From assembly GCF_017848315.1 (NCBI RefSeq), contig NZ_JAFKEC010000009.1:1-64000 (forward strand): a DNA stretch of 64,000 nt, written 5' to 3'. The notes under the pieces were generated by a model. It was not told the DNA's origin, ran no database searches, and saw only the letters and a program-made list of their open reading frames with translations. Shown here one piece after another: positions 1 through 64,000 of the stretch. Position 1 is the first letter of the stretch. Every line of letters starts with the position of its first letter. Source of the DNA: Pseudomonas palmensis (GTDB taxonomy: Bacteria; Pseudomonadota; Gammaproteobacteria; Pseudomonadales; Pseudomonadaceae). The position numbers and the translations under genes were made by a program.

Positions 1-1
1 C

Positions 2-2698
2 CCAACACCCCGCCACACCCACCCCACCCGTGACAGCAACAAGCTGTCGATGCGCGCCGCGCGCGAGGCCCAGAACGGCCTGGCCGTTACCCTGGCCAAC
101 GTCAACTCCAGCCCCGCCGGTCTCACCGAAGAAGAAGCCCAGGGCCGCCTGCAACGGGACGGCCACAACGAAGTCGCCCATGACCGTCCGCCCCATGCAC
201 TGGTGCAGTTGCTGCACGCTTTCAACAACCCCTTCATCTATGTGCTGATGACCTTGACGGGTATCAGTTTCTTCACCGACTTCTGGCTGCCGCTGCAGGC
301 CGGCGAAGAAACCGACCTGACCGGCGTAATCATCGTGCTGGTGATGATGTTGGCGAGCGGCGTGATGCGTTTCTGGCAGGAACACCGATCGGCCAAGGCC
401 GCCGAAGCCCTGAAGGCGATGGTGCGCACCACCGCAGCCGTGCTGCGGCGCGAGCAGCTAGGGGCCCAGGCGCGGTTTCGAGAACTACCCATGCGCGAAC
501 TGGTGGTGGGCGACATCATCCAGCTGTCTGCCGGCGACATGATCCCCGCAGACATTCGCCTGATCGAGTCCCGCGACCTGTTCATCAGCCAGGCGGTACT
601 GACCGGCGAAGCCTTGCCAGTGGAAAAGTACGACACCCTGGGTGCGGTGCAGGAAAAATCCGCCAAGGCCCAGGCCGCCGACCAACAGGACCTGCTGGAC
701 CTTCCCAACATCTGCTTCATGGGCACCAACGTGGTCAGCGGGACCGCCACGGCCGTGGTGGTCGCCACCGGGGCTCGGACCTATTTCGGCTCACTGGCCC
801 GCTCCATCGTCGGCTCCCGCGCGCAGACCGCCTTCGACCGCGGGGTCAACAGCGTGAGCTGGCTGCTGATCCGCTTCATGCTGGTGATGGTACCCATCGT
901 GCTGCTGATCAACGGCTTCACCAAGGGGGACTGGGCCGAAGCCTTCATGTTCGCCCTGGCGGTAGCGGTTGGCCTGACCCCGGAAATGCTGCCGATGATC
1001 GTCAGCGCCAACCTGGCCAAGGGTGCGGCCGCCATGGCCAGGCGCAAGGTAGTGGTCAAGCGCCTGAACGCGATCCAGAACTTCGGCGCCATGGACGTAC
1101 TGTGCACCGACAAGACCGGCACCCTGACCCAGGACCGCATCATCCTCGAACACCATGTCGATGTCGGCGGCAACCGCTGCGACGAGGTGCTGCAACTGGC
1201 CTGGCTCAACAGCCACCACCAGAGCGGCATGAAAAACCTCATGGACCGCGCCGTGGTCAGTTTCGCCGAGGACAATCCGCAGTTCACCCCTCCGGCAGCC
1301 TGGCGCAAGGTCGATGAACTGCCCTTCGACTTCGTACGTCGGCGTCTGTCGGTGATACTGGCCGATGCCAGTGGTGGTCACCTGCTGGTGTGCAAGGGCG
1401 CCGTGGAAGAGATGCTGGAGACCGCCAGCCGGGTCCGCCAGCAGGGCACTGCCGTAAGCCTGGATGCCGAGCGCCGTTCGGCCCTGCTCAAACTCGCCGA
1501 GGCCTATAACCGCGACGGCTTTCGCGTGCTGCTGGTGGGTACCCGCCAAATAGCCGCAGGCGAGACGCAGACCCAGTACAGCGCCAGCGATGAGCGCGAG
1601 CTGATCATCGAAGGCTTGCTGACCTTCCTCGACCCGCCCAAGGAAAGCGCCGGCCCGGCCATCGCCGCACTGCGCGACAACGGCGTGACGGTCAAGGTAC
1701 TCACCGGCGACAACCCCACCGTTACCGCCAAGATCTGCCGGGAAGTGGGCCTGGAGGCAGGCGAGCCGCTGCTGGGCCGCGACATCGAGCACATGGACGA
1801 TGAGGTGCTCGCGCGCCGGGTGGAAGAGCGCACGGTGTTCGCCAAGCTCACGCCACTGCAGAAGTCCCGTGTGCTCAAGGCCCTTCAAGCCAACGGCCAC
1901 ACCGTCGGGTTTCTGGGTGACGGGATCAACGACGCCCCTGCCTTGCGCGACGCCGACGTCGGCATCTCGGTGGACAGCGGCACCGACATTGCCAAGGAGT
2001 CGGCAGACATCATCCTGCTGGAAAAGAGCCTGATGGTACTGGAGGAAGGGGTGATCAAGGGTCGCGAGACCTTCGGCAACATCATGAAGTACCTGAACAT
2101 GACCGCCAGCTCCAACTTCGGCAACGTGTTCTCGGTGCTGGTCGCCAGTGCCTTCATCCCCTTCCTGCCGATGCTGGCGATTCACCTGTTGCTGCAGAAC
2201 CTGATGTACGACTTCTCCCAGCTGGCGCTGCCATGGGACAAGATGGACAAGGAGTACCTGGCCAAGCCACGCAAATGGGATGCCCGGAACATCGGGCGGT
2301 TCATGCTGTGGATAGGGCCAACCTCATCCATTTTCGACATCACCACCTTCGCGCTGATGTGGTACGTGTTCGCCGCCAACAGCGTGGAAATGGCCAGCCT
2401 GTTCCAGTCGGGCTGGTTCATCGAAGGGCTGCTGTCCCAGACCCTGGTGGTGCACATGCTGCGCACCCGCAAGATCCCGTTCATCCAGAGCACTGCAGCC
2501 TTGCCGGTAATGCTGGCGACGGGGCTGGTGATGGCGCTGGGAATCTACGTGCCCTTCTCGCCGCTGGGCAGCATGGTCGGCCTGGTTCCGCTGCCGTGGG
2601 AATACTTCCCTTGGCTGGTGGGCACACTGCTCAGCTACTGCGTGGTCGCCCAGACCATGAAGACCTTGTACATCCGCCGCTTCAAGCAGTGGTTCTGA
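2..2698 (+). CDS. mgtA: Magnesium-translocating P-type ATPase, 5' end outside window
   Basis: Inner-membrane P3B-type ATPase that imports Mg2+ at the cost of ATP. The frame is open to the left edge, so the first ATG inside the window (position 50) is probably internal and the true start lies upstream; family members have about 900 residues and 882 follow that ATG. Visible motifs are the TGE actuator motif (LTGEALPVEK), the phosphorylation motif DKTGTLT (Asp encoded at 1109), TGDNP, and the hinge GDGINDAPAL near 1920. Hydrophobic segments lie near residues 65-110, 275-330 and in the last 200 residues. The Mg2+-responsive leader known for some mgtA genes would lie outside the window. Confidence 0.93.
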   Translation, partial: PTPRHTHPTRDSNKLSMRAAREAQNGLAVTLANVNSSPAGLTEEEAQGRLQRDGHNEVAHDRPPHALVQLLHAFNNPFIYVLMTLTGISFFTDFWLPLQAGEETDLTGVIIVLVMMLASGVMRFWQEHRSAKAAEALKAMVRTTAAVLRREQLGAQARFRELPMRELVVGDIIQLSAGDMIPADIRLIESRDLFISQAVLTGEALPVEKYDTLGAVQEKSAKAQAADQQDLLDLPNICFMGTNVVSGTATAVVVATGARTYFGSLARSIVGSRAQTAFDRGVNSVSWLLIRFMLVMVPIVLLINGFTKGDWAEAFMFALAVAVGLTPEMLPMIVSANLAKGAAAMARRKVVVKRLNAIQNFGAMDVLCTDKTGTLTQDRIILEHHVDVGGNRCDEVLQLAWLNSHHQSGMKNLMDRAVVSFAEDNPQFTPPAAWRKVDELPFDFVRRRLSVILADASGGHLLVCKGAVEEMLETASRVRQQGTAVSLDAERRSALLKLAEAYNRDGFRVLLVGTRQIAAGETQTQYSASDERELIIEGLLTFLDPPKESAGPAIAALRDNGVTVKVLTGDNPTVTAKICREVGLEAGEPLLGRDIEHMDDEVLARRVEERTVFAKLTPLQKSRVLKALQANGHTVGFLGDGINDAPALRDADVGISVDSGTDIAKESADIILLEKSLMVLEEGVIKGRETFGNIMKYLNMTASSNFGNVFSVLVASAFIPFLPMLAIHLLLQNLMYDFSQLALPWDKMDKEYLAKPRKWDARNIGRFMLWIGPTSSIFDITTFALMWYVFAANSVEMASLFQSGWFIEGLLSQTLVVHMLRTRKIPFIQSTAALPVMLATGLVMALGIYVPFSPLGSMVGLVPLPWEYFPWLVGTLLSYCVVAQTMKTLYIRRFKQWF

Positions 2699-2723
2699 AG
2701 AACGTGGCTCAGGGAGAACGCCT

Positions 2724-3074
2724 ATGCGCGTACTGATTTGCGCCGGCCGCCATTACGCCGACAGCCGGGTGTGCCGGCAGGTTCTGGAAGCTTTCCAGCG
2801 CCTGCACCCGGTGCAGGTGGTCATCCACGGTGGCAGTCAGTTCCTCGGTGCACATATCGAGGACTGGGCCCGGGAAAACGCAGCCCACATCGTGCGCTAC
2901 CCACCCAACTGGCAGCACCACGGCAAACAGGCCGAACGCCTGCGCAACCGCTTCATGTTGGCCGATAGCCGACCGGACATCGTGCTCGCGCTGCCCGGCG
3001 GGGCAGACACCGAAGAACTGCTCGAGCAGGCCCGAAGCCAGGACCTGCAGACACTCTCGGTAGGCAACCCGTAA
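2724..3074 (+). CDS. DUF2493 / SLOG-fold small protein
   Basis: A 116-residue protein beginning MRVLICAGRHYAD with a GGS turn (VVIHGGSQFLGAHIEDWA) and a C-terminal LALPGGADTEEL segment. This is the glycine-rich nucleotide-binding layout of the DUF2493/YspA-like SLOG family, proposed to bind nucleotides or nucleotide-derived ligands; the substrate is unknown. A good ribosome site (GGGAG) lies 8 bases before the ATG. It starts 25 bases after the Mg2+ ATPase and may be co-transcribed with it. Confidence 0.8.
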   Translation: MRVLICAGRHYADSRVCRQVLEAFQRLHPVQVVIHGGSQFLGAHIEDWARENAAHIVRYPPNWQHHGKQAERLRNRFMLADSRPDIVLALPGGADTEELLEQARSQDLQTLSVGNP

Positions 3075-3090
3075 ACCGGTGACCCCCTCC

Positions 3091-3122
3091 CGCGCCAGCT
3101 CGCACCCAGCCGAGCTGGCGCG
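3091..3122. repeat. Perfect 12-bp inverted repeat (hairpin)
   Basis: CGCGCCAGCTCG and its exact complement CGAGCTGGCGCG are separated by 8 bases, 17 bases after the DUF2493 stop codon. No T-run follows, so it is a hairpin that could end or stabilise the upstream transcript rather than a textbook terminator. Confidence 0.6.
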
Positions 3123-3191
3123 AACGCAATCTCCAGGTCAACCCGCAGATCACGGTTCAGTTGCTGAACAGGGAGGGAAATTCAACAGACG

Positions 3192-3226
3192 AAAAAAAAC
3201 CCGCTTTCTCATGGAAAGCGGGTTTT
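3192..3226 (-). terminator. Intrinsic terminator of tRNA-Lys
   Basis: On the minus strand the stem AAAACCCGCTTTC/GAAAGCGGGTTTT with a 4-base loop is followed by eight T residues, just after the 3' end of the tRNA gene. Confidence 0.85.
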
Positions 3227-3231
3227 CGAAA

Positions 3232-3307
3232 TGGTGGGTCGTGTAGGATTCGAACCTACGACCAATTGGTTAAAAGCCAACTGCTCTACCAACTGAGCTA
3301 ACGACCC
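3232..3307 (-). tRNA. tRNA-Lys (anticodon TTT)
   Basis: A 76-base cloverleaf on the minus strand. The acceptor stem GGGTCGT pairs with ACGACCC. The D-loop (AGCTCAGTTGGTAGAGC), the anticodon loop CTTTTAA (anticodon TTT) and the T-loop GGTTCGAATCC are present. The terminal CCA is encoded. It sits alone, followed by its own terminator. Confidence 0.97.
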
Positions 3308-3368
3308 GTTGCGTGGGGCGTATAATACTGATTTCCTTAAGGAAATCAACACCCCACCGTAAAAAAAA

Positions 3369-4043
3369 TCAAAAATATCGGGTTGGGTCGGTCACGCCGG
3401 CTGCCCGGAAGCCATCTGCACGCAGGCGGCAGCTGTCGCACTTGCCACAGGCACGGCCTTGATCGTCAGCCTGATAGCACGACACAGTGAGGCTGTAGTC
3501 GACACCACGCGCCATGCCCGCCTGAACGATCTGCGCCTTGCTCAGGTTCTGCAACGGTGCCTGGATGCGAAAGCCCTGCCCCTCGACACCGGCCTTGGTG
3601 GCCAGGTTGGCCATGCGCTCGAATGCTTCGACGAACTCGGGACGGCAATCCGGGTAGCCCGAGTAATCCACCGCGTTCACACCGATGAAGATATCCCGCG
3701 CCTGCAACACCTCGGCCCAGCCCAGCGCCAACGACAGGAACACGGTATTGCGTGCCGGTACGTAGGTCACTGGAATGCCTTCACCCGGTGTCTCGGGTAC
3801 ATCGATGCTACTGTCGGTCAGCGCCGAACCACCAATGCCATCCAGGCTCAGGCCGATCACCTTGTGCTCGACTGCACCCAGGTCACGGGCAACTCGCGCA
3901 GCGGCGTCCAGCTCGGCGCGATGACGCTGGCCGTAGTCGAAACTCATGGTATAGCAGCTGTAGCCTTCGGCCTTGGCCATCGCGACCACCGTGGCCGAGT
4001 CCAGGCCACCAGACAGCAGGATTACCGCACGTTTCTCAGTCAT
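3369..4043 (-). CDS. queC: 7-cyano-7-deazaguanine (preQ0) synthase
   Basis: Cytoplasmic ATP-dependent enzyme that converts 7-carboxy-7-deazaguanine to preQ0 in queuosine biosynthesis. The N-terminal PP-loop reads [10 protein letters not shown] (residues about 9-18). A C-terminal zinc site is visible as CYQAD...CGKCDSC. The ATG at 4043 was chosen because GGGGAG lies 8 bases upstream; the longer frame would need a TTG start overlapping that ribosome site. The length (224 residues) is normal. It lies 15 bases downstream of queE, which makes its substrate, so the two form one operon. Confidence 0.95.
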
Positions 4044-4058
4044 GACATCACTCCCCAA

Positions 4059-4706
4059 TCAGCGTCCCGGCTCGTCGTTCCACAATTGCTTGTGCAACTG
4101 CAGTTGAAAACGAACCGGCAAATTATCGGCCACGATCCAGTCGGCCAGGTCGCTGGCCTTGACCTGATGGTGGCTCGGCGAAAACAGCACCTCCCCGGCA
4201 CGCTTCTCCAGACCATACTGGATCAGCTTGGATACCGCCCAGTCATAGTCTTCACGGGAACAGATGACGAACTTGACCTGATCGTTCGGGGTCAGCAGCT
4301 CGATATTCTCGTAGAGGTTGCGGTGCATCTCTTCGGAGCCCGGCGTCTTGAGGTCCACCACCCGGCTGACGCGCTGGTCGACCTTCGAGATGTCCAGTGC
4401 TCCGCTGGTTTCCAGCGAAACCTCATAGCCGGCGTCGCACAATTGCTTGAGCAAGGGGATGGCGTTGGGTTGGGCCAATGGCTCACCGCCAGTGACGCAC
4501 ACGTAACGCGGGCGAAAACCAGCCACCTGCTCGAGAATCGAGTCGAGGCTGCGCACGGTGCCACCACTGAAGGCATAGGCACTGTCGCAATACTGGCAAC
4601 GCAAAGGGCAGCCGGTGAGACGTACAAATACCGTGGGCAGCCCAGCGGTACGCGTTTCACCCTGCAACGAGTAAAAAACTTCGGTAATTCGTAATGTGTC
4701 TTGCAT
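4059..4706 (-). CDS. queE: 7-carboxy-7-deazaguanine synthase (radical SAM)
   Basis: Radical SAM enzyme that contracts 6-carboxytetrahydropterin to 7-carboxy-7-deazaguanine, the step before QueC. The cluster motif CPLRCQYC (CxxxCxxC) is near residues 32-39, followed by the VTGGEPL motif. The length is 215 residues from the ATG at 4706; a GTG three codons upstream is possible but has no better ribosome site. First gene of the queE-queC pair. Confidence 0.94.
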   Translation of the reverse strand: MQDTLRITEVFYSLQGETRTAGLPTVFVRLTGCPLRCQYCDSAYAFSGGTVRSLDSILEQVAGFRPRYVCVTGGEPLAQPNAIPLLKQLCDAGYEVSLETSGALDISKVDQRVSRVVDLKTPGSEEMHRNLYENIELLTPNDQVKFVICSREDYDWAVSKLIQYGLEKRAGEVLFSPSHHQVKASDLADWIVADNLPVRFQLQLHKQLWNDEPGR

Positions 4707-4822
4707 AGTCGCCACGGGCGTAACAGCTAAACAGGCTGTCCGCCTCCGTCAGGCACTGCAGCGAACCCGGCATCGCGTAGTTCGCAGCAGCGTGTGTCAA
4801 TAAAAGGGCATCGATTCTAACG

Positions 4823-4848
4823 AAAAAACCCGCGACTAGCGCGGGTTT
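4823..4848 (-). terminator. Intrinsic terminator after cpoB
   Basis: The minus strand reads AAACCCGCG, a short loop, CGCGGGTTT and a T-run, 17 bases after the cpoB stop. It closes the tol-pal transcript. Confidence 0.85.
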
Positions 4849-4864
4849 CTTCCAGGCGGGCAGT

Positions 4865-5677
4865 TCAGAGCTTCTGCAGGTCGCGCTGGGCCAACTGTGC
4901 GGCGGAGGTACCCGGGTACTGGGTGACCACCTGCTGCAGAATACCCTTGACCCGGTCGGTGTGACCCAGGCGGCGCTCGACATCGGCCAGCTTGTACAGC
5001 GAGTCCGGCACCTTGCTGTGCTTCGGATACAGCTGGCTGACCTTGGCAAACGCCTGGCCGGCGCCCTGCAGGTCGCCCTTGGCAAGGTTCACTTCACCCA
5101 GCCAGTACTGGGCATTGCCGGCGTACTGACTGTTGGGGTACTTGCGCAGGAAGGCATTGAATGCCTGGCTGGCCTTGTCGAAATCCTTGGCCTTGATCAG
5201 GTCGAAAGCAGCGTCGTAATAGAGCTTTTCTTTCGCCGGGTCGCCAGGTTCGCTACTGGCCGCAGGGGCGGTGGCCGCGCCTGCAGCGGCACCGGCGGCT
5301 ACATCACCACCGGTGGAGGAATTCTCGGGAGTTGCAGCGGGTGCACCGCCGGCTCCGATACGCCGATCCAGGTCCTGGTAACGCTCCAGGCCTTCCTGTT
5401 TCAGGCGGGCTACATCGTTTTGCAGTTCTTCGATCACCCCTTGCTGGCGCGAAATCTGATCCTGCATCTGCTGCAATTGCATGAACAGCTGACCCTGCGC
5501 CGAGGCAGGGGCCGAAACCCCTCCCCCGGCGTAGGCGCCGCTCGTACCATAACCCGCTGGCGGATAACTGCTTGCGCCGTTATAGCCAGCGTTGTCATCA
5601 ACAACAGGAACCTCGGCCCAGGCCACGAGTGGCAGGGCGAGAGCCAGGACGGTTACAGCACGGCGGCACGTTCGCAT
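4865..5677 (-). CDS. cpoB: Tol-Pal system protein CpoB/YbgF
   Basis: Periplasmic coordinator that couples Tol-Pal envelope constriction to peptidoglycan synthesis by PBP1b in E. coli. A Sec signal peptide ends at about residue 21 (VAWA/EVP). A coiled-coil trimerisation stretch follows (residues about 60-105, rich in Q, E and L). After an Ala/Gly/Pro-rich linker come tetratricopeptide repeats (residues about 145-270; AFNAFLRKYP, YWLGEVNLAKGD). The length of 270 is usual. Last gene of the tol-pal cluster, 6 bases after pal. Confidence 0.93.
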   Translation of the reverse strand: MRTCRRAVTVLALALPLVAWAEVPVVDDNAGYNGASSYPPAGYGTSGAYAGGGVSAPASAQGQLFMQLQQMQDQISRQQGVIEELQNDVARLKQEGLERYQDLDRRIGAGGAPAATPENSSTGGDVAAGAAAGAATAPAASSEPGDPAKEKLYYDAAFDLIKAKDFDKASQAFNAFLRKYPNSQYAGNAQYWLGEVNLAKGDLQGAGQAFAKVSQLYPKHSKVPDSLYKLADVERRLGHTDRVKGILQQVVTQYPGTSAAQLAQRDLQKL

Positions 5678-5683
5678 ATCGAA

Positions 5684-6181
5684 TTACTTACGCAGTTCGA
5701 CGCGACGGTTCTGAGCCCAGGATTGCTCGTCGTTACCGGTAGCAACTGGACGCTCTTCGCCGTAGGAAACCAGTTCCAGTTGGGCTGGGGAAACGCCTTG
5801 CAGTACCAGGTAGCGCTGTACGGCTTTAGCACGACGCTCGCCCAGGGCCATGTTGTATTCGCGAGTACCACGCTCGTCGGTGTTGCCTTCCAGGACGACG
5901 CGAGCGCCATTGCCTTTCAGGTCTTTGGCGTGAACGTCCAGAGCGCGCATGGCTTCTGGCTTCAGGTCCGAGCTGTCGTATTCGAAGTAGAAGGTGGTGA
6001 TTGCGCGCAGAGCGGCTTCTTCGCTCAGGGAACCGTCAACAGCACCGGTGTTAGCGCCGTAACCAGCGTTTGGATCAACAGCGCCTTCACCAGCGTTGTC
6101 GCCGCCCTTGGAGGAGCAACCTACAGCTACAGCCATGGCCAGAGCCAGCGCAGCAAACTTACCAAACTTCAGCATTTCCAT
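5684..6181 (-). CDS. pal: Peptidoglycan-associated lipoprotein Pal (OprL)
   Basis: Outer-membrane lipoprotein that anchors the membrane to peptidoglycan and binds TolB. The lipobox AVAVGC places the lipidated cysteine at residue 22. An OmpA-like domain occupies residues about 60-165, with the peptidoglycan-binding stretch [13 protein letters not shown]. The start MEMLKFGKF at 6181 was chosen over a frame extended by eight residues because it gives a normal signal peptide. The sequence is essentially that of pseudomonad OprL. Confidence 0.96.
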
Positions 6182-6233
6182 CGTGAAACTCCTAATGAAC
6201 CCCAATGTGTTAAGTGTTACGTAAAGCGCCGCG

Positions 6234-7535
6234 TCAGTTCAGGTAAGGGGACCAGGACGGTTCTCTGACTTCGCCTTGAGCGGTAGGAAGCGGGAGCCTC
6301 ACGCGTCCGTTGAGAGAGACGAGCATCAAGACTCCCCGGCCCTGCTGGCGGGTGGCGTAGATTAGCATGGTGCCGTTGGGCGCAACAGTGGGTGACTCAT
6401 CAAGACTTGTTTCAGAGAGGATTTTTACACTTCCTCGCTGCAAATCCTGCGCGGCCACCTTGAAGTTGGTGAAACCTTGCTGGCGATGAATCATTACCAG
6501 GGTCTTTTCATCCGCCGACAGTTTAGGGTTGGCGTTGTAGTTACCCACGAAAGTTACACGCTCGGCACCACCACCCGAAACGTTGGTTTTGTAGATCTGC
6601 GGCTTGCCGCCACGATCCGACGTGAAATAGATGGTCGAACCATCCTTGCCCCAGAACGGCTCGGTGTTGATACCCGGGCCGGCCGTGACACGCGACATCT
6701 GGCGCGAAGCCATGTTCATCACATAGATGTCAGGGTTGCCGTCCTTGGACAGCACGAACGCCAGGCGCGAACCATCGGGCGACCAGGCTGGTGCACCGTT
6801 GAGGCCTTCGAAGTTGGTGATCTGCTCACGACGGCCAGTGTCGATGTGCTGTACGAAGATACGCGGACGACGCTGTTCGAACGACACATAGGCAATGCGC
6901 TTGCCGTCTGGCGCGAAGCGCGGCGACAGGATCGGCTCGCGCGACTGCAGCAGGGTCACGGCGCGGGCGCCGTCGTAGTCCGAACGCTGCAACGTGTAAC
7001 GAGTGTTGTCCTTGGAGAAGCGTTCGGCGGTGACGTACAGCATGCGCGTGGAGAACGCACCCTTGATGCCGGTGAGCTTCTCGAACGACTGGTCGGCAAT
7101 GTAGTGCGACATGTCACGCAGCTGGTCGGTAGTGCCCGAGACGCTGCCGGTCAGCACTTGCTGCTCGGTGGCGACGTTGAACAGCGCATATTGCACCTGC
7201 AGGCGACCGCCCGCTGGCACGATGCTGCCTACCATCACGTACTGGGCGCCCAGGGCCTTCCAGTCGCGGAAGATGACTTCGCTGGCCTGGCTAGGCTGGC
7301 TGATCATGTTCTGGCGCGGAATCGGCGCGTAGTAGCCGGAGTTGCGCAGGTCATTGCCAATGATATCGGCCATGTCCTCGGGCAGCACACTGCCACCCTG
7401 CAGGGCGAACGGCACGACCGCGATCGGCGTGGCACGGTCACTGCCGCTGGTGACCAGGATGTTCTTTTCTTCTGCAACGGCCATCCCTGCTGCGCAGCAG
7501 AGAACGACCAGCAGTCCTCTAAGAAGGTTAATCAC
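6234..7535 (-). CDS. tolB: Tol-Pal system beta-propeller protein TolB
   Basis: Periplasmic protein that cycles between TolA and Pal. The signal peptide is cleaved after about residue 21 (GMAVA/EEK). An N-terminal alpha/beta domain (residues 25-160) is followed by a six-bladed propeller with repeated SPDGSRLAF and APDGKRIAY motifs (residues about 165-430). The start codon is GTG and overlaps the tolA stop as GTGA, which suggests translational coupling. The length of 433 is typical. Confidence 0.95.
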
Positions 7536-8617
7536 AAGGCTAGATCCTCAGGTGTGAATGTCATCTTGAATGAACGATAGGGATTGAATTCGCTCGGTTT
7601 CAAGCCCTGCATTTCGGTCAGGCGGCCAATGTTCTTGACCGCTGCTACCGCAGAGGCATCGAACGGACCATCACCACTGGAGCGTGCAACGCTCACCGTG
7701 GTCACGGTACCATCGGGCAACATGCCAATCTGCAGGACCACCGTCATGTTCTTGCGTGCAGAAGGTGGGCGCGCCCAGCCTTCGGCTGCGCGGGCACGAA
7801 TCAGGTCGTCGAAGTCGCCGGCCACCTGGTCACCCTGCTCGTCGGCCAGCGCCTGCTGCCGTTCGGTGGAGTCGGACAACAGCTCGGCCAGGGCCTGGGC
7901 TTTCTTGTCTTCCGCCGCCTTGCGCGCCGCTTCTGCTGACTTCTTCTTGGCCGCATCGGCTGCGGCTTTCTTCTTGGCATCCTCGGCGGCCTTTTTCTTG
8001 GCCTCTTCGGCTGCCGCTTTTTTCTTCGCATCCTCGGCTGCCTTTTTCTTGGCATCCTCGGCGGCTTTCTTCTTGGCGTCTTCAGCGGCCTGCTTCTTGG
8101 CCTCTTCTGCTGCCTGTTTCTTGGCCTCTTCCTCGGCTTTCTTCTTGGCGAGGTCGGCCTGCTGTTTCTCTTCGACCTTCTTGGCTTCCTCGGCTTTCTT
8201 GGCCGCGTCGGCCTTTTTGGCCTCGTCGGCTTTCTTGGCCTCGTCGGCCTTCTTGGCTTCGGCCGCCTCGCGGGCTTCTTCGGCCTTTTGAGCCGCCTCT
8301 TCTTTCTTTTGTTCCGCAGCCTTCACCGCTTCCTGCTTCTGCTGCTCGACCTTCTTCTGTTCCATCTGCTCGACTTCGGTCTGGCGCGCAGCGGTTTTCT
8401 TCGCTTCACCCGCAATCTTCTGATTGGTCTGGGTGGTGGCCTGACTTTTGGACTTCAGCTGGTACAGGGTCGCCTGGACAATAGGCTTGGCCGGCGGCAG
8501 TTCCGGGGTCATGGCAAAGCTGACGAACAGCATGCCGAACACCAGAACGTGCAGCGCGATGGCCCAGACGCTGGGCCAGAAATAGCTTTCCGAGGCGGAT
8601 GGCTCTCGCTGTTGCAT
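7532..8617 (-). CDS. tolA: Tol-Pal system cell-envelope protein TolA
   Basis: Inner-membrane protein that spans the periplasm and transmits proton-driven force from TolQR. One membrane helix lies near residues 13-35. A long Ala/Lys/Glu-rich helical domain (residues about 65-260) is built of imperfect repeats such as [15 protein letters not shown]. The C-terminal globular domain III (residues about 265-361) contacts Pal and TolB. The DNA of the helical domain is repetitive, so recombination could change its length. Confidence 0.95.
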
Positions 8618-9069
8618 CAGGGCGCCTCGGTAATCAGGCCAACGTTACCGACACCGGCCTTCTGCAACCCGCCCATGGCGCCCATCACCGCGCCATAGTC
8701 GACGGCCTTGTCGCCACGGATGAACACCTGGGTCTGTTTGCCCTGGTCACGTCCGGCCGCGATGATCTTGGTCACCGCGTCGGTCATTTGCGGCAAGGTC
8801 ATGGCCTTGTCCATCTGCTTTTCGGTGTCGACTTCGCTGCCAAGGTTCCAGAAATAGGTCTTGTCGGCCTTGATCGAAATGGTAAGGATCTGGACGTTGT
8901 TGTCCTGCGGCAAGGCTTCGCTGGAAACCTTGGGCAGGTCGACCTTCACGCCCTGGTTGAGCATCGGTGCGGTCACCATGAAGATGACCAGCAGTACCAA
9001 CATCACATCGATGTAGGGCACCACGTTCATCTCCGCGACCGGCTTGCGTTTGTGTCGAACTCGAGCCAT
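8617..9069 (-). CDS. tolR: Biopolymer transport protein TolR
   Basis: ExbD-family partner of TolQ in the proton-driven motor. The single membrane helix at about residues 17-40 has the essential Asp in the IDVMLVLLVIFMV segment, and a periplasmic domain follows. The length is 150. The stop overlaps the tolA start by one base (TGATG). Confidence 0.95.
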   Translation of the reverse strand: MARVRHKRKPVAEMNVVPYIDVMLVLLVIFMVTAPMLNQGVKVDLPKVSSEALPQDNNVQILTISIKADKTYFWNLGSEVDTEKQMDKAMTLPQMTDAVTKIIAAGRDQGKQTQVFIRGDKAVDYGAVMGAMGGLQKAGVGNVGLITEAP

Positions 9070-9083
9070 GGGCTTTTACCTGA

Positions 9084-9779
9084 TCACTCTTCGCTGGTGT
9101 GCACTTTACGGTGCAGGATGGCCTGGAACTCGTCGGCGAACGTGTAGTAGCGGCCGATCAAGACTTCACTGCGTGCAGCGAAACGGTTGTAGGCAATAAC
9201 TGCCGGGATTGCGGCGAACAGGCCGATCGCGGTGGCGATCAGCGCCTCGGCGATACCCGGAGCCACAGTGGCCAGGGTCGCCTGCTGGGCCGAAGCCAAG
9301 CCGCGGAAGGAGTTCATGATGCCCCATACAGTACCGAACAGACCGATGTACGGGCTGGTGGAACCGACGGTGGCAAGGAACGGCAGGCTCTGTTCGAGCT
9401 TCTCTTCTTCACGCGAGATGGCCACGCGCATGGCCCGGCCAACGCCTTCCATCACGGCGTCAGGGTCGACGCCCGGTTGCTGGCGCAGGCGCGAGAATTC
9501 CTTGAAGCCGGCACGGAAGACCTGCTCCACACCCGAGTCCGGGTCCGGGTTGCTACCGGCCTGGCGGTACAGCTTGGACAGGTCGATGCCGGACCAGAAG
9601 CGCTCCTCGAAGCTTTCCAGCGCACGACGACCGGCACGCAGCATGGTGCTGCGCTGAAAAATCATGATCCACGAGGTCACCGATGCGGCCACCAGAATCA
9701 GCATGACCAGCTGCACCACGATGCTGGCATTACTGACCAGGCTCCACATGGAGGTATGGTCGACGACGTTAGCTTCCAC
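9084..9779 (-). CDS. tolQ: Tol-Pal system proton channel protein TolQ
   Basis: ExbB/MotA-family integral membrane subunit with three helices (residues about 17-40, 135-160 and 170-200). The conserved cytoplasmic loop has EFSRLRQQPG, and the third-helix region reads IGLFAAIPAVIAYN. It starts with GTG behind an AGGAG ribosome site. The length is 231. It is followed 14 bases later by tolR and preceded 2 bases earlier by ybgC, so the whole cluster reads as one operon. Confidence 0.95.
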   Translation of the reverse strand: MEANVVDHTSMWSLVSNASIVVQLVMLILVAASVTSWIMIFQRSTMLRAGRRALESFEERFWSGIDLSKLYRQAGSNPDPDSGVEQVFRAGFKEFSRLRQQPGVDPDAVMEGVGRAMRVAISREEEKLEQSLPFLATVGSTSPYIGLFGTVWGIMNSFRGLASAQQATLATVAPGIAEALIATAIGLFAAIPAVIAYNRFAARSEVLIGRYYTFADEFQAILHRKVHTSEE

Positions 9780-9781
9780 GC

Positions 9782-10237
9782 TTAATCTCCTGCAATTGTT
9801 TGGTTACCCGCACCATCCGCCGCCACAAAGGCTGCACGCAGCTCGGAAGGAATGGCCCGGGGTTTGAACGTATCGGCGCGCACACAGGCCACCAGGAACT
9901 GCCCCTCGCAGAGCAGCGTTGCATCACGCTCGCGCCAGACCTGCTGCACGAAGCGCAGGCTGGCACGATTCAATTCAAGCACTTGTGCGGTGACCCGCAA
10001 TTCATCGTCCAGGCGGGCCGGCGCGTGGTAGCGCGCCTCGCTGGAATGAACGACGAACAAGGTGTTCTGTTCTGCCATCGCAGACTGGGCAAAGCCCAGC
10101 TCGCGCAACCGCTCGGTGCGGGCACGCTCCATGAATTTCAGATAATTGACGTAATACACCACGCCGCCCGCATCGGTGTCCTCGTAATAGACGCGACAGC
10201 GATGTGCGAACGACTCAACCCCATTTTGCGCGCGCAT
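9782..10237 (-). CDS. ybgC: Tol-Pal associated acyl-CoA thioesterase YbgC
   Basis: Hot-dog-fold acyl-CoA thioesterase, first gene of the tol-pal operon. The 4HBT signature [22 protein letters not shown] near residues 16-38 contains the catalytic Asp. It acts on short- to medium-chain acyl-CoA in homologues; its link to Tol-Pal is mainly genetic. The length of 151 is slightly longer than E. coli YbgC. Confidence 0.93.
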
Positions 10238-10362
10238 ACTCTAGTGCTAACTCCTCAGCTTGCCAATCCGCCCCACCAACTGTTTTTAACGGATTATGTC
10301 GTATTGCCAGCGCGACTCATGCGTGTCCGCCGATAGGACCACGAAAACGCCGGATAAGTCTG

Positions 10363-11418
10363 TCATTCATCGGCCAGGTCGGAAAAACCCTCGCCGTTGA
10401 CCGACTCGCCCATGCGGCCCGGAATGTTCAGGCCAAAGTGCAGGTAGGCGTGCCGGGTCACCACGCGCCCACGGGGTGTGCGCATGATGTAGCCCTGCTG
10501 GATCAGGTAGGGCTCCAGCACGTCCTCGATGGTGTGACGTTCTTCGCTGATCGCCGCTGCCAGGCTGTCAACACCCACCGGGCCACCGTCGAACTTCTCG
10601 ATCATGGTCAGCAGCAGGCGCCGGTCCTGGTGATCGAAACCACGCTCGTCCACGTCCAGCAGGTTCAGCGCCAGGTCGGCGATGGCCTTGGTGATGTCAC
10701 CTTTGCCACGCACCTCGGCGTAGTCGCGTACACGACGCAGCAGGCGGTTGGCGATACGCGGGGTGCCGCGGGCGCGCCGGGCGATCTCGAAGGCGCCCTC
10801 GTCCTCGATCGGCAGGCCCAGAATCCCGCCCGAGCGGCTGACGATGGTGGCCAGGTCTGCGGTGTTGTAGAACTCCAGGCGCTGCACGATACCGAAACGG
10901 TCGCGCAGCGGATTGGTCAGCATGCCGGCGCGGGTGGTTGCCCCGACCAGAGTGAACGGCGGCAAATCGAGCTTGATCGAACGTGCGGCCGGCCCCTCGC
11001 CGATCATGATGTCCAGCTGGAAGTCTTCCATGGCCGGGTACAGCACCTCTTCGACGATCGGCGAAAGCCGGTGAATCTCGTCGATGAACAGTACATCGTG
11101 GGGTTCCAGGTTGGTCAGCAGCGCCGCCAGATCGCCCGGACGCTCGAGAATCGGCCCGGAGGTGCTCTTGATCGAAACGCCCATCTCCTGCGCGATGATG
11201 TTGGCCAGGGTGGTCTTGCCCAGGCCCGGCGGGCCGAAGATCAGCGTATGGTCCAGCGACTCGCTGCGCCCACGTGCCGCCTGGATGAACAGCGCCATCT
11301 GCTCGCGCACCACTGGCTGCCCGATGTACTCGTCCAGGCGCAATGGCCGGATCGCCCGGTCCTGGACCTCTTCGCGGTCGCGCCCGGTAGCGGCTATGAG
11401 TCGGTCGGCTTCGATCAC
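10363..11418 (-). CDS. ruvB: Holliday junction branch-migration helicase RuvB
   Basis: AAA+ motor that drives branch migration with RuvA. Walker A is GPPGLGKTT (residues about 62-70) and Walker B FIDEIHRL. The region around LRDRFG carries the arginine finger, and a C-terminal winged-helix region ends near residue 335. The length is 351. It abuts ruvA directly (stop of ruvA at 11419), so the two are translated from one mRNA. Confidence 0.96.
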
Positions 11419-12027
11419 TTAAATCATCCCCTTGAGGCTGCGCCGGATCAGCTCTTCGCTGCTCAGGCCCTTGGCATCGATGGCCGCCACGGCGCGGCTG
11501 GCTTCCTGCGGCTTGTAGCCCAGCGAGATCAGCGCGCTGACCGCATCGGTTTCGGCAGTGGAGGCACTTGCCACCGGCTGCGGGCCGTCGGACACCAGGG
11601 TAAACAGGCTTGGCGCGGTTTCCCAGGCCTTGAAGCGGTCCTTGAGTTCGACCAGCAGGCGCTCGGCGGTCTTCTTGCCCACCCCCGGCACCTTGACCAG
11701 CGCCGAGGTGTCCTGGGCCTGCACGCAGCGTATCAGGTCGTCGACCTCCAGGCCCGACATCAATGCCAGGGCCAGCTTGGGCCCTACGCCGTTGAGGCGG
11801 ATCAGCTCGCGGAACAGCTCGCGCTCGCGCTTTTCGTGAAAGCCATACAGCAGGTGCGCGTCTTCACGTACCACCAGGTGGGTGTGCAGCGTCACTGCCT
11901 CGCCAACCTTGGGTAGGCGATACAGGGTGGTCATCGGCACCTCGAGCTCGTAGCCCAGGCCGTTGACATCGACAATCAGGTGCGGCGGCTGCTTTTCAGC
12001 CAGGGTACCGCGCAAACGTCCAATCAC
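11419..12027 (-). CDS. ruvA: Holliday junction DNA-binding protein RuvA
   Basis: Tetrameric junction-binding protein. The OB-fold N-terminus begins [12 protein letters not shown], two helix-hairpin-helix motifs follow ([15 protein letters not shown] and [15 protein letters not shown]), and domain III (residues about 155-202) contacts RuvB. The GTG at 12027 was chosen because the family starts here and AAAGGA lies upstream; the longer frame adds 27 residues with no homology I recognise. The length is 202. Confidence 0.95.
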
Positions 12028-12135
12028 GTTCAGGTCCTTTATCCAGGGCGCCGGGGCGATCAAGCCCGCCATCAGCCGCCATGATTGCAAGCCGGCGGTG
12101 GCCGGCAAGCGAAATTGTGTTAACCGATGATGCTA

Positions 12136-12660
12136 TCAGAGCCTTAGGCGGCCACTGCGGCTGCGTGCAGCGCCCAGCCCGTGCGGCACCAGGCTGGAAC
12201 GGGTATGGGCATGGCACAGGGCGATGGCCAGGGCATCGGAGGCGTCTATCTGCGGCTTCTGGGTGAGCTTGAGCAGGTGCATGACCATCATCTGCACCTG
12301 TTCCTTGTTGGCCCCGCCCGTACCGGCGACCGCCTGCTTGACCTGGGTGGCACTGTACTCGGCGATCTCCAGGCCCTCTTCGACCCCGGCGACGATGGCG
12401 GCGCCGCGCGCCTGGCCGAGCTTGAGCGCCGAGTCGGCGTTGCGCGCCATGAACACCCGCTCGATACCCATGGTCACCGGCCCGTGCAACTGGATGATTT
12501 CGCGCACGCTGCGGTATACCACCTGCAGGCGCTCGGGCAGCTCGCCGCTGCCGGTACGGATGCAACCGGAGGCCACGTACTCGCACCCGCGCGCCGTGTG
12601 GCGCACCACACCATAGCCGGTAATCCGCGAGCCGGGGTCAATACCAAGAATCAGAGTCAT
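12136..12660 (-). CDS. ruvC: Crossover junction endodeoxyribonuclease RuvC
   Basis: Holliday junction resolvase with an RNase H-like fold. Catalytic acidic residues are seen in LGIDPGS (Asp8), GIERVFM and the [12 protein letters not shown] stretch. The start at 12660 (MTLILGID) matches the family, and the extra 23 residues of the longer frame do not. The length is 174. Upstream of ruvAB on the same strand with a 108-base gap. No SOS box was seen in front of ruvC or ruvA, in line with non-SOS ruv in some pseudomonads. Confidence 0.95.
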
Positions 12661-12776
12661 ATCGCCTGCGCAACCAGTGGCGCACCGGGGCGCCATTAAA
12701 AAGACAGAAGCCGGACCCGTCACGGGCACAAGGTGCCTGCGGACGAATCCGGCCTCGAGTACGCCAGAACTGAACC

Positions 12777-13523
12777 TTAGCCGAGTTGTTCCATGACTTC
12801 GTCAGGAATTTCGGCGTTGGAATACACATTCTGCACATCGTCCAGGTCTTCAAGCATGTCGATCAGCTTGAGCACCTTCTGTGCGCCCTCCAGGTCGAGT
12901 TCGGCGCTGGTGGTCGGCTGCATGACGATTTCCGCGTCCGCAGCCTTGAAGCCGGCAGCCTCCAGGGCAGTACGCACCGCGTAGAAGCTGGCAAACGAGG
13001 TGAACACGTCGAACGAGCCATCTTCGTTGCTGACCACGTCGTCGGCATCGGCCTCCATCGCCGCTTCCATCAGCGCGTCTTCATCGACACCGGCGGCAAA
13101 GCTGATCTGCCCCTTGCGCTCGAACAGATAGGCCACCGAGCCATCGGTGCCCAGGTTGCCACCGCACTTGCTGAAGGCATGGCGCACGGCCGCGGCGGTG
13201 CGGTTGCGGTTGTCGGTCATGGCCTCGACCATGATCGCCACGCCGCCCGGGCCGTAGCCTTCGTAGCTGAGCTCTTCGACATTGTCGGCTTCGGTTGCGC
13301 CTGCACCACGGGCCACGGCGCGATCGATGATGTCGCGGCTCATGTTCGCGCCCAAGGCCTTGTCCAGCGCCAGGCGCAGGCGCGGGTTGGAATTCGGGTC
13401 ACCACCGCCCTGCTTGGCAGCGACGGTCAGCTCACGAATCCACTTGGTGAAGATCTTGCCTCTCTTGGCATCCTGGCGCTCTTTGCGGTGCTTGATGTTC
13501 GCCCACTTGGAATGACCCGCCAT
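12777..13523 (-). CDS. yebC: YebC/PmpR family DNA-binding regulator
   Basis: A 248-residue member of the YebC/TACO1 family, starting [18 protein letters not shown], which is the family signature. Homologues act as transcriptional regulators (PmpR in P. aeruginosa) or in translation of proline-rich stretches, so the exact role here is open. The start at 13523 was chosen by that signature. It lies between aspS and ruvC on the same strand, a common arrangement. Confidence 0.92.
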
Positions 13524-13610
13524 AACTGACTCCAGAAATCCTTGAAACAAAACCACGCCTCCGCCAGAAGAAAACCTGGCGTGGGCAATCAATTCGGTAT
13601 GCCGTAACGC

Positions 13611-13635
13611 AAAGGCGCATCCAAGTGGATGCGCC
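13611..13635 (-). terminator. Probable terminator after aspS
   Basis: Minus strand: GGCGCATCC, 4-base loop, GGATGCGCC, then TTT, 10 bases after the aspS stop. The stem is strong but the T-run is short. Confidence 0.5.
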
Positions 13636-13645
13636 CCGGGCCCGC

Positions 13646-15421
13646 TTACTCAGCCTTGGGCTGTTCGCGCAGACGGATGTGCAGCTCACGCAGTGCCTTG
13701 GCATCGACCAGGCCTGGGGCCTGGGTCATGACGCACGCAGCGCTCTGGGTTTTCGGGAAGGCGATCACTTCACGAATCGACTGGGCGCCGGTCATCAGCA
13801 TCACCAGGCGGTCCAGACCGAAGGCCAGGCCACCGTGCGGCGGTGCGCCGAACTTCAACGCGTCGAGCAGGAAGCCGAACTTCTCTTCCTGTTCCGCCGC
13901 CTCGATGCCCAACAGGCGGAACACGGCCTGCTGCATCTCTTTGCGGTGGATACGGATCGAACCGCCACCCAGTTCGGTGCCGTTGAGCACCATGTCATAG
14001 GCGCGCGACAGCGCGGTGGCCGGGTTGGCCTCCAGCTCTTCAGGGGAGCATTTTGGCGCGGTGAACGGGTGGTGCAGCGCCGTGAAGCTGCCGTCGTCGT
14101 TCTCTTCGAACATCGGGAAGTCGACAACCCACATCGGCGCCCATTCGCAGGTCAGCAGGTTGAAGTCGTTGCCGACCTTGATGCGCAGCGCGCCCAGGGC
14201 TTCGCTGACGATCTTGGACTTGTCGGCACCGAAGAACACGATGTCGCCATCGACTGCGCCCACGCGATCGAGGATCACGTTCAGGTTGGCCTCGGGGATG
14301 TTCTTGACGATTGGCGACTGCAGGCCCTCGACGCCCTTGGCGCGCTCGTTGACCTTGATGTACGCCAGGCCCTTGGCACCGTAGATGCCGACGAACTTGG
14401 TGTACTCGTCGATACGGCTGCGCGGCATGCTCGCCCCGCCCGGTACACGCAGTGCGGCAACGCGGCATTTCGGGTCGTTGGCCGGGCCGCTGAACACCTT
14501 GAAGTCGACCGCTTGCAGCTGGTCGGCCACATCCACCAGTTCCAGCGGGTTGCGCAGGTCAGGCTTGTCCGAACCGTAGCGGCGCATGGCCTCTTCGAAG
14601 GTCATGTGCGGGAATTCGCCGAACTCCAGGTCCAGGACTTCCTTGAACAGTTTGCGGATCATGCTTTCGGTCAGGCCCATGATCTCGGTCTCGTCCAGGA
14701 AACTGGTCTCGATATCGATCTGGGTGAATTCCGGCTGGCGGTCGGCGCGCAGGTCTTCGTCGCGGAAGCACTTGGCGATCTGGTAGTAGCGATCGAAACC
14801 GGCCACCATCAGCAGTTGCTTGAACAGCTGGGGCGATTGCGGCAGGGCAAAGAAGCTGCCAGCGTGGGTACGGCTTGGCACCAGGTAGTCACGCGCGCCT
14901 TCCGGGGTAGCGCGGGTCAGGATCGGCGTCTCGACGTCGAGGAAGCCGTTTTCGTCAAGGAAGCGACGGATGCTGGTGGTGATGCGCGAGCGCAGACGCA
15001 GCTTCTCGGCCATCTCCGGACGACGCAGGTCGATGAAGCGATAGCGCAGGCGGGTCTCTTCACCCACGTCGGAGTACTCGTTGAGCGGGAACGGCGGGGT
15101 TTCCGCTTCGTTCAGCACTTCGAGCTCGTAGCCCAGCACTTCGATGGCGCCCGAGGCCATGTTGGCGTTGACTGCGCCTGCAGGGCGCGGACGCACCTTG
15201 CCGGTGATCTTCACCACGTACTCGCTGCGCACGCGGTCGGCGGCGGCAAAGCTTTCTGCGCGGTCCGGGTCGAACACGACCTGAGCCATGCCTTCGCGAT
15301 CACGGATGTCGAGGAAAATCACCCCGCCGTGGTCGCGACGACGATGGACCCAGCCGCAAAGGGTAATTTCCTGACCTTCCAGGCTCTCGTTCAGTTGGCC
15401 GCAATAGTGGCTGCGCATCAT
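13646..15421 (-). CDS. aspS: Aspartate-tRNA(Asp/Asn) ligase
   Basis: Class II aminoacyl-tRNA synthetase. An N-terminal OB anticodon-binding domain (residues 1-105; [14 protein letters not shown]) precedes the catalytic core with motif 2 ([16 protein letters not shown]) and the bacterial GAD insertion. Motif 3 is [13 protein letters not shown]. The length from MMRSHYCG is 591, the pseudomonad size; the longer frame adds eight residues. In pseudomonads this enzyme is usually non-discriminating and also charges tRNA-Asn for GatCAB, which is family knowledge not tested here. Confidence 0.96.
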
Positions 15422-15517
15422 GATGGTGGTTTCGCTTCTCGTCATTCGTGAATTCGGGTGTGGGCCTTGCCGGCCCCAGGGGGCCCATAGTGCAAGACCC
15501 TGGCAGTACAGTTCAAC

Positions 15518-15739
15518 TCAGTCGGCCTTGTCGGCGCCCGCCAGGTTCTTTTTGGTGCCGGTCTTGAAGTCGGTTTCATACCAGCCGGTGCCGCCCAGGC
15601 GGAAGCCCGGGGCAGAAATCAGCTTCTTCAGGGCAGGTGCCTGGCAGGCCGGGCAATCGGTCAGCGGCGCTGCGCTGATCTTCTGCAGAACTTCCATCTG
15701 GTGGCTGCAGGAACCGCATTGATAGTCGTACAGGGGCAT
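15518..15739 (-). CDS. FmdB family zinc-ribbon protein
   Basis: A 73-residue protein with a zinc ribbon: MPLYDYQCGSC followed by CPAC (CxxC-x20-CxxC). The family is often found next to aspS, and its function is unknown. It precedes aspS by 96 bases on the same strand and is probably co-transcribed. Confidence 0.88.
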   Translation of the reverse strand: MPLYDYQCGSCSHQMEVLQKISAAPLTDCPACQAPALKKLISAPGFRLGGTGWYETDFKTGTKKNLAGADKAD

Positions 15740-15849
15740 TGGCGTATCTCGTTGACCACTGCGCGGGCCGCGCCACGCAGCAAAAAGCGGGATTATATAT
15801 GGTTAACCGGGGCTGTGCAGCCCGCCCGCCGTGCCAGCGCACGAATGGT

Positions 15850-16194
15850 TCAGGGCTTGGCGCCGCCCCCCAGCACGTAGACCACGCAGATCACCCGCAC
15901 CAGGCCGCTGAAATTCTTGACGCCGCCGTGGCGAAGGTGGACTTCGCGGTCCACATGGGACAGCACCGCATTGACCGTACACCGGTTGGCGGCGGCAATG
16001 CGCTCGAGGATTTTCCAGTAGACCTCTTCCAGGCGCAAGCAGGTGGCGAAGCCGTTGAGTCGCACCGAACGCGACAGCGGGCGCGCCAGGCCCATATTGA
16101 AATCTGCCTGAAAAGGATCACCAGGGGCCATACGAAGTTGCTCGGCGGTGCATGCACGTTCATTCACGACTCGCGACATATTCATCCCACGCAT
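15850..16194 (-). CDS. Ribbon-helix-helix domain protein
   Basis: 114 residues. The segment SRSVRLNGFATCLRLEEVYW followed by ILERIAAANRCTVNAVLSHV resembles the RHH_4 fold (a DNA-binding ribbon-helix-helix family). Three in-frame ATGs (16194, 16185, 16179) compete and none has a strong ribosome site. The target is unknown. The C-terminal half ends in a hydrophobic LVRVICVVYVLGGG stretch. Confidence 0.7.
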   Translation of the reverse strand: MRGMNMSRVVNERACTAEQLRMAPGDPFQADFNMGLARPLSRSVRLNGFATCLRLEEVYWKILERIAAANRCTVNAVLSHVDREVHLRHGGVKNFSGLVRVICVVYVLGGGAKP

Positions 16195-16381
16195 TGACTG
16201 ACAGGAAGTTCATCACCTGGATACTTGCTATCCAGGTACCTGCCTATGAAGCGCTGTTCATCGTATTGCAACCAGCAGACCGCGAGCCTGCGCAGCGTAG
16301 GAATAACCTTTTAGTTGAGTTCATGTACCACACCTGCTGAAACTGTTCCACGCCGGCCGCAGCACGCAGGAAGTACCCATT

Positions 16382-16417
16382 AAAAAAGCCCGATTCCTCT
16401 AAAGAAAAATCGGGCTT
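16382..16417 (-). terminator. Intrinsic terminator after dps-like gene
   Basis: Minus strand: AAGCCCGATT, loop, AATCGGGCTT followed by T residues, about 40 bases after the stop at 16455. Confidence 0.85.
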
Positions 16418-16454
16418 GCGTCTTTCAACAGGCGCCTTTACAGGCGCCGAACAC

Positions 16455-16925
16455 TCACTTGGCCAACAGCGAGCGCAGCATCCAGGCAGTCTTTTCATGG
16501 GCCTGCATGCGCTGGGTCAACAGGTCGGCGGTCGGCTCGTCGCTGACCTTGTCCAGCAACGGGAACAGGCTGCGCGCGGTCCGCACCACGGCTTCCTGGC
16601 CATCGACCAGTTGCTTGATCATCTCTTCAGCCGCCGGCACACCTGGCTCCTCCTTGATCGAGGACAACTTGGCGTAGGTGGAATAAGTACCCGGCGCCGG
16701 GAAGCCCAGTGCACGAATTCGCTCGGCGATGGCATCGACTGCCAGGGCCAGTTCGTTGTACTGGCCTTCGAACATCAAGTGCAGTGTATTGAACATCGGC
16801 CCGGTCACGTTCCAGTGGAAGTTATGGGTCTTCAAGTACAGTACATATGTATCCGATAACAGATGCGACAAGCCGTCAACAATGGACTTGCGATCTTCTT
16901 CACTGATACCAATATCAATTGCCAT
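16455..16925 (-). CDS. Dps-family ferritin-like protein
   Basis: A 156-residue member of the Dps/mini-ferritin family, which oxidises and stores iron and can protect DNA. The ferroxidase signature [13 protein letters not shown] followed by [11 protein letters not shown] (His, Asp/Glu ligands) is present. The start at 16925 was chosen because GGAAGG lies 6 bases upstream; an ATG two codons earlier touches the ribosome site. There is no long basic N-terminal tail, so DNA binding is uncertain. Monocistronic, with its own terminator. Confidence 0.88.
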
Positions 16926-17228
16926 GTACATTTCCTTCCTGTGATGTCAGTTCAACATGCTGGAAGCACTGTACCAAGAGTTGCGCGTGCCTGCAGCTCC
17001 GATTGCCGGTCTGGCGTGCGACACAGGGCTGCAGCCGCGCGGCCCGTTTGGCCCGCTGATTTGAGAAGCACCCGGCTTTGCTGTTAAATAGGCACTGTGC
17101 CGTCATTGCGCATTTTTTGTGCAATGGCGCATAGGCTGCAGCCACGCTTTGGCGCCTCATCGGTAACCGCGCACCGTGGGTTCAGCTCTTCCTGTGATAT
17201 GCCTGAATAAAATGTGAGCCAAACCACC

Positions 17229-17816
17229 ATGTTCAAGATCGTTCACCTGTTGACGGGCGCAGCTGCCTTGCTGCTGTCCCTGATTCCTAGCCTGAGGGGC
17301 GAAGCTGTCCCTTTCCTGCAACAACCCGATGCCATCTACCTGGCGCTGTTCGGGCTGCTCAACCTGATCCTGGTGCCTGTGCTGCCAATGCACTACCGCG
17401 GCGCGCGCCAGTACCTGCAACACACTGCCAGCGCGCTGCTGGTGCTTGCAGTGGTATTGCAAGCGGTCACTGTGCTGCTGCGCCCGGAGCTGGGCAATGT
17501 CGCGGCCATGGTCTGCGCCCTGCTGGCCGTGCTGCTGCATCTGGTGGCGGGCCTGGCCAAGGTTGGCCGTGCGCGCAGCCAGGCACCTGCCTACGACATG
17601 AGCAACCGCGACACGGGCACCGTGAAGTGGTTCAACACGTCCAAGGGCTTTGGATTCATTTCGCGGGATTCCGGCGATGACATCTTCGTGCACTTCCGGG
17701 CCATTCGTGGCGAGGGTCACCGGGTGCTGGTGGAGGGTCAGCGTGTGGAGTTTTCGGTGATGAACCGGGACAAGGGCCTGCAGGCCGAGGATGTGATTGC
17801 GGCACCGCGTCGCTGA
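17229..17816 (+). CDS. Membrane protein fused to a cold-shock domain
   Basis: About 195 residues. The N-terminal 115 residues hold three to four hydrophobic helices ([63 protein letters not shown]). The last 70 form a complete cold-shock domain with RNP1 (KGFGFI) and RNP2 (DIFVHF) RNA-binding motifs. CSD proteins are normally soluble; here the nucleic-acid domain is tethered to the inner membrane, presumably on the cytoplasmic face. The start is ambiguous: ATG at 17229, or GTG at 17214. Alone in its transcript, with a terminator right after. Confidence 0.82.
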
Positions 17817-17829
17817 TCCTCGCGTGAAG

Positions 17830-17865
17830 AACCGCGACGGCCACTCGGCCGATCGCGGTTTTTTT
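17830..17865 (+). terminator. Intrinsic terminator after cold-shock fusion gene
   Basis: AACCGCGA, a loop that itself can pair (CGGCC/GGCCG), TCGCGGTT, then seven T residues, 14 bases after the stop. Confidence 0.85.
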
Positions 17866-17938
17866 ACGCCTACTCACCCGCCCTGTTCTGCTGTCGATCT
17901 GCACTGAGCCTTTAGGCCCGCTGCGCGAGGCGCATGCA

Positions 17939-18145
17939 TCAATAGTGCGGGGGCGGCGCTTCTTCCTCGTTGGACTCGTACTGCCCCACCATCTCCTCAT
18001 AACGCTTGAGCAGCGCGCCCATCTGCAGCTGCAGCCGCTCAACCACCCGCTGCTGCTCCACCAGCACATCGTTCAGCGCCAGCAGCGTATCGTCCTGAAA
18101 TGCCAGACGACTCTCCAACTCGGTTACCCGTGCTTCCAGGGTCAT
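17939..18145 (-). CDS. slyX: SlyX family protein
   Basis: 68 residues, nearly all coiled coil (heptads of L, E and [23 protein letters not shown]), ending in the PPPHY tail typical of SlyX. The function is unknown. It starts 3 bases after the HIT-protein stop, so the two are one transcript. Confidence 0.87.
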
Positions 18146-18148
18146 GAT

Positions 18149-18574
18149 TCAAGCCTCGATCGGTTGAAGATAATCACCAAGCTCACGCTCGACGATGCGG
18201 CGCACATGAGCCAGCGCCTCGGCGGTATAAACCAGCGCCGGCACGCGCCCCCACACCGGGCCAGGCCATGCCACATCGCTCTGGCGTCGCACGATCACAT
18301 GCATGTGCAACTGACTCACGACGTTGCCCAGGGTCGCGACATTCATCTTGTCGGCATCGAACAGCCCGTCGAGCAACTTGGCCAGCAACGTGGTCTCTTG
18401 CCAGAGTTGCTGCTGCGCCTCTTCATCAAGTTCGAATACTTCGCTGACAGCAGGACGCCGCGGCACCAGAATGAACCACGGATAGTTAGCATCCTTACTA
18501 AGTAACAAGCGACAAAGAGGAAAGTCCCCCAACGCAATCGTGTCTTGTTGCAAACGTGAATCAAGAGCAAACAC
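18149..18574 (-). CDS. HIT-family nucleotide hydrolase/transferase-like protein
   Basis: 141 residues. The histidine triad appears as QLHMHVIVRR near residue 90, with the upstream segment NYPWFILVPRR. HIT proteins hydrolyse or transfer nucleotidyl groups; the substrate here is unknown. The GTG at 18574 was chosen because AGGAG lies 8-9 bases upstream and it gives the usual FALDSRL N-terminus. Confidence 0.88.
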   Translation of the reverse strand: MFALDSRLQQDTIALGDFPLCRLLLSKDANYPWFILVPRRPAVSEVFELDEEAQQQLWQETTLLAKLLDGLFDADKMNVATLGNVVSQLHMHVIVRRQSDVAWPGPVWGRVPALVYTAEALAHVRRIVERELGDYLQPIEA

Positions 18575-19345
18575 AGAACAATCTCCTCGCACCTTTCAAT
18601 CCCGATACCTGCACGCGGCAGGTGATTGACGCAAGGATACTCCCGATTGGAGTCACAGGCATGAGTACATGGCGCTCCATCCCGGGGCAGGCAGACCACA
18701 CTGCACGCAGGAGGTCCGCTCACGCCGGTAACAAAACGCTACTTTTCGCACCAAAATAGCGCCTCGCGAACACAATCAGCACCGCCTCCTACCGAAAACT
18801 ACTCACTTGTCCTACAAGCCGGTAACGTTTTGACTTCAAAGTCGATTTTTTGCTTATTCCGCGACGGCATCGACCCTCAAACCAAAAGATCTGTACACCC
18901 CCGGTTTTCGGGCACCACGCGCCCTTCGGCCGACGAAATGTGAAAATTTCATCAACGCACCGCGCAATTGAGCACGCTTGTTGCATTCATCTCTGCCCAA
19001 CGTCGGCATGGCGCCTGCATAAGCAAGCCAAGTGCGACAAATAACAACAGCTGCAAGGGCAACCAGGGAGTTTTGGCATCAAAGGCTTGGCGTGATTGCG
19101 CTGCCTTTGCTGCTCTGCGAAACAGCGCTGTAGTTGAACGCACCGGTCATGCCGGGGCGTAATTTGCGACAGGGATTTAACCGTTTGCGACGGGACCATA
19201 AAGTTAATGAAAGGTTCCTTTCGCAAGTATCGCCAACGACAGTCAGCGTGATATACATTTCGCCGACTCAAAAAAGAAAGAGCCGCCCCATAAAAAAACC
19301 AGGGGGCAAGGCCGTAATCTTCCAAAACCAAAGGAGCAAATCACG
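18575..19345. other. 771-bp intergenic region upstream of porin gene
   Basis: No convincing gene. Short frames here lack ribosome sites and family features. It contains a small hairpin at 18737-18761 (CGCTA, TTTT / AAAA, TAGCG) and two copies of TTTGCGAC about 20 bases apart near 19166 and 19186. It must hold the promoters for the HIT-slyX pair and for the porin, but no clear -35/-10 pair stands out. Confidence 0.6.
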
Positions 19346-20620
19346 ATGCGCGTGATGAAGTGGAGCATAATCGCCCTGGCCGTAGCGGCAGGCACCTCGC
19401 AGCTGGCCATGGCGTCTTCTCAGGATGAATCCAAGGGGTTTGTAGAAGACAGCAGCTTGAACGTCAAACTTCGCAACCTGTACTTCAGCCGTGACTACCG
19501 CAACGTCCCCAACACCGAGCAGAGCCGCGCTGCAGAGTGGGGCCAAGGCTTCATCGGCACCTTCGAGTCGGGCTTCACCCAAGGCACCATCGGCGTCGGC
19601 GTCGACGCAATCGGCATGCTGGGCCTGAAACTGGACGGCGGTAAGGGCACTGCCGGCACCGGCCTGTTCCCGACCGGCTCCGACGAGCGCTCGCAGGACG
19701 ACTACTCCAAAGGCGGCGCAGCCATCAAGTTCCGGATTTCCGACACCGTCCTGAAAGTGGGTGACCAGTTCACCTCGCTGCCAGTGCTGGCCACCGACGA
19801 CAGCCGCCTGCTGCCTGAAATGGCCCAGGGCGCGTTGATCACCAGCAACGAAATCAAGGGGCTGACGCTCAACGCCGGTCGCTTCACCAGCATCACCGCA
19901 CAAGACCAGACCAACCGTGACGGCGGCATCCACCTGACCAAGGCCGACGTACTGGGCGGCACCTACGCGTTCAGCGACGAGCTCAGCACCAGCCTCTACT
20001 ACTCCAAGGTCGAAGACTACTGGCGCAAATACTACGCCAACGTGAACTGGAGCCTGCCGATCAACGACGAGCAGGGCCTGGTGTTCGACTTCAACTTCTA
20101 CAACACCAAGAGCACCGGCGCCGCGCTGGAAAAAGCCTACGACGGCGACAAGATCGACAGCCGTGCATTCAGCCTGTCCGCCGCCTACACCATCGGCGCG
20201 CACACCTTCACCCTGGCGCACCAGCGCATCAGCGGCGACGGCGGCTACGCCTACGGCGTCGACGGCGGCGGTACCGTGTTCCTGGCCAACTCGGTGGCAC
20301 GTTCGGACTTCAACTCCGAAGACGAGAAATCCTGGCAGGCTCGCTACGACATCAACATGGCCACCTTCGGCGTACCGGGCCTGAGCTTCATGACCCGCTA
20401 CATCCGTGGTACCGATGCCAACGTTTCCTCCGGCAACAACGGCAAAGAGTGGGAACGCGACATCGAAGCCAAGTACGTACTGCAGGAAGGCCCGGCCAAA
20501 GACCTGAGCTTCCGCGTTCGCCAGGCCACCTACCGCTCCAGCGATGCGGTGTACAACAACTCGTCGCCTTCGATCGACGAACTGCGCCTGATCGTCGAGT
20601 ACCCGCTGAGCATCCTGTAA
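19346..20620 (+). CDS. OprD-family outer-membrane porin
   Basis: 424-residue substrate-specific porin of the OprD/OccD-OccK type. The signal peptide ends at about residue 24 (LAMA/SSQ). The N-terminal signature [20 protein letters not shown] is followed by a beta-barrel with alternating hydrophobic strands and a C-terminal aromatic/hydrophobic strand ([12 protein letters not shown]). The substrate (often amino acids or carboxylates) cannot be told from sequence. The ribosome site AAAGGAG is 9 bases before the ATG. Monocistronic, ended by a strong terminator. Confidence 0.93.
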
Positions 20621-20646
20621 GCCTTCCGGCTCACGGACCCCAGCTC

Positions 20647-20680
20647 GAAAAAGCCCGGCCCTGCCGGGCTTTTTCTTTTG
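20647..20680 (+). terminator. Intrinsic terminator after porin
   Basis: AAAAAGCCCGGC, CCT loop, GCCGGGCTTTTT. A-rich and T-rich flanks make it able to act in both directions. Confidence 0.9.
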
Positions 20681-20786
20681 TGTTGATGCACTTGGCGCAG
20701 TTTCCCGCGCCACCATCCTATACGTCACCGAATCGCCCCCGTACAATGCGGGGTCATTTCAGTTAAGCAACCGACAACGGCCTACC

Positions 20787-22502
20787 ATGCGCACCAGTCA
20801 ATATTTGCTCGCCACACAGAAAGAAACCCCTTCCGACGCGGTCGTCATCAGCCACCAGCTCATGCTGCGTGCCGGCATGATCCGCAAGCTCGCATCCGGC
20901 CTTTATACCTGGCTGCCGATGGGCCTTCGCGTGATGCGCAAGGTCGAAGCCGTGGTACGCGAGGAAATGAACGCCGCAGGCGCCCTGGAAGTGCTGATGC
21001 CGGCCATTCAGCCCGCTGAACTGTGGCAGGAGTCCGGCCGCTGGGAGCAGTACGGCCCCGAGCTGCTGCGCCTGAAGGACCGTCATGGTCGCGAGTTCTG
21101 CGTGGGGCCTACCCACGAAGAGGTCATCACCGACCTCGCGCGCAACGAGCTGAGCAGCTATAAACAGCTGCCACTGAACATGTACCAGATCCAGACCAAG
21201 TTCCGCGACGAGATCCGTCCGCGCTTCGGCCTGATGCGCGGTCGCGAGTTCATCATGAAGGATGCCTACTCCTTCCATGCCGACCAGGCGTCCCTGCAGC
21301 AAACCTATGACCGCATGCACCAGGCGTACTGCAATGTGTTCACCCGCCTGGGCCTGGATTTCCGCCCCGTGCAGGCCGACACCGGCTCGATCGGTGGCAG
21401 CTGGTCCCACGAATTCCATGTGCTGGCCGAGTCTGGTGAAGACGACGTGATCTTCAGCGACAGCTCCGACTACGCCGCCAACATCGAGAAGGCCGAAGCG
21501 ATCCCACGGGAAACCGTGCGCCCTGCCCCCACCGAGGAGCTGCGCCTGGTCGATACCCCGGACGCGAAAACCATCGCCGCCCTGGTCGAAAACTACGGCG
21601 TGCCGATCGAGCGCACCGTCAAGACCCTGATCGTGCATGCCGCCGAAGAAGGCAAGCTGATTGCCCTGATCGTCCGCGGCGACCACGAGCTCAACGAAAT
21701 CAAGGCTGCCAACCTGCCACAGGTGGCCAGCCCGCTGGTGATGGCCAGCGACGCCGAACTGCGCGACGCCATCGGGGCCGGCGCCGGTTCCCTGGGCCCG
21801 CTGAACCTGCCGCTGCCGTGCATCATCGACCGTTCCGTGGCCTTCATGAGCGACTTCGGCATCGGTGCCAACATCGACGACAAGCACTATTTCGGCGTGA
21901 ACTGGGAGCGCGACCTGCCTGTACCGGAAATCGCCGACCTGCGCAACGTTGTAGCCGGCGACCCGAGCCCGGACGGCAAGGGTACGCTGATGATCAAGCG
22001 CGGCATCGAAGTCGGGCACATCTTCCAGCTGGGCACCAAGTACAGTGAAGCACTCAAGTGCCAGGTGCTGGGCGAGAACGGCAAGCCGGTGACCCTGGCC
22101 ATGGGCTGCTACGGCATTGGTGTTTCGCGCGTGGTCGCCGCTGCCATCGAGCAGAACTACGACGACAAGGGCATCATCTGGAGCGATAGCCTCGCGCCAT
22201 TCCAGATCGCCCTGGTACCGCTGCGCTACGAAACCGCCGAAGTGCGCGAAGCCACCGACAAGCTCTACGCCGAGCTGACAGCCGCCGGTTTCGAAGTGCT
22301 GCTGGACGACCGTGACAAGAAAACCAGCCCGGGGATCAAGTTCGCCGACATGGAACTGATCGGCATCCCGCACCGCATCGTGGTCAGCGACCGGAGCCTG
22401 GCCGAAGGCAACCTGGAATACAAGTACCGCAAGGACAGCGAGGCCCAGGCCTTGCCCGTGGCCGAGGTGCTGTCGTTCCTGCAAGCCCGTATTCGTCGCT
22501 GA
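20787..22502 (+). CDS. proS: Proline-tRNA ligase
   Basis: Class II synthetase of the bacterial type with an editing insertion. Motif 2 is seen at [19 protein letters not shown] (residues about 135-155) and motif 3 around [14 protein letters not shown]. The YbaK-like editing domain sits between (residues about 225-410) and hydrolyses Ala-tRNA-Pro. The C-terminal anticodon-binding domain has [20 protein letters not shown]. The length of 571 is typical. Followed 20 bases later by a lipoprotein gene. Confidence 0.96.
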
Positions 22503-22522
22503 TAGCCAACACAAGAGTAGCC

Positions 22523-23470
22523 ATGTTCAAGCGAATCACCTTCGGAGGCGCCGCCCTGTGCGGCGCCGTGCTGCTCAGCGGCTGCGCCAACCAGATGTCC
22601 CAGCGCAGCGAGCATGAGGAGCGGATCGAGCGCAAGCTGCTCGAGCACAGCCTGCAGATCGATGTCGGAGAGCCCAAGGTACTCGAGCTGCCGCAACGGC
22701 GCGTGCGCGTTCACGAACAGAAGAACTTCGAAGTCACCGAATTCGAAGTGACCCGTCGTTATGATCGCTACACGCCCTACCAACCCTGGCGCGAAATCTA
22801 CGAGATCCCGCTGGGCGCAGTGGCCGTGGTTGCCGGTATCGGCGCCAATGTGGTCAATGTGTTCGCACTGGGCAACCTGCCCGACAGCGTGACCCATGAC
22901 TGGCTCAGCTATGGCGTGGCCGGGCTCAACCCGTTCATGAACGTGCAGTCCAACGGCCGCGCACAACAGAACCTGGCCAGTATCAGCGAAGTGCAGAAGG
23001 ACAAACGCCAGGAGTACACCAGCCTGCCGTGGGGCGAACGCCCGGTCGAGGTCAAGGCTGGCAAGCTCACCCACGAGCTGACCACCGACCGCAATGGTGT
23101 GTTGCGCCTGAACCTGCTCGACAGCCCGTTCACCGAACAGAACCTGACCCAGGTGGGCACCTTGCACCTGGCCGTGGCCGATGAAGAAAACAACGTGCGT
23201 GCCGACGCAAGCCTGCTGCTCAGCCCAACGCTGCGCGGCAAACTGGTCGAAGCCCATGAGCTGATCTACGACGACCTTGAAGACGACGAGGTGAGCGAGT
23301 GGGTGCACCGGGTCAAGCGCTTGTCCGAACTCGGCCTGGAAGAGGAAGCCAGCGAGCTGGAACAGAGCCTGATCGAGCTGACCCGCAATGATCCGGAGCT
23401 GCAACAGGAGTTTCTCAAGGCGCTGACCAGGGATGCCGGCCGCCTGGTGGCAGACCCCGGCGCGAAGTAG
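22523..23470 (+). CDS. Putative lipoprotein of unknown function
   Basis: 315 residues. A lipobox LLSGC gives a lipidated cysteine at residue 21. A hydrophobic glycine/valine-rich segment at about residues 94-115 (PLGAVAVVAGIGANVVNVFA) could insert in a membrane. The C-terminal third is acidic and helical. I do not recognise a functional family. It follows proS on the same strand and is probably co-transcribed. Confidence 0.8.
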   Translation: MFKRITFGGAALCGAVLLSGCANQMSQRSEHEERIERKLLEHSLQIDVGEPKVLELPQRRVRVHEQKNFEVTEFEVTRRYDRYTPYQPWREIYEIPLGAVAVVAGIGANVVNVFALGNLPDSVTHDWLSYGVAGLNPFMNVQSNGRAQQNLASISEVQKDKRQEYTSLPWGERPVEVKAGKLTHELTTDRNGVLRLNLLDSPFTEQNLTQVGTLHLAVADEENNVRADASLLLSPTLRGKLVEAHELIYDDLEDDEVSEWVHRVKRLSELGLEEEASELEQSLIELTRNDPELQQEFLKALTRDAGRLVADPGAK

Positions 23471-23483
23471 CTCCAGCACCATG

Positions 23484-23515
23484 AACGCCAGGCATCGACC
23501 ACGATGCCTGGCGTT
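23484..23515. terminator. Bidirectional hairpin between convergent genes
   Basis: AACGCCAGGCATCG, 4-base loop, CGATGCCTGGCGTT: a 14-bp stem between the lipoprotein and dinB stops. The T-runs are short (two to three), so termination strength is uncertain. Confidence 0.6.
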
Positions 23516-24580
23516 TCACTCGGGTGTGAACAGCTCTAGCTGAACATGCGCCCCGCGCAAGTCGTGCAACCGCACGCCAATTCCCAGCAACCTGACCGGC
23601 TTGGCGCCACGCGCGAAAGCCTGGCTGAGCAGTTGCCGGTAGCTTTCAAGATCACGCCCCGCCCCCGCCTGCTCCAGGGTGGTCTGGGTGAAGTCATGGA
23701 ACTTGACCTTGACGAACGGCTTGCCCGGCCGGTAACTGTCGTCGATCCGGGCCATGCGACCGCCCAGCGATTCCAGCAGTTCAGGCAGCTTTTCAAGGCA
23801 GCTGGCCAGGTCCGGCAGGTCGCTGTCGTAGGTGTTCTCGACGCTCACCGACTGGCGCCGGCTGTCGTTGTGCACCACCCGCTCGTCAATGCCGCGCGCC
23901 AGCCCGTAAAGACGCTCGCCGAAACTGCCGAACTCGCGGACCAGGGCCAGGCGGTCCCACTCGCGCAGATCCTTGCAATCGACAATGCCCAGGCGCCCCA
24001 GCTTGTCAGCCGTGACCTTGCCAACCCCATGCAGCTTGGTCACTGGCAAGCAGGCGACGAAGTCTTGCACCTGTGCCGGGGTAATCACGAACAATCCGTT
24101 GGGTTTGCGCCAGTCACTGGCAATCTTGGCCAGGAACTTGTTGGGCGCCACCCCCGCCGATACCGTGATGTGCAGGCGCTGGGACACCCGCCGGCGAATG
24201 TCGTCGGCAATGCGCGTGGCACTGCCGGAAAACTTCGGGCTGTCGGATACGTCCAGATAGGCTTCATCCAGCGACAATGGCTCGATCAGCTCGGTGTACT
24301 CGCGGAAGATGTTGTGAATCTCCCGCGAGGCTTCCTTATAGGCATCCATGCGCGGCTTGACGATGGTCAGGTCGGGGCACAGCTTCAACGCGTGGTGCGA
24401 CGACATCGCAGAGCGTACGCCAAAGGCCCGCGCTTCGTAGTTGCAGGTAGCAATCACCCCGCGTCGGTCGGCCGAGCCACCCACGGCCAGAGGCTTGCCG
24501 GCCAGCCGCGGGTCGTCGCGCATCTCGATGGCTGCGTAGAAACAGTCGCAATCGATGTGGATGATCTTGCGTTGGGACAT
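23516..24580 (-). CDS. dinB: DNA polymerase IV
   Basis: Y-family translesion polymerase. The catalytic acidic residues are in IDCDCFYAAIEM (Asp8) and SLDEAYLD (Asp/Glu at about 102-103). The fingers, thumb (helix-hairpin-helix VTKLHGVGKVTADKLGRLG) and little finger follow. The C-terminus ends in a clamp-binding-like QLELFTPE. The length of 354 is normal. No CTG-N10-CAG SOS box was clear in the 60 bases upstream. Confidence 0.95.
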   Translation of the reverse strand: MSQRKIIHIDCDCFYAAIEMRDDPRLAGKPLAVGGSADRRGVIATCNYEARAFGVRSAMSSHHALKLCPDLTIVKPRMDAYKEASREIHNIFREYTELIEPLSLDEAYLDVSDSPKFSGSATRIADDIRRRVSQRLHITVSAGVAPNKFLAKIASDWRKPNGLFVITPAQVQDFVACLPVTKLHGVGKVTADKLGRLGIVDCKDLREWDRLALVREFGSFGERLYGLARGIDERVVHNDSRRQSVSVENTYDSDLPDLASCLEKLPELLESLGGRMARIDDSYRPGKPFVKVKFHDFTQTTLEQAGAGRDLESYRQLLSQAFARGAKPVRLLGIGVRLHDLRGAHVQLELFTPE

Positions 24581-24753
24581 GGATGACCGTTAACACCGTT
24601 GATTCGTACGCGCAGTATCTCACTCGTCACCACCGGCTGCACCCTGCACCCGTCACCCCGGGCAAATGCCCTGCAGCCCCCGCCTTAGCGCGCCCGCAGC
24701 CAGATCACAAACGCTAAGCAATTGAACAAAAAAGGATTTCTGGATTTTAGCGG

Positions 24754-24781
24754 TTGACACGTTCTGAGATATCTGTAGAAT
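24754..24781 (+). promoter_or_regulatory. Promoter of first initiator tRNA gene
   Basis: TTGACA, 16-bp spacer, TAGAAT, ending 12 bases before the tRNA 5' end. Confidence 0.8.
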
Positions 24782-24793
24782 CCACTCCACAGA

Positions 24794-24870
<77 letters not shown>

Positions 24871-24880
24871 AACATCAGAG

Positions 24881-24909
24881 AAGGCCACTTGAAAAAGTGG
24901 CCTTTTTTG
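24881..24909 (+). terminator. Terminator of first initiator tRNA
   Basis: AAGGCCACTT, GAAA loop, AAGTGGCCTTTTTT, 10 bases after the tRNA. Confidence 0.9.
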
Positions 24910-24962
24910 TTGGGCGCTGTTTGGCCCATAGCAGGTTTTTGTTGTAAATCAACAATTAAGCA

Positions 24963-24990
24963 TTGACAGCATCTCCATACGCTGTAGAAT
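24963..24990 (+). promoter_or_regulatory. Promoter of second initiator tRNA gene
   Basis: TTGACA, 16-bp spacer, TAGAAT: the same core elements and spacing as in front of copy 1, with a diverged spacer. Confidence 0.8.
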
Positions 24991-25002
24991 CCGCCCCACA
25001 GA

Positions 25003-25079
<77 letters not shown>

Positions 25080-25087
25080 AACAACAG

Positions 25088-25119
25088 AAAAGGCCACTTT
25101 GAAAAAAGTGGCCTTTTTT
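25088..25119 (+). terminator. Terminator of second initiator tRNA
   Basis: AAAGGCCACTTT, loop, AAAGTGGCCTTTTTT; the same design as after copy 1. Confidence 0.9.
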
Positions 25120-25303
25120 GCGTCTGGCGAAAAGTACCTTCCCCTCCTCTCCATGCCCTTGCGGCAGCATGAAACTTCTTTAACTATCCTGATGGGCGCG
25201 GATCGGCATGATCGCGAGTAAGATTCAGACATTATTTTTCCATAGGGATTGGTAACTTGGTCGGATACATCGTCCAGTCGCGCGCAATCCAAAAAGGTGA
25301 TTG

Positions 25304-27946
25304 ATGCGCCCACAAACGCCCGAAGCAGAAACCCCCGTTAGCGCCGCCCAGCCCATCGCCCCGCATCGCCTGCGCTGGCTGGAACTGCTCAGCCGGTATC
25401 GTCAGCCGATCGGCCTGGCGGTCACCCTGCTACTGTTCGGCATCGCCCTGATTGCCTGTCGCCATCTGCTCAGCGAGCTGGATATCTATGCCCTGCACGA
25501 CTCGCTGCTGAGTGTGCCCAAGCCCGCCCTGGCCGGTGCACTGCTGGCCACGGTCGCAGGCTTTGTCATCCTGCTGGGCTATGAATGGTCAGCCAGCCGT
25601 TATGCCGGGGTCCGGCTGCCTTCAGCCACCCTGGCCATGGGCGGCTTCTGTGCATTCGCCATCGGCAACGCGATCGGGTTGTCGCTGCTGTCCGGCGGCT
25701 CGGTGCGTTACCGGTTGTACGCCCGCCACGGCATAGGCGGTGCCGAAGTGGCCCGCATGACGCTGTTTGCCAGCCTGTCGCTGGGCTGCGCGCTGCCGCC
25801 GCTGGCAGCGCTGGCCACCCTGAGCAACCTGCCCGCCGCGGCCATGGCGCTGCGCACGCCGGCCCCGGTACTGGCCGCCATCGCCGTCGCGGTACTGGGC
25901 CTGAGCATGGCCCTGACCTACGGGCTGTACCGGCGTCGACTGCCGGAACAGCCGCTGGCCGACAACCTGCTGGTACGCATACGCCGACGCACGCTGCGCC
26001 TGCCGGGCGCGCGCCTGACCTTGCTGCAGCTGCTGATCACCGCACTGGACGTGGCCGCCGCCGCCACGGTGCTGTACCTGCTGCTGCCCGAGGCTCCACC
26101 CTTCGGCGCGTTCCTGCTGGTGTACCTGCTGGCCCTGGCTGCCGGTGTGCTCAGCCACGTGCCCGGCGGGGTCGGGGTCTTTGAGGCCATCCTGCTGGCC
26201 GCCTTCGCCGACCAGCTGGGGGCTGCGCCACTTGCCGCTGCGCTGCTGCTGTACCGCCTGATCTATGTCGTGCTGCCGCTGCTGGTGGCCTGCGTGGTCC
26301 TGCTGGCCAGTGAAGCCAAGCGCTTTCTGTTCGCGCGCCAGGCCATGAAGGTGGCCTCCGGGCTTGCCGCACCGGTACTGGCGATTCTGGTGTTCCTGTC
26401 GGGCGTGGTGCTGTTGTTCTCCGGGGCCACGCCCGAAATCGACACGCGCCTGGAGCACCTGGGTTTCCTGGTTCCGCACCGCTTGATCGATGCCTCGCAC
26501 TTCGGCGCCAGCCTGATCGGCGTGCTGTGCCTGCTGCTGGCCCAGGGCCTGCGGCGGCGCCTGTCGGCAGCCTGGATACTCACCACCGTGCTGCTGCTGG
26601 TCGGCGCCCTGCTGTCGCTGCTCAAGGGCTTCGACTGGGAAGAGGCCAGCCTGCTGACGCTTACCGCCTGCCTGCTGGCAGTGTTCCGCGGTTCGTTCTA
26701 CCGGCCCAGCCGACTGCTCGAGCTGCCCTTCTCGCCCGTCTACGTGGTGGCCAGTGCCTGTGTGATCGGCGCGTCGGTGTGGCTGCTGCTGTTCGCCTAC
26801 CAGGACGTGCCCTACAGCCACCAGCTGTGGTGGCAGTTCACCCTGGACGCCGATGCCCCGCGCGGGCTGCGCTCATTGCTCGGTAGCGCGGTACTGCTGG
26901 TGATCGTTGCACTGACCTGGCTGCTGCGTACCGCACGCCCGACCATACACCTGCCCACAGGTGACGAGCTGCAACGGGCCAACCGCATCCTGCAGAGCTC
27001 CGACCAGCCCGATGGCGGCCTGGCGCTGACCGGCGACAAGGCGTTGCTGTTCCACCCTCAGGATGACGCCTTCCTGATGTACGCCCGCCGCGGGCGCAGC
27101 CTGGTGGCGCTGTACGACCCGATCGGCCCGGCCCAGCGCCGCGCCGAGATGATCTGGCAGTTTCGCGACCTGTGCGATATCCACCACGCTCGACCGGTGT
27201 TCTACCAGGTGCGTGCCGAGAACCTGCCCTTCTACATGGACATCGGCCTGACCGCGATCAAGCTGGGCGAAGAGGCCCGCGTGGACCTGCTGCGCTTCGA
27301 CCTCGACGCCAAGGGCAAGGAGATGAAAGACCTGCGCTATACCTGGAACCGCGGCGGGCGCGACGGCCTGAGCCTGGAGATCCATGAGCCCGGGCAAGCC
27401 CCGCTCGAGGAACTGAAGGTGATTTCCGATGCCTGGCTCGAAGGCAAGAACGTGCGCGAAAAAGGCTTTTCGCTGGGCCGCTTCAGCGCAGAGTACCTGC
27501 AGCACTTCCGCATCGCGCTGATTCGCTTCCAGGGCCAGCCGGTGGCCTTTGCCAACCTGCTCGAAACCCACAGCCGCGAGCTGGCCAGCCTGGACCTGAT
27601 GCGCGCGCACCCGCAAGCACCAAAGCTGACCATGGAGTTTCTGATGATCGGCCTGATCCAACACTACAAGACGCATGGATATGCGCGCTTCAGCCTCGGC
27701 ATGGTGCCGTTGTCCGGGCTGCAGCCGCGTCGCGGCGCACCTCTGACCCAGCGCCTGGGCTCGATGGTGTTCCAGCGCGGCGAGCAACTGTACAACTTCC
27801 AGGGCCTGCGCCGCTTCAAAGACAAGTTCCAGCCTGACTGGGAACCCCGTTACATGGCCGTACCCGCCGGGCTCGATCCCCTGGTGGCCCTGGCCGATAC
27901 CGCCGCCCTGATTGCAGGCGGCCTGACCGGATTGGTGAAACGCTGA
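25304..27946 (+). CDS. mprF: Aminoacyl-phosphatidylglycerol synthase/flippase MprF
   Basis: 880-residue inner-membrane protein. About 14 hydrophobic helices fill residues 20-545 (flippase domain). A soluble C-terminal domain (about 550-870) transfers an amino acid from aminoacyl-tRNA to phosphatidylglycerol (AFLMYARRGRSLVALYDPIG; LTMEFLMIGLI). P. aeruginosa MprF makes alanyl-PG; which amino acid is used here is not decided by sequence. The modification lowers surface charge and gives resistance to cationic peptides. The ATG at 25304 has AAGGTG upstream; an in-frame TTG lies just before. It overlaps the next gene by one base (TGATG). Confidence 0.93.
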   Translation: MRPQTPEAETPVSAAQPIAPHRLRWLELLSRYRQPIGLAVTLLLFGIALIACRHLLSELDIYALHDSLLSVPKPALAGALLATVAGFVILLGYEWSASRYAGVRLPSATLAMGGFCAFAIGNAIGLSLLSGGSVRYRLYARHGIGGAEVARMTLFASLSLGCALPPLAALATLSNLPAAAMALRTPAPVLAAIAVAVLGLSMALTYGLYRRRLPEQPLADNLLVRIRRRTLRLPGARLTLLQLLITALDVAAAATVLYLLLPEAPPFGAFLLVYLLALAAGVLSHVPGGVGVFEAILLAAFADQLGAAPLAAALLLYRLIYVVLPLLVACVVLLASEAKRFLFARQAMKVASGLAAPVLAILVFLSGVVLLFSGATPEIDTRLEHLGFLVPHRLIDASHFGASLIGVLCLLLAQGLRRRLSAAWILTTVLLLVGALLSLLKGFDWEEASLLTLTACLLAVFRGSFYRPSRLLELPFSPVYVVASACVIGASVWLLLFAYQDVPYSHQLWWQFTLDADAPRGLRSLLGSAVLLVIVALTWLLRTARPTIHLPTGDELQRANRILQSSDQPDGGLALTGDKALLFHPQDDAFLMYARRGRSLVALYDPIGPAQRRAEMIWQFRDLCDIHHARPVFYQVRAENLPFYMDIGLTAIKLGEEARVDLLRFDLDAKGKEMKDLRYTWNRGGRDGLSLEIHEPGQAPLEELKVISDAWLEGKNVREKGFSLGRFSAEYLQHFRIALIRFQGQPVAFANLLETHSRELASLDLMRAHPQAPKLTMEFLMIGLIQHYKTHGYARFSLGMVPLSGLQPRRGAPLTQRLGSMVFQRGEQLYNFQGLRRFKDKFQPDWEPRYMAVPAGLDPLVALADTAALIAGGLTGLVKR

Positions 27947-29238
27947 TGATTCGACGCTACTGGCTTCATGTACTGGCCGCCCTGGTGCTGGCCCTGCTCG
28001 CGGCGGCCCTGGGCTTCTGGCTGTGGGCCCGCCCTGCCCCGCAACCGCACCTTGAACATTTGACCCTGGCCGATGGCAACAGCCTGGTGCGGGTTACCCC
28101 AAGCACGCGAGGCAAGGACCTGGTGGCCGTGGCCGTGCCGCAGGACCAGGCCCTGAGCGACAAGCAACTGATCGACCTGAGCCAGAGTGCCCGCGCCCAG
28201 CTGGTACAGGTGATCCTGCCGCCGAGCGACTGCAACCTGCAGCAGCAGGCGCTGCAGCAGGCCTTGCAACAGTTGCAGGGCACGCCGACGCTGGTTGCCG
28301 GCATCGGCCCGGGAGCCGGGCTGGCCTGGAGCTGGCTGGCCGGGCAGACCAACGACAAGGCCCAGGCCATCTCCGTGGGGTTCAGCATCGAGCAGCCCGG
28401 CTGCAGCGCCGCGCTGCCCAAGTCGGCCGCCCATGGTCACTGGAACGTGGCCTGGAACGACAACCCGGATGACGCCAGCGCCGCCTTCGTGCGCGACCAG
28501 GCCAATGCACAGACCAGCATCAGCGATTACGACATCCACCTGCCCCAGGTGCTCAAGGCCCAGCTGACCCAGGCCCTGCTGGGCGTGGATGGCAATGCAT
28601 TGAGCATTCCGGTGGTGGAGGTACCGGCCGGCCAGACCACCGACACCGTGACGCTGTTCCTGTCCGGCGATGGCGGCTGGCGCGACCTTGACCGCGACGT
28701 GGCGGGCGAGATGGCCAAGCTGGGCTACCCGGTGGTGGGCATCGATACCCTGCGCTACTACTGGCAGCACAAGACACCGGAGCAGAGCGCAGTCGACCTG
28801 TCCGAGCTGATGCAGCACTACCGCCAGAAGTGGGGCACCAAACGCTTCGTACTGACCGGCTATTCATTCGGTGCCGACGTGCTGCCGGCGATCTACAACC
28901 GCTTGCCACCCGAAGACCAGAAGCGCATCGATGCGGTGATTCTGCTGGCGTTCGCGCGCAGTGGCAGTTTCGAGATCGAGGTCGAGGGCTGGCTGGGCAA
29001 TGCCGGCAAGGAAGCGCCAACCGGGCCTGAGATGGCCAGGATGCCGCCGAGCAAGGTGCTGTGCATCTATGGTGAAGAAGAGGCCGATGAAAGCGGCTGC
29101 ACCGACCATACCGCCGTGGGTGAGCGCGTGAAGCTGCCCGGCGGGCACCACTTCGACGAAAACTACCCGGCCCTGGCCAAGCGCCTGATCAGCGAGATCG
29201 AAACGCGCCAGGGGAAGTCCAGCGTCGCTGAACAGTAG
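27946..29238 (+). CDS. AcvB/VirJ-family protein, likely aminoacyl-PG hydrolase
   Basis: 430 residues with an N-terminal membrane anchor or signal (residues about 8-28) and periplasmic alpha/beta-hydrolase folds. The nucleophile motif is GYSFGAD near residue 305, with FLSGDGGWRDLD before it and a C-terminal histidine region (LPGGHHFDENY). Family members AcvB of Agrobacterium and PA0919 of P. aeruginosa hydrolyse lysyl- or alanyl-phosphatidylglycerol. Translational coupling to mprF fits a synthesis-degradation pair. Confidence 0.87.
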   Translation: MIRRYWLHVLAALVLALLAAALGFWLWARPAPQPHLEHLTLADGNSLVRVTPSTRGKDLVAVAVPQDQALSDKQLIDLSQSARAQLVQVILPPSDCNLQQQALQQALQQLQGTPTLVAGIGPGAGLAWSWLAGQTNDKAQAISVGFSIEQPGCSAALPKSAAHGHWNVAWNDNPDDASAAFVRDQANAQTSISDYDIHLPQVLKAQLTQALLGVDGNALSIPVVEVPAGQTTDTVTLFLSGDGGWRDLDRDVAGEMAKLGYPVVGIDTLRYYWQHKTPEQSAVDLSELMQHYRQKWGTKRFVLTGYSFGADVLPAIYNRLPPEDQKRIDAVILLAFARSGSFEIEVEGWLGNAGKEAPTGPEMARMPPSKVLCIYGEEEADESGCTDHTAVGERVKLPGGHHFDENYPALAKRLISEIETRQGKSSVAEQ

Positions 29239-29244
29239 AAGCCT

Positions 29245-29304
29245 CGCCGGCAAGGCCGGCTCCTGCAACGGATCGCATCCTGCAGGAGCCGCCTTAGCGG
29301 CGAA
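29245..29304. repeat. REP-like inverted repeat pair
   Basis: CGCCGGCAAGGCCGGCTCCTGCA and, inverted, TGCAGGAGCCGCCTTAGCGGCGAA: two imperfect palindromes facing each other between convergent genes, like pseudomonad REP doublets. A related pair is found at 58528-58616. Confidence 0.7.
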
Positions 29305-29312
29305 AGCCCCCG

Positions 29313-31211
29313 CTAGATCTCCACCTGCGTACCCAGCTCGATCACCCGGTTCAATGGCAGGTTGAAGAACCTCAGGTTGCCGTTGGCATTCTTCAGCAGG
29401 AAGGCAAACAGCACCCCGCGCCAGCGCGACATGCCCACCAGCTTGGATGCGATCACCGTCTCGCGGCTGAGGAAGTAGGTGGTGCGCATGGGGCTAAAAT
29501 CCAGCTCGTCCAGGTGACACAGCTTCAACGCCGCCGGCACGTCCGGCTCGTCCATGAAGCCGAAATGCAGGATCACCCGGTAGAACCCCTCGCCATACCC
29601 CTCCACCTCGAAACGCCGCTGTGGCGGTACCCGCGGTGAATCCTCGTTGACCACGGTGAGCAACACCACCTGGCGGTGCAGCACCTGGTTGTGCAGCATG
29701 TTGTGCAGCAGCGCATGGGGCACCGCGTCCGAACGCGCGGTCAGGAACACCGCCGTACCTTCCACACGGTGCGGCGGCTGCACGCGGATGCTGGCGATGA
29801 ACACCGGCAATGGCAACGCGCCTTCATCCAGGCGCTCCACCAGGATCTGCTTGCCGCGCTTCCAGGTGGTCATCAGGATGAACAGCGCAATCCCTGCCAG
29901 CACCGGGAATGCCCCACCCTGCAGCACCTTGGGCACGTTGGCGGCAAAGAACAGCCCGTCGACGAACAGAAAGCCCAGCAGTACCGGTACCGCCAGCAGC
30001 GGTGGCCACTTCCACAGCAGCAACATCACCGCCGACACCAGGATGGTGGTGATCAGCATGGTCCCGGTTACCGCAACGCCATAGGCCGACGCCAGCGCGC
30101 CGGAGGACTCGAAGCCCAGCACCAGCAGGATCACCCCGACCATCAGCGACCAGTTGACCGCCCCGATGTAGATCTGCCCCTGCTCGTCGCTGGAGGTGTG
30201 CTGGATCTGCATGCGCGGCACATAACCAAGCTGGATGGCCTGGCGGGTGAGGGAGAAGGCCCCGGAAATCACCGCCTGGGAAGCGATCACGGTGGCCAGG
30301 GTGGCCAGCCCGACCAGCGGCACCAGCGCCCAGCCGGGGGCCAGCAGGTAGAACGGGTTGCGTGCCGCTTCGGGGTTCTCCAGCAGCAATGCGCCCTGAC
30401 CGAAATAGTTGAGCACCAGCGCCGGCAGCACCAGCGCGAACCACGCCCGCGCGATCGGTTTGCGGCCAAAATGCCCCATGTCGGCGTACAAGGCCTCGGC
30501 CCCGGTCAGCGCCAGCACCACGGCGCCCAGAATCGCCACGCCCATGCCGGGGTGGACGATGAAGAAGCGCACAGCCCAGATCGGGTTGAGCGCCTGCAGC
30601 ACTTCGGGGCGCTGGACGATGCCGTGCACGCCCAGGGCCGCCAGCACCACGAACCAGGCCACCATCACCGGCCCGAACAGAATGCCGATGCGCGCGGTAC
30701 CGTGCTTCTGGATCAGGAACAGCGCCACCAGCACGACCAGCGCCACCGGTATCACCCAGTGATCGATGCCATCGAACGCCAGTTGCATGCCTTCGACCGC
30801 CGACAGCACCGAAATCGCCGGGGTGATCATGCTGTCGCCATAGAACAGCGCCGCACCGAACAAGCCGAACACCACCAGCAGCGCACGCAATCTGGGATAA
30901 GGCGCAGCCGCTCGTCGGGCTAGCGCGGTCAGGGCCATGATGCCACCCTCCCCCTGGTTGTCCGCGCGCAGGATGAACAGCACGTACTTGATCGACACCA
31001 CCCAGATCAGCGACCACAGGATCAACGCCAGGATGCCCAGCACACCATCATGGTTGACCGGCACCCCATAGCCGCCGGAGAAGACTTCCTTGAGGGTATA
31101 CAAGGGGCTGGTACCGATATCGCCGTATACCACCCCGACTGCCGCCACCAGCAGGCTCAGCGGCTTTGCCGCCGTCTGCCCGGCATTGGCCTGACTGCTT
31201 GCCTGAACCAT
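29313..31211 (-). CDS. kup: Low-affinity potassium transporter Kup
   Basis: 632-residue KUP/HAK/KT-family K+:H+ symporter. Signature [18 protein letters not shown] lies near residues 24-41 and [12 protein letters not shown] near 98. About 12 membrane helices run to residue 450, with a cytoplasmic C-terminal domain. The ATG at 31211 was chosen because GGGAG lies 7-8 bases upstream. Monocistronic and divergent from rimO. Confidence 0.94.
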
Positions 31212-31478
31212 CAACCACTCCCGCAACCAAGACCCAGAGGCCGGCGAAATTCGCGCCAGGCGCTATCATTTTTGCAACCCGCCGCAGCGTGCCGAACGCA
31301 GCGCTGAACGACGCGGGAGCGATGGCGCGAAGCATAGCGCAGCGTTCGTCGCATTTCTGCTAGTCAAGCGCGTTGTGCCTCGCTAGAATTGCGCACTTTT
31401 TGATCAGAGGCGCCCCAAAGCGCCCGTCAGGGCTGCCACCTTCGCGTGCCAAGCAGCCCCTCTACACCGAGGTTAACC

Positions 31479-32816
31479 ATGTCCACCACCGCCACGCCCA
31501 CCACGCCAAAGGTCGGCTTCGTTTCCCTGGGTTGCCCCAAAGCCCTGGTCGATTCCGAGCGCATCCTGACCCAGCTGCGCATGGAAGGCTATGAAGTCGT
31601 GCCCACCTACGAGGATGCCGACGTGGTGGTGGTCAACACCTGTGGCTTCATCGACTCGGCCAAGGCCGAATCGCTGGAAGTGATCGGCGAGGCCATCAAG
31701 GAAAACGGCAAGGTCATCGTTACCGGCTGCATGGGTGTCGACGCCAACAACATTCGCGACGTGCACCCCAGCGTGTTGTCGGTGTCCGGGCCGCAGCAGT
31801 ACGAGCAGGTAGTCAACGCCGTGCACGAAGTGGTGCCACCACGTCAGGACCACAATCCGCTGATCGATCTGGTGCCGCCCCAGGGTGTCAAGCTGACCCC
31901 GCGTCACTACGCCTACCTGAAGATTTCCGAAGGCTGCAACCACACCTGCAGCTTCTGCATCATTCCGTCGATGCGTGGCAAGCTGGTCAGCCGCCCGGTG
32001 GGCGAGGTGCTGAGCGAGGCCGAGCGCCTGGTCAAGGCCGGCGTCAAGGAGCTGCTGGTGATCTCCCAGGACACCAGCGCCTACGGCGTCGACGTCAAGT
32101 ACAAGACCGACTTCTGGAACGGCCGGCCGGTCAAGACGCGCATGCTCGAGCTGTGCGAAGCGCTCGGCAGCCTGGGCGTGTGGGTGCGCCTGCACTATGT
32201 GTACCCGTACCCGAACGTCGATGACGTGATCCCGCTGATGGCCGCCGGCAAGCTGCTGCCGTACCTGGACATCCCGTTCCAGCACGCCAGCCCCAAGGTG
32301 CTCAAGTCGATGAAGCGCCCTGCCTTCGAAGACAAGACCCTGGCACGCATCAAGAAATGGCGCGAACAATGCCCGGAGCTGATCATCCGCTCCACCTTCA
32401 TCGTCGGCTTCCCCGGCGAGACCGAGGAAGACTTCCAGTACCTGCTCGACTGGCTCACCGAAGCTCAGCTCGACCGCGTCGGCTGCTTCCAGTACTCGCC
32501 CGTCGAAGGCGCACCGGCCAACGACCTGGACCTGCCCGTGGTTCCTGATGACGTCAAGCAGGACCGCTGGGATCGCTTCATGGCCCACCAGCAGGCCATC
32601 AGCAGCGCACGCCTGCAACTGCGCATCGGCAAGCGCATCGAAGTGCTGATCGACGAAGTGGAGGAGCAGGGCTCGGTGGGCCGCAGCTTCTTCGACGCCC
32701 CGGAGATCGACGGCAATGTGTTCATCGACGGCGACCACGGCTTCAAGCCGGGGGACAAGGTCTGGTGCGTCGTCACCGATGCCGACGAATACGACCTGTG
32801 GGCCGAGCCTGTCTGA
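31479..32816 (+). CDS. rimO: Ribosomal protein S12 methylthiotransferase RimO
   Basis: Radical SAM enzyme that adds a methylthio group to Asp88/89 of ribosomal protein S12. An N-terminal UPF0004 domain ([15 protein letters not shown]; further cysteines at VVNTCGF and VTGCMG) is followed by the radical SAM motif CNHTCSFC (residues about 152-159) and a C-terminal TRAM domain. The start at 31479 has GAGGT upstream, and 11 residues of the longer frame are excluded. The length of 445 is typical. Confidence 0.95.
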
Positions 32817-32831
32817 CGCTTTGCGGCCTGG

Positions 32832-32864
32832 AAAAGCCCTGCCATCATGGCGGGGCTTTTTATT
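32832..32864 (+). terminator. Intrinsic terminator after rimO
   Basis: AAAAGCCCTGCCAT / ATGGCGGGGCTTTTT with a T-run, about 15 bases after the stop. Confidence 0.85.
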
Positions 32865-32905
32865 GGACTATCGTGTCCAGTACGGACACCCCAGGAGACC
32901 CTGCG

Positions 32906-33373
32906 ATGCGCGCGCATTCCACCGTGCAAACCCCTAGCCCCCACGACTACCCTCGCCTGCTGCAGGTATGGGAAGCCTCGGTACGTGCCACCCACGATTT
33001 TCTCCCCGACAGCTACATCGTGCTGCTGCGTGAACTGGTGCCCAAGTACCTGGATGCAGTGATGCTGATCTGCTGCAAGGACAGCCAGCAACGCATCACC
33101 GGCTTTGCCGGTGTAGCGGCCGGGCGTGTCGAAATGCTGTTCGTCGACCCGCAGTATCGCGGTCAGGGCATCGGCAAGCAGTTGCTGCGGCATGCCATCA
33201 ATGAGCTGAACGCCGATGAGCTCGACGTCAACGAGCAGAATCCCCAGGCCATCGGCTTCTATGCCAGCCAAGGCTTCGAAGTCATCGGGCGCTCGGAAAA
33301 GGACGGCATGGGCAAACCCTACCCCCTGCTTCACCTCAGGCTAGGTCGTACACAGTCTGCGAGCACGGGCTGA
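32906..33373 (+). CDS. GNAT-family N-acetyltransferase
   Basis: 155 residues. The acetyl-CoA binding motif A is VEMLFVDPQYRGQGIGKQLL (residues about 77-96), followed by NEQNPQAIGFYASQGFEVIGR, typical of the YjaB-like subgroup. The substrate is unknown. The ATG at 32906 has AGGAGA upstream. Confidence 0.88.
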   Translation: MRAHSTVQTPSPHDYPRLLQVWEASVRATHDFLPDSYIVLLRELVPKYLDAVMLICCKDSQQRITGFAGVAAGRVEMLFVDPQYRGQGIGKQLLRHAINELNADELDVNEQNPQAIGFYASQGFEVIGRSEKDGMGKPYPLLHLRLGRTQSASTG

Positions 33374-33503
33374 AGGACGCTGTAAGGCCGATCCGAAAAT
33401 CATCCCCTCACGGCATTAATAGCCGCCCGGCACGAATGTAGCCGGGCCTTCGCCCGCCCGGGCGGTTACAATGGGCGCCTTTCCCTGTGCCACGGCCGCC
33501 GTC

Positions 33504-34214
33504 ATGTCTGAACCCATTCGTCTTTCCAAACGCCTTATCGAACTGGTCGGCTGCTCCCGACGGGAGGCCGAACTCTATATCGAAGGCGGTTGGGTGACCG
33601 TTGACGGCGACGTCGTCGACGAGCCACAGCTCAAGGTCGACGGCCAGGTCGTCGCCCTGCTGCCGGGCGCCAAGGCCGAAGCCCTGGAACCGGTAACCCT
33701 GCTGCTGCACCAGGCCGCCGACCAGGACAGCGAAAGCGCTCGCCTGAGCATGACCCCGGCCACCTTGTCCGAGGCCCACGCCGAAGGGCATCGCCCGCTC
33801 AAGGGCCACTTTGCCCGGCTGACCTGCGTCGCCGAGCTGCAACAGGGCGCCAGCGGCCTGCAGGTGTACAGCCAGGACTGGCGTGCCGTGCGCAAGGTCA
33901 CCTCGGACCTGGCCAAGCTGGAGCAGGAGTATGTGGTCGAGGTCAGCGGCGAGATGGTTGCCCATGGCCTCGAACGCCTTAACCGCGGTTTCACCTGGAA
34001 GGGCCAGGAATTGCCCCGCATCAAGGCCAGCTGGCAGAACGAGACGCGCCTGCGCATGGTGCTGAAAAACCCGACGCCGGGGCTGATCGAACTGCTGTGC
34101 CGCAGTGTCGGTGTCAGCGTGGTCAGCATGCGCCGTATTCGCCTGGGCGGCGTGGCCATGAGCAAGCTGCCGCTGGGCCAGTGGCGCTACCTGTCCAGCA
34201 AAGAAAAATTCTAG
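33504..34214 (+). CDS. RsuA/RluB-like pseudouridine synthase, catalytic Asp apparently lost
   Basis: 236 residues. The N-terminal S4 RNA-binding domain reads RLSKRLIELVGCSRREAELYIEGGWVTVDG (residues about 5-35), then a degenerate pseudouridine synthase domain. Where active RsuA/RluB enzymes have GRLDxxTxGL with the catalytic Asp, this protein reads AELQQGASGL, so the Asp position is Gln. The later segment LEQEYVVEVSGE and the C-terminal RRIRLGGVAMSKLPLGQWRYL fit the family. It may be an RNA-binding protein without isomerase activity, or use another residue. Followed 41 bases later by the DUF1456 gene. Confidence 0.82.
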   Translation: MSEPIRLSKRLIELVGCSRREAELYIEGGWVTVDGDVVDEPQLKVDGQVVALLPGAKAEALEPVTLLLHQAADQDSESARLSMTPATLSEAHAEGHRPLKGHFARLTCVAELQQGASGLQVYSQDWRAVRKVTSDLAKLEQEYVVEVSGEMVAHGLERLNRGFTWKGQELPRIKASWQNETRLRMVLKNPTPGLIELLCRSVGVSVVSMRRIRLGGVAMSKLPLGQWRYLSSKEKF

Positions 34215-34255
34215 GCCTCGCCACTCGGGCGTTGCCACTTGATCAGGATTGTCCA

Positions 34256-34717
34256 ATGATTCACAACGATGTGCTGCGCAGCCTGCGCTACATGCTGGAT
34301 ATCAGCGATGCCAAACTGGCAGAGATCACCCGCATCAACGGTTTTGACGTCAGCGATGCCGACATTGCCAGCTACCTGAAAAAAGACGAGGAAGAAGGCT
34401 TCGTGCGCTGCCCGGACGAAGTCATCGCGCATTTTCTCGATGGCCTGGTGGTGTTCAAGCGTGGTCGCGACGAGAGCCGCCCGCCTCTGCCGGTCGAACT
34501 GCCGGTCACCAACAACATCATCCTGAAAAAACTGCGGGTGGCCTTCGAGCTCAAGGAAGACGACCTGCATGCCATTCTCAAGGCGGCGGATTTTTCGGTA
34601 TCCAAGCCTGAACTCAGCGCACTGTTCCGCAAGGTCGGCAACAGCAACTACCGCCCCTGTGGCGACCAGTTGCTGCGCAACTTCCTCAAGGGCCTGACCC
34701 TGCGAGTGCGTGGCTGA
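34256..34717 (+). CDS. DUF1456 (YehS-like) protein
   Basis: 153 residues made of two similar halves: MIHNDVLRSLRYMLDISDAKLAEI and NNIILKKLRVAFELKEDDLHAIL, each followed by a segment ending FLDGLVVFKRG or FLKGLTLRVRG. This internal duplication defines DUF1456. The function is unknown. It lies in a tight run with the pseudouridine-synthase-like gene and trmO. Confidence 0.87.
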   Translation: MIHNDVLRSLRYMLDISDAKLAEITRINGFDVSDADIASYLKKDEEEGFVRCPDEVIAHFLDGLVVFKRGRDESRPPLPVELPVTNNIILKKLRVAFELKEDDLHAILKAADFSVSKPELSALFRKVGNSNYRPCGDQLLRNFLKGLTLRVRG

Positions 34718-34724
34718 TTCGATC

Positions 34725-35420
34725 ATGGCCTACAGTGTCGAGCCGGTCGGCTACGTGCGCTCCTGCTTCAAGGAGAAGTTCGCCATCCCGCGCCAACCGC
34801 AGCTGGCTCCGGCTGCGCGCGGGGCGCTGGAGCTGGTATCGCCTTTCGATCAGGGGGAAGCGGTTGCCGGGCTAGAGCAGGTCAGCCACGTGTGGCTGCT
34901 GTTCCTGTTTCATCAGGCCCTGGAAGAGAAGCCGCGCCTGAAGGTGCGCCCGCCGCGCCTGGGCGGCAACACGTCGATGGGCGTGTTCGCCACCCGCGCC
35001 ACCCACCGGCCAAACGGCATCGGGCAGTCGGTGGTGAAGCTGGAGGGCGTCGAGGCCGGGCGACTGCTGCTGTCGGGCATCGACCTGCTGGACGGCACGC
35101 CGGTCATCGATATCAAGCCCTATGTACCCTATGCCGACAGCGTAGCCGGGGCGGTCAATCACATGGCCAGCGCCCCGCCTGCGCCGATCACGGTGCAATG
35201 GAGCGACTCGGCACTGCAGCAGGCCCATGCGCATGCGCTGCGTCTCGCAGAGCCGTTGGTGGAGCTGATAGAACAATGCCTGGCACAGGATCCACGCCCG
35301 GCTTATCAGGTGCCCCCGGTCGAGCGCGTGTACGGGGTCGGGTTCTGGGATGTGCAGGTACGCTGGCACTACCCTCAGCTGGATACGATCCGGGTGCTGG
35401 AGGTGGTGCGCGAGGCGTAG
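34725..35420 (+). CDS. trmO: tRNA (t6A37) N6-methyltransferase TrmO
   Basis: 231 residues with the beta-barrel SAM-dependent fold of the TrmO/TsaA family. Signatures are GYVRSCFKEKFAIPRQP, ATRATHRPNGIGQSVV and LLDGTPVIDIKPYVPYAD. It methylates N6-threonylcarbamoyladenosine at position 37 of tRNA-Thr in homologues. The ATG at 34725 is preferred; a GTG five codons upstream overlaps the preceding gene. No strong ribosome site is seen, so coupling to the upstream gene is likely. Confidence 0.9.
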   Translation: MAYSVEPVGYVRSCFKEKFAIPRQPQLAPAARGALELVSPFDQGEAVAGLEQVSHVWLLFLFHQALEEKPRLKVRPPRLGGNTSMGVFATRATHRPNGIGQSVVKLEGVEAGRLLLSGIDLLDGTPVIDIKPYVPYADSVAGAVNHMASAPPAPITVQWSDSALQQAHAHALRLAEPLVELIEQCLAQDPRPAYQVPPVERVYGVGFWDVQVRWHYPQLDTIRVLEVVREA

Positions 35421-35482
35421 GGCCGGCGCCCGCAAGGTCGCAGGAACGCCGCGCCGGCGAATGCCGCACCACAAATCCAGGG

Positions 35483-35518
35483 CAAAAAAAAACGCAGACC
35501 ACGGTCTGCGTTTTTTAT
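35483..35518. terminator. Bidirectional intrinsic terminator
   Basis: AAAAAAAAACGCAGACC / GGTCTGCGTTTTTT with a short loop between the convergent trmO and fpr genes; it has T-runs in both directions. Confidence 0.9.
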
Positions 35519-35531
35519 TGGTACTGCCTGC

Positions 35532-36311
35532 TTACTTCTCGACGAACGCACGCTCGATCAGATAGTCACCTGGCTCGCGCATGCGCGCGGAGACTTTCAG
35601 GCCGAAGCTGTTCAGGACTTCGCTGGTTTCATCCAGCATGCTCGGGCTACCGCAGATCATCGCACGATCGTCCTGCGGGTTGATCGGCGGCAGGCCGATG
35701 TCGCTGAACAGTTTGCCGCTGCGCATCAGGTCAGTCAGGCGACCCTGATTCTCGAACGGCTCGCGGGTGACGGTGGGGTAGTAGATCAGTTTTTCACGCA
35801 GCGCCTCACCGAAGAACTCGTTCTGCGGCAGGTGCTCGGTGATGAACTCGCGATAGGCCACTTCGTTGACGTAGCGCACACCGTGGACCAGGATCACTTT
35901 CTCGAAGCGCTCGTAGGTTTCCGGGTCCTGGATGACGCTCATGAACGGTGCCAGGCCAGTGCCGGTGCTCAGCAGGTACAGGTGCTTGCCCGGGTTCAGG
36001 TCATCCAGCACCAGGGTGCCGGTAGGCTTCTTGCTGATGATGATCTCGTCGCCTTCCTTCAGGTGCTGCAACTGCGAGGTCAGCGGGCCGTCCGGCACCT
36101 TGATGCTGAAGAACTCCAGATGCTCTTCCCAGTTAGGGCTGGCGATCGAATAGGCGCGCATGAGCGGGCGGCCGTTAGGCTGTTGCAGGCCGATCATCAC
36201 GAACTGACCGTTCTCGAAGCGCAGGCCCGGGTCGCGGGTGCACTTGAAGCTGAACAGGGTGTCGTTCCAGTGATGAACACTGAGGACACGTTCGTGGTTC
36301 ATGTTGCTCAT
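35532..36311 (-). CDS. fpr: Ferredoxin-NADP+ reductase
   Basis: 259-residue FAD enzyme that moves electrons between NADPH and ferredoxin or flavodoxin. The FAD-binding motif is RAYSIAS (residues about 51-57), NADP-binding GTGLAPFMSVIQDP and HGVRYVNEVAYR follow, and the C-terminus ends RAFVEK. The start at 36311 (AGGAG upstream) gives the known pseudomonad length. It faces finR, whose product activates fpr under oxidative and osmotic stress in P. putida. Confidence 0.95.
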   Translation of the reverse strand: MSNMNHERVLSVHHWNDTLFSFKCTRDPGLRFENGQFVMIGLQQPNGRPLMRAYSIASPNWEEHLEFFSIKVPDGPLTSQLQHLKEGDEIIISKKPTGTLVLDDLNPGKHLYLLSTGTGLAPFMSVIQDPETYERFEKVILVHGVRYVNEVAYREFITEHLPQNEFFGEALREKLIYYPTVTREPFENQGRLTDLMRSGKLFSDIGLPPINPQDDRAMICGSPSMLDETSEVLNSFGLKVSARMREPGDYLIERAFVEK

Positions 36312-36432
36312 GTACGGGGGCTCCTGAAAAATAACGCAGCGCTGACCGTGAGCGCGATTGCGCGATAGTTTAGTGCGAGCGACAATATCTGTTAAATGAA
36401 TTATCAAGATATGTCTTATCGGTTATATAGAT

Positions 36433-37359
36433 ATGCGATTTACACTGCGTCAACTTCAGGTCTTCGTGGCCGTCGCGCAACACCAGAGCGTCTCCCGTGC
36501 GGCCGGGATACTGGCGCTGTCGCAGTCGGCTGCGAGCACCTCCATCACCGAGCTTGAACGGCAATCCAGCTGTCAGCTGTTCGATCGTGCCGGCAAGCGC
36601 CTGAGCCTCAATGCACTGGGGCACCAGTTACTGCCCCAGGCCGTGGCCCTGCTCGACCAGGCCAAGGAAATCGAGGACCTGCTCAACGGCAAGTCCGGCT
36701 TCGGCTCTCTGGCAGTGGGCGCCACACTGACCATCGGCAACTACCTGGCCACCTTGCTGATCGGCAGCTTCATGCAGGTTCACCCGGAGAGCCAGGTCAA
36801 ACTGCATGTACAGAACACCGCCCATATCGTGCATCAGGTCGCGCACTATGAAATTGATCTGGGTCTTATAGAAGGCGATTGCAACCACCCCGACCTGGAG
36901 GTTCAGCCCTGGGTCGAGGACGAACTGGTGGTGTTCTGCGCGCCGCAGCACCCCTTGGCGCTCAAGGGTCGCGCCAGCCTTGAGGAACTGACCCATGAAG
37001 CCTGGATTCTGCGCGAGCAGGGTTCAGGCACGCGCCTGACCTTTGACCAGGCGATGCGCCACCATCGCTCGACACTCAACATCCGCCTGGAGCTGGAACA
37101 TACCGAAGCGATCAAGCGCGCGGTGGAATCAGGGCTCGGGATCGGCTGCATTTCACGTCTGGCGCTGCGCGATGCGTTTCGTCGCGGTAGCCTGGTGGCG
37201 GTGGAAACCCCCGACCTGGACCTGGCGCGGCAGTTCTACTTCATCTGGCACAAGCAGAAGTACCAGACCTCGGCGATGCGCGAGTTTCTGGAGTTGTGCC
37301 GCAACTTTACCGCCGGGGTACGACGCAGCGACGAAATCGTGCTGCCGCACATTGCCTAG
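36433..37359 (+). CDS. finR: LysR-family regulator FinR
   Basis: 308 residues with an N-terminal winged helix-turn-helix (MRFTLRQLQVFVAVAQHQSV; LSQSAASTSITELE) and a C-terminal periplasmic-binding-like effector domain. It is divergent from fpr with 121 bases between, the arrangement of P. putida finR-fpr. It would bind that interval and activate fpr. The stop overlaps the end of the opposite-strand dgkA gene by four bases. Confidence 0.9.
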   Translation: MRFTLRQLQVFVAVAQHQSVSRAAGILALSQSAASTSITELERQSSCQLFDRAGKRLSLNALGHQLLPQAVALLDQAKEIEDLLNGKSGFGSLAVGATLTIGNYLATLLIGSFMQVHPESQVKLHVQNTAHIVHQVAHYEIDLGLIEGDCNHPDLEVQPWVEDELVVFCAPQHPLALKGRASLEELTHEAWILREQGSGTRLTFDQAMRHHRSTLNIRLELEHTEAIKRAVESGLGIGCISRLALRDAFRRGSLVAVETPDLDLARQFYFIWHKQKYQTSAMREFLELCRNFTAGVRRSDEIVLPHIA

Positions 37360-37718
37360 AGCAGAATCACCGCCCACACCACCGCCACGATGCTCAACGC
37401 CACGAACTGGGCAGCACTGCCCATGTCCTTGGCGTTCTTGGACAACGGGTGGCGGTCCAGGGAAATACGATCGATCGCGGCTTCCACGGCAGAGTTGAGC
37501 AGCTCGACGATCAGCCCCAGCAGGCACACCGCGATCAGGATCGCGCGTTCGGCACGGCTTACATCCAGCCAGAAGGCGACCGGGATCAGCACCACGTTGA
37601 GCAGCACCAACTGACGAAACGCCGCTTCGCCGGTAAAGGCGGCGCGCAGGCCGTCGAACGAATAGCCGGCGGCGTTGAACACTCGTTTAAGGCCGGTCTG
37701 GCCCTTGAAAGGCGACAT
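37356..37718 (-). CDS. dgkA: Diacylglycerol kinase
   Basis: 120-residue small integral membrane kinase with three helices (residues about 34-52, 58-76 and 98-119) that phosphorylates diacylglycerol for lipid recycling. The signature ELLNSAVEAAIDR lies between the second and third helices, near residues 72-84. The length is normal. Confidence 0.93.
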   Translation of the reverse strand: MSPFKGQTGLKRVFNAAGYSFDGLRAAFTGEAAFRQLVLLNVVLIPVAFWLDVSRAERAILIAVCLLGLIVELLNSAVEAAIDRISLDRHPLSKNAKDMGSAAQFVALSIVAVVWAVILL

Positions 37719-37795
37719 AGAAAGCCACTTGAACCCAATGAGGAGCGATGCAGGCTAGTGCACGCCGAGTCAAAAAAGCGTGAAGGCCAGTGGCC

Positions 37796-38446
37796 TTAAC
37801 TCGTTGAAACCGATTCCAATTGTTGCAGCAACAACGCGGCCTGGGTGCGCGTACGCACGCCCAGCTTGCGGAAGATCGCGGTGACGTGGGCCTTGATGGT
37901 GGCCTCCGACACGCTCAGCTCATAGGCAATCTGCTTGTTCAGCAGGCCTTCGCACACCATGGTCAACACGCGGAATTGCTGTGGGGTAAGGCTGGCCAGG
38001 CCCTCGCTGGCGGCCTTGGCTTCAGCGGACACATCGATCTTCTCGAAGGCTTGCGGCGGCCACCAGACATCGCCATCGAGCACTTTCTTGACCGCGTCCT
38101 GAATCTGCTCCAGCGGGCTGGATTTTGGGATAAAGCCGCTGGCACCGAATTCTCGGGACTTTACCACCACGGCCGCCTCTTCCTGGGCCGAGACCATCAC
38201 CACCGGGATTTGCGGATACTGACCGCGCAGCAGCACCAGACCCGAGAAACCATAGGCACCGGGCATGTTCAGGTCCAGCAGCACCAGGTCCCAGTCGTTT
38301 TTCTCGGCCAGGCGGGTTTCCAGTTCGGCGATGCTTGCCACCTCAACCAGTCGAACGTCCGGACCAAGGCCCAGGGTAACGGCCTGGCGCAGCGCACTGC
38401 GAAACAGCGGGTGGTCATCGGCAATCAGGATTTCGTATGTGGCCAT
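37796..38446 (-). CDS. erdR: NarL/FixJ-type response regulator, ErdR-like
   Basis: 216 residues. The receiver domain has acidic residues ADDHP (about 9-13), the phosphoacceptor Asp in LVLLDLNMPG (about 58) and the conserved Lys in GFIPKSS. A C-terminal LuxR helix-turn-helix reads LTPQQFRVLTMVCEGLLNKQIAYELSVSEATIKAHV. By sequence and its place next to dgkA it matches ErdR (PA3604 type), linked to ethanol and acetate use. No sensor kinase is adjacent, so it is an orphan here. Confidence 0.82.
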   Translation of the reverse strand: MATYEILIADDHPLFRSALRQAVTLGLGPDVRLVEVASIAELETRLAEKNDWDLVLLDLNMPGAYGFSGLVLLRGQYPQIPVVMVSAQEEAAVVVKSREFGASGFIPKSSPLEQIQDAVKKVLDGDVWWPPQAFEKIDVSAEAKAASEGLASLTPQQFRVLTMVCEGLLNKQIAYELSVSEATIKAHVTAIFRKLGVRTRTQAALLLQQLESVSTS

Positions 38447-38710
38447 CGATCTAATGATCCTGTTCTGTGCAGGCGCAGCCAGCGTGCGGGCGCCTGGCGG
38501 GGCAGCTCAAGGGCATCGGGCGGCAGTGCCGGAAGCCAAAAAGGCACGTCGGGGCCAGGAAAACAGCATTCAAGCCTTCGTCGTGCCCGAATCGGCGCCA
38601 AGGATGCCGAGCCCGGACCGGGTGGTCAAGTTCAAAGCCCGGTGGTTGTCTCGTAGCCCATGGCGCCAGTGCACACATTATGAAGCAAAGTGACGTACTT
38701 GCCCCTTGAA

Positions 38711-39421
38711 CTATAGGAAGGGCCGCAGTTTTTGGTGCACGGCATCGTCTTCATCCAGCACAAGCCTGTTTTTGGCACCCAGATAATGGGTGCTGAATAC
38801 GTCCAGATAGGCATCCAGTGCCTGCGAGGCCTGCTGGTCATCGGCCAGTTCCAGACACATGGCTGCCACTTCAGCGGTACAGAAATGGTCGTCGCGCCGC
38901 GAGCGGCGCAATGTGTAGCGCGAGATCTGTTCAGGCTGCAGATTGAGCACCGGGAACCGTTCCAAGTACGGGCTTTTGCGAAACATCTTGCGGGCTTCGG
39001 GCCACGTGGCATCCAGCAGAATGAACAGCGGGCGCTTGCCCGACGCTGGGGCGACGCTGCTGACCACTCGCTCCGGCGCCACGAACTCACCCGGGAAAAC
39101 GATGTAGGGCTGCCACTGTGGATCATCGAGCAGCGCCTGCAACTGTGCATCCATCGCCTTGCGCTCCCAGGCAAACGCCGTGGTGTCACCGATCACGTCG
39201 GCAATCAGCCAGCCCGTATTCGTAGGCTTGAGTGGTTCGGTGTCATGCATGAGCAGGCAAATGCCCGAGTGCGCCTGCACCCGCGGGCGCCAGGCACACA
39301 GACAGTACTCGGGGATTACCCGGCAGCCGGGACAGCGTGGCGCACGCGAGCCGCGCGCGACGAAGGGTTTGACACTGCGCGCCAGGCGCTCGGCGCGCAG
39401 GCGCGAGACGGCATGGCTCAT
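38711..39421 (-). CDS. tapT: DTW-domain tRNA-uridine aminocarboxypropyltransferase
   Basis: 236 residues. A cysteine cluster CPGCRVIPEYCLC (about residues 31-43) is followed by the DTW core, LLDATWPEARKM, and LRRSRRDDHFCTAEVAA. Family members install acp3U in tRNA. The DxTW core reads DATW, where the two signature residues Asp and Trp are retained. The ATG at 39421 is preferred over an upstream TTG. Confidence 0.87.
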   Translation of the reverse strand: MSHAVSRLRAERLARSVKPFVARGSRAPRCPGCRVIPEYCLCAWRPRVQAHSGICLLMHDTEPLKPTNTGWLIADVIGDTTAFAWERKAMDAQLQALLDDPQWQPYIVFPGEFVAPERVVSSVAPASGKRPLFILLDATWPEARKMFRKSPYLERFPVLNLQPEQISRYTLRRSRRDDHFCTAEVAAMCLELADDQQASQALDAYLDVFSTHYLGAKNRLVLDEDDAVHQKLRPFL

Positions 39422-39667
39422 GACAGGGCGCAACGGTGGCAATGGGGATGGCAATAAAGGCAGGGCACGACGCAGGCTCAGCGAGACTAAAACCCCGGCA
39501 GTTTACCAGAGCCCGCCTCCACTGGCCGTATTTGCCGTGCAGCGTTGCGCGCTACTCCCTTATAATCTCCAGCCTGTACAGACCTGCCAGTACTGCCATC
39601 GCGCCTGTGACGGAACACTGCGCGCAATGACCGGTCAAATCGCCAGTTATCGAACCAGGAGAGATTC

Positions 39668-40087
39668 ATGCTGCGTTTCATTGCCCCATCCTTGAGCCTG
39701 TTGCTTGCCCTGCCGTTGGGCGCGCATGCCGTCTCCAAGCAAGAGTACGCCCTGAACCAGAAGCTTCAAGAAGTCGCCAAGGAAAGCAGCGTGGGTACCC
39801 CTCGGGCAATCAACGAAGACATCCTCGATCAGGGCTACACTGTCGAAGGCAACCAGTTGATCAACCACCTCAGCGTTCGCGCCGGCCATGCACAAAAAAT
39901 GCAGCAAAACCCGGAAGTCATGCGCGGCCAACTGGGAGACAGCGTGTGCCGTAACACCGGCTTTCGCCAGTTGATGGACCGCGGTGCCGTGCTGACCTAC
40001 CGTTTCACCGAGTACAAAACCAACCGCCCGGTGATCGACCAGTCGTTCAACAAGGCCAGTTGCGTTTCCGGGCAGAAGAAGAAGTAA
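39668..40087 (+). CDS. Quorum-sensing-regulated virulence factor family protein
   Basis: 139 residues with a signal peptide cleaved near residue 22 (GAHA/VSK), so exported. It resembles the PA3611-type QSregVF_b family, which is secreted in P. aeruginosa and under quorum-sensing control. Two cysteines in the mature part (residues about 97 and 133) could form a disulfide. Function is unknown, and no quorum-sensing system is visible in the window. The ribosome site AGGAGAG is good. Confidence 0.83.
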   Translation: MLRFIAPSLSLLLALPLGAHAVSKQEYALNQKLQEVAKESSVGTPRAINEDILDQGYTVEGNQLINHLSVRAGHAQKMQQNPEVMRGQLGDSVCRNTGFRQLMDRGAVLTYRFTEYKTNRPVIDQSFNKASCVSGQKKK

Positions 40088-40432
40088 CCAGCGTTCTCTG
40101 TTGCGCCGCTGCTCGCCATCGGCGCGCAGCTCAGCGATCAAGGCCTGAATGTGACGCGTACTCTACGCACGGTCACTACAGGCCTTGTCACTTCAGGCCC
40201 CGGTTGTTGGCCTGTACTGCGCAGTTCGGGCCCGGCTTGTCCGCCCGGCTCCCACCTGAACATCATGTACAGCCCATTGCCTGCCGCGTCCTCGCGAGCC
40301 CATGATCGACACCGGCATAACCCTGCGACAAGGTCTAGATTTATAGCCAGGACCTTTCACTTTGCGGACAAGCAGAGGGGCCTGACCGATGTGCGGCCAG
40401 GCCGAAGGTTTTGCTGCAAAAGGAGAAGTTGA
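40088..40432. other. 345-bp gap before the LOG-family gene
   Basis: No gene found. It contains an interrupted inverted repeat (AAGGCCTG...CAGGCCTT near 40140-40190) and, close to the next start, GGCCTGACC...GGCCAGGCC at 40379-40404. These could form a leader hairpin; no clear promoter was identified. Confidence 0.5.
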
Positions 40433-41551
40433 ATGCCGTACCAGACCAACGAATTGCTAGCCAACCATTTCAAGAACAATGCAATCGACCTGACCCACCT
40501 CGAACAACAGCTCAACCTGGTCGCCCCCAACAGCCCCAACCTGCCACTGTACCGGGACATGATGCTGACCGTGTTGCGCATGGCGCACGATGACAGCGAC
40601 CGCTGGAGCGCCAAGATCACCCTGCAGGCACTGCGTGAACTCGACCACGCCTTCCGTGTGCTGCACCAGTACAAGGGGCGACGCAAGGTCACCGTGTTCG
40701 GCTCGGCACGCACCCCGGTCGAACACCCCATGTATGCCCTGGCCCGCGAGCTGGGTGCGACCCTGGCGCGCTCGGACCTGATGGTGATCACCGGGGCCGG
40801 GGGCGGCATCATGGCTGCGGCTCACGAAGGCGCAGGCGTCGACAACTGCCTGGGCTTCAACATCACCCTGCCCTTCGAGCAGCACGCCAATGCCACGGTG
40901 GATGGAACGGACAAGTTGCTGCCGTTCCACTTCTTTTTCATTCGCAAGCTGTTCTTCGTCAAGGAAGCTGACGCGCTGGTACTGTGCCCGGGCGGTTTCG
41001 GCACCCTGGACGAGGCCCTGGAAGTGCTGACCCTGATCCAGACCGGCAAGAGTCCGCTGGTGCCGGTGGTACTGCTCGACTCACCGGGGGGGACCTTCTG
41101 GCAGGATGCACTGGACTTCATTACCCGCCAGCTCGAAGGCAATCGCTACATCCTGCCGAACGATCTGAAGCTGGTGCGCCTGGTGAACAACGCCGACGAT
41201 GCGGTAGCGGAAATCAACCAGTTCTACAGCAACTACCACTCCAGCCGCTGGCTGAAGAACCAGTTCGTGATTCGCACACACCACCCGCTCAGCGAAGCGG
41301 CCCTGCTCGACATCCAGCAGTCCTTCGCCGACCTGCGCCTGAGTGGCGACTTCCATCAGCACGCCTATGCAGGCGAGGAGCATGACGAGGCACAGTTCAG
41401 CCACTTGTCACGCCTGGCTTTTGCCTTCAATGGACGCGATCAGGGCCGCCTGCGCGAGCTGGTAGACTTCATCAACCGGTCGGAAAACTGGGCAAAGCCT
41501 CAGCACAATGAAGCCCAGCAACGGGCACGTGAACCCCTCAAGGTCACCTGA
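40433..41551 (+). CDS. LOG-family (TIGR00730-type) protein with N- and C-terminal extensions
   Basis: 372 residues. The central Rossmann-like domain has VFGSARTP, GAGGGIMAAAHEGA and the catalytic PGGFGTLDEALEVL motif (PGGxGTxxE) of the LOG/PpnN nucleotide-ribohydrolase group. About 80 residues precede and 120 follow this core, longer than plant-type LOG (about 200). It probably cleaves a nucleoside monophosphate. The ribosome site AAAAGGAG is strong. Confidence 0.86.
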   Translation: MPYQTNELLANHFKNNAIDLTHLEQQLNLVAPNSPNLPLYRDMMLTVLRMAHDDSDRWSAKITLQALRELDHAFRVLHQYKGRRKVTVFGSARTPVEHPMYALARELGATLARSDLMVITGAGGGIMAAAHEGAGVDNCLGFNITLPFEQHANATVDGTDKLLPFHFFFIRKLFFVKEADALVLCPGGFGTLDEALEVLTLIQTGKSPLVPVVLLDSPGGTFWQDALDFITRQLEGNRYILPNDLKLVRLVNNADDAVAEINQFYSNYHSSRWLKNQFVIRTHHPLSEAALLDIQQSFADLRLSGDFHQHAYAGEEHDEAQFSHLSRLAFAFNGRDQGRLRELVDFINRSENWAKPQHNEAQQRAREPLKVT

Positions 41552-41603
41552 AAAGCCACACCGTGAACATGCCTGGCCTACCCCCTTTCGGGTCGGCCAT
41601 CGC

Positions 41604-42071
41604 TCAATCGTCCAGGCTGCGACCACTCAGCACACGACCGACCATCTCCATGGAAAAACCACGGTAGACCAGAAAACGGGTTTGCTGTGCGCGACTGCGC
41701 GGATCGGAGGGCAGTTGCCCGGAAAACTTGCGTTGCCATACATCGATCAGCAGGCTTTGCCAGTCGATGCCGCACTCACGCAAGGCCTGTTCGATATCAC
41801 TACGCTGCAAACCGCGCTGACTGAGCTCTTCACGGATACGCGCAGGGCCATAGCCCGAACGGGAGCGGTAACTGATGAAACTTTCGAGATAGCGCGCTTC
41901 GCTGAGCAGGCCCTCTTCCGTCAGACGGTCGAGTTCCTGGTCGATCAATTCGAGCTCAGCGCCGCGCTGACGCAACTTGCGCGTCAGCTCGACACGACCA
42001 TGCTCGCGTCGCGCGAGCAGGTCCATAGCTGTCCGCCTTACGGCGACGGGGGTATCGAGTACGACGGACAT
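41604..42071 (-). CDS. recX: Recombination regulatory protein RecX
   Basis: 155-residue modulator of RecA filaments, made of three-helix repeats ([38 protein letters not shown]). It lies 14 bases downstream of recA on the same strand, so co-transcribed and SOS-induced. Confidence 0.94.
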
Positions 42072-42085
42072 GGTCTATCTGCAAA

Positions 42086-43168
42086 TCAGAAGTTGGCGTC
42101 GGCGTCGGCGTCGACCAGATCATCTTCAGGTTCTGCAGCAGCCGTTTTACCAGCAGCCGCAGCAGCTGCAGCTTCAACACCACCGGTCAGCAGCTTGTCG
42201 CGGATCTGCTTCTCGAGGGTCGCGGCGATTTCCGGGTTCTCTGCCAGGAACTTGGCGGAGTTGGCTTTACCCTGACCGATCTTGCTGCCTTGGTAGCTGT
42301 ACCAGGCACCGGCTTTTTCGAGGAAACCGTGCAGCACGCCCAGGTCGATGATCTCGCCGTTGCGGTAGATGCCCTTGCCATACAGAATCTGGAACTCGGC
42401 CTGGCGGAACGGCGGCGCCACCTTGTTCTTGACGATTTTGACGCGGGTTTCGCTGCCGACCACTTCGTCGCCTTCCTTCACCGCGCCGGTACGGCGGATG
42501 TCCAGACGTACCGAAGCGTAGAACTTCAGCGCGTTACCACCGGTGGTGGTTTCCGGGCTGCCGAACATCACGCCGATTTTCATGCGGATCTGGTTGATGA
42601 AGATCACCAGGCAGTTGGCGTTCTTGATGTTGCCGGTGATCTTGCGCAGTGCCTGGGACATCAGGCGAGCCTGCAGGCCCACGTGCATGTCGCCCATTTC
42701 GCCTTCGATCTCGGCCTTGGGTACCAGGGCTGCCACGGAGTCGACGATGATCACGTCGACAGCGTTGGAGCGCACCAGCATGTCGGTGATTTCCAGGGCC
42801 TGCTCACCGGTGTCCGGCTGCGAGACCAGCAGGTCGTCGACATTGACGCCCAGCTTGCCGGCGTACTCGGGGTCGAGGGCGTGTTCGGCGTCGACGAATG
42901 CGCAGGTGGCGCCGGCTTTTTGTGCCTGGGCGATCACCGACAGGGTCAGCGTGGTCTTACCCGACGACTCAGGACCGTAGATTTCGACGATACGGCCCTT
43001 TGGCAGGCCGCCGATGCCCAGAGCAATGTCCAGACCCAGCGAGCCGGTCGAGATTGCCGGAATCGCCTGGCGATCGTGATCGCCCATGCGCATGACCGCG
43101 CCTTTACCGAATTGACGTTCGATCTGACCCAGGGCCGCAGCCAAGGCACGCTTCTTGTTGTCGTCCAT
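42086..43168 (-). CDS. recA: Recombinase RecA
   Basis: 360 residues. Walker A is GPESSGKTT (residues about 66-74), Walker [11 protein letters not shown], loop L2 around [13 protein letters not shown], and an acidic C-terminal tail ([15 protein letters not shown]). It drives homologous recombination and the co-protease activity that triggers LexA and S24 repressor cleavage. The start MDDNKKRAL at 43168 (GAGGA upstream) gives the normal length. It would also be the trigger for the tailocin repressor encoded downstream. Confidence 0.97.
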
Positions 43169-43213
43169 TGAAGTCCTCACGTAATCATCGATAGGGCCTG
43201 ACGGCCACAACAC

Positions 43214-43229
43214 CTGTATAAGTAGCCAG
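43214..43229 (-). promoter_or_regulatory. LexA (SOS) box of recA
   Basis: CTGTATAAGTAGCCAG fits the CTG-N10-CAG LexA consensus exactly and lies 45 bases upstream of the recA start codon. Confidence 0.88.
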
Positions 43230-43274
43230 TATTATTCCACAGGGTTTTCTTTCCGCCTACCCCCGATTTGCGAT

Positions 43275-43757
43275 TTACTCTGCGCCAAGCTGTAACAAGC
43301 CCTCTAGGGCGGCGATTACCGTTTGTCGGCGCACCGCATCGCGGTCGCCATCGAAGTGCCGGCGCTCGCTGGCCACATGCGCACCGTAGCCCCAGGCCAG
43401 CCATACAGTGCCCACCGGTTTGGCCGGCGAGCCGCCATCGGGCCCTGCCACACCGCTGACCGCCACGGCAAAGCGTGCCCCGCTGGCAGCCTGGGCGCCG
43501 CGCACCATGGCCTCGACCACTTCCTGGCTGACCGCACCAACCTGCTGGAACAGTGCCTGGTCTACCCCCAGCTGGCGAGTCTTCTGGGCGTTGGAGTAGG
43601 TCACGTAGCCCGCTTCGAACCAGGCCGAACTGCCAGGAATACGCGTGATGGCCTCGGCGATACCGCCGCCGGTGCAGGACTCGGCCGTGGTGACTTGGGC
43701 ATTGTAACGGCGCAGGTGTTCCCCCAGCCGGGCAGAAAGTGCGGTGATCGGGTCCAT
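43275..43757 (-). CDS. pncC: Nicotinamide-nucleotide amidase (CinA C-terminal type)
   Basis: 160 residues that deamidate NMN to nicotinate mononucleotide in pyridine-nucleotide recycling. Signatures are TTAESCTGGGIAEAIT (residues about 23-38), SYSNAQK-like GYVTYSNAQKTRQLGV and AVSGVAGPDGG. The short form lacks the N-terminal CinA domain. It forms the left boundary of the tailocin insertion. Confidence 0.92.
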   Translation of the reverse strand: MDPITALSARLGEHLRRYNAQVTTAESCTGGGIAEAITRIPGSSAWFEAGYVTYSNAQKTRQLGVDQALFQQVGAVSQEVVEAMVRGAQAASGARFAVAVSGVAGPDGGSPAKPVGTVWLAWGYGAHVASERRHFDGDRDAVRRQTVIAALEGLLQLGAE

Positions 43758-43816
43758 GGCGAGCTCCTTGAAGGTCTGGCGCCTACCCTACACCAGCTAT
43801 CGGCGTGGCTGAACAC

Positions 43817-44314
43817 TCAAGGTGTGAGCGCGCGTATGTAACCCTGGCAGGCGCGCAGGGCGATCAGTCCGGCGTCACCGGCATCGGTGATGGCGATAAT
43901 TCGTCGAGCATGCGCCGGGTCAAGTCGGGCGCGTGGGGCGCCATGATCCAGGCTGCCGGCGCCGGGGGCGGCAGGCAGGTCGGGGGTGGCGTCGCGGTCG
44001 AGAAGGACCGACAACCGCAGATCAGCAGTAGCCAGCCGATCACGCAAGCGTGCCTGAGCCTGTTGTGCATCGAGAAGCTCCTGATAATGGGTGTTGTCGT
44101 TCAAATCCAGCTGGCGCTCCAGCACATGGCGTTGCTGGCGTTCGCCCTTCAGCTCGGCGGCAGCACGCTCGGCCAGTTGCTGGCGTTCGAATGCCCAGGC
44201 CTGTTGCTGCTGCGCCAGCTGGCGGCCCAGGCGCCAGCCCTGGACCTGCCAGGTCAATGCGCAGGCCAGCACCACCAGGCTCAGCAGCACGCCGGCGTGC
44301 AAGCGGTTCAACAC
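43817..44314 (-). CDS. Inner-membrane spanin (Rz-like)
   Basis: 165 residues: one N-terminal membrane helix (residues about 8-24) followed by a coiled coil rich in Q, E, R and A (LAQQQQAWAFERQQLAERAA). This is the i-spanin layout that disrupts the outer membrane in the last lysis step. It starts with GTG behind GAGG and overlaps the endolysin gene by seven bases. A second lysis gene is nested within it in another frame. Confidence 0.85.
   Translation of the reverse strand: MLNRLHAGVLLSLVVLACALTWQVQGWRLGRQLAQQQQAWAFERQQLAERAAAELKGERQQRHVLERQLDLNDNTHYQELLDAQQAQARLRDRLATADLRLSVLLDRDATPDLPAAPGAGSLDHGAPRARLDPAHARRIIAITDAGDAGLIALRACQGYIRALTP
43864..44070 (-). CDS. Outer-membrane spanin lipoprotein (Rz1-like), nested in Rz
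   Basis: 68 residues wholly inside the i-spanin gene in another frame. The lipobox LLICGC gives a lipidated cysteine at residue 20, and the mature part is proline-rich (TPPPTCLPPPAPA), as in Rz1. It has its own ribosome site (AGGAG, 8 bases before the ATG), which supports real translation. Partner of the i-spanin in fusing the two membranes. Confidence 0.85.
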   Translation of the reverse strand: MHNRLRHACVIGWLLLICGCRSFSTATPPPTCLPPPAPAAWIMAPHAPDLTRRMLDELSPSPMPVTPD

Positions 44315-44859
44315 AGCACCTCGCGGGCGCGGGCCCAGAGTTTGAGGCGATCCTCCAGGCCATTGAGGCCACCGTTGATATGCCGCGTGATGCGGTTGAA
44401 CTCACCGCGGTCGGCCAGCGCGTTAAGCCCGCGCGAGTGCCAGAACCAGGCAGCCGACTCGGCGGCCCAACGCGGTTGCTCGAGCAACTGCGGCAACTCC
44501 AGCAGACGCTCGTCGCCAAACAGCGCCATGCTGCAGGCGCGGTAGTTGTTGCGCCCTGTAACCTGGATCAGCCCCCGGCCGCAGTACCGCTGACCGTCGC
44601 CGTCCGCCTCCGGCGTGTTGCCCAGGCGCAGGGCCAGGGCGCCGGTGTCGTAACGGGACAGGTAGCGATCGCTGCCCAGCTCCTTCACGTAACGCAGGTG
44701 GCCCGACTCGTGGCCGATCTGCGCGAGGAAGGCAGCAATGCGCCGGGGGTTGTCGATTTCCCAACGGGCCATGGCAGTGTTCAGGGCGGGTACAAAAATG
44801 CCGGCATTGGCGCCGGCACCGGGAAGAATCTGCATCAAGTTCTGCTGAGTGATGACCAT
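44308..44859 (-). CDS. GH19-type endolysin (chitinase-like lysozyme)
   Basis: 183 residues with the glycoside hydrolase family 19 fold. The catalytic glutamate region is FLAQIGHESGHLRYVKE (residues about 43-59) and RYCGRGLIQVTGRNNY (about 92-107) follows. It degrades peptidoglycan for release of tail particles. There is no signal peptide, so export depends on the holin. Three tandem ATGs precede it; the third (44859) has the best spacing to GGAGA. Confidence 0.9.
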   Translation of the reverse strand: MVITQQNLMQILPGAGANAGIFVPALNTAMARWEIDNPRRIAAFLAQIGHESGHLRYVKELGSDRYLSRYDTGALALRLGNTPEADGDGQRYCGRGLIQVTGRNNYRACSMALFGDERLLELPQLLEQPRWAAESAAWFWHSRGLNALADRGEFNRITRHINGGLNGLEDRLKLWARAREVLC

Positions 44860-44885
44860 CATCATTCTCCAAAATGCATAGGGGT

Positions 44886-45929
44886 TTAGGCCTGTCCGGC
44901 CTTGAGCGAACGACCGGCATTACCCGGCCCGCCCTTGGCCCTGGCCTTGCCTTGCTTGCCGCCATTGCACTCGACCGTGGTGCTCCACCCGGACGCGCTG
45001 AACACCTGCTCGATCGACTCGATCAGGTACTCGCCATCGAGGCCGGGCTTGAAGCCCTGGGCATCGAGGGTGCGTTCGACGAACAGGTCGGTGCGGCCCG
45101 GCATTTCCAGGCGCAGGCTGGCGGTGCTGCGGTTGAGCGCCGCCAGGCGGGCCTTGGCGGCCTGCTCGGCAGCGCTACGGTTGGGGTACAGGTGGCGGTC
45201 GGTGTGCACAGGCGACAGGCCGTCGGGCGCGTCGTCGTTGGGCAGGTCGACCACGCTCTGCTGGCCGCTCTTGCTGTCCAGATGACGGGTTTGCACGGCC
45301 TTGTGGGTGCCTTTGTCGGTCATGCGAAACTGCCAGCTGCGCACGTCGCCACGGCTGATTCTGACGTTACCAAGGGCCTTGCCGCTGGCGCTCTTGCCGG
45401 CCTGGCGCGGCATCACCAGCAGCGCGCCGTTCGCTACCTTGGCGGTGCAGTCGAACAGGCGCCCCAGACGGGTGATGAAGTTGAAGTCCGACTCGTTGAA
45501 CTGGTCAATGCGCGGTATGCGCAGCGTCACCGGGCACGCTGGCTGCCAGCCATTGCGCGCGGCGATGTCGCGCACGATCTGCTGCAGGGTGACGTTCTCC
45601 CAGCTGCCGCTGCGGGTGGTCTTGCCGCTGCCGCGCATGTCGCTGGCCTTGCCTCGGATCACGATGCTGTCAGGCGGCCCGGACAGCTCCACCTCATCCA
45701 CGGCGTAGCGCCCCAGGCGGGTCAATGCCTGGCCGGCGTAGCCCAGATGCACCTCGATGAAGGCACCGCGTGCCGGCAATGCCACCTCGCCGTCGCGATC
45801 GTCGATACGCAGTTCGAACTCGTCCGAGTCCATGCCCGGCTTGTCGGTGGTACGCAGCGACAGCAGGCGATCATTGATCAGCGCGGTGATGTCCTTGCCA
45901 TCGGCCACGATGCGAAACACAGGTTGCAT
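44886..45929 (-). CDS. Phage late control D family protein (gpD, baseplate hub)
   Basis: 347 residues of the P2 gpD/T4 gp27-like hub family: FRIVADGKDITALINDRLLSLRTTDKPGMDSDEFELRIDD at the N-terminus and a C-terminal part ending with IEQVFSASGWSTTVEC. In tailocins it forms the hub that carries the spike. Despite the family name, a transcription role is not implied. Confidence 0.9.
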   Translation of the reverse strand: MQPVFRIVADGKDITALINDRLLSLRTTDKPGMDSDEFELRIDDRDGEVALPARGAFIEVHLGYAGQALTRLGRYAVDEVELSGPPDSIVIRGKASDMRGSGKTTRSGSWENVTLQQIVRDIAARNGWQPACPVTLRIPRIDQFNESDFNFITRLGRLFDCTAKVANGALLVMPRQAGKSASGKALGNVRISRGDVRSWQFRMTDKGTHKAVQTRHLDSKSGQQSVVDLPNDDAPDGLSPVHTDRHLYPNRSAAEQAAKARLAALNRSTASLRLEMPGRTDLFVERTLDAQGFKPGLDGEYLIESIEQVFSASGWSTTVECNGGKQGKARAKGGPGNAGRSLKAGQA

Positions 45930-45992
45930 GGTTGCTGCTCCAGAAGGGCCTGCCCGCGCACGCAGCGCTGGCAGGCAGGGGGGCGCGCCAGC

Positions 45993-46199
45993 TCAGTCCC
46001 ATAACTGCACCAGGGCCTGGCGGGCGGGCGTCAACGCGGGCAGCCTGATGAGCACCCCGGCACCAAACGGCTGCGCCTGGTCGGCCAGGCCCTGGTTGGC
46101 ATCGAGTACCGCTTCGACGCTGCCGTTGAGGTGCCCGTAGTAGTGCTGGCAGAGGCTGTCGAGCAGATCGCCGTCAGAGGTTCTGCAGATCGTCGCCAT
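45993..46199 (-). CDS. Tail protein X (LysM-like)
   Basis: 68 residues like P2 gpX: an N-terminal DLLDSLCQHYYGHLNGSVEAVLDANQGLA stretch and a C-terminal VLIRLPAL strand, the LysM-like layout. It acts in tail tube-baseplate assembly. It overlaps the gpU-like gene by 26 bases. Confidence 0.87.
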   Translation of the reverse strand: MATICRTSDGDLLDSLCQHYYGHLNGSVEAVLDANQGLADQAQPFGAGVLIRLPALTPARQALVQLWD

Positions 46200-47019
46200 A
46201 GCTCACGAACTCCAATGAAAAGCCTTGTTTGCGAGGAATGCCGCCAGCCACCAGGCTGCTCTGGTCCTCCTCGATGCTGGTCAGGCACCAGTTGCCCAGT
46301 ACCTCGCCGTAGCCGGTGGTCAGGCTCAGTGGCTGCAATTGCCGACCGATGCTGCGCAGCGCCTGCAACTGGCCGAGCCCGCTTTTGGCACCGGGAAAGA
46401 TCGTGCCCTTGAGGGTGATGCGCTCTTCGCCCAGCCCCACCGCCTGCTGCGCCGGGTGGCGGCTCAGGCGCTCCTGGCCCGCCCAGCGAAAGCCGCTCTG
46501 GCGACGCAGTTCATCGAAGGTCGCGGTGTCGAGGTTGAAGTAGTAAGGCTGCGCCTGCGCCTGCAACGACTGCAGAATGAGCAGGTGCGGGAACGGCTTG
46601 ACCACCTCGGCTGCCGGCGTGACCGACGGCGCGAAACTGCCGGTGGGCAGCAACGTGCCCAGCGACGGGCTGATGCGACCCGCCACCTTGTTGATGGCTG
46701 CGGCAGCCTTGGCCGCCTTCTGCTCGAAGATGACGATGCGCTCCTGCACCAGCGCGACCTTGGCCACGGCGCGGCTGTAACGGCCCAGCACCTTGTCGAC
46801 GCCCCGCTGCGCCCGGTTGATGGCGCGCATCGTGCGTTGCAGCCTGGCGCCGATCAGCGGCCCGACGTAGGGGATGTCCTCGAGCGCGGCAGCGGCTTCG
46901 GCGATATCGCTGATGGCGCCGGTCATGGGCTCCAGCATCTCGTCGGCACTGCGCCGGCCCGCCTCCCCCGCTGCGATCAGCGCCCGCAGGGCCGAGTGCA
47001 ACTGGTCCATGTAGGTCAT
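46174..47019 (-). CDS. Tail protein with gpU-like C-terminal domain
   Basis: 281 residues. The last 120 (ITLKGTIFPGAKSGLGQL; LGNWCLTSIEEDQSSLV; PRKQGFSLEFVSYGDD) match the P2 gpU tail-terminator type. The N-terminal 130 residues are helical (coiled-coil propensity around RAVAKVALVQERIVIFEQKAAKAAAAINKVAG) and not part of P2 gpU. The ATG at 47019 has GGAG upstream. Confidence 0.8.
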   Translation of the reverse strand: MTYMDQLHSALRALIAAGEAGRRSADEMLEPMTGAISDIAEAAAALEDIPYVGPLIGARLQRTMRAINRAQRGVDKVLGRYSRAVAKVALVQERIVIFEQKAAKAAAAINKVAGRISPSLGTLLPTGSFAPSVTPAAEVVKPFPHLLILQSLQAQAQPYYFNLDTATFDELRRQSGFRWAGQERLSRHPAQQAVGLGEERITLKGTIFPGAKSGLGQLQALRSIGRQLQPLSLTTGYGEVLGNWCLTSIEEDQSSLVAGGIPRKQGFSLEFVSYGDDLQNL

Positions 47020-47028
47020 GGCAGCTCC

Positions 47029-48411
47029 TTATACAAATGTGGGGTCGGCCAGTTGCCGCATCGAAGCCTGACGGGTCAGTTCGAGGAACTGACGTCGAAT
47101 GATCGGCTCGATGTTCATCGCCAACTGGGCCGGGTCGGTGACACTGCCCTGCACGGTGATGGGCATGTTCGGGGCGAAGGTGATCTGTTGGGCAATCGGC
47201 TGCGGCGCAGGGCTGATCGAAGGTGGCGCAGGCGGCAACGACAGAATTGTCATCGGCTCGCCAGCGCCGGGATTCATCGAACGAGCGACATCGCCCAGCG
47301 ACTTGGACAAGTGAGTGGGTTCGCTAGCAGGAGGCTTGGCAGCATCGTCGTCTGCAAACCACTTCTTGGCTAACGAGGAGCCCCACTCGCTGAACACAAT
47401 ACCCCCGATCAGCGAACCGATCGCAGGACCGATGACAGGAACGAAAGCGCCCAGCGCAGCCCCGGCCAGTGCGCCACCAAAACCGCCCACTGCCCCACCA
47501 TATCCCTCGGCCTTCTGCTCGGTGGTTTCTGCAGTGAGGAAGGTCTTGCCGAACTTGTAGATGGCCTCGACGGCTGCGGGCGCTCGAGCGGCCTTGATCG
47601 CCGGAACAGCCTTGCCGAGGTAACCTTTGATGCTTTCCCAGCGCCCAACCGGAGCAGATGAAGGTCGGCGCCTGGAGGGGCTGTTCTTTCTTCCCCCTCT
47701 ACCCCTTCTCGAAGTTATCGCGCCGCAGCAAAAGTCCTGGGCATTGACGACAAACACGCGTTGCGGCGCCCTTGCGCCTTTGGGAGCGTCGCCACCCAGC
47801 ACGCCAGCCTTCCGTGGCCCTGCCCTGAAATCACTGGCAACAGCGATGATACCTATGGGCTGCGGCCCCTTTGCCGGGGGCCCGGTATCATCGCTCCCCG
47901 CCATCCTCCTGCTGAGCGGGTCGGATACCCGACCCGCCGCAGGTGTCCCATCGGTTGGCAGAGATGCAGGCGCTGCAGTCTCCAGTGAAGCAGCCGCAGC
48001 TGCCCCTGCGGGTGCCTGCGGTTCCGCTTGCGATCTGATGTTTACGGATACCCTGGCGGGCTTCGATTGCGAAAGCCGGCGCGCAACATCGGCGACCTGG
48101 AAACTGATCACCTGCAAGTGCCCGTCGATGCTCTTCAACAATGTCAGCCTGTGCCGGGAGCCCTGTGTTTCAGCAGCCTGTACGGCGCCCCCGGTCTTTG
48201 CTTGAGTTCTCGCGCCTGGTGGGTCACCAGGAGCGCTGTCGAGCATCCCGTTGCCCAGCGTCTCGAGCCCGAGCGGGTACAGGTCGCCCTTGCCTTCGCT
48301 GCTCAATTGCCTGAGTTGCCGGATCCGCGCCTCAAGCAGCTTGAATGATGCGCCGATCGTCGAACTGACCGAGGCGCCGATAACCAGTTTCAACGCTAAC
48401 GCGTTTGCCAT
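47029..48411 (-). CDS. Tail tape measure protein, short
   Basis: 460 residues in the tape-measure position, between the assembly chaperones and gpU. A helical N-terminus (MANALALKLVIGASVSSTIGASFKLLEARI) and a glycine/alanine-rich hydrophobic segment (residues about 330-375) are usual; the central part (about 110-270) is rich in Pro, Arg and Ser and of low complexity. Tape-measure proteins set tail length, and this one is short for a contractile tail. The start at 48411 has AGGGGG upstream. Confidence 0.78.
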   Translation of the reverse strand: MANALALKLVIGASVSSTIGASFKLLEARIRQLRQLSSEGKGDLYPLGLETLGNGMLDSAPGDPPGARTQAKTGGAVQAAETQGSRHRLTLLKSIDGHLQVISFQVADVARRLSQSKPARVSVNIRSQAEPQAPAGAAAAASLETAAPASLPTDGTPAAGRVSDPLSRRMAGSDDTGPPAKGPQPIGIIAVASDFRAGPRKAGVLGGDAPKGARAPQRVFVVNAQDFCCGAITSRRGRGGRKNSPSRRRPSSAPVGRWESIKGYLGKAVPAIKAARAPAAVEAIYKFGKTFLTAETTEQKAEGYGGAVGGFGGALAGAALGAFVPVIGPAIGSLIGGIVFSEWGSSLAKKWFADDDAAKPPASEPTHLSKSLGDVARSMNPGAGEPMTILSLPPAPPSISPAPQPIAQQITFAPNMPITVQGSVTDPAQLAMNIEPIIRRQFLELTRQASMRQLADPTFV

Positions 48412-48439
48412 ACGGTCCCCCTGTGCGTGCAAAACCGGC

Positions 48440-48604
48440 TCACTCCGTGAGCCACCAGACCATGTCGTTGAACGACATGGTCATGATCTCGGTGGCAGAA
48501 AAATTCAGCTCACGGGCAAGCCGCCTGGCGGCCACCTTCTGAAGGGAGGGGTCAAAGCTCGTCGTCTTGCACCAGGCGAAAATAGCCCGCCTGCAGGCGG
48601 CCAT
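48440..48604 (-). CDS. GpE-like tail assembly protein in overlapping frame
   Basis: 54 residues starting MAACRRAIF and ending FNDMVWWLTE, typical of the small second tail-assembly chaperone (P2 E' / GpE family). It overlaps the 3' end of the upstream chaperone gene by 53 bases, in the frame reached by a -2 or +1 shift. AAGGA lies only two bases before its ATG, a poor ribosome site. Expression may be as a frameshift fusion, as in P2 (-1) and Mu (-2), or by re-initiation. Confidence 0.75.
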   Translation of the reverse strand: MAACRRAIFAWCKTTSFDPSLQKVAARRLARELNFSATEIMTMSFNDMVWWLTE

Positions 48605-48851
48605 AGTCCTTGAGCGCGAGGCCCTCCAGGTCCTTGATGCCCACCTCGGCGAGGGAGGCGAACAGGTTCAGCTCACGCTGCTCGTCGTCGCCGCTGCCGG
48701 CCGACTGAGCCGCACGAATGTCGCGTACCGTAGGCGAGCGCAACGACAGGCTGTCGACCTTGATGCCATTGGCTTCGCTCGGCCGGGTCAGCGCCACCAC
48801 CACGCCGTCGGCGCTCAGCTTCATCCAGCTGGGGATCTTTGCTTGGGTCAT
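48552..48851 (-). CDS. Tail assembly chaperone (Mu gp41-like)
   Basis: 99 residues: VVVALTRPSEANGIKVDSLSLRSPTVRDIRAAQ, an N-terminal beta part as in the Mu gp41/TAC family, and a C-terminal helix GIKDLEGLALKDYGRLQAGYF. It binds the tape measure before tube assembly. The GpE-like frame overlaps its end. Confidence 0.85.
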   Translation of the reverse strand: MTQAKIPSWMKLSADGVVVALTRPSEANGIKVDSLSLRSPTVRDIRAAQSAGSGDDEQRELNLFASLAEVGIKDLEGLALKDYGRLQAGYFRLVQDDEL

Positions 48852-48860
48852 GAGAAGTCC

Positions 48861-49370
48861 TTACAGGCCCAGGGCCGAACGTTGTGCCGCGAGCTGGTCG
48901 ACGCCGTCGATCACGCGCTTCATGCCGATGGGGTCGATCTCGTAGATCAGGCGTCCGCCGACTTCCAGCTTGTAGTAGGTGACGGCGACGGTGTGCTTGA
49001 CCTCGGCCTTGTCACCGGCCTTCCAATCGCCCATGTCGACTTCCTTGAGCGCGCCGCGCAGGGTCACGATCACCGGGGTGACAGCGCCCTTGAGGCCCTT
49101 GAAGGCACCGCGGAAGGTGCCGTTGAACGCAGAACCATCGGCCAGGCCGAAGAACTTCAGCGACTCACGGCGCACGCCGGTAGTGGTGAAGCCGGCTTCC
49201 TGCTTCTCCATGCCCATGTCCATCTCGATGGGCATGTCCATGCCGCCCACCCGGTGCTCTTCCATTTTCAGGGTGAGCTTGGGCAGGGTCAGGCTGGTGA
49301 CATCGCCCTGGAAGCTGGTGCCATCGACGAACAGGTTCAGGTTCGCCAGGGTTTCGGGAATCATTGCCAT
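48861..49370 (-). CDS. Major tail tube protein (gpFII)
   Basis: 169 residues that form the inner tube of the contractile tail. Signature IPETLANLNLFVDGTSFQGDV is near the N-terminus and VTYYKLEVGGRLIYEIDPIGM near the C-terminus, as in P2 FII. It follows the sheath gene by 12 bases. Confidence 0.93.
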   Translation of the reverse strand: MAMIPETLANLNLFVDGTSFQGDVTSLTLPKLTLKMEEHRVGGMDMPIEMDMGMEKQEAGFTTTGVRRESLKFFGLADGSAFNGTFRGAFKGLKGAVTPVIVTLRGALKEVDMGDWKAGDKAEVKHTVAVTYYKLEVGGRLIYEIDPIGMKRVIDGVDQLAAQRSALGL

Positions 49371-49382
49371 TGCTAGTGCTCC

Positions 49383-50549
49383 TTAAGCTGCGTTATCGAG
49401 AACTTCGGTCAGCCACTGGTTGGTGACCTCGACGCGGAAGTTGGGGTTTTCGGCCGGTGGTACGTCGGTGAAGCGGATGTTCCAGTACACCTTGCCCTGC
49501 TCCAGCTGGCTGGCACTGTTGAGTTCCGGGTCGGCGAACACTTCGAAGTTGATGATCGCGCCCTGGGCCTTGAGGTCGCGCATGAACGCCTGCAGGCCTT
49601 CGGTCACGTCCTTGACGTAGGTGGCGGTGATCGAGCGGTCGACTGCCCATTTGTGCCCGTAGAGAATCGCGTCCATCACGATGTCCATGGTGCGCACGCG
49701 GGTAACGAAGGCCCACTTCGGGTCGCTGCTCAGGGTGCGGTTGCCCCACAGGCGATAGCCGTCATCGCGGATGATGGTGGTGATGTTGGCGTTGTTGAGC
49801 AGGTTGGCGCGGCAGGTCTCGTCGCCATCGAGGAACTCGATGGGGCGGGTGGTGCCGGTGATGCCGACGAACTCCTTGTTCGAGGGCGAGGCCCAGAAGC
49901 CGTACTCGTTGTCGGTCCAGGCGAACAGGCCGGCGACCCAGGCCGAGGCCGCTGCATCGACGGTGGCGCTGGTGGTGGTGTCCCAGTACTGCACGCCCGG
50001 GTCGACCAGGAAGGCGCGCTTGGCGCCGAAGTTTTCGGCGTAGGCCAGGGCGGCCTCGTCGGTGGTGGCCGGGCCGTCGATGATGGCCAGGCCGCGCAGC
50101 TTGTCGGCCAGGGCCACCAGGGCGGTGGCGACGGCTTGAGTTGCGCTGTGCTTTGGAGTGACCAGCAGGCGCGGCTGGGCGTTGAAACGGCTCTTGCCGT
50201 CGAGCAGCGCTTGCAGGCCGGTACGCTTGCCGTCGGCCAGCACGCTGCCGATGATGGCCGAGGTCTGCTCGGCGGCGTCGGCCACCTTGGCCACGCCGCA
50301 GGCGACGATGACCGCCTTGGCGCGCTGGTAGATGGCCTGGCAGGCACGGGTGATGGCCGCGTCGGCGCCGAAGGCGGCGATGGCTTCACGCTCGCTGGTG
50401 ATCAGCACCAGGTCGTTGAACTTGGCGCTGGCGGTCGGGCCTTCGGTGAAGGTGTCCACCAGACCGATGATCGAGGACGACGGCAACGCGATGGTGCGTG
50501 CGCCGGTGTCGACGTTGGTGACGGTGACGCCGTGAAAGAAACCACTCAT
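49383..50549 (-). CDS. Contractile tail sheath protein (gpFI)
   Basis: 388 residues. N-terminal HGVTVTNVDTGARTIALPSSSIIGLVDTF and C-terminal FADPELNSASQLEQGKVYWNIRFTDVPPAENP are the P2 FI/R-pyocin sheath signatures. Its presence makes this an R-type (contractile) and not an F-type particle. Confidence 0.95.
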   Translation of the reverse strand: MSGFFHGVTVTNVDTGARTIALPSSSIIGLVDTFTEGPTASAKFNDLVLITSEREAIAAFGADAAITRACQAIYQRAKAVIVACGVAKVADAAEQTSAIIGSVLADGKRTGLQALLDGKSRFNAQPRLLVTPKHSATQAVATALVALADKLRGLAIIDGPATTDEAALAYAENFGAKRAFLVDPGVQYWDTTTSATVDAAASAWVAGLFAWTDNEYGFWASPSNKEFVGITGTTRPIEFLDGDETCRANLLNNANITTIIRDDGYRLWGNRTLSSDPKWAFVTRVRTMDIVMDAILYGHKWAVDRSITATYVKDVTEGLQAFMRDLKAQGAIINFEVFADPELNSASQLEQGKVYWNIRFTDVPPAENPNFRVEVTNQWLTEVLDNAA

Positions 50550-50567
50550 GGGTAAACTCCGGGTATG

Positions 50568-50594
50568 AAAAAGGCCCTGCGGTGCAGGGCCTTG
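50568..50594 (-). terminator. Intrinsic terminator inside tailocin operon, before sheath
   Basis: Minus strand: AAGGCCCTGCACCGCAGGGCCTTTTT. It lies between the 110-residue gene and the sheath gene. Confidence 0.8.
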
Positions 50595-50658
50595 TAAGGT
50601 TGGATCGGCAACTATCGGGGTGAACCGGCCGTTGCAGGTACAGGTGCGGTGGCCAAAA

Positions 50659-50991
50659 TCAGGCGAGGAAGTCCCAGGTCAGCGAGATCGCGGCGACAGA
50701 GTTGTTCGAGACGGTCCACAGCCCGTAGCCAGCAGGGATAAGCAGTGGGTAGGGTTGGGTGTACTGCCAGTTGTTGCTACTGGCTACTCCGCCCATGATG
50801 GCGTGCACCGTCATGTCACCCAGACGAGCAGGTGCCTTGGGACCGCTGTACAGGTTGATGATGCCGCCGCCGGTGCAAATGGTGGCGGTGCGCAGATAGA
50901 CACCTTCCTTGTTTTCTTCCGGGCTGAAGACTTGAGTCACCGTGGTCGGGTGAGCGTTGAAGAAATGCTTGCCTACTTTTACTGGTTCCAT
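50659..50991 (-). CDS. Unknown tailocin-borne protein, 110 residues
   Basis: 110 residues, not recognised. No signal peptide or clear membrane helix. It is mostly beta-type sequence (VYLRTATICTGGGIINLYSGP; YPLLIPAGYGLWTVSNNSVAAISLTWDF), like a small beta-sandwich. AGGT lies 8 bases before the ATG. With the Com-like gene it forms a two-gene module bounded by terminators on both sides. It could be an accessory structural or surface-binding protein; this is inference. Confidence 0.6.
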   Translation of the reverse strand: MEPVKVGKHFFNAHPTTVTQVFSPEENKEGVYLRTATICTGGGIINLYSGPKAPARLGDMTVHAIMGGVASSNNWQYTQPYPLLIPAGYGLWTVSNNSVAAISLTWDFLA

Positions 50992-51001
50992 GATTTTTTA
51001 C

Positions 51002-51187
51002 CTATCGAGTCGAATGCTGGGTAGCGGAACATTCCGCGTTCATGTCGCTCACAGGCGATGGTTCGAGGCTCGTGGCCTTCATATGATTCAACGTTCCGCA
51101 GCGGGAACATTTGATCTGGAGTTCGGTGAACTTGCCTATCCGGGCAAGTAGTCGTTTGCATCTGCCGCATCTGCAATCTTTCAACAT
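51002..51187 (-). CDS. com: Com-family zinc-finger regulator (Mu Com-like)
   Basis: 61 residues beginning MLKDCRCGRCKRLLARIG and containing IKCSRCGTLN: the two CxxC knuckles and the F..LxIKCxRC spacing of phage Mu Com. Mu Com binds mom mRNA and frees its start codon for translation. No mom-like DNA-modification gene is adjacent; the next gene encodes the 110-residue protein. The start at 51187 was chosen by the family N-terminus, with AAGG 8 bases upstream. Confidence 0.78.
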   Translation of the reverse strand: MLKDCRCGRCKRLLARIGKFTELQIKCSRCGTLNHMKATSLEPSPVSDMNAECSATQHSTR

Positions 51188-51230
51188 CTGCGATGCCTTG
51201 TGATTATCTGCTGGAGGGTCTTGAAGAATG

Positions 51231-51256
51231 AAAAAGCCCCGACAGTGCGGGGCTTC
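51231..51256 (-). terminator. Intrinsic terminator inside tailocin operon, after fibre chaperone
   Basis: Minus strand: GCCCCGCACTGTCGGGGC followed by TTTTT, directly after the tail fibre chaperone stop. Confidence 0.8.
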
Positions 51257-51683
51257 AGGGGGTGATGCTTTCCAACCAGAGCGGCGGTACTGGCCGGTGC
51301 TCAGAAACTGGGAACAGCTCCGACTGGGGCCAGTCGCGCAGAGCCTGACGGTACTGCAGCAGCTCGGCGAACTGCTTGATTTGTAGCGTGGTCGCCAACT
51401 GCATGTCTTGCTGATCGCGGTGCCGGATGACCACCCACTCAGTAGCAATGACTTGATTATCACGCCATGTCCGCTCTGCGGCCTCAGCTCCATTCGGTTT
51501 GAAAGGGGGATCTATTAGATATGGCACCCCATCATCACCGTGCATACGAATCTTGCCTAGGCTGGGGCTTCCCACCACTAAATCGAAAACCTCCGTCGAT
51601 ATCTCAATAGCATCGGCGGGTATTACGGCATGCAGACCTTTGACGTAGCAGTTGCCCGTTGTCGGGCTGTAGAGTCGCGACAT
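51255..51683 (-). CDS. Tail fibre assembly chaperone
   Basis: 142 residues. N-terminal FYSP-like SRLYSPTTGNCYVKGLHAVIP and C-terminal LQIKQFAELLQYRQALRDWP fit the phage tail-fibre assembly (Tfa-like) family that folds the receptor-binding fibre. It starts 2 bases after the fibre stop. Fibre and chaperone normally co-evolve. Confidence 0.87.
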   Translation of the reverse strand: MSRLYSPTTGNCYVKGLHAVIPADAIEISTEVFDLVVGSPSLGKIRMHGDDGVPYLIDPPFKPNGAEAAERTWRDNQVIATEWVVIRHRDQQDMQLATTLQIKQFAELLQYRQALRDWPQSELFPVSEHRPVPPLWLESITP

Positions 51684-51685
51684 TG

Positions 51686-53629
51686 TTATTTCCCCACTGC
51701 AAACCAGAACACCGCATTCGCAACTGTCACGTTTGACGAGTTGTTACAGCGGAATGTGATGCTGTTTTTACTCAAGTTGTCCGGATTAAACAGCACTGAA
51801 ATACCCGCTGCTGATGTGCCACTGATCGCACCGGTGATGGAAAACAGCTGAGTTGGAAAGGCCATTGGAAACACAAGTGTCTTACTTGCCCCCGCATTCC
51901 CCAGGTCCGCCCCCCACTGGAAAACGAAACCACCCAACCATGACGGCAACGCAAGCCAGCCGTTGGGTGTAGCACTGAAACTAACACCCCAACGCAGCTT
52001 TTTCGGCGTGACAATCACGTCATCCGCCACGCCTGCATCGACCTGCGCCTGAGTTGCAATCCGGTCAAAGGTCATCAGGCTCGACCAGAAAACCGTCCCG
52101 ATACGGTCATTCCATTGACCTACCCAATAACGCCGGGACGCCACCGTTGGACCGTTCTCAAACGCGAAGTAGTACGTGGAGTCGCTACGGACGTTAACAG
52201 CAACAATACCCAGCAGGTTGTTGGCGCTTTCAGGTGGGCATCCAGGCGTTGCGTTAGGCGCCGCCGCACCGGCGCCCACATAGAACCCCGTCTTACTGTT
52301 TCCGCTGAACGTTGCTAGGACAGGCGGGTTATCGGTGCCAACCCCCCAGCTATTGAGCATCTTCAATGCGAGCTGAGCGACCCTTAGCGGGGGCATGATC
52401 TTCGCATTGTCGGTGCCTGCTTCAGCTTCGGCCTGGGTTGCCTGTGCTGCTCGCAGTTTCTTGGGCGTGATGATCGTCGTGTCATCCGCGCCGGTGGTGA
52501 CCTGCGCCTGGGTCGCCACCTTCGCCCAACCAAATTTACTTTCCGTCGCCTGAGTGACCACCTTAGCAATCGCTTGGAACACCCGCAGCGGCGTCATAAC
52601 ATTGGTGTCGTCAGTGCCAGCCTCTGCCTCCGGCTGCGTGGCTCTTATCGTGAGCGACTGCACTAGGTCATTCACCTGCGTCTTGGTGTACACGTCCGTC
52701 AACCCGTAACCCGCCACTGTGGTTGGGTTCGTCGCGGCGACCACTCGGCCATAGGCGTCGACCTGTACGCTACGGTAAGTACCAGCGGCCACCCCGGTGC
52801 GGCCGAATGCCATCCCGTAGTTCAAGGCAGTCACGCCCAAGGTAATCGGCGCATCAGTCAGCAGTTGCCATGCGCTGTCGGCGTTTACCGTCCCGCGCTC
52901 GACCAGCACCAACATGCCCGGCGTCACCTTCGCACTGGCATCGGCATCGGTGCAGCGTGTCCAGGCGCCCCCTGCCACCACCAGATACAAGCCATTGTCC
53001 TTGGCAACGGCCTGATTCTTCACGAGCACCCGCGCCCCGGCCGTCAGCGCAACGCCGTCCACCGTCTGAAGGCCGCTCAAAGTGATGGCGGCGGTCGTCG
53101 CGGCCAGCACCGAGTGCTTGAAGTCCTGCCGTGCCAGTTCCTCGGTGACCCATTCCCGCGTGGCCAGCACCACGCTCGGGTCGATCTTGAGCACGACATT
53201 GCTGGCGCTGCTGACCACCAGGTTCATGCGCACCACCTGGGTACGGCCCGAGCCCTGGTTGAGCAACGGCTTGTAGGTAGGCGCACAGTTGGCCACCGCC
53301 ACCAGGTCGCCGTCGGCGTCGTACAGCCCAACTTCGCGAATCCAGCGACCGCCGATCTCGGCCGGAATCACCTGCTCGGCGACGATGACCGCACTGTCCT
53401 TTTCGTCGACCTTGAGCTGGTTCAGCGGCGCCCGCCGCCACTCGTTGAGCAGGCTGGTCCAGCTCGCGTCGGGCATTGGCAGCGGCGGGTTGTCCAGCCC
53501 TGCCGGACTGGCGTCACCGACGGCCATGTGTGTGATTTTCCAAGGAATGCCCAGGGCATCCGCATTGGCCTGTTTCGCGGCCCCCACCTTGGTCAGGATC
53601 GCGTAGAACTGGGAGTTCTGATCAACCAT
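51686..53629 (-). CDS. Tail fibre / receptor-binding protein
   Basis: 647 residues. The N-terminal 160 (DQNSQFYAILTKVGAAKQANADALG; WRRAPLNQLKVDEKD; GRWIREVGLYDADGDLVAVAN) form the baseplate-attachment domain of P2 H-type fibres. The middle carries at least four copies of an ATQAxxxxGxDDxxxxTPxxLR repeat (roughly residues 330-425 and 535-560). The C-terminal tip has GGFVFQWG, as in gp53-like fibre tips. This protein sets which strains are killed. The 3' half looks lower in GC than its neighbours. Confidence 0.9.
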   Translation of the reverse strand: MVDQNSQFYAILTKVGAAKQANADALGIPWKITHMAVGDASPAGLDNPPLPMPDASWTSLLNEWRRAPLNQLKVDEKDSAVIVAEQVIPAEIGGRWIREVGLYDADGDLVAVANCAPTYKPLLNQGSGRTQVVRMNLVVSSASNVVLKIDPSVVLATREWVTEELARQDFKHSVLAATTAAITLSGLQTVDGVALTAGARVLVKNQAVAKDNGLYLVVAGGAWTRCTDADASAKVTPGMLVLVERGTVNADSAWQLLTDAPITLGVTALNYGMAFGRTGVAAGTYRSVQVDAYGRVVAATNPTTVAGYGLTDVYTKTQVNDLVQSLTIRATQPEAEAGTDDTNVMTPLRVFQAIAKVVTQATESKFGWAKVATQAQVTTGADDTTIITPKKLRAAQATQAEAEAGTDNAKIMPPLRVAQLALKMLNSWGVGTDNPPVLATFSGNSKTGFYVGAGAAAPNATPGCPPESANNLLGIVAVNVRSDSTYYFAFENGPTVASRRYWVGQWNDRIGTVFWSSLMTFDRIATQAQVDAGVADDVIVTPKKLRWGVSFSATPNGWLALPSWLGGFVFQWGADLGNAGASKTLVFPMAFPTQLFSITGAISGTSAAGISVLFNPDNLSKNSITFRCNNSSNVTVANAVFWFAVGK

Positions 53630-54231
53630 TAGTAAATGTCCAGATAGTCAATGGTGTGTTCTCGCCCACCACGCCCGATGGCCCCCATGACCGTGAGGTC
53701 GGCCGGCGCAGGCGGGTAGATGTCAAGTTCGTCGCCGTCTTGCAGCGCGGCGCCGAGGTAAAGCGAGCCGGCGGTTTCCAGGCTGATGACCAGGCCACTC
53801 AGGTGTCGGCTGACGGGCCTGGCGTCGTCGATCAGCCAGGTCAGTTCCTGGTACGTCTGTTCGCTGATCCCCGCCTCGGACACGCCGATCTTCAGCGCGA
53901 ACGTGCCGGGCACCGCCGGGGGCGTGGCCTTGAACCACTCGATCACTTCGATCAAATAACCAAACGGCTCCACCACGCGGCGCAATGCGCCGATCGTGCC
54001 CTTGTGGGCATGCACGTAGAACGAGGAGCGAATCACCGAGCGCTTGATCGCCTCGGGCCAGGTGTCGTCCCAACGGTCCACCGACCAGGCCCAGGCCAGC
54101 TGGTACAACAGGTTCGCCGGGCAGGTATCGGGGTTGTACAGGGTGCGCAGGGTGACCTTGAGGTCTTCGCTGGAGGCCGCCTCGACGGCCCGTTCCAGCG
54201 GCGTGCTGTTGAGCGGCAGGAGGCTGTGCAT
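53629..54231 (-). CDS. Baseplate protein I (gpI)
   Basis: 200 residues like P2 gpI: LLPLNSTPLERAVEAAS at the start, LLYQLAWAWSVDRWDDTWPEAIKRSVI, and a C-terminal GRGGREHTIDYLDIY. It links the baseplate wedge to the fibre. It overlaps the fibre start by one base. Confidence 0.9.
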   Translation of the reverse strand: MHSLLPLNSTPLERAVEAASSEDLKVTLRTLYNPDTCPANLLYQLAWAWSVDRWDDTWPEAIKRSVIRSSFYVHAHKGTIGALRRVVEPFGYLIEVIEWFKATPPAVPGTFALKIGVSEAGISEQTYQELTWLIDDARPVSRHLSGLVISLETAGSLYLGAALQDGDELDIYPPAPADLTVMGAIGRGGREHTIDYLDIY

Positions 54232-54232
54232 G

Positions 54233-55114
54233 TCAGCCCCCCCGCGTCAGTTCGAACCCGGTGCACCAGGCCGCCTGCGCCTTGCTCGGGCGGATGTCGG
54301 TCCAGTTGCGCAGCTCCACCCGGCTCACACCGGCGATGTGCAGTTGCGCATCGATGGCCGAGCGCGAAACCTCCACGCCCAGGCGTCGCCGAGGGTTGAC
54401 CCAGGCTTGCAGGCGCCGCTGGCACTCGGCCAGGGTCGCTTCGTTCTCCGGCCCCGTCCCGGCCATGTAGAGCACGGCATCGATGCGATAAGGAATCACC
54501 TCGGCACTGCGCACTTCCAGGCGGTCCGCCACCGGGCGTACATCGTCGTCGTTGAGATAGGCGGCCACTTCGGCCAGCAACTGCGCACTGGCGATGCCGT
54601 CCTCCTCCAGGCTCAGCACCGTCACCTCCACCACTGCCGGTGACGGGCTTTCTGCAGAGGCATCGGCCACCTGCCCCGAGGCATTGCGTGCATGCAGGAT
54701 GTAGCTGTTGCGCGGGCCGGCGGTGGTCAGGCCCTCGTACACCAGTTGCACCCGCTCGCGCAGTGCATCGTCTTCCTCAAGCACTTCGAGGGTCGGTGGC
54801 ACACTGTTCGCGTCTTCGGCCTGTACCACCAGCCGCTTGAGCTGCACGTTGGCTGCCAGCTGGTCCAGGTCGCTGCCCTGGGCATAGGCCAGCAGCAGCG
54901 CCTTGGCGGCATCGTTGACCCGCGCCCGATTGAGCAGCTTGCGGTACGCGCCCACCTCCAGCAGTTTGGTCACCGGGTCGCTTTCCAGCAGCGCGTCCCA
55001 GTTCTCGCCCATGTGCGACCGAAAGGCCGCCAGGTCATCCTGGAAGATGTCCTCGAAGTCGAGGTCTTCCAGCACCTGCGGCGCGGGCAGCGCCGACAGT
55101 TCCACGTTGCTCAT
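54233..55114 (-). CDS. Baseplate assembly protein J (gpJ)
   Basis: 293 residues of the P2 gpJ/Mu gp47-like wedge family, with FEDIFQDDLAAF and ALLLAYAQGSDLDQLAANVQLKRLVV. The start overlaps the gpW stop as ATGA, which suggests translational coupling. Confidence 0.92.
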   Translation of the reverse strand: MSNVELSALPAPQVLEDLDFEDIFQDDLAAFRSHMGENWDALLESDPVTKLLEVGAYRKLLNRARVNDAAKALLLAYAQGSDLDQLAANVQLKRLVVQAEDANSVPPTLEVLEEDDALRERVQLVYEGLTTAGPRNSYILHARNASGQVADASAESPSPAVVEVTVLSLEEDGIASAQLLAEVAAYLNDDDVRPVADRLEVRSAEVIPYRIDAVLYMAGTGPENEATLAECQRRLQAWVNPRRRLGVEVSRSAIDAQLHIAGVSRVELRNWTDIRPSKAQAAWCTGFELTRGG

Positions 55115-55437
55115 GCCGTTATCTCCAGCAGTTGGCTGTCACCCAGGTACTGCCCGCTCAGCTGCAGGCTGATCTGCCCGCCCACTACCGCCACCACGCG
55201 CACCCGCTGCAATTTCAGGCGTGGTTCCCAGCGGGTCAGGGCGCGGGCGACCTCGGCCTGCACCGCACTCTTCCAGCCCTCGTTGACTGGCAGGTCGACG
55301 AAACGGCGCAGCTTGCTGCCGTAGTCGGGGCGCATGCGCCGGCTGCCCAGCGGGGTGGTGAGGATGTCTTCGATGGACTGGCGCAGGTGCCCGATGCCGG
55401 ACAGCGTCTGCCCGCCGTGGCGGCTCATGCCGATCAT
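55111..55437 (-). CDS. Baseplate assembly protein W (gpW, gp25-like)
   Basis: 108 residues of the T4 gp25/P2 gpW lysozyme-like fold: HLRQSIEDILTTPLGSRRMRPDYGS and LTRWEPRLKLQRVRV. The start MIGMSRHGG at 55437 has GGGAGG upstream. It forms the sheath-nucleating part of the baseplate. Confidence 0.92.
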   Translation of the reverse strand: MIGMSRHGGQTLSGIGHLRQSIEDILTTPLGSRRMRPDYGSKLRRFVDLPVNEGWKSAVQAEVARALTRWEPRLKLQRVRVVAVVGGQISLQLSGQYLGDSQLLEITA

Positions 55438-55490
55438 CGCGGTACCTCCCTGGCCTGAATGCATTCACTAGCCATGTTGTCTCCAGGCAT

Positions 55491-55512
55491 AAAAAAGCCC
55501 GCGTCGGCGGGC
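55491..55512 (-). terminator. Intrinsic terminator inside tailocin operon, after gpV
   Basis: Minus strand: GCCCGCCGACGCGGGC then TTTTTT, a few bases after the gpV stop and before gpW. Confidence 0.75.
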
Positions 55513-55517
55513 GGGGT

Positions 55518-56078
55518 TCAGTGCTTGTGATTGGCGGTGTTGCCGCCGGTGTCGATGATTTTGCCGGCCCCCAGAATGTCACCGGTCACGCGCAGGCCAC
55601 CGTTGATGCTCACCTCACCGGTCAGGGCAATGTTGGCGGCGTTCAGGGTGATTGCGTTGTCGGTGACCAGCAGCGAGCTGCCGGCCACCTTGAGGCTGAC
55701 GGTGCCACCGGGCAGCTCGATGCTGTAGCTGCGGGCCTGCCAGTCGTAGACCAGCGAGCCACCGTCATCGAAGCGCCATACCTCGACGTGCTCGCGGTTG
55801 TCGGGTGGCGCGCCGGCATTGCCGTACAGGCCCGGTACGAAGGTACCCTGCGCCGGCTCACCGCTGGGGCTGAGCAGTGCGCCCTGCTCGTTCAGGCTCG
55901 GCGCACGCCAGTGGCGGGCCTTGCCTGCCGCGTGGCTGTGCCAGCGCACCCAGGCGCTGGTCCAGCCGGCGCCATCGGAGACCCGTACCCGCGCTGCTGC
56001 CAGGTCGATGCCGACCACCCGACATGGAATGACCAACGCCGCCAGCATGCGGTCATGCATGGAGCTGGCGTAACTCAT
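55518..56078 (-). CDS. Baseplate spike protein V (gpV)
   Basis: 186-residue membrane-piercing spike. An OB-fold N-terminal part (IPCRVVGIDLAAARVRVSDG) is followed by a beta-helix (NAITLNAANIALTGEVSINGG). The C-terminus is NHKH; an HxH motif at this place binds iron at the spike tip in P2. The start overlaps the preceding gene as ATGA. Confidence 0.92.
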   Translation of the reverse strand: MSYASSMHDRMLAALVIPCRVVGIDLAAARVRVSDGAGWTSAWVRWHSHAAGKARHWRAPSLNEQGALLSPSGEPAQGTFVPGLYGNAGAPPDNREHVEVWRFDDGGSLVYDWQARSYSIELPGGTVSLKVAGSSLLVTDNAITLNAANIALTGEVSINGGLRVTGDILGAGKIIDTGGNTANHKH

Positions 56079-56593
56079 GCCATGTCCTCCGGTGCCTGGT
56101 AGCTGTCCTTGTGCGCGGGCCCTGTGTCCGGGCTGAAGGCGAACAGCAGCGAACCGGGTGGCTGGTCTGGCCAGGGCCACTGCAGGTCGCCAAGATAAAC
56201 GGGCTGCTGCCATTGCACCCGCCATTCCAGGGTGCCGGGTACTTCGGCAGGTATGGCCGTCTGCGCCTTCACATTGAGGGTCGCCGCGACGAAATCCACG
56301 CCCCAGAACTGCTTGTGCAGCACAAGCGTTGATTTCGCCGCCAATGTGGCGGCTTGCAGGGCTGCGTGTTGCTGCTGTGCATCCACCAGGATGCGTGCCT
56401 CGAAACGCGCCAGGATGCACAAGCGTCCATCGCCGGGGTCAACGCTTGCCTCCATAGCGGTGATAGTGTGACACAGTGCCGGTTGCGGAGTGTGCTCGTT
56501 GACTGCGCTGAACGCTTCAACCGTCGCGAAATCAGGTACACCCGCCTGGAATGTTGCGGTAATGGCCTGGCTCAATAGCTTGAGTTCGTTCAC
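56075..56593 (-). CDS. Tailocin protein of unknown function upstream of gpV, 172 residues
   Basis: 172 residues, GTG start at 56593 behind a near-perfect AAAGGAGG site. It is not a family I can name with confidence. The sequence is soluble, alpha/beta, with WRVQWQQPVYLGDLQWPWP near the C-terminus. The place just before gpV matches a gene of unknown function in R-pyocin clusters, so a role in baseplate or spike assembly is inferred. Confidence 0.7.
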   Translation of the reverse strand: MNELKLLSQAITATFQAGVPDFATVEAFSAVNEHTPQPALCHTITAMEASVDPGDGRLCILARFEARILVDAQQQHAALQAATLAAKSTLVLHKQFWGVDFVAATLNVKAQTAIPAEVPGTLEWRVQWQQPVYLGDLQWPWPDQPPGSLLFAFSPDTGPAHKDSYQAPEDMA

Positions 56594-56666
56594 AAGCCCT
56601 CCTTTCGTGTCTTCTTCGACAAGCCGCCCACTGCGGTTGCAGCAGGCGTTGCGTTCACTGCGGCGA

Positions 56667-57686
56667 CTACGGCTCGAACCAGCCGGTCGGCGCAATCCGA
56701 CCCTCGGAGCGCTTGGCTGCCAGCGTGCCGGCATTCTTGAAGTTGAAGGTCTGCGGGTACAGGAACGCCAGCGATACGCCACCGAACACGAAGCTGCGCG
56801 AGCCGCTGTTGTCCTTCAGGTCGTAATTGGTACGTACATCGTGGTTTCCGCTGTCGGGCGAGAAGTACTCGGCGTAGTCACCGGTGGCAGAGGTGCTCAT
56901 GACGCACCTGGAGTCCATTCGAACGCCGGTAGCCAAGGGTGCGATATACCCGGAGCAGTCCATCAAGGTGCCGACAGGGCCTGGACTTGCACCGGGCGTT
57001 TCGGGTCGTAGCAGGTAAATGCCTCTGGACACCACCTCGGTGCCGGTGTCGTAGATGTTGCGCACCTCATGGGTGTCCAGATAGAACGACGCCAGGTAGC
57101 AGAAATGTGCGAACCCGGGGGGCGCGGGCAACAAAAATGCGCCGAAGGACAGCGCCCCTATATTGTCGAGCGTAAGGGTGGTTGCAGTGTTAGCGACGAC
57201 GGTCGCTACCCGGCCGGACCACTGCCCGCCCTCACTGATGACCAGGCACTGCACACCGGCAAGATTGTTGTCGGCCATCCAGTCGTAGCTTTTTTCAGCG
57301 ATATCGTGGGTACCCTCGCCGGCCTTGTTCAGCGTGATCACGTTGCCGCTGATACTGCCCACGCGCAGGAACGGCATGGTTTTCACCACGGCACTGGCGT
57401 CACCTTCATTGGCACAGGCAAACGCGGCGTACCAGCTCTCTTTGCAGTTGCTGCGTTCGGCACCGAGACCGGCTGGCGCCACGCTGGCGACCTTGTCAGC
57501 CATCGCGAAGGTCGGAACCATGCCCCGTGTGTATTGGCCGCGAAAGCGAAAACCGCCCATCGCAACAAAACTCCTGCTCAGCCTGACCGACGTGGCAGAG
57601 CCGTAGATCACCGCGTCGCGCGGCCCCTGGGCCAGGGTTAGGCCGACGTAGCCGGCATTCTCGTACAAGCGGGTGTTATCAGACAT
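56667..57686 (-). CDS. Tailocin protein of unknown function, 339 residues
   Basis: 339 residues beginning MSDNTRLYENAGYVGLTLA, not recognised. It has no signal peptide or membrane helix and is beta-rich with many Gly, Ser and Thr (GNVITLNKAGEGTHD; RVATVVANTATTLTLDN), which suggests a structural beta protein. Several cysteines are spread along it. It lies between holin and baseplate genes, a position with no counterpart in P2, so it may be a decorating or surface-binding component; this is inference. Confidence 0.65.
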   Translation of the reverse strand: MSDNTRLYENAGYVGLTLAQGPRDAVIYGSATSVRLSRSFVAMGGFRFRGQYTRGMVPTFAMADKVASVAPAGLGAERSNCKESWYAAFACANEGDASAVVKTMPFLRVGSISGNVITLNKAGEGTHDIAEKSYDWMADNNLAGVQCLVISEGGQWSGRVATVVANTATTLTLDNIGALSFGAFLLPAPPGFAHFCYLASFYLDTHEVRNIYDTGTEVVSRGIYLLRPETPGASPGPVGTLMDCSGYIAPLATGVRMDSRCVMSTSATGDYAEYFSPDSGNHDVRTNYDLKDNSGSRSFVFGGVSLAFLYPQTFNFKNAGTLAAKRSEGRIAPTGWFEP

Positions 57687-57702
57687 AGGTTTCTCCGGAC
57701 AT

Positions 57703-57727
57703 GAAAAAGCCGCTGCAAGCGGCTTTC
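57703..57727 (-). terminator. Intrinsic terminator inside tailocin operon, after holin
   Basis: Minus strand: AAAGCCGCTTGCAGCGGCTTTTT, 18 bases after the holin stop. Confidence 0.8.
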
Positions 57728-57744
57728 GATAGTGTTTGCGACGA

Positions 57745-58128
57745 TCATTGCTCCTGGTCGCGCTCACGCAGGTCGCGATGCAGTGGCGCATCCGATGGCA
57801 GGGGCGGCACGCCCTGTGCCACACCCAGCCGCTTCGCAGCCCAGCGCTCGTAAAGCCCGATGGCCACGTCGGCGCCCGCCATGGCGGTCAGGCAACCAAA
57901 GGCTGCGGCGCTCCAGATCGACAGCCCGCTGGCATACAGCAGCATCACGGTCGATACGCCGCAGACCATGCAGGCCCCGGAGCGCAGCAGCAGTCGCCTG
58001 AACAGGCCCCAGCCGCGGGCGCCCTCCTTGTCTGCGCGCCACATCTCACCAGACAGACCGCCCAGCAATGCCAGGACGATCACCAGCCAGATCGGCATTT
58101 CCAGCAACGTCTGTTGCTCGTTTGTCAT
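57745..58128 (-). CDS. Holin
   Basis: 127 residues, first gene of the tail operon. Two to three membrane helices: MPIWLVIVLALLGGLSG (about 11-27), ACMVCGVSTVMLLYASGL (about 52-69) and SAAAFGCLTAMAGADVAIGLY (about 73-93), then a charged C-terminal tail. It opens the inner membrane for the endolysin. GGGAG lies about 8 bases before the ATG. It is separated from the other lysis genes by the whole structural block. Confidence 0.83.
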   Translation of the reverse strand: MTNEQQTLLEMPIWLVIVLALLGGLSGEMWRADKEGARGWGLFRRLLLRSGACMVCGVSTVMLLYASGLSIWSAAAFGCLTAMAGADVAIGLYERWAAKRLGVAQGVPPLPSDAPLHRDLRERDQEQ

Positions 58129-58168
58129 GCTCGTGCTCCCTTGTTGAACAGCCGATCACTCGGCATTC

Positions 58169-58194
58169 CAAAAAGCCCGGTCGCCCAGGCTTTT
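58169..58194 (-). terminator. Intrinsic terminator in leader upstream of holin
   Basis: Minus strand: AAAAGCC, GC-rich loop region, GGGCTTTTT, about 40 bases before the holin start and some 200 bases after the predicted transcription start. It could act as an attenuator. Confidence 0.6.
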
Positions 58195-58402
58195 CAGTAA
58201 TGCGTTGTCGGACCGCCGGCCACTGCTGGTGCGCCGTGCGATCCCGCCTCAAATTGTTCCTCCGACCGCGGCCGCCTGCCCGCCGGATAACTGCTTACGG
58301 TGCTTTACGCTGCACACCTGGGTCAGTTGCCAACCCTCTGAACAGTTCAGGCCTGTTCATCGCTGCCTTTGCCACTGCCGGTGTCTGACCGGCTTGAGAC
58401 AA

Positions 58403-58431
58403 AGGTTATGCATCAATGCATATGCAGTCAA
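58403..58431 (-). promoter_or_regulatory. Predicted promoter of tailocin operon
   Basis: On the minus strand TTGACT (58426-58431), a 17-bp spacer and TAACCT (58403-58408). The spacer is filled by the TATGCAT palindrome, a natural place for repressor binding. Transcription would start near 58396 and run into the holin gene. Confidence 0.65.
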
Positions 58432-58456
58432 TGCATTTTTGGAAATATTTATGCAT
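58407..58456. promoter_or_regulatory. Putative repressor operators (TATGCAT repeats)
   Basis: A 16-bp palindrome TATGCATCAATGCATA at 58407-58422 is followed by two more ATGCAT copies at 58431 and 58451. They cover the predicted promoter. TATGCAT also occurs upstream of the repressor gene (59448-59454). Confidence 0.6.
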
Positions 58457-58527
58457 CTGATTTTGCAATAACGCATGAAAGCCTTGCCCTGCTTGCGCTG
58501 CAGTGCTGTCTTGAGGGGTAGATTTTT

Positions 58528-58616
58528 TGCAGGAACCGGCCTTGCCGGTGAAGGATTCGGTGGGATTGCCGCAAATATTTGGTGCGATCATTCGCCGGCA
58601 AGGCCGTCCCCTGCAG
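58528..58616. repeat. REP-like inverted repeat pair
   Basis: TGCAGGAACCGGCCTTGCCG and, inverted, CGGCAAGGCCGTCCCCTGCA, separated by about 40 bases. Same sequence family as the pair at 29245-29304. It lies between the repressor gene and the tailocin promoter. Confidence 0.7.
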
Positions 58617-58629
58617 GCATTTGCAGGCA

Positions 58630-58654
58630 CAAAAAAACCCGCCGAGGCGGGTTT
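58630..58654 (-). terminator. Terminator of tailocin repressor gene
   Basis: Minus strand: AAACCCGCCTCGGCGGGTTTTTTT, 17 bases after the repressor stop. It separates repressor transcription from the tail operon. Confidence 0.88.
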
Positions 58655-58670
58655 GATGTAGCGACAGAAC

Positions 58671-59405
58671 CTAGCGGGCGTACATGCCCCACCAGAACAC
58701 ATGCCCGAGGATGCTGATCTGCTCCTCCTGCATCTGCTGGAAGGTGTAGTCCTCGTCCGGGTGCTCGTCGCGGTTGAAGCTGCGCAGGCGGATACCCGTG
58801 GGCAGGCGATACAGCTGTTTCACGCGCAACTGGCCATTGTGGTTGATGGCATACAGGTCGCCGTCGACAATGTCGCCGATGCCGCTCTTGCCCGCATTCA
58901 CCCCCACCGTGGCACCATCACGCAGCACCGGCAGCATGCTGTTGCCGCGCACCGTCACGCACTTGGCCTGGTCAAACTGCACGCCGTTGTGACGCAGGCT
59001 GCGCTTGCCGAAGCGCAGGCTGGCCTTCTCGCTTTCCTCGATGACGAATCGTCCTGATCCTGCTGCCAACTCGACCTCACGAAGAAACGGAATGGACACC
59101 TCGTCGTCCTCGACGGGGGTGTCGTCATCCCACAGGCTGATGTCCTGCAGCTGCACGTCGGCGCGCGGCGCGTTCGCCGGGCGGGTATCGCCCAGGTCGG
59201 CACGGCCGCGCAACTGATCGGTGCTCACGCCGAAGTACTCGGCGATCTTCGACACATGCTTGTCCGAAGGATCGACGATCTTCTCGCTGAGAATCCGCGA
59301 CAGGGTGGATTGGGGCACGCCGGTGCGACGGTGAAGCTCCGTGGGGGAGATCCCGTGGCGGTCGAGCAATGCTCTCAAGACGGTAGCTACGTTGCGTTTT
59401 TGCAT
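58671..59405 (-). CDS. S24-family autocleavable repressor (PrtR/CI-like)
   Basis: 244 residues from the ATG at 59405 (two more in-frame ATGs lie at 59414 and 59423). N-terminal helix-turn-helix: SPTELHRRTGVPQSTLSRIL (residues 20-39). C-terminal LexA-like peptidase: cleavage site Ala115-Gly116 (ELAAGSG), catalytic Ser156 in GNSMLP and Lys196 in RVKQLYR. RecA filaments would trigger self-cleavage, releasing the tail operon. It is the only regulator of this kind in the cluster; no PrtN-type activator was found. Confidence 0.9.
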   Translation of the reverse strand: MQKRNVATVLRALLDRHGISPTELHRRTGVPQSTLSRILSEKIVDPSDKHVSKIAEYFGVSTDQLRGRADLGDTRPANAPRADVQLQDISLWDDDTPVEDDEVSIPFLREVELAAGSGRFVIEESEKASLRFGKRSLRHNGVQFDQAKCVTVRGNSMLPVLRDGATVGVNAGKSGIGDIVDGDLYAINHNGQLRVKQLYRLPTGIRLRSFNRDEHPDEDYTFQQMQEEQISILGHVFWWGMYAR

Positions 59406-59454
59406 AACGTGCATAGTACCCATCTCGTGCGCAAATGCAAATTCAAATATGCAT
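59401..59454. promoter_or_regulatory. TGCAT motif cluster at repressor start (possible autoregulation)
   Basis: TGCATAACGTGCATA overlaps the possible start codons and TATGCAT lies 40 bases upstream, matching the motif at the tailocin promoter. Suggests the repressor controls its own gene. Confidence 0.45.
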
Positions 59455-59574
59455 TAACACAATGCCAGGGGCAAAAGGTCGCTGCGCAGCGTTAGGCCCG
59501 GCAACGGGGAAAAAATCCCTGTACCATTGCCCGCTGCCTTTGGTCTAAACGACACTGCGAGCCAAGTTTCTGTA

Positions 59575-62142
59575 ATGAGCGATCTTTCCGCACACACCCC
59601 GATGATGCAGCAGTACTGGAAGCTGAAGAACCAGCACCCGGACCAGCTGATGTTCTACCGCATGGGCGATTTCTACGAGATCTTCTACGAAGACGCGAAG
59701 AAGGCCGCCAAACTGCTGGATATCACCCTGACCGCCCGCGGGCAGTCGGCGGGCCAGTCGATCCCCATGTGCGGTATCCCCTACCACGCCGCCGAAGGCT
59801 ACCTGGCCAAGCTGGTGAAGCTGGGCGAATCGGTGGTGATCTGCGAGCAGATCGGCGACCCGGCCACCAGCAAGGGCCCGGTGGAACGCCAGGTGGTGCG
59901 CATCATCACCCCAGGCACGGTCAGCGACGAAGCCCTGCTCGACGAGCGCCGCGACAACCTGATCGCCGCCGTACTGGGTGACGAACGCCTGTTCGGCCTG
60001 GCCGTGCTGGATATCACCAGCGGCAACTTCACCGTGCAGGAGTTCAAGGGCTGGGAAAACCTGCTGGCCGAGCTCGAGCGGGTCAACCCCGTGGAGCTGC
60101 TGATCCCCGACGACTGGCCCCAGGGCCTGCCCGCCGAGAAGCGCCGTGGCTCGCGCCGCCGCGCACCATGGGACTTCGACCGTGACTCGGCGCGCAAGAG
60201 CCTGTGCCAGCAGTTCGCAACCCAGGACCTCAAGGGCTTCGGCTGCGAGAAGCTGACCCTGGCCATCGGCGCCGCCGGCTGCCTGCTCGCCTACGCCAAG
60301 GAAACCCAGCGCACCGCCCTGCCGCACCTGCGCAGCCTCAAGCACGAGCGGCTGGACGACACCGTGGTGCTCGACGGCGCCAGCCGGCGCAACCTGGAGC
60401 TGGACGTCAACCTGGCCGGGGGCCGCGACAACACTCTGCAATCGGTGATCGACCGCTGTCAGACCGCCATGGGCAGCCGCCTGCTGACCCGCTGGCTGAA
60501 CCGGCCGCTGCGTGACCTGAAGGTGCTGCAGGCCCGCCAGAGCTCGATTCGCTGCCTACTCGACGGCTACCGCTTCGAGAAGCTGCAACCGCAACTGAAG
60601 GACATCGGCGATATCGAGCGGATTCTCGCCCGTATCGGCCTGCGCAATGCTCGCCCACGGGACCTGGCGCGCCTGCGCGACGCGCTTGGCGCGCTGCCTG
60701 AACTGCAGAACGCCATGGCCGAGCTGGAGGCACCGCATCTGGCGCGCCTGGCGGCCATCGCCGGTACCTACCCGGAACTGGCCGACCTGCTGCAGAAGGC
60801 GATCATCGACAACCCGCCTGCGGTGATCCGTGATGGCGGCGTGCTCAAGGTCGGCTATGACGCCGAGCTCGACGACCTGCTGTCGATGAGCGAGAACGCC
60901 GGGCAGTTCCTGATCGACCTCGAAGCCCGCGAAAAGGCCCGCACGGGCCTTGCCAACCTCAAGGTCGGCTACAACCGCGTGCATGGCTACTTCATCGAGC
61001 TGCCGAGCAAGCAGGCCGAACAGGCGCCGGCCGATTACATCCGCCGCCAGACCCTCAAGGGCGCCGAGCGCTTCATCACCCCCGAGCTCAAGACGTTCGA
61101 AGACAAGGCGCTGTCGGCCAAGAGCCGCGCCCTGGCGCGCGAGAAGATGCTCTACGATGCGTTGCTCGAAACCCTGATCGGCCACCTGGCCCCGCTGCAG
61201 GACACCGCCGCGGCGCTGGCCGAACTGGATGTGGTCAGCAACCTGGCCGAGCGTGCGCTGAACCTTGACCTCAACTGCCCGACATTCGTCGACGAACCGT
61301 GCATGCGCATCAGCCAGGGTCGCCACCCGGTGGTCGAGCAGGTGTTGACCACGCCGTTCGTGGCCAACGACCTGGGCCTGGACGACAACACGCGCATGCT
61401 GGTGATCACCGGCCCGAACATGGGTGGTAAGTCCACCTACATGCGCCAGACCGCACTGATCGTGCTGCTGGCGCATATCGGCAGCTTCGTGCCGGCCGCC
61501 AGCTGCGAGCTGTCGCTGGTGGACCGCATCTTCACCCGTATCGGTTCCAGCGACGACCTGGCCGGCGGGCGCTCTACCTTCATGGTGGAGATGAGCGAAA
61601 CCGCCAACATCCTGCACAACGCCACCGAACGCAGCCTGGTGCTGATGGACGAAGTGGGCCGCGGCACCAGTACCTTCGACGGCCTCTCGCTGGCCTGGGC
61701 CGCCGCCGAGCGCCTGGCCCAGCTGCGCGCCTACACGCTGTTTGCCACGCACTACTTCGAACTGACCGTGCTGCCCGAAAGCGAGCCGCTGGTGGCCAAC
61801 GTGCACCTGAACGCTACCGAGCACAACGAACGCATCGTGTTCCTGCACCATGTGCTGCCAGGGCCTGCCAGCCAGAGCTACGGCCTGGCAGTGGCACAAC
61901 TGGCAGGCGTGCCGGCACCGGTGATCCAGCGAGCCCGCGAGCACCTGGGCCGCCTGGAAACCAACAGCCTGCCCCACGAAACCGCGCCAGCAAGCCCGGG
62001 AGCGCCCAGCACGCCGCACCAGAGCGACCTGTTCGCCAGCCTGCCGCATCCGGTGATCGAGAAGATCGGCAAGCTCGACGTGGACAACCTGACGCCACGC
62101 CAAGCTATCGAAATGCTCTATACACTAAAGACTCTGTTATAA
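59575..62142 (+). CDS. mutS: DNA mismatch repair protein MutS
   Basis: 855 residues from MSDLSAHTP. The mismatch-binding motif [11 protein letters not shown] (Phe-x-Glu) is near residues 27-38. Walker A is [13 protein letters not shown] (about 618-630), Walker [13 protein letters not shown], and ATHYFELT follows. The C-terminal clamp/tetramer part ends in [15 protein letters not shown]. An upstream ATG would add 16 residues and is not favoured. Right boundary of the tailocin; it diverges from the repressor gene. Confidence 0.96.
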
Positions 62143-62281
62143 CGCCCCATCGCACAAACTGATAGAATCCCGCGCGGTTCGGCGGGGCAGCGAGTTATTA
62201 GCCTGGCTCGCTGCCGACCTACCGAACCGAGCGGCCCTGTCTGGAAGGGAACGCTGCCGTCGCCTGAGGAGAAAATTAGAA

Positions 62282-62605
62282 ATGACCTTCGTCGTCACCG
62301 ACAACTGCATCAAGTGCAAGTACACCGACTGTGTAGAAGTCTGTCCGGTGGACTGCTTCTACGAAGGCCCGAACTTCCTGGTCATTCACCCGGATGAGTG
62401 CATCGACTGTGCACTGTGCGAGCCTGAGTGCCCCGCCGTTGCGATCTTCTCGGAAGATGAAGTGCCGGCCGGCATGGAAAACTTCATCGAGCTCAACGCC
62501 GAGCTGGCCGAAATCTGGCCGAACATCACCGAGAAGAAGGATTCGATGCCAGACGCTGCAGAGTGGGATGGCAAGCCGGGCAAGATTGCAGATCTGGAGC
62601 GTTGA
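62282..62605 (+). CDS. fdxA: 7Fe ferredoxin FdxA
   Basis: 107 residues with cysteines for a [3Fe-4S] and a [4Fe-4S] cluster: [17 protein letters not shown] and [12 protein letters not shown]. Azotobacter FdI-type electron carrier. GAGGAG lies before the ATG. Follows mutS by 139 bases; own terminator downstream. Confidence 0.95.
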
Positions 62606-62621
62606 TCGACGCCGGATCAAT

Positions 62622-62648
62622 GAAAAAGGCCCTTCGGGGCCTTTTTTA
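62622..62648 (+). terminator. Intrinsic terminator after fdxA
   Basis: AAAAAGGCCC TTCG GGGCCTTTTTT, a tight tetraloop hairpin 17 bases after the stop. Confidence 0.92.
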
Positions 62649-62682
62649 TGTTCGCTGCAGGGCCACCCACTTTTTCGCAGGC

Positions 62683-62816
62683 AAAAAAAAGGGGCGGTAT
62701 GACCCGCCCACATTTTTTTCCGTAGTCCCTGTATTCCCTATCATCATCCTGATGAATCGCATCCCGCGATGTCCTTGGCGCTCATCCTTGAGAACCTGTG
62801 TCAGTCCGTAGACACA
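62683..62816 (-). ncRNA. rsmZ: Small regulatory RNA RsmZ
   Basis: About 134 bases on the minus strand between fdxA and rpoS, the conserved place of rsmZ in pseudomonads. It starts with a hairpin (TGTGTC, loop with ACGGA, GACACA) and contains eight GGA motifs (for example CAAGGATG, CAAGGACA, CAGGATG, AGGGACT), the binding sites for RsmA/CsrA proteins. It ends with a terminator hairpin GGGCGG/CCGCCC and eight T residues. It would titrate RsmA-type repressors and so relieve translation of their target mRNAs. Confidence 0.92.
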
Positions 62817-62822
62817 GTTCAG

Positions 62823-62850
62823 ATACTATCCCCTGCAGCCGGCAGAGCAA
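62823..62850 (-). promoter_or_regulatory. Promoter of rsmZ
   Basis: Minus strand TTGCTC (62845-62850), 16-bp spacer, TAGTAT (62823-62828), 6 bases before the first stem of RsmZ. The -35 is poor, as expected for an activator-dependent promoter. Confidence 0.65.
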
Positions 62851-62988
62851 CTGGTAAAAGCTCTCAAAAAAAGTCCGGAAGGTGACGCCACCTCACAATA
62901 AACTCTTTCAATATCAATTGGTTAGACAAAATACCACGTCAAAACCGACTGGAATTTACACCCGCTTGATATAAAGGCTTACGGATCT

Positions 62989-63006
62989 TGTAAGCGATAA
63001 CCTACA
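62989..63006 (-). promoter_or_regulatory. GacA upstream activating sequence of rsmZ
   Basis: TGTAAG-CGATAA-CCTACA matches the GacA-site consensus TGTAAG-N6-CTTACA at 11 of 12 fixed positions. Its centre is about 180 bases upstream of the RsmZ start, the usual distance. Confidence 0.85.
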
Positions 63007-63094
63007 AATCCAATAACAATACGCAACCGGGAAAGGTTGCCGCCGTGGTATCGGTGTTTCTGCGCGTGTCTGAGCGCTTGAGACAGCCACGAAC

Positions 63095-63120
63095 AAAAAC
63101 GCCTCGACTGGGTCGAGGCG
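63095..63120 (-). terminator. Intrinsic terminator after rpoS
   Basis: Minus strand: CGCCTCGACCCAGTCGAGGCG then TTTTT, about 20 bases after the rpoS stop. Confidence 0.88.
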
Positions 63121-63140
63121 CCTTTTCACAGCCGTCGCAG

Positions 63141-64000
63141 TTACTGGAACAGCGACTCGCTGGACAGACCGTTCTTCTCCAGGATCTCCCGCAGCCGCTT
63201 GAGGCCCTCCACCTGGATCTGACGTACCCGCTCCCGCGTAAGACCAATCTCCAGGCCGACATCCTCCAGGGTGCTGCTCTCATGCCCGCGCAGGCCAAAG
63301 CGGCGAATCACCACCTCACGCTGCTTGTCGGTCAGTTCGCTCAGCCACAGGTCGATGCTCTGGGACAGGTCGTCGTCCTGCAACAGCTCGCAAGGGTCGG
63401 TGGGACGATCGTCGGTGAGGGTATCGAGCAGGGTCTTGTCCGAGTCCGGGCCCAGTGAAACGTCCACCGAAGACACGCGCTCGTTCAGGCCGAGCATGCG
63501 CTTGACCTCGCCTACGGGTTTTTCCAGCAGGTTGGCGATCTCTTCCGGTGACGGCTCGTGATCGAGTTTCTGGGTCAGCTCGCGTGCTGCACGCAGGTAG
63601 ACGTTCAGTTCCTTGACCACATGGATCGGCAGGCGAATGGTGCGCGTCTGGTTCATGATGGCGCGTTCGATGGTCTGCCGGATCCACCAGGTGGCGTAGG
63701 TCGAGAAACGGAACCCACGCTCGGGGTCGAACTTCTCGACTGCGCGAATCAGGCCCAGGTTGCCCTCTTCGATCAGGTCGAGCAGCGATAGACCGCGGTT
63801 GACGTAGCGGCGCGCAATCTTCACCACCAGGCGCAGGTTGCTTTCGATCATGCGTTTGCGCCCGGCAGGGTCGCCACTTTGCGACAAACGCGCAAAATGA
63901 ACTTCTTCTTCCGGGGAAAGCAGGGGCGAAAAGCCGATTTCGTTGAGGTAGAGCTGAGTTGCATCAAGTGCTCGAGTGTAATCGATGTACTTGTGCTGTT
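63141..64000 (-). CDS. rpoS: Stationary-phase sigma factor RpoS, 5' end outside window
   Basis: The last 286 residues of a sigma70-family factor. Region 1.2 is visible at [21 protein letters not shown], region 2 at [28 protein letters not shown] and [19 protein letters not shown], and region 4 at [27 protein letters not shown] with the helix-turn-helix [18 protein letters not shown]. The frame is open to the right edge, so the start is missing; the apparent start at 63887 is an internal TTG. It directs the general stress and stationary-phase response. Confidence 0.96.

Follow-up and report, generated by a model that had tools for sequence, protein, structure and literature searches.

The locus analysed here raises the question of what a gene of the phage Mu com family controls when the gene that follows it is neither mom nor a methyltransferase gene. 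Within a 64,000-nt stretch of Pseudomonas palmensis DNA (the window), com is followed by the gene of a 110-aa protein that we call P110 (Table 1). The original prediction for this locus had described a 61-residue zinc-finger protein resembling Mu Com, encoded within a tail operon without mom and forming, with its neighbour, a pair bounded by terminators, and our analysis bears out each of these points. In profile searches, the com product matches PF10122 well above threshold (E=1.1e-19, 70 bits against a cut-off of 22.9) as well as the 'translational regulator' family PHROG 6417 (E=9.6e-21), and all four cysteines of the zinc layout (C7xxC10 and C26xxC29) are present. The pair is flanked by a tail-fibre-assembly gene and the tail sheath gene of a P2-like tail cluster, a tailocin, which adjoins mutS and a PrtR-like repressor gene (the last two named by eye). 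The mutS-cinA interval is the site of prophage-like pyocins in fluorescent pseudomonads, according to the available text of PMC2647930, and the window's tail cluster sits at this site. Terminator-like hairpins lie on both sides of the pair, the downstream one with a 10-bp stem followed by TTTC, and no sigma-70-like promoter was found in 49500-52500. The com stop codon, TAG, overlaps the SD of P110, with 10 nt between this stop and the P110 ATG. An Rfam search of 50500-51500 gave five matches at E up to 10, none of them close to its family's gathering score (the best 22.1 against 70), so no curated RNA family is recognised here; the best sub-threshold matches (asX2) fall on terminator-like repeats.

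Table 1. Positions, in window numbering, of the features discussed in the text.
Feature	Position	Strand	Description
com	51002-51187	-	61-aa zinc-ribbon protein, PF10122
P110	50659-50991	-	110 aa, predicted jelly roll, putative switch cargo
Com RNA element	50985-51079	-	match to covariance model R1, 95.4 bits
P0 hairpin	51066-51078	-	AGGC-CACGA-GCCU, Com-site motif CC(N2)GAG
P1 hairpin	51045-51058	-	UCGC-CUGUGA-GCGA, CC(N3)GAG, 6-nt loop
P2 hairpin	51024-51037	-	GCGGA-AUGU-UCCGC, nested in the predicted off-state helix
Linker and SD	51000-51017	-	GCAUUCGACUCGAUAGGU, pairs with the P1 region in the predicted off-state
Terminator-like hairpin, tail-fibre-assembly gene/com gap	51233-51256	-	from the terminator scan
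Terminator-like hairpin, P110/tail sheath gap	50571-50593	-	from the sequence, absent from the scan list
Tail-fibre-assembly gene	51255-51683		
Tail sheath gene	49383-50549		
344-aa ORF	56670-57701	-	between a holin-like gene and baseplate genes
Tailocin endolysin	44308-44865	-	

In tblastn searches, several P110 copies had no more than the final 25-30 codons' worth of com before them, and some of these loci also contained a fuller com at another position. This pointed to a nucleic-acid element within the 3′ end of com rather than to the protein. These leaders align from the P0 hairpin to the start codon, and the DNA further upstream of com-less copies looks unrelated. The resulting Com RNA element, of about 95 nt, overlaps both the 3′ end of com and the start of P110. 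Its covariance model, R1, was built from 36 sequences, the window's own element among them. From these 36 sequences RNAalifold recovered P0, P1 and P2 without a given structure. The fraction of pair cells that are paired (94.7%, compared with 89.0% in shuffles) and the covariation score (0.187, compared with 0.083) were each reached in 0/500 shuffles, and pairing counts in the element also exceed slid controls. P1 yields no covariation among the model sequences because its stem is invariant there.

The loops of P0 and P1 both contain the motif reported for Mu Com. As given in the available sections of PMC6483171, SELEX and in vitro binding with Mu Com selected CC(N2-3)GAG in a hairpin loop whose closing pair is invariably C-G; an earlier study, by the same account, gave contradictory hairpin-binding results. 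Matching these in vitro data, we predict both loops to be Com sites, by analogy with Mu Com, a distant relative of the Pseudomonas protein and the source of the motif. At least one full CC(N2-3)GAG hairpin is found at 139 of 146 com 3′ ends and absent from the other seven, compared with a mean of 2.4 and a maximum of 6 in mononucleotide shuffles, a contrast inflated by relatedness and by the coding function of com. The stem changes are nevertheless compensatory, with UCGC/GCGA, AGGC/GCCU, ACGC/GCGU, GGGC/GCCC, GCGC/GCGC and AUGC/GCAU among the stems observed.

Folding of these leaders predicts an off-state in which a helix enclosing P2 joins the P1 arm and loop (consensus UCGCCUUUGAGCGACAUGA) to the linker and SD (UCAUUCGACUCAAUAGGUGA). 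The folding set comprised 115 elements with the exact P1 pattern, 114 of them unique and 88 with an SD. For these 88, the SD is unpaired with a probability of 0.12, compared with 0.39 in 225 control ORFs (p 9e-24, with SD matches of at least 4 nt for elements and at least 5 nt for controls), and in silico removal of P0 and P1 raises this value to 0.36. The window's SD behaves similarly, moving from 0.02 to 0.30 on the same removal. An alignment-free duplex test, with row and column effects removed and with an energy cap and a length filter, shows that cognate arm-SD duplexes are more stable than mixed ones, both in the full set (-14.79 versus -13.79 kcal/mol, n=95, 0/10000 permutations) and in a non-redundant set (-13.80 versus -12.85, n=48, 3/10000 permutations); duplexes with the arm's own shuffled 3′ strand reach -7.0 (n=95). 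The total folding energy of the window leader is ordinary (z = -0.18, equalled or bettered by 83/200 shuffles), so the argument is built on comparison rather than on stability. In the unbound ensemble the P1 helix has a probability of 0.10, and enforcing it leaves the SD only 0.34 unpaired; because P1 is rarely formed without ligand, Com would have to capture a rare state.

A related arrangement appears in a second class of leaders. In the com-dam leader of phage UMP151, the 3′ arm of P0, GCCUCCUGA, complements UCAGGAGGC, and by eye seven of nine dam-like leaders show the same 8-9 bp P0-arm complementarity. Both the P1-arm class and the com-dam class thus overlap a Com-site hairpin with an anti-SD, as a switch operated by Com would require. 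The standard linker/SD geometry is absent from the tailocin-lysozyme class.

We examined the distribution of the element across 398 Pseudomonas genomes and 369 genomes drawn from the class, using the stricter filters applied to sets of over 40 genomes. R1 matched 148 sites in 93 of the 398 Pseudomonas genomes and, in the class set, the window's own genome alone; a P110 profile likewise matched only the window's own genome among the 369. P110 is present in 20 of the 398 Pseudomonas genomes and com in 119, or in 118 when the one genome below the cut-off, G194, is left out. Nineteen of the 20 P110 genomes carry com, compared with 118/398 overall (Fisher p 4.7e-10, a value that ignores relatedness), and an R1 match lies directly upstream of 27 of 28 P110 matches. 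The P110 frame is free of internal stops in 27/28 matches, and a copy with an internal stop codon (L027, G271:C4:222398-222724) is still matched by the Com element. Of the 93 genomes with an element, 92 carry com. The exception, G076, retains an intact P110 behind a leader that has lost P0 and P1, and the missing com may be an assembly gap, because this genome is a draft (93% complete, 650 contigs). Conversely, 26 com genomes have no R1 match.

Together, these findings make it likely, in our judgement, that the com-P110 pair acts as a translational switch under Com control, its cargo having been exchanged. Conservation, the loop motif, covariation, predicted SD occlusion and co-occurrence are what the analysis shows, and Com binding, switching and action in trans are inferred. 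Without Com, the P1 arm and loop would pair with the cargo's linker and SD, closing ribosome access. Com, whether translated from the same mRNA or encoded by another com gene in the genome, would bind the CC(N2-3)GAG loops of P0 and P1, and bound Com would hold these two hairpins, exclude the long inhibitory helix and free the SD. A translational switch for a different cargo was one of two readings offered by the original prediction, which had proposed looking at co-occurrence elsewhere and at the fold around 50980-51010. The first supports that reading, as does the predicted SD-masking structure that we find in this interval, one arm of which contains the Mu Com-binding motif. What had been missed is that the RNA element also occurs apart from com and in front of many cargos, and that it probably functions in trans.

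The range of cargos is broad. A cargo was readable for 146 of the 148 elements (the two without a cargo start were dropped), with Pfam assignments made on representatives. P110 is the most frequent, following 30 elements in 23 genomes, one copy having an internal stop. LlpA-like B-lectin genes follow 21 elements, a label based on a B_lectin match below the Pfam cut-off (E=1.1e-6, 29.5 versus 32.4 bits) together with likeness by eye. The remainder are DUF642 proteins (18 elements), GH19 tailocin lysozymes (15), DUF6242/propeller-like proteins (14), a secreted-looking 213-aa protein (11), levansucrases of GH68 (8), GH5 enzymes (7), colicin M (5), a 389-aa protein (3), and small clusters, singletons or misread starts (14). 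At 38 com genes R1 has no match immediately downstream, and the genes that follow these encode, by eye, Dcm-, Dam- and N-type methyltransferases, LlpA, GH5, the 213-aa protein and others.

Similar cargos are found on viral contigs, where a locus scan took in 80 of 120 loci and 70 of 72 elements could be typed (two were cut off at locus ends). At least 68 of these elements have a start, preceding P110 (35), LlpA-like (17), DUF642 (5), colicin M (4), other (5) and unassigned (2) genes; the counts are lower bounds and the proportions biased, because the P1 sequence was the query. On viral contigs L253 and L267, Com elements precede alginate-lyase-like genes, the protein of the latter matching Alginate_lyase2, which adds an enzyme class to the cargos. 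In phage DVM-2008 (EU982300), the colicin-M-like gene cma directly follows an unannotated com-like stretch (positions 3425-3620) that contains a full Com element (101 bits). Within the window's own tailocin, the endolysin belongs by eye to the class that has a Com element in 15 other genomes, and no R1 match was found before it. The 344-aa ORF, without a PHROG match at 1e-5, may be another tailocin cargo.

For 40 of the 148 elements there is no adjoining com. Their genomes nonetheless carry com elsewhere in 23 of 24 cases, which suggests action in trans, and a com remnant within 200 nt upstream is absent from 35 of the 40 and present at five. Remote elements, separated from com by more than 20 kb or placed on another contig, occur in 13 genomes, of which 12 carry com, compared with 118/398 overall (binomial 4.4e-6); because the genomes are related, these p-values are guides only. 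As the element is separable from com and precedes many unrelated genes, one com could serve several cargos in trans. One genome (G362:C1) has six Com elements, five of which cluster within about 15 kb, along with five com matches; the cargos there are P110, colicin M, a 382-aa protein and two LlpA-like genes.

Many remote elements also share a sequence further upstream. The pattern CTG[GT]TTG[ACT]AT[AG]T[AC]CAG has 11 matches on both strands of 460,464 bases around elements, all 70-105 nt above an element, which corresponds to 11 of the 16 elements far from any com; this count is descriptive, because the pattern was written after seeing some of the leaders. A palindrome-score search for LexA sites at a looser score marked 4/40 standalone and 8/106 com-linked elements. 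Across three whole genomes, a looser pattern gave 5, 10 and 7 hits, compared with 0, 1 and 1 for its reverse. Among the hits in G174 are sites before uvrB and before an impB/mucB-type polymerase gene; other hits precede genes of other kinds, for some of which we know of no SOS link. Given this context, we take these SOS-type boxes to be putative LexA sites. Since remote cargos often have such a box, they should need both DNA damage, for transcription, and Com, that is, tailocin or prophage induction, for translation. We lean towards a wider view in which a genus-wide translational regulon, acting in trans and built on a mobile RNA box, centres on Com, with remote cargos under joint SOS and Com control and with P110 as the commonest dedicated cargo, representing a new tailocin-associated class of released proteins. 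In such a regulon the Com hairpins would double as the anti-SD, and the box could precede any gene.

The role of P110 itself is approached through its fold and its company. The window protein has no Pfam match and no NCBIfam match over the cut-off (E 0.15), and its sole PHROG match is a weak one to PHROG 31751 (E=0.017), a family of unknown function that 11 of 32 P110 family members match at E<=0.01 (best 1.1e-74). Searches of the family against Pfam, NCBIfam and PADLOC gave nothing over the cut-off or at E<=0.001, with single members at E 0.02-0.1. A tblastn search of phage records found no match to P110, although viral contigs hold many copies, and a plasmid search found none. An AlphaFold2 model from 32 sequences, the window protein and its relatives, has nine strands (mean pLDDT 93.5, pTM 0.85) and is predicted to be a jelly roll. 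By eye, P110 has no signal peptide. Members of one subfamily (L206, L221, L232, L246, L252 and L268) end in a common N-[AP]-D-G-T-V-A tail, possibly an assembly or export tag, which the window's group lacks.

The switch might in principle time a structural gene, with P110 serving as part of a particle, for example as a tailocin or phage decoration protein. P110 does lie inside a tail cluster, and its top PDB neighbours are entries for a phage pentameric capsid-like protein (4dmi/4e27, Foldseek E 2e-4 to 1e-3, TMq 0.53-0.60). This capsid-like jelly roll gives a VIA Z of 7.8, within 1 of unrelated entries, and other neighbours, with Z up to 8.1, include a spore appendage, nucleoplasmin and C1q/TNF folds. 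Of 72 BFVD matches at E<=0.001, the best 50 include a few named virion proteins and otherwise consist mostly of unnamed or uncharacterised entries, many about 100-130 aa long; P110 may belong to a family beyond the jelly rolls listed. Because the fold is common, no function follows from it, and a structural role is a live rival. We nonetheless think such a role rather unlikely, given that P110 copies also occur in tandem, on other contigs and at sites remote from any com, that an LlpA-like gene lies within 5 kb of 8 of 30 P110 elements, and that the element's other cargos are enzymes and bacteriocins. It is this company that makes release on tailocin lysis the most likely fate, and P110 is probably such a released product.

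A different objection concerns Com itself. Ribosomes translating com, or a short leader frame, could melt the inhibitory helix and re-initiate at the cargo by translational coupling, with no need for the Com protein. The geometry is compatible with this, as the com frame ends from -10 to +4 nt of the cargo start in at least 40 of the 46 com-linked elements scored (those with the AUG pattern, out of 106), the com stop in the window overlaps the SD, and all 23 standalone elements scored have a possible in-frame upstream start. Furthermore, according to the accessible portion of PMC3899960, a stop-codon mutation in plasmid-borne com left levansucrase output unchanged in P. syringae PG4180, where other com copies could act in trans. 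Several lines of evidence make coupling improbable, however. Most standalone elements lack a com remnant, as described above, the open frame upstream is at most 35 codons in 18 of the 23 scored, and several standalone frames end away from the SD. The loops also retain the Com-binding motif, and com is present in nearly all genomes with remote elements. Coupling may still operate at com-linked copies, and a short leader frame may do so at standalone ones. The idea of a mini-ORF or leader peptide was set aside, the frame from the conserved AUG ending away from the SD in several standalone elements.

The conserved upstream DNA could instead act in transcription, as a mobile promoter in which the com tail is a passenger. 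In P. syringae, the sections of PMC3899960 and PMC3973379 available to us describe the phage-associated promoter element (PAPE), a mobile com-bearing leader before levansucrase and glycosyl hydrolase genes, defined as a mobile promoter of about 500 bp that lies upstream of lscB/C and includes com. The GH68 and GH5 genes are cargos of the Com RNA element too, and SOS-type boxes above remote elements would fit a transcriptional role. In contrast to the promoter reading, we read the com-proximal end of PAPE as a translational RNA switch. The conserved unit runs from P0 to the cargo start, shows paired covariation and is predicted to mask the SD, and the apparently unrelated DNA above com-less copies adds to what makes a mobile promoter very improbable as the explanation. 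Hardly credible, finally, is the second reading of the original prediction, a decayed moron in which com and P110 are non-working leftovers of a Mu-like or P2-like module without its modification gene: the lack of mom or a methyltransferase after com, the internal stop in the G271 relative and the G076 leader without P0 and P1 would suit it, but the zinc finger and both frames are intact, nearly all P110 matches are free of internal stops, and conservation of the RNA persists in copies that have lost com.

The proposed Com-controlled switch can be set against known systems. Like Mu com-mom, as far as the text of PMC6483171 available to us describes it, the locus combines a zinc-ribbon Com with a CC(N2-3)GAG hairpin loop closed by C-G (AUGC-CUGCGA-GCAU in the Mu sequence), placed near the 3′ part of com and adjoining a structure that masks the downstream start, here by prediction. 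It differs from Mu in its cargo, P110 rather than mom; in having two tandem hairpins, compared with one seen in Mu, where the same text suggests more than one site; in that the predicted anti-SD is the Com site itself; in that the SD is predicted to be masked, whereas the Mu structure holds a GUG start within a stem; and in the existence of com-less elements that probably act in trans. In Burkholderia phage AP3 (Peduoviridae), com similarly lies between the tail-fibre-assembly and tail sheath genes and has two CC(N2-3)GAG hairpins at its 3′ end, but the cargo is a DNA methyltransferase, and a search with R1 at E up to 10 listed no match there.

Parts of this picture are already published. The 2018 review 'Lectin-Like Bacteriocins' (PMC6240691), in the portion available, finds com ahead of some 90% of L-type bacteriocin genes (except in P. 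aeruginosa) and also before other tailocin cargo, a lytic enzyme and levansucrase homologues, with a general role that 'remains to be explored'. Its com-LlpA loci share the com family and the tailocin setting of the window, and the same portion makes no mention of the RNA element, com-less copies or P110. The position of com before bacteriocin, lysozyme, levansucrase and GH genes (PMC6240691, PMC3899960, in their available sections) and the Mu mechanism are thus prior knowledge. The RNA element, its com-less copies and the SOS-plus-Com layout were not found in literature searches, which covered few subscription papers.

These findings offer a concrete answer to the question of the general role of com, in the form of a defined RNA element with its predicted off-state and predicted Com site, together with the cargos that it precedes. 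They mark P110 as a widespread cargo of the putative switch, and R1 can find further cargo genes by their leaders alone. Furthermore, they recast a translational activator known from phage as a candidate AND-gate that would govern bacteriocins and other released proteins.
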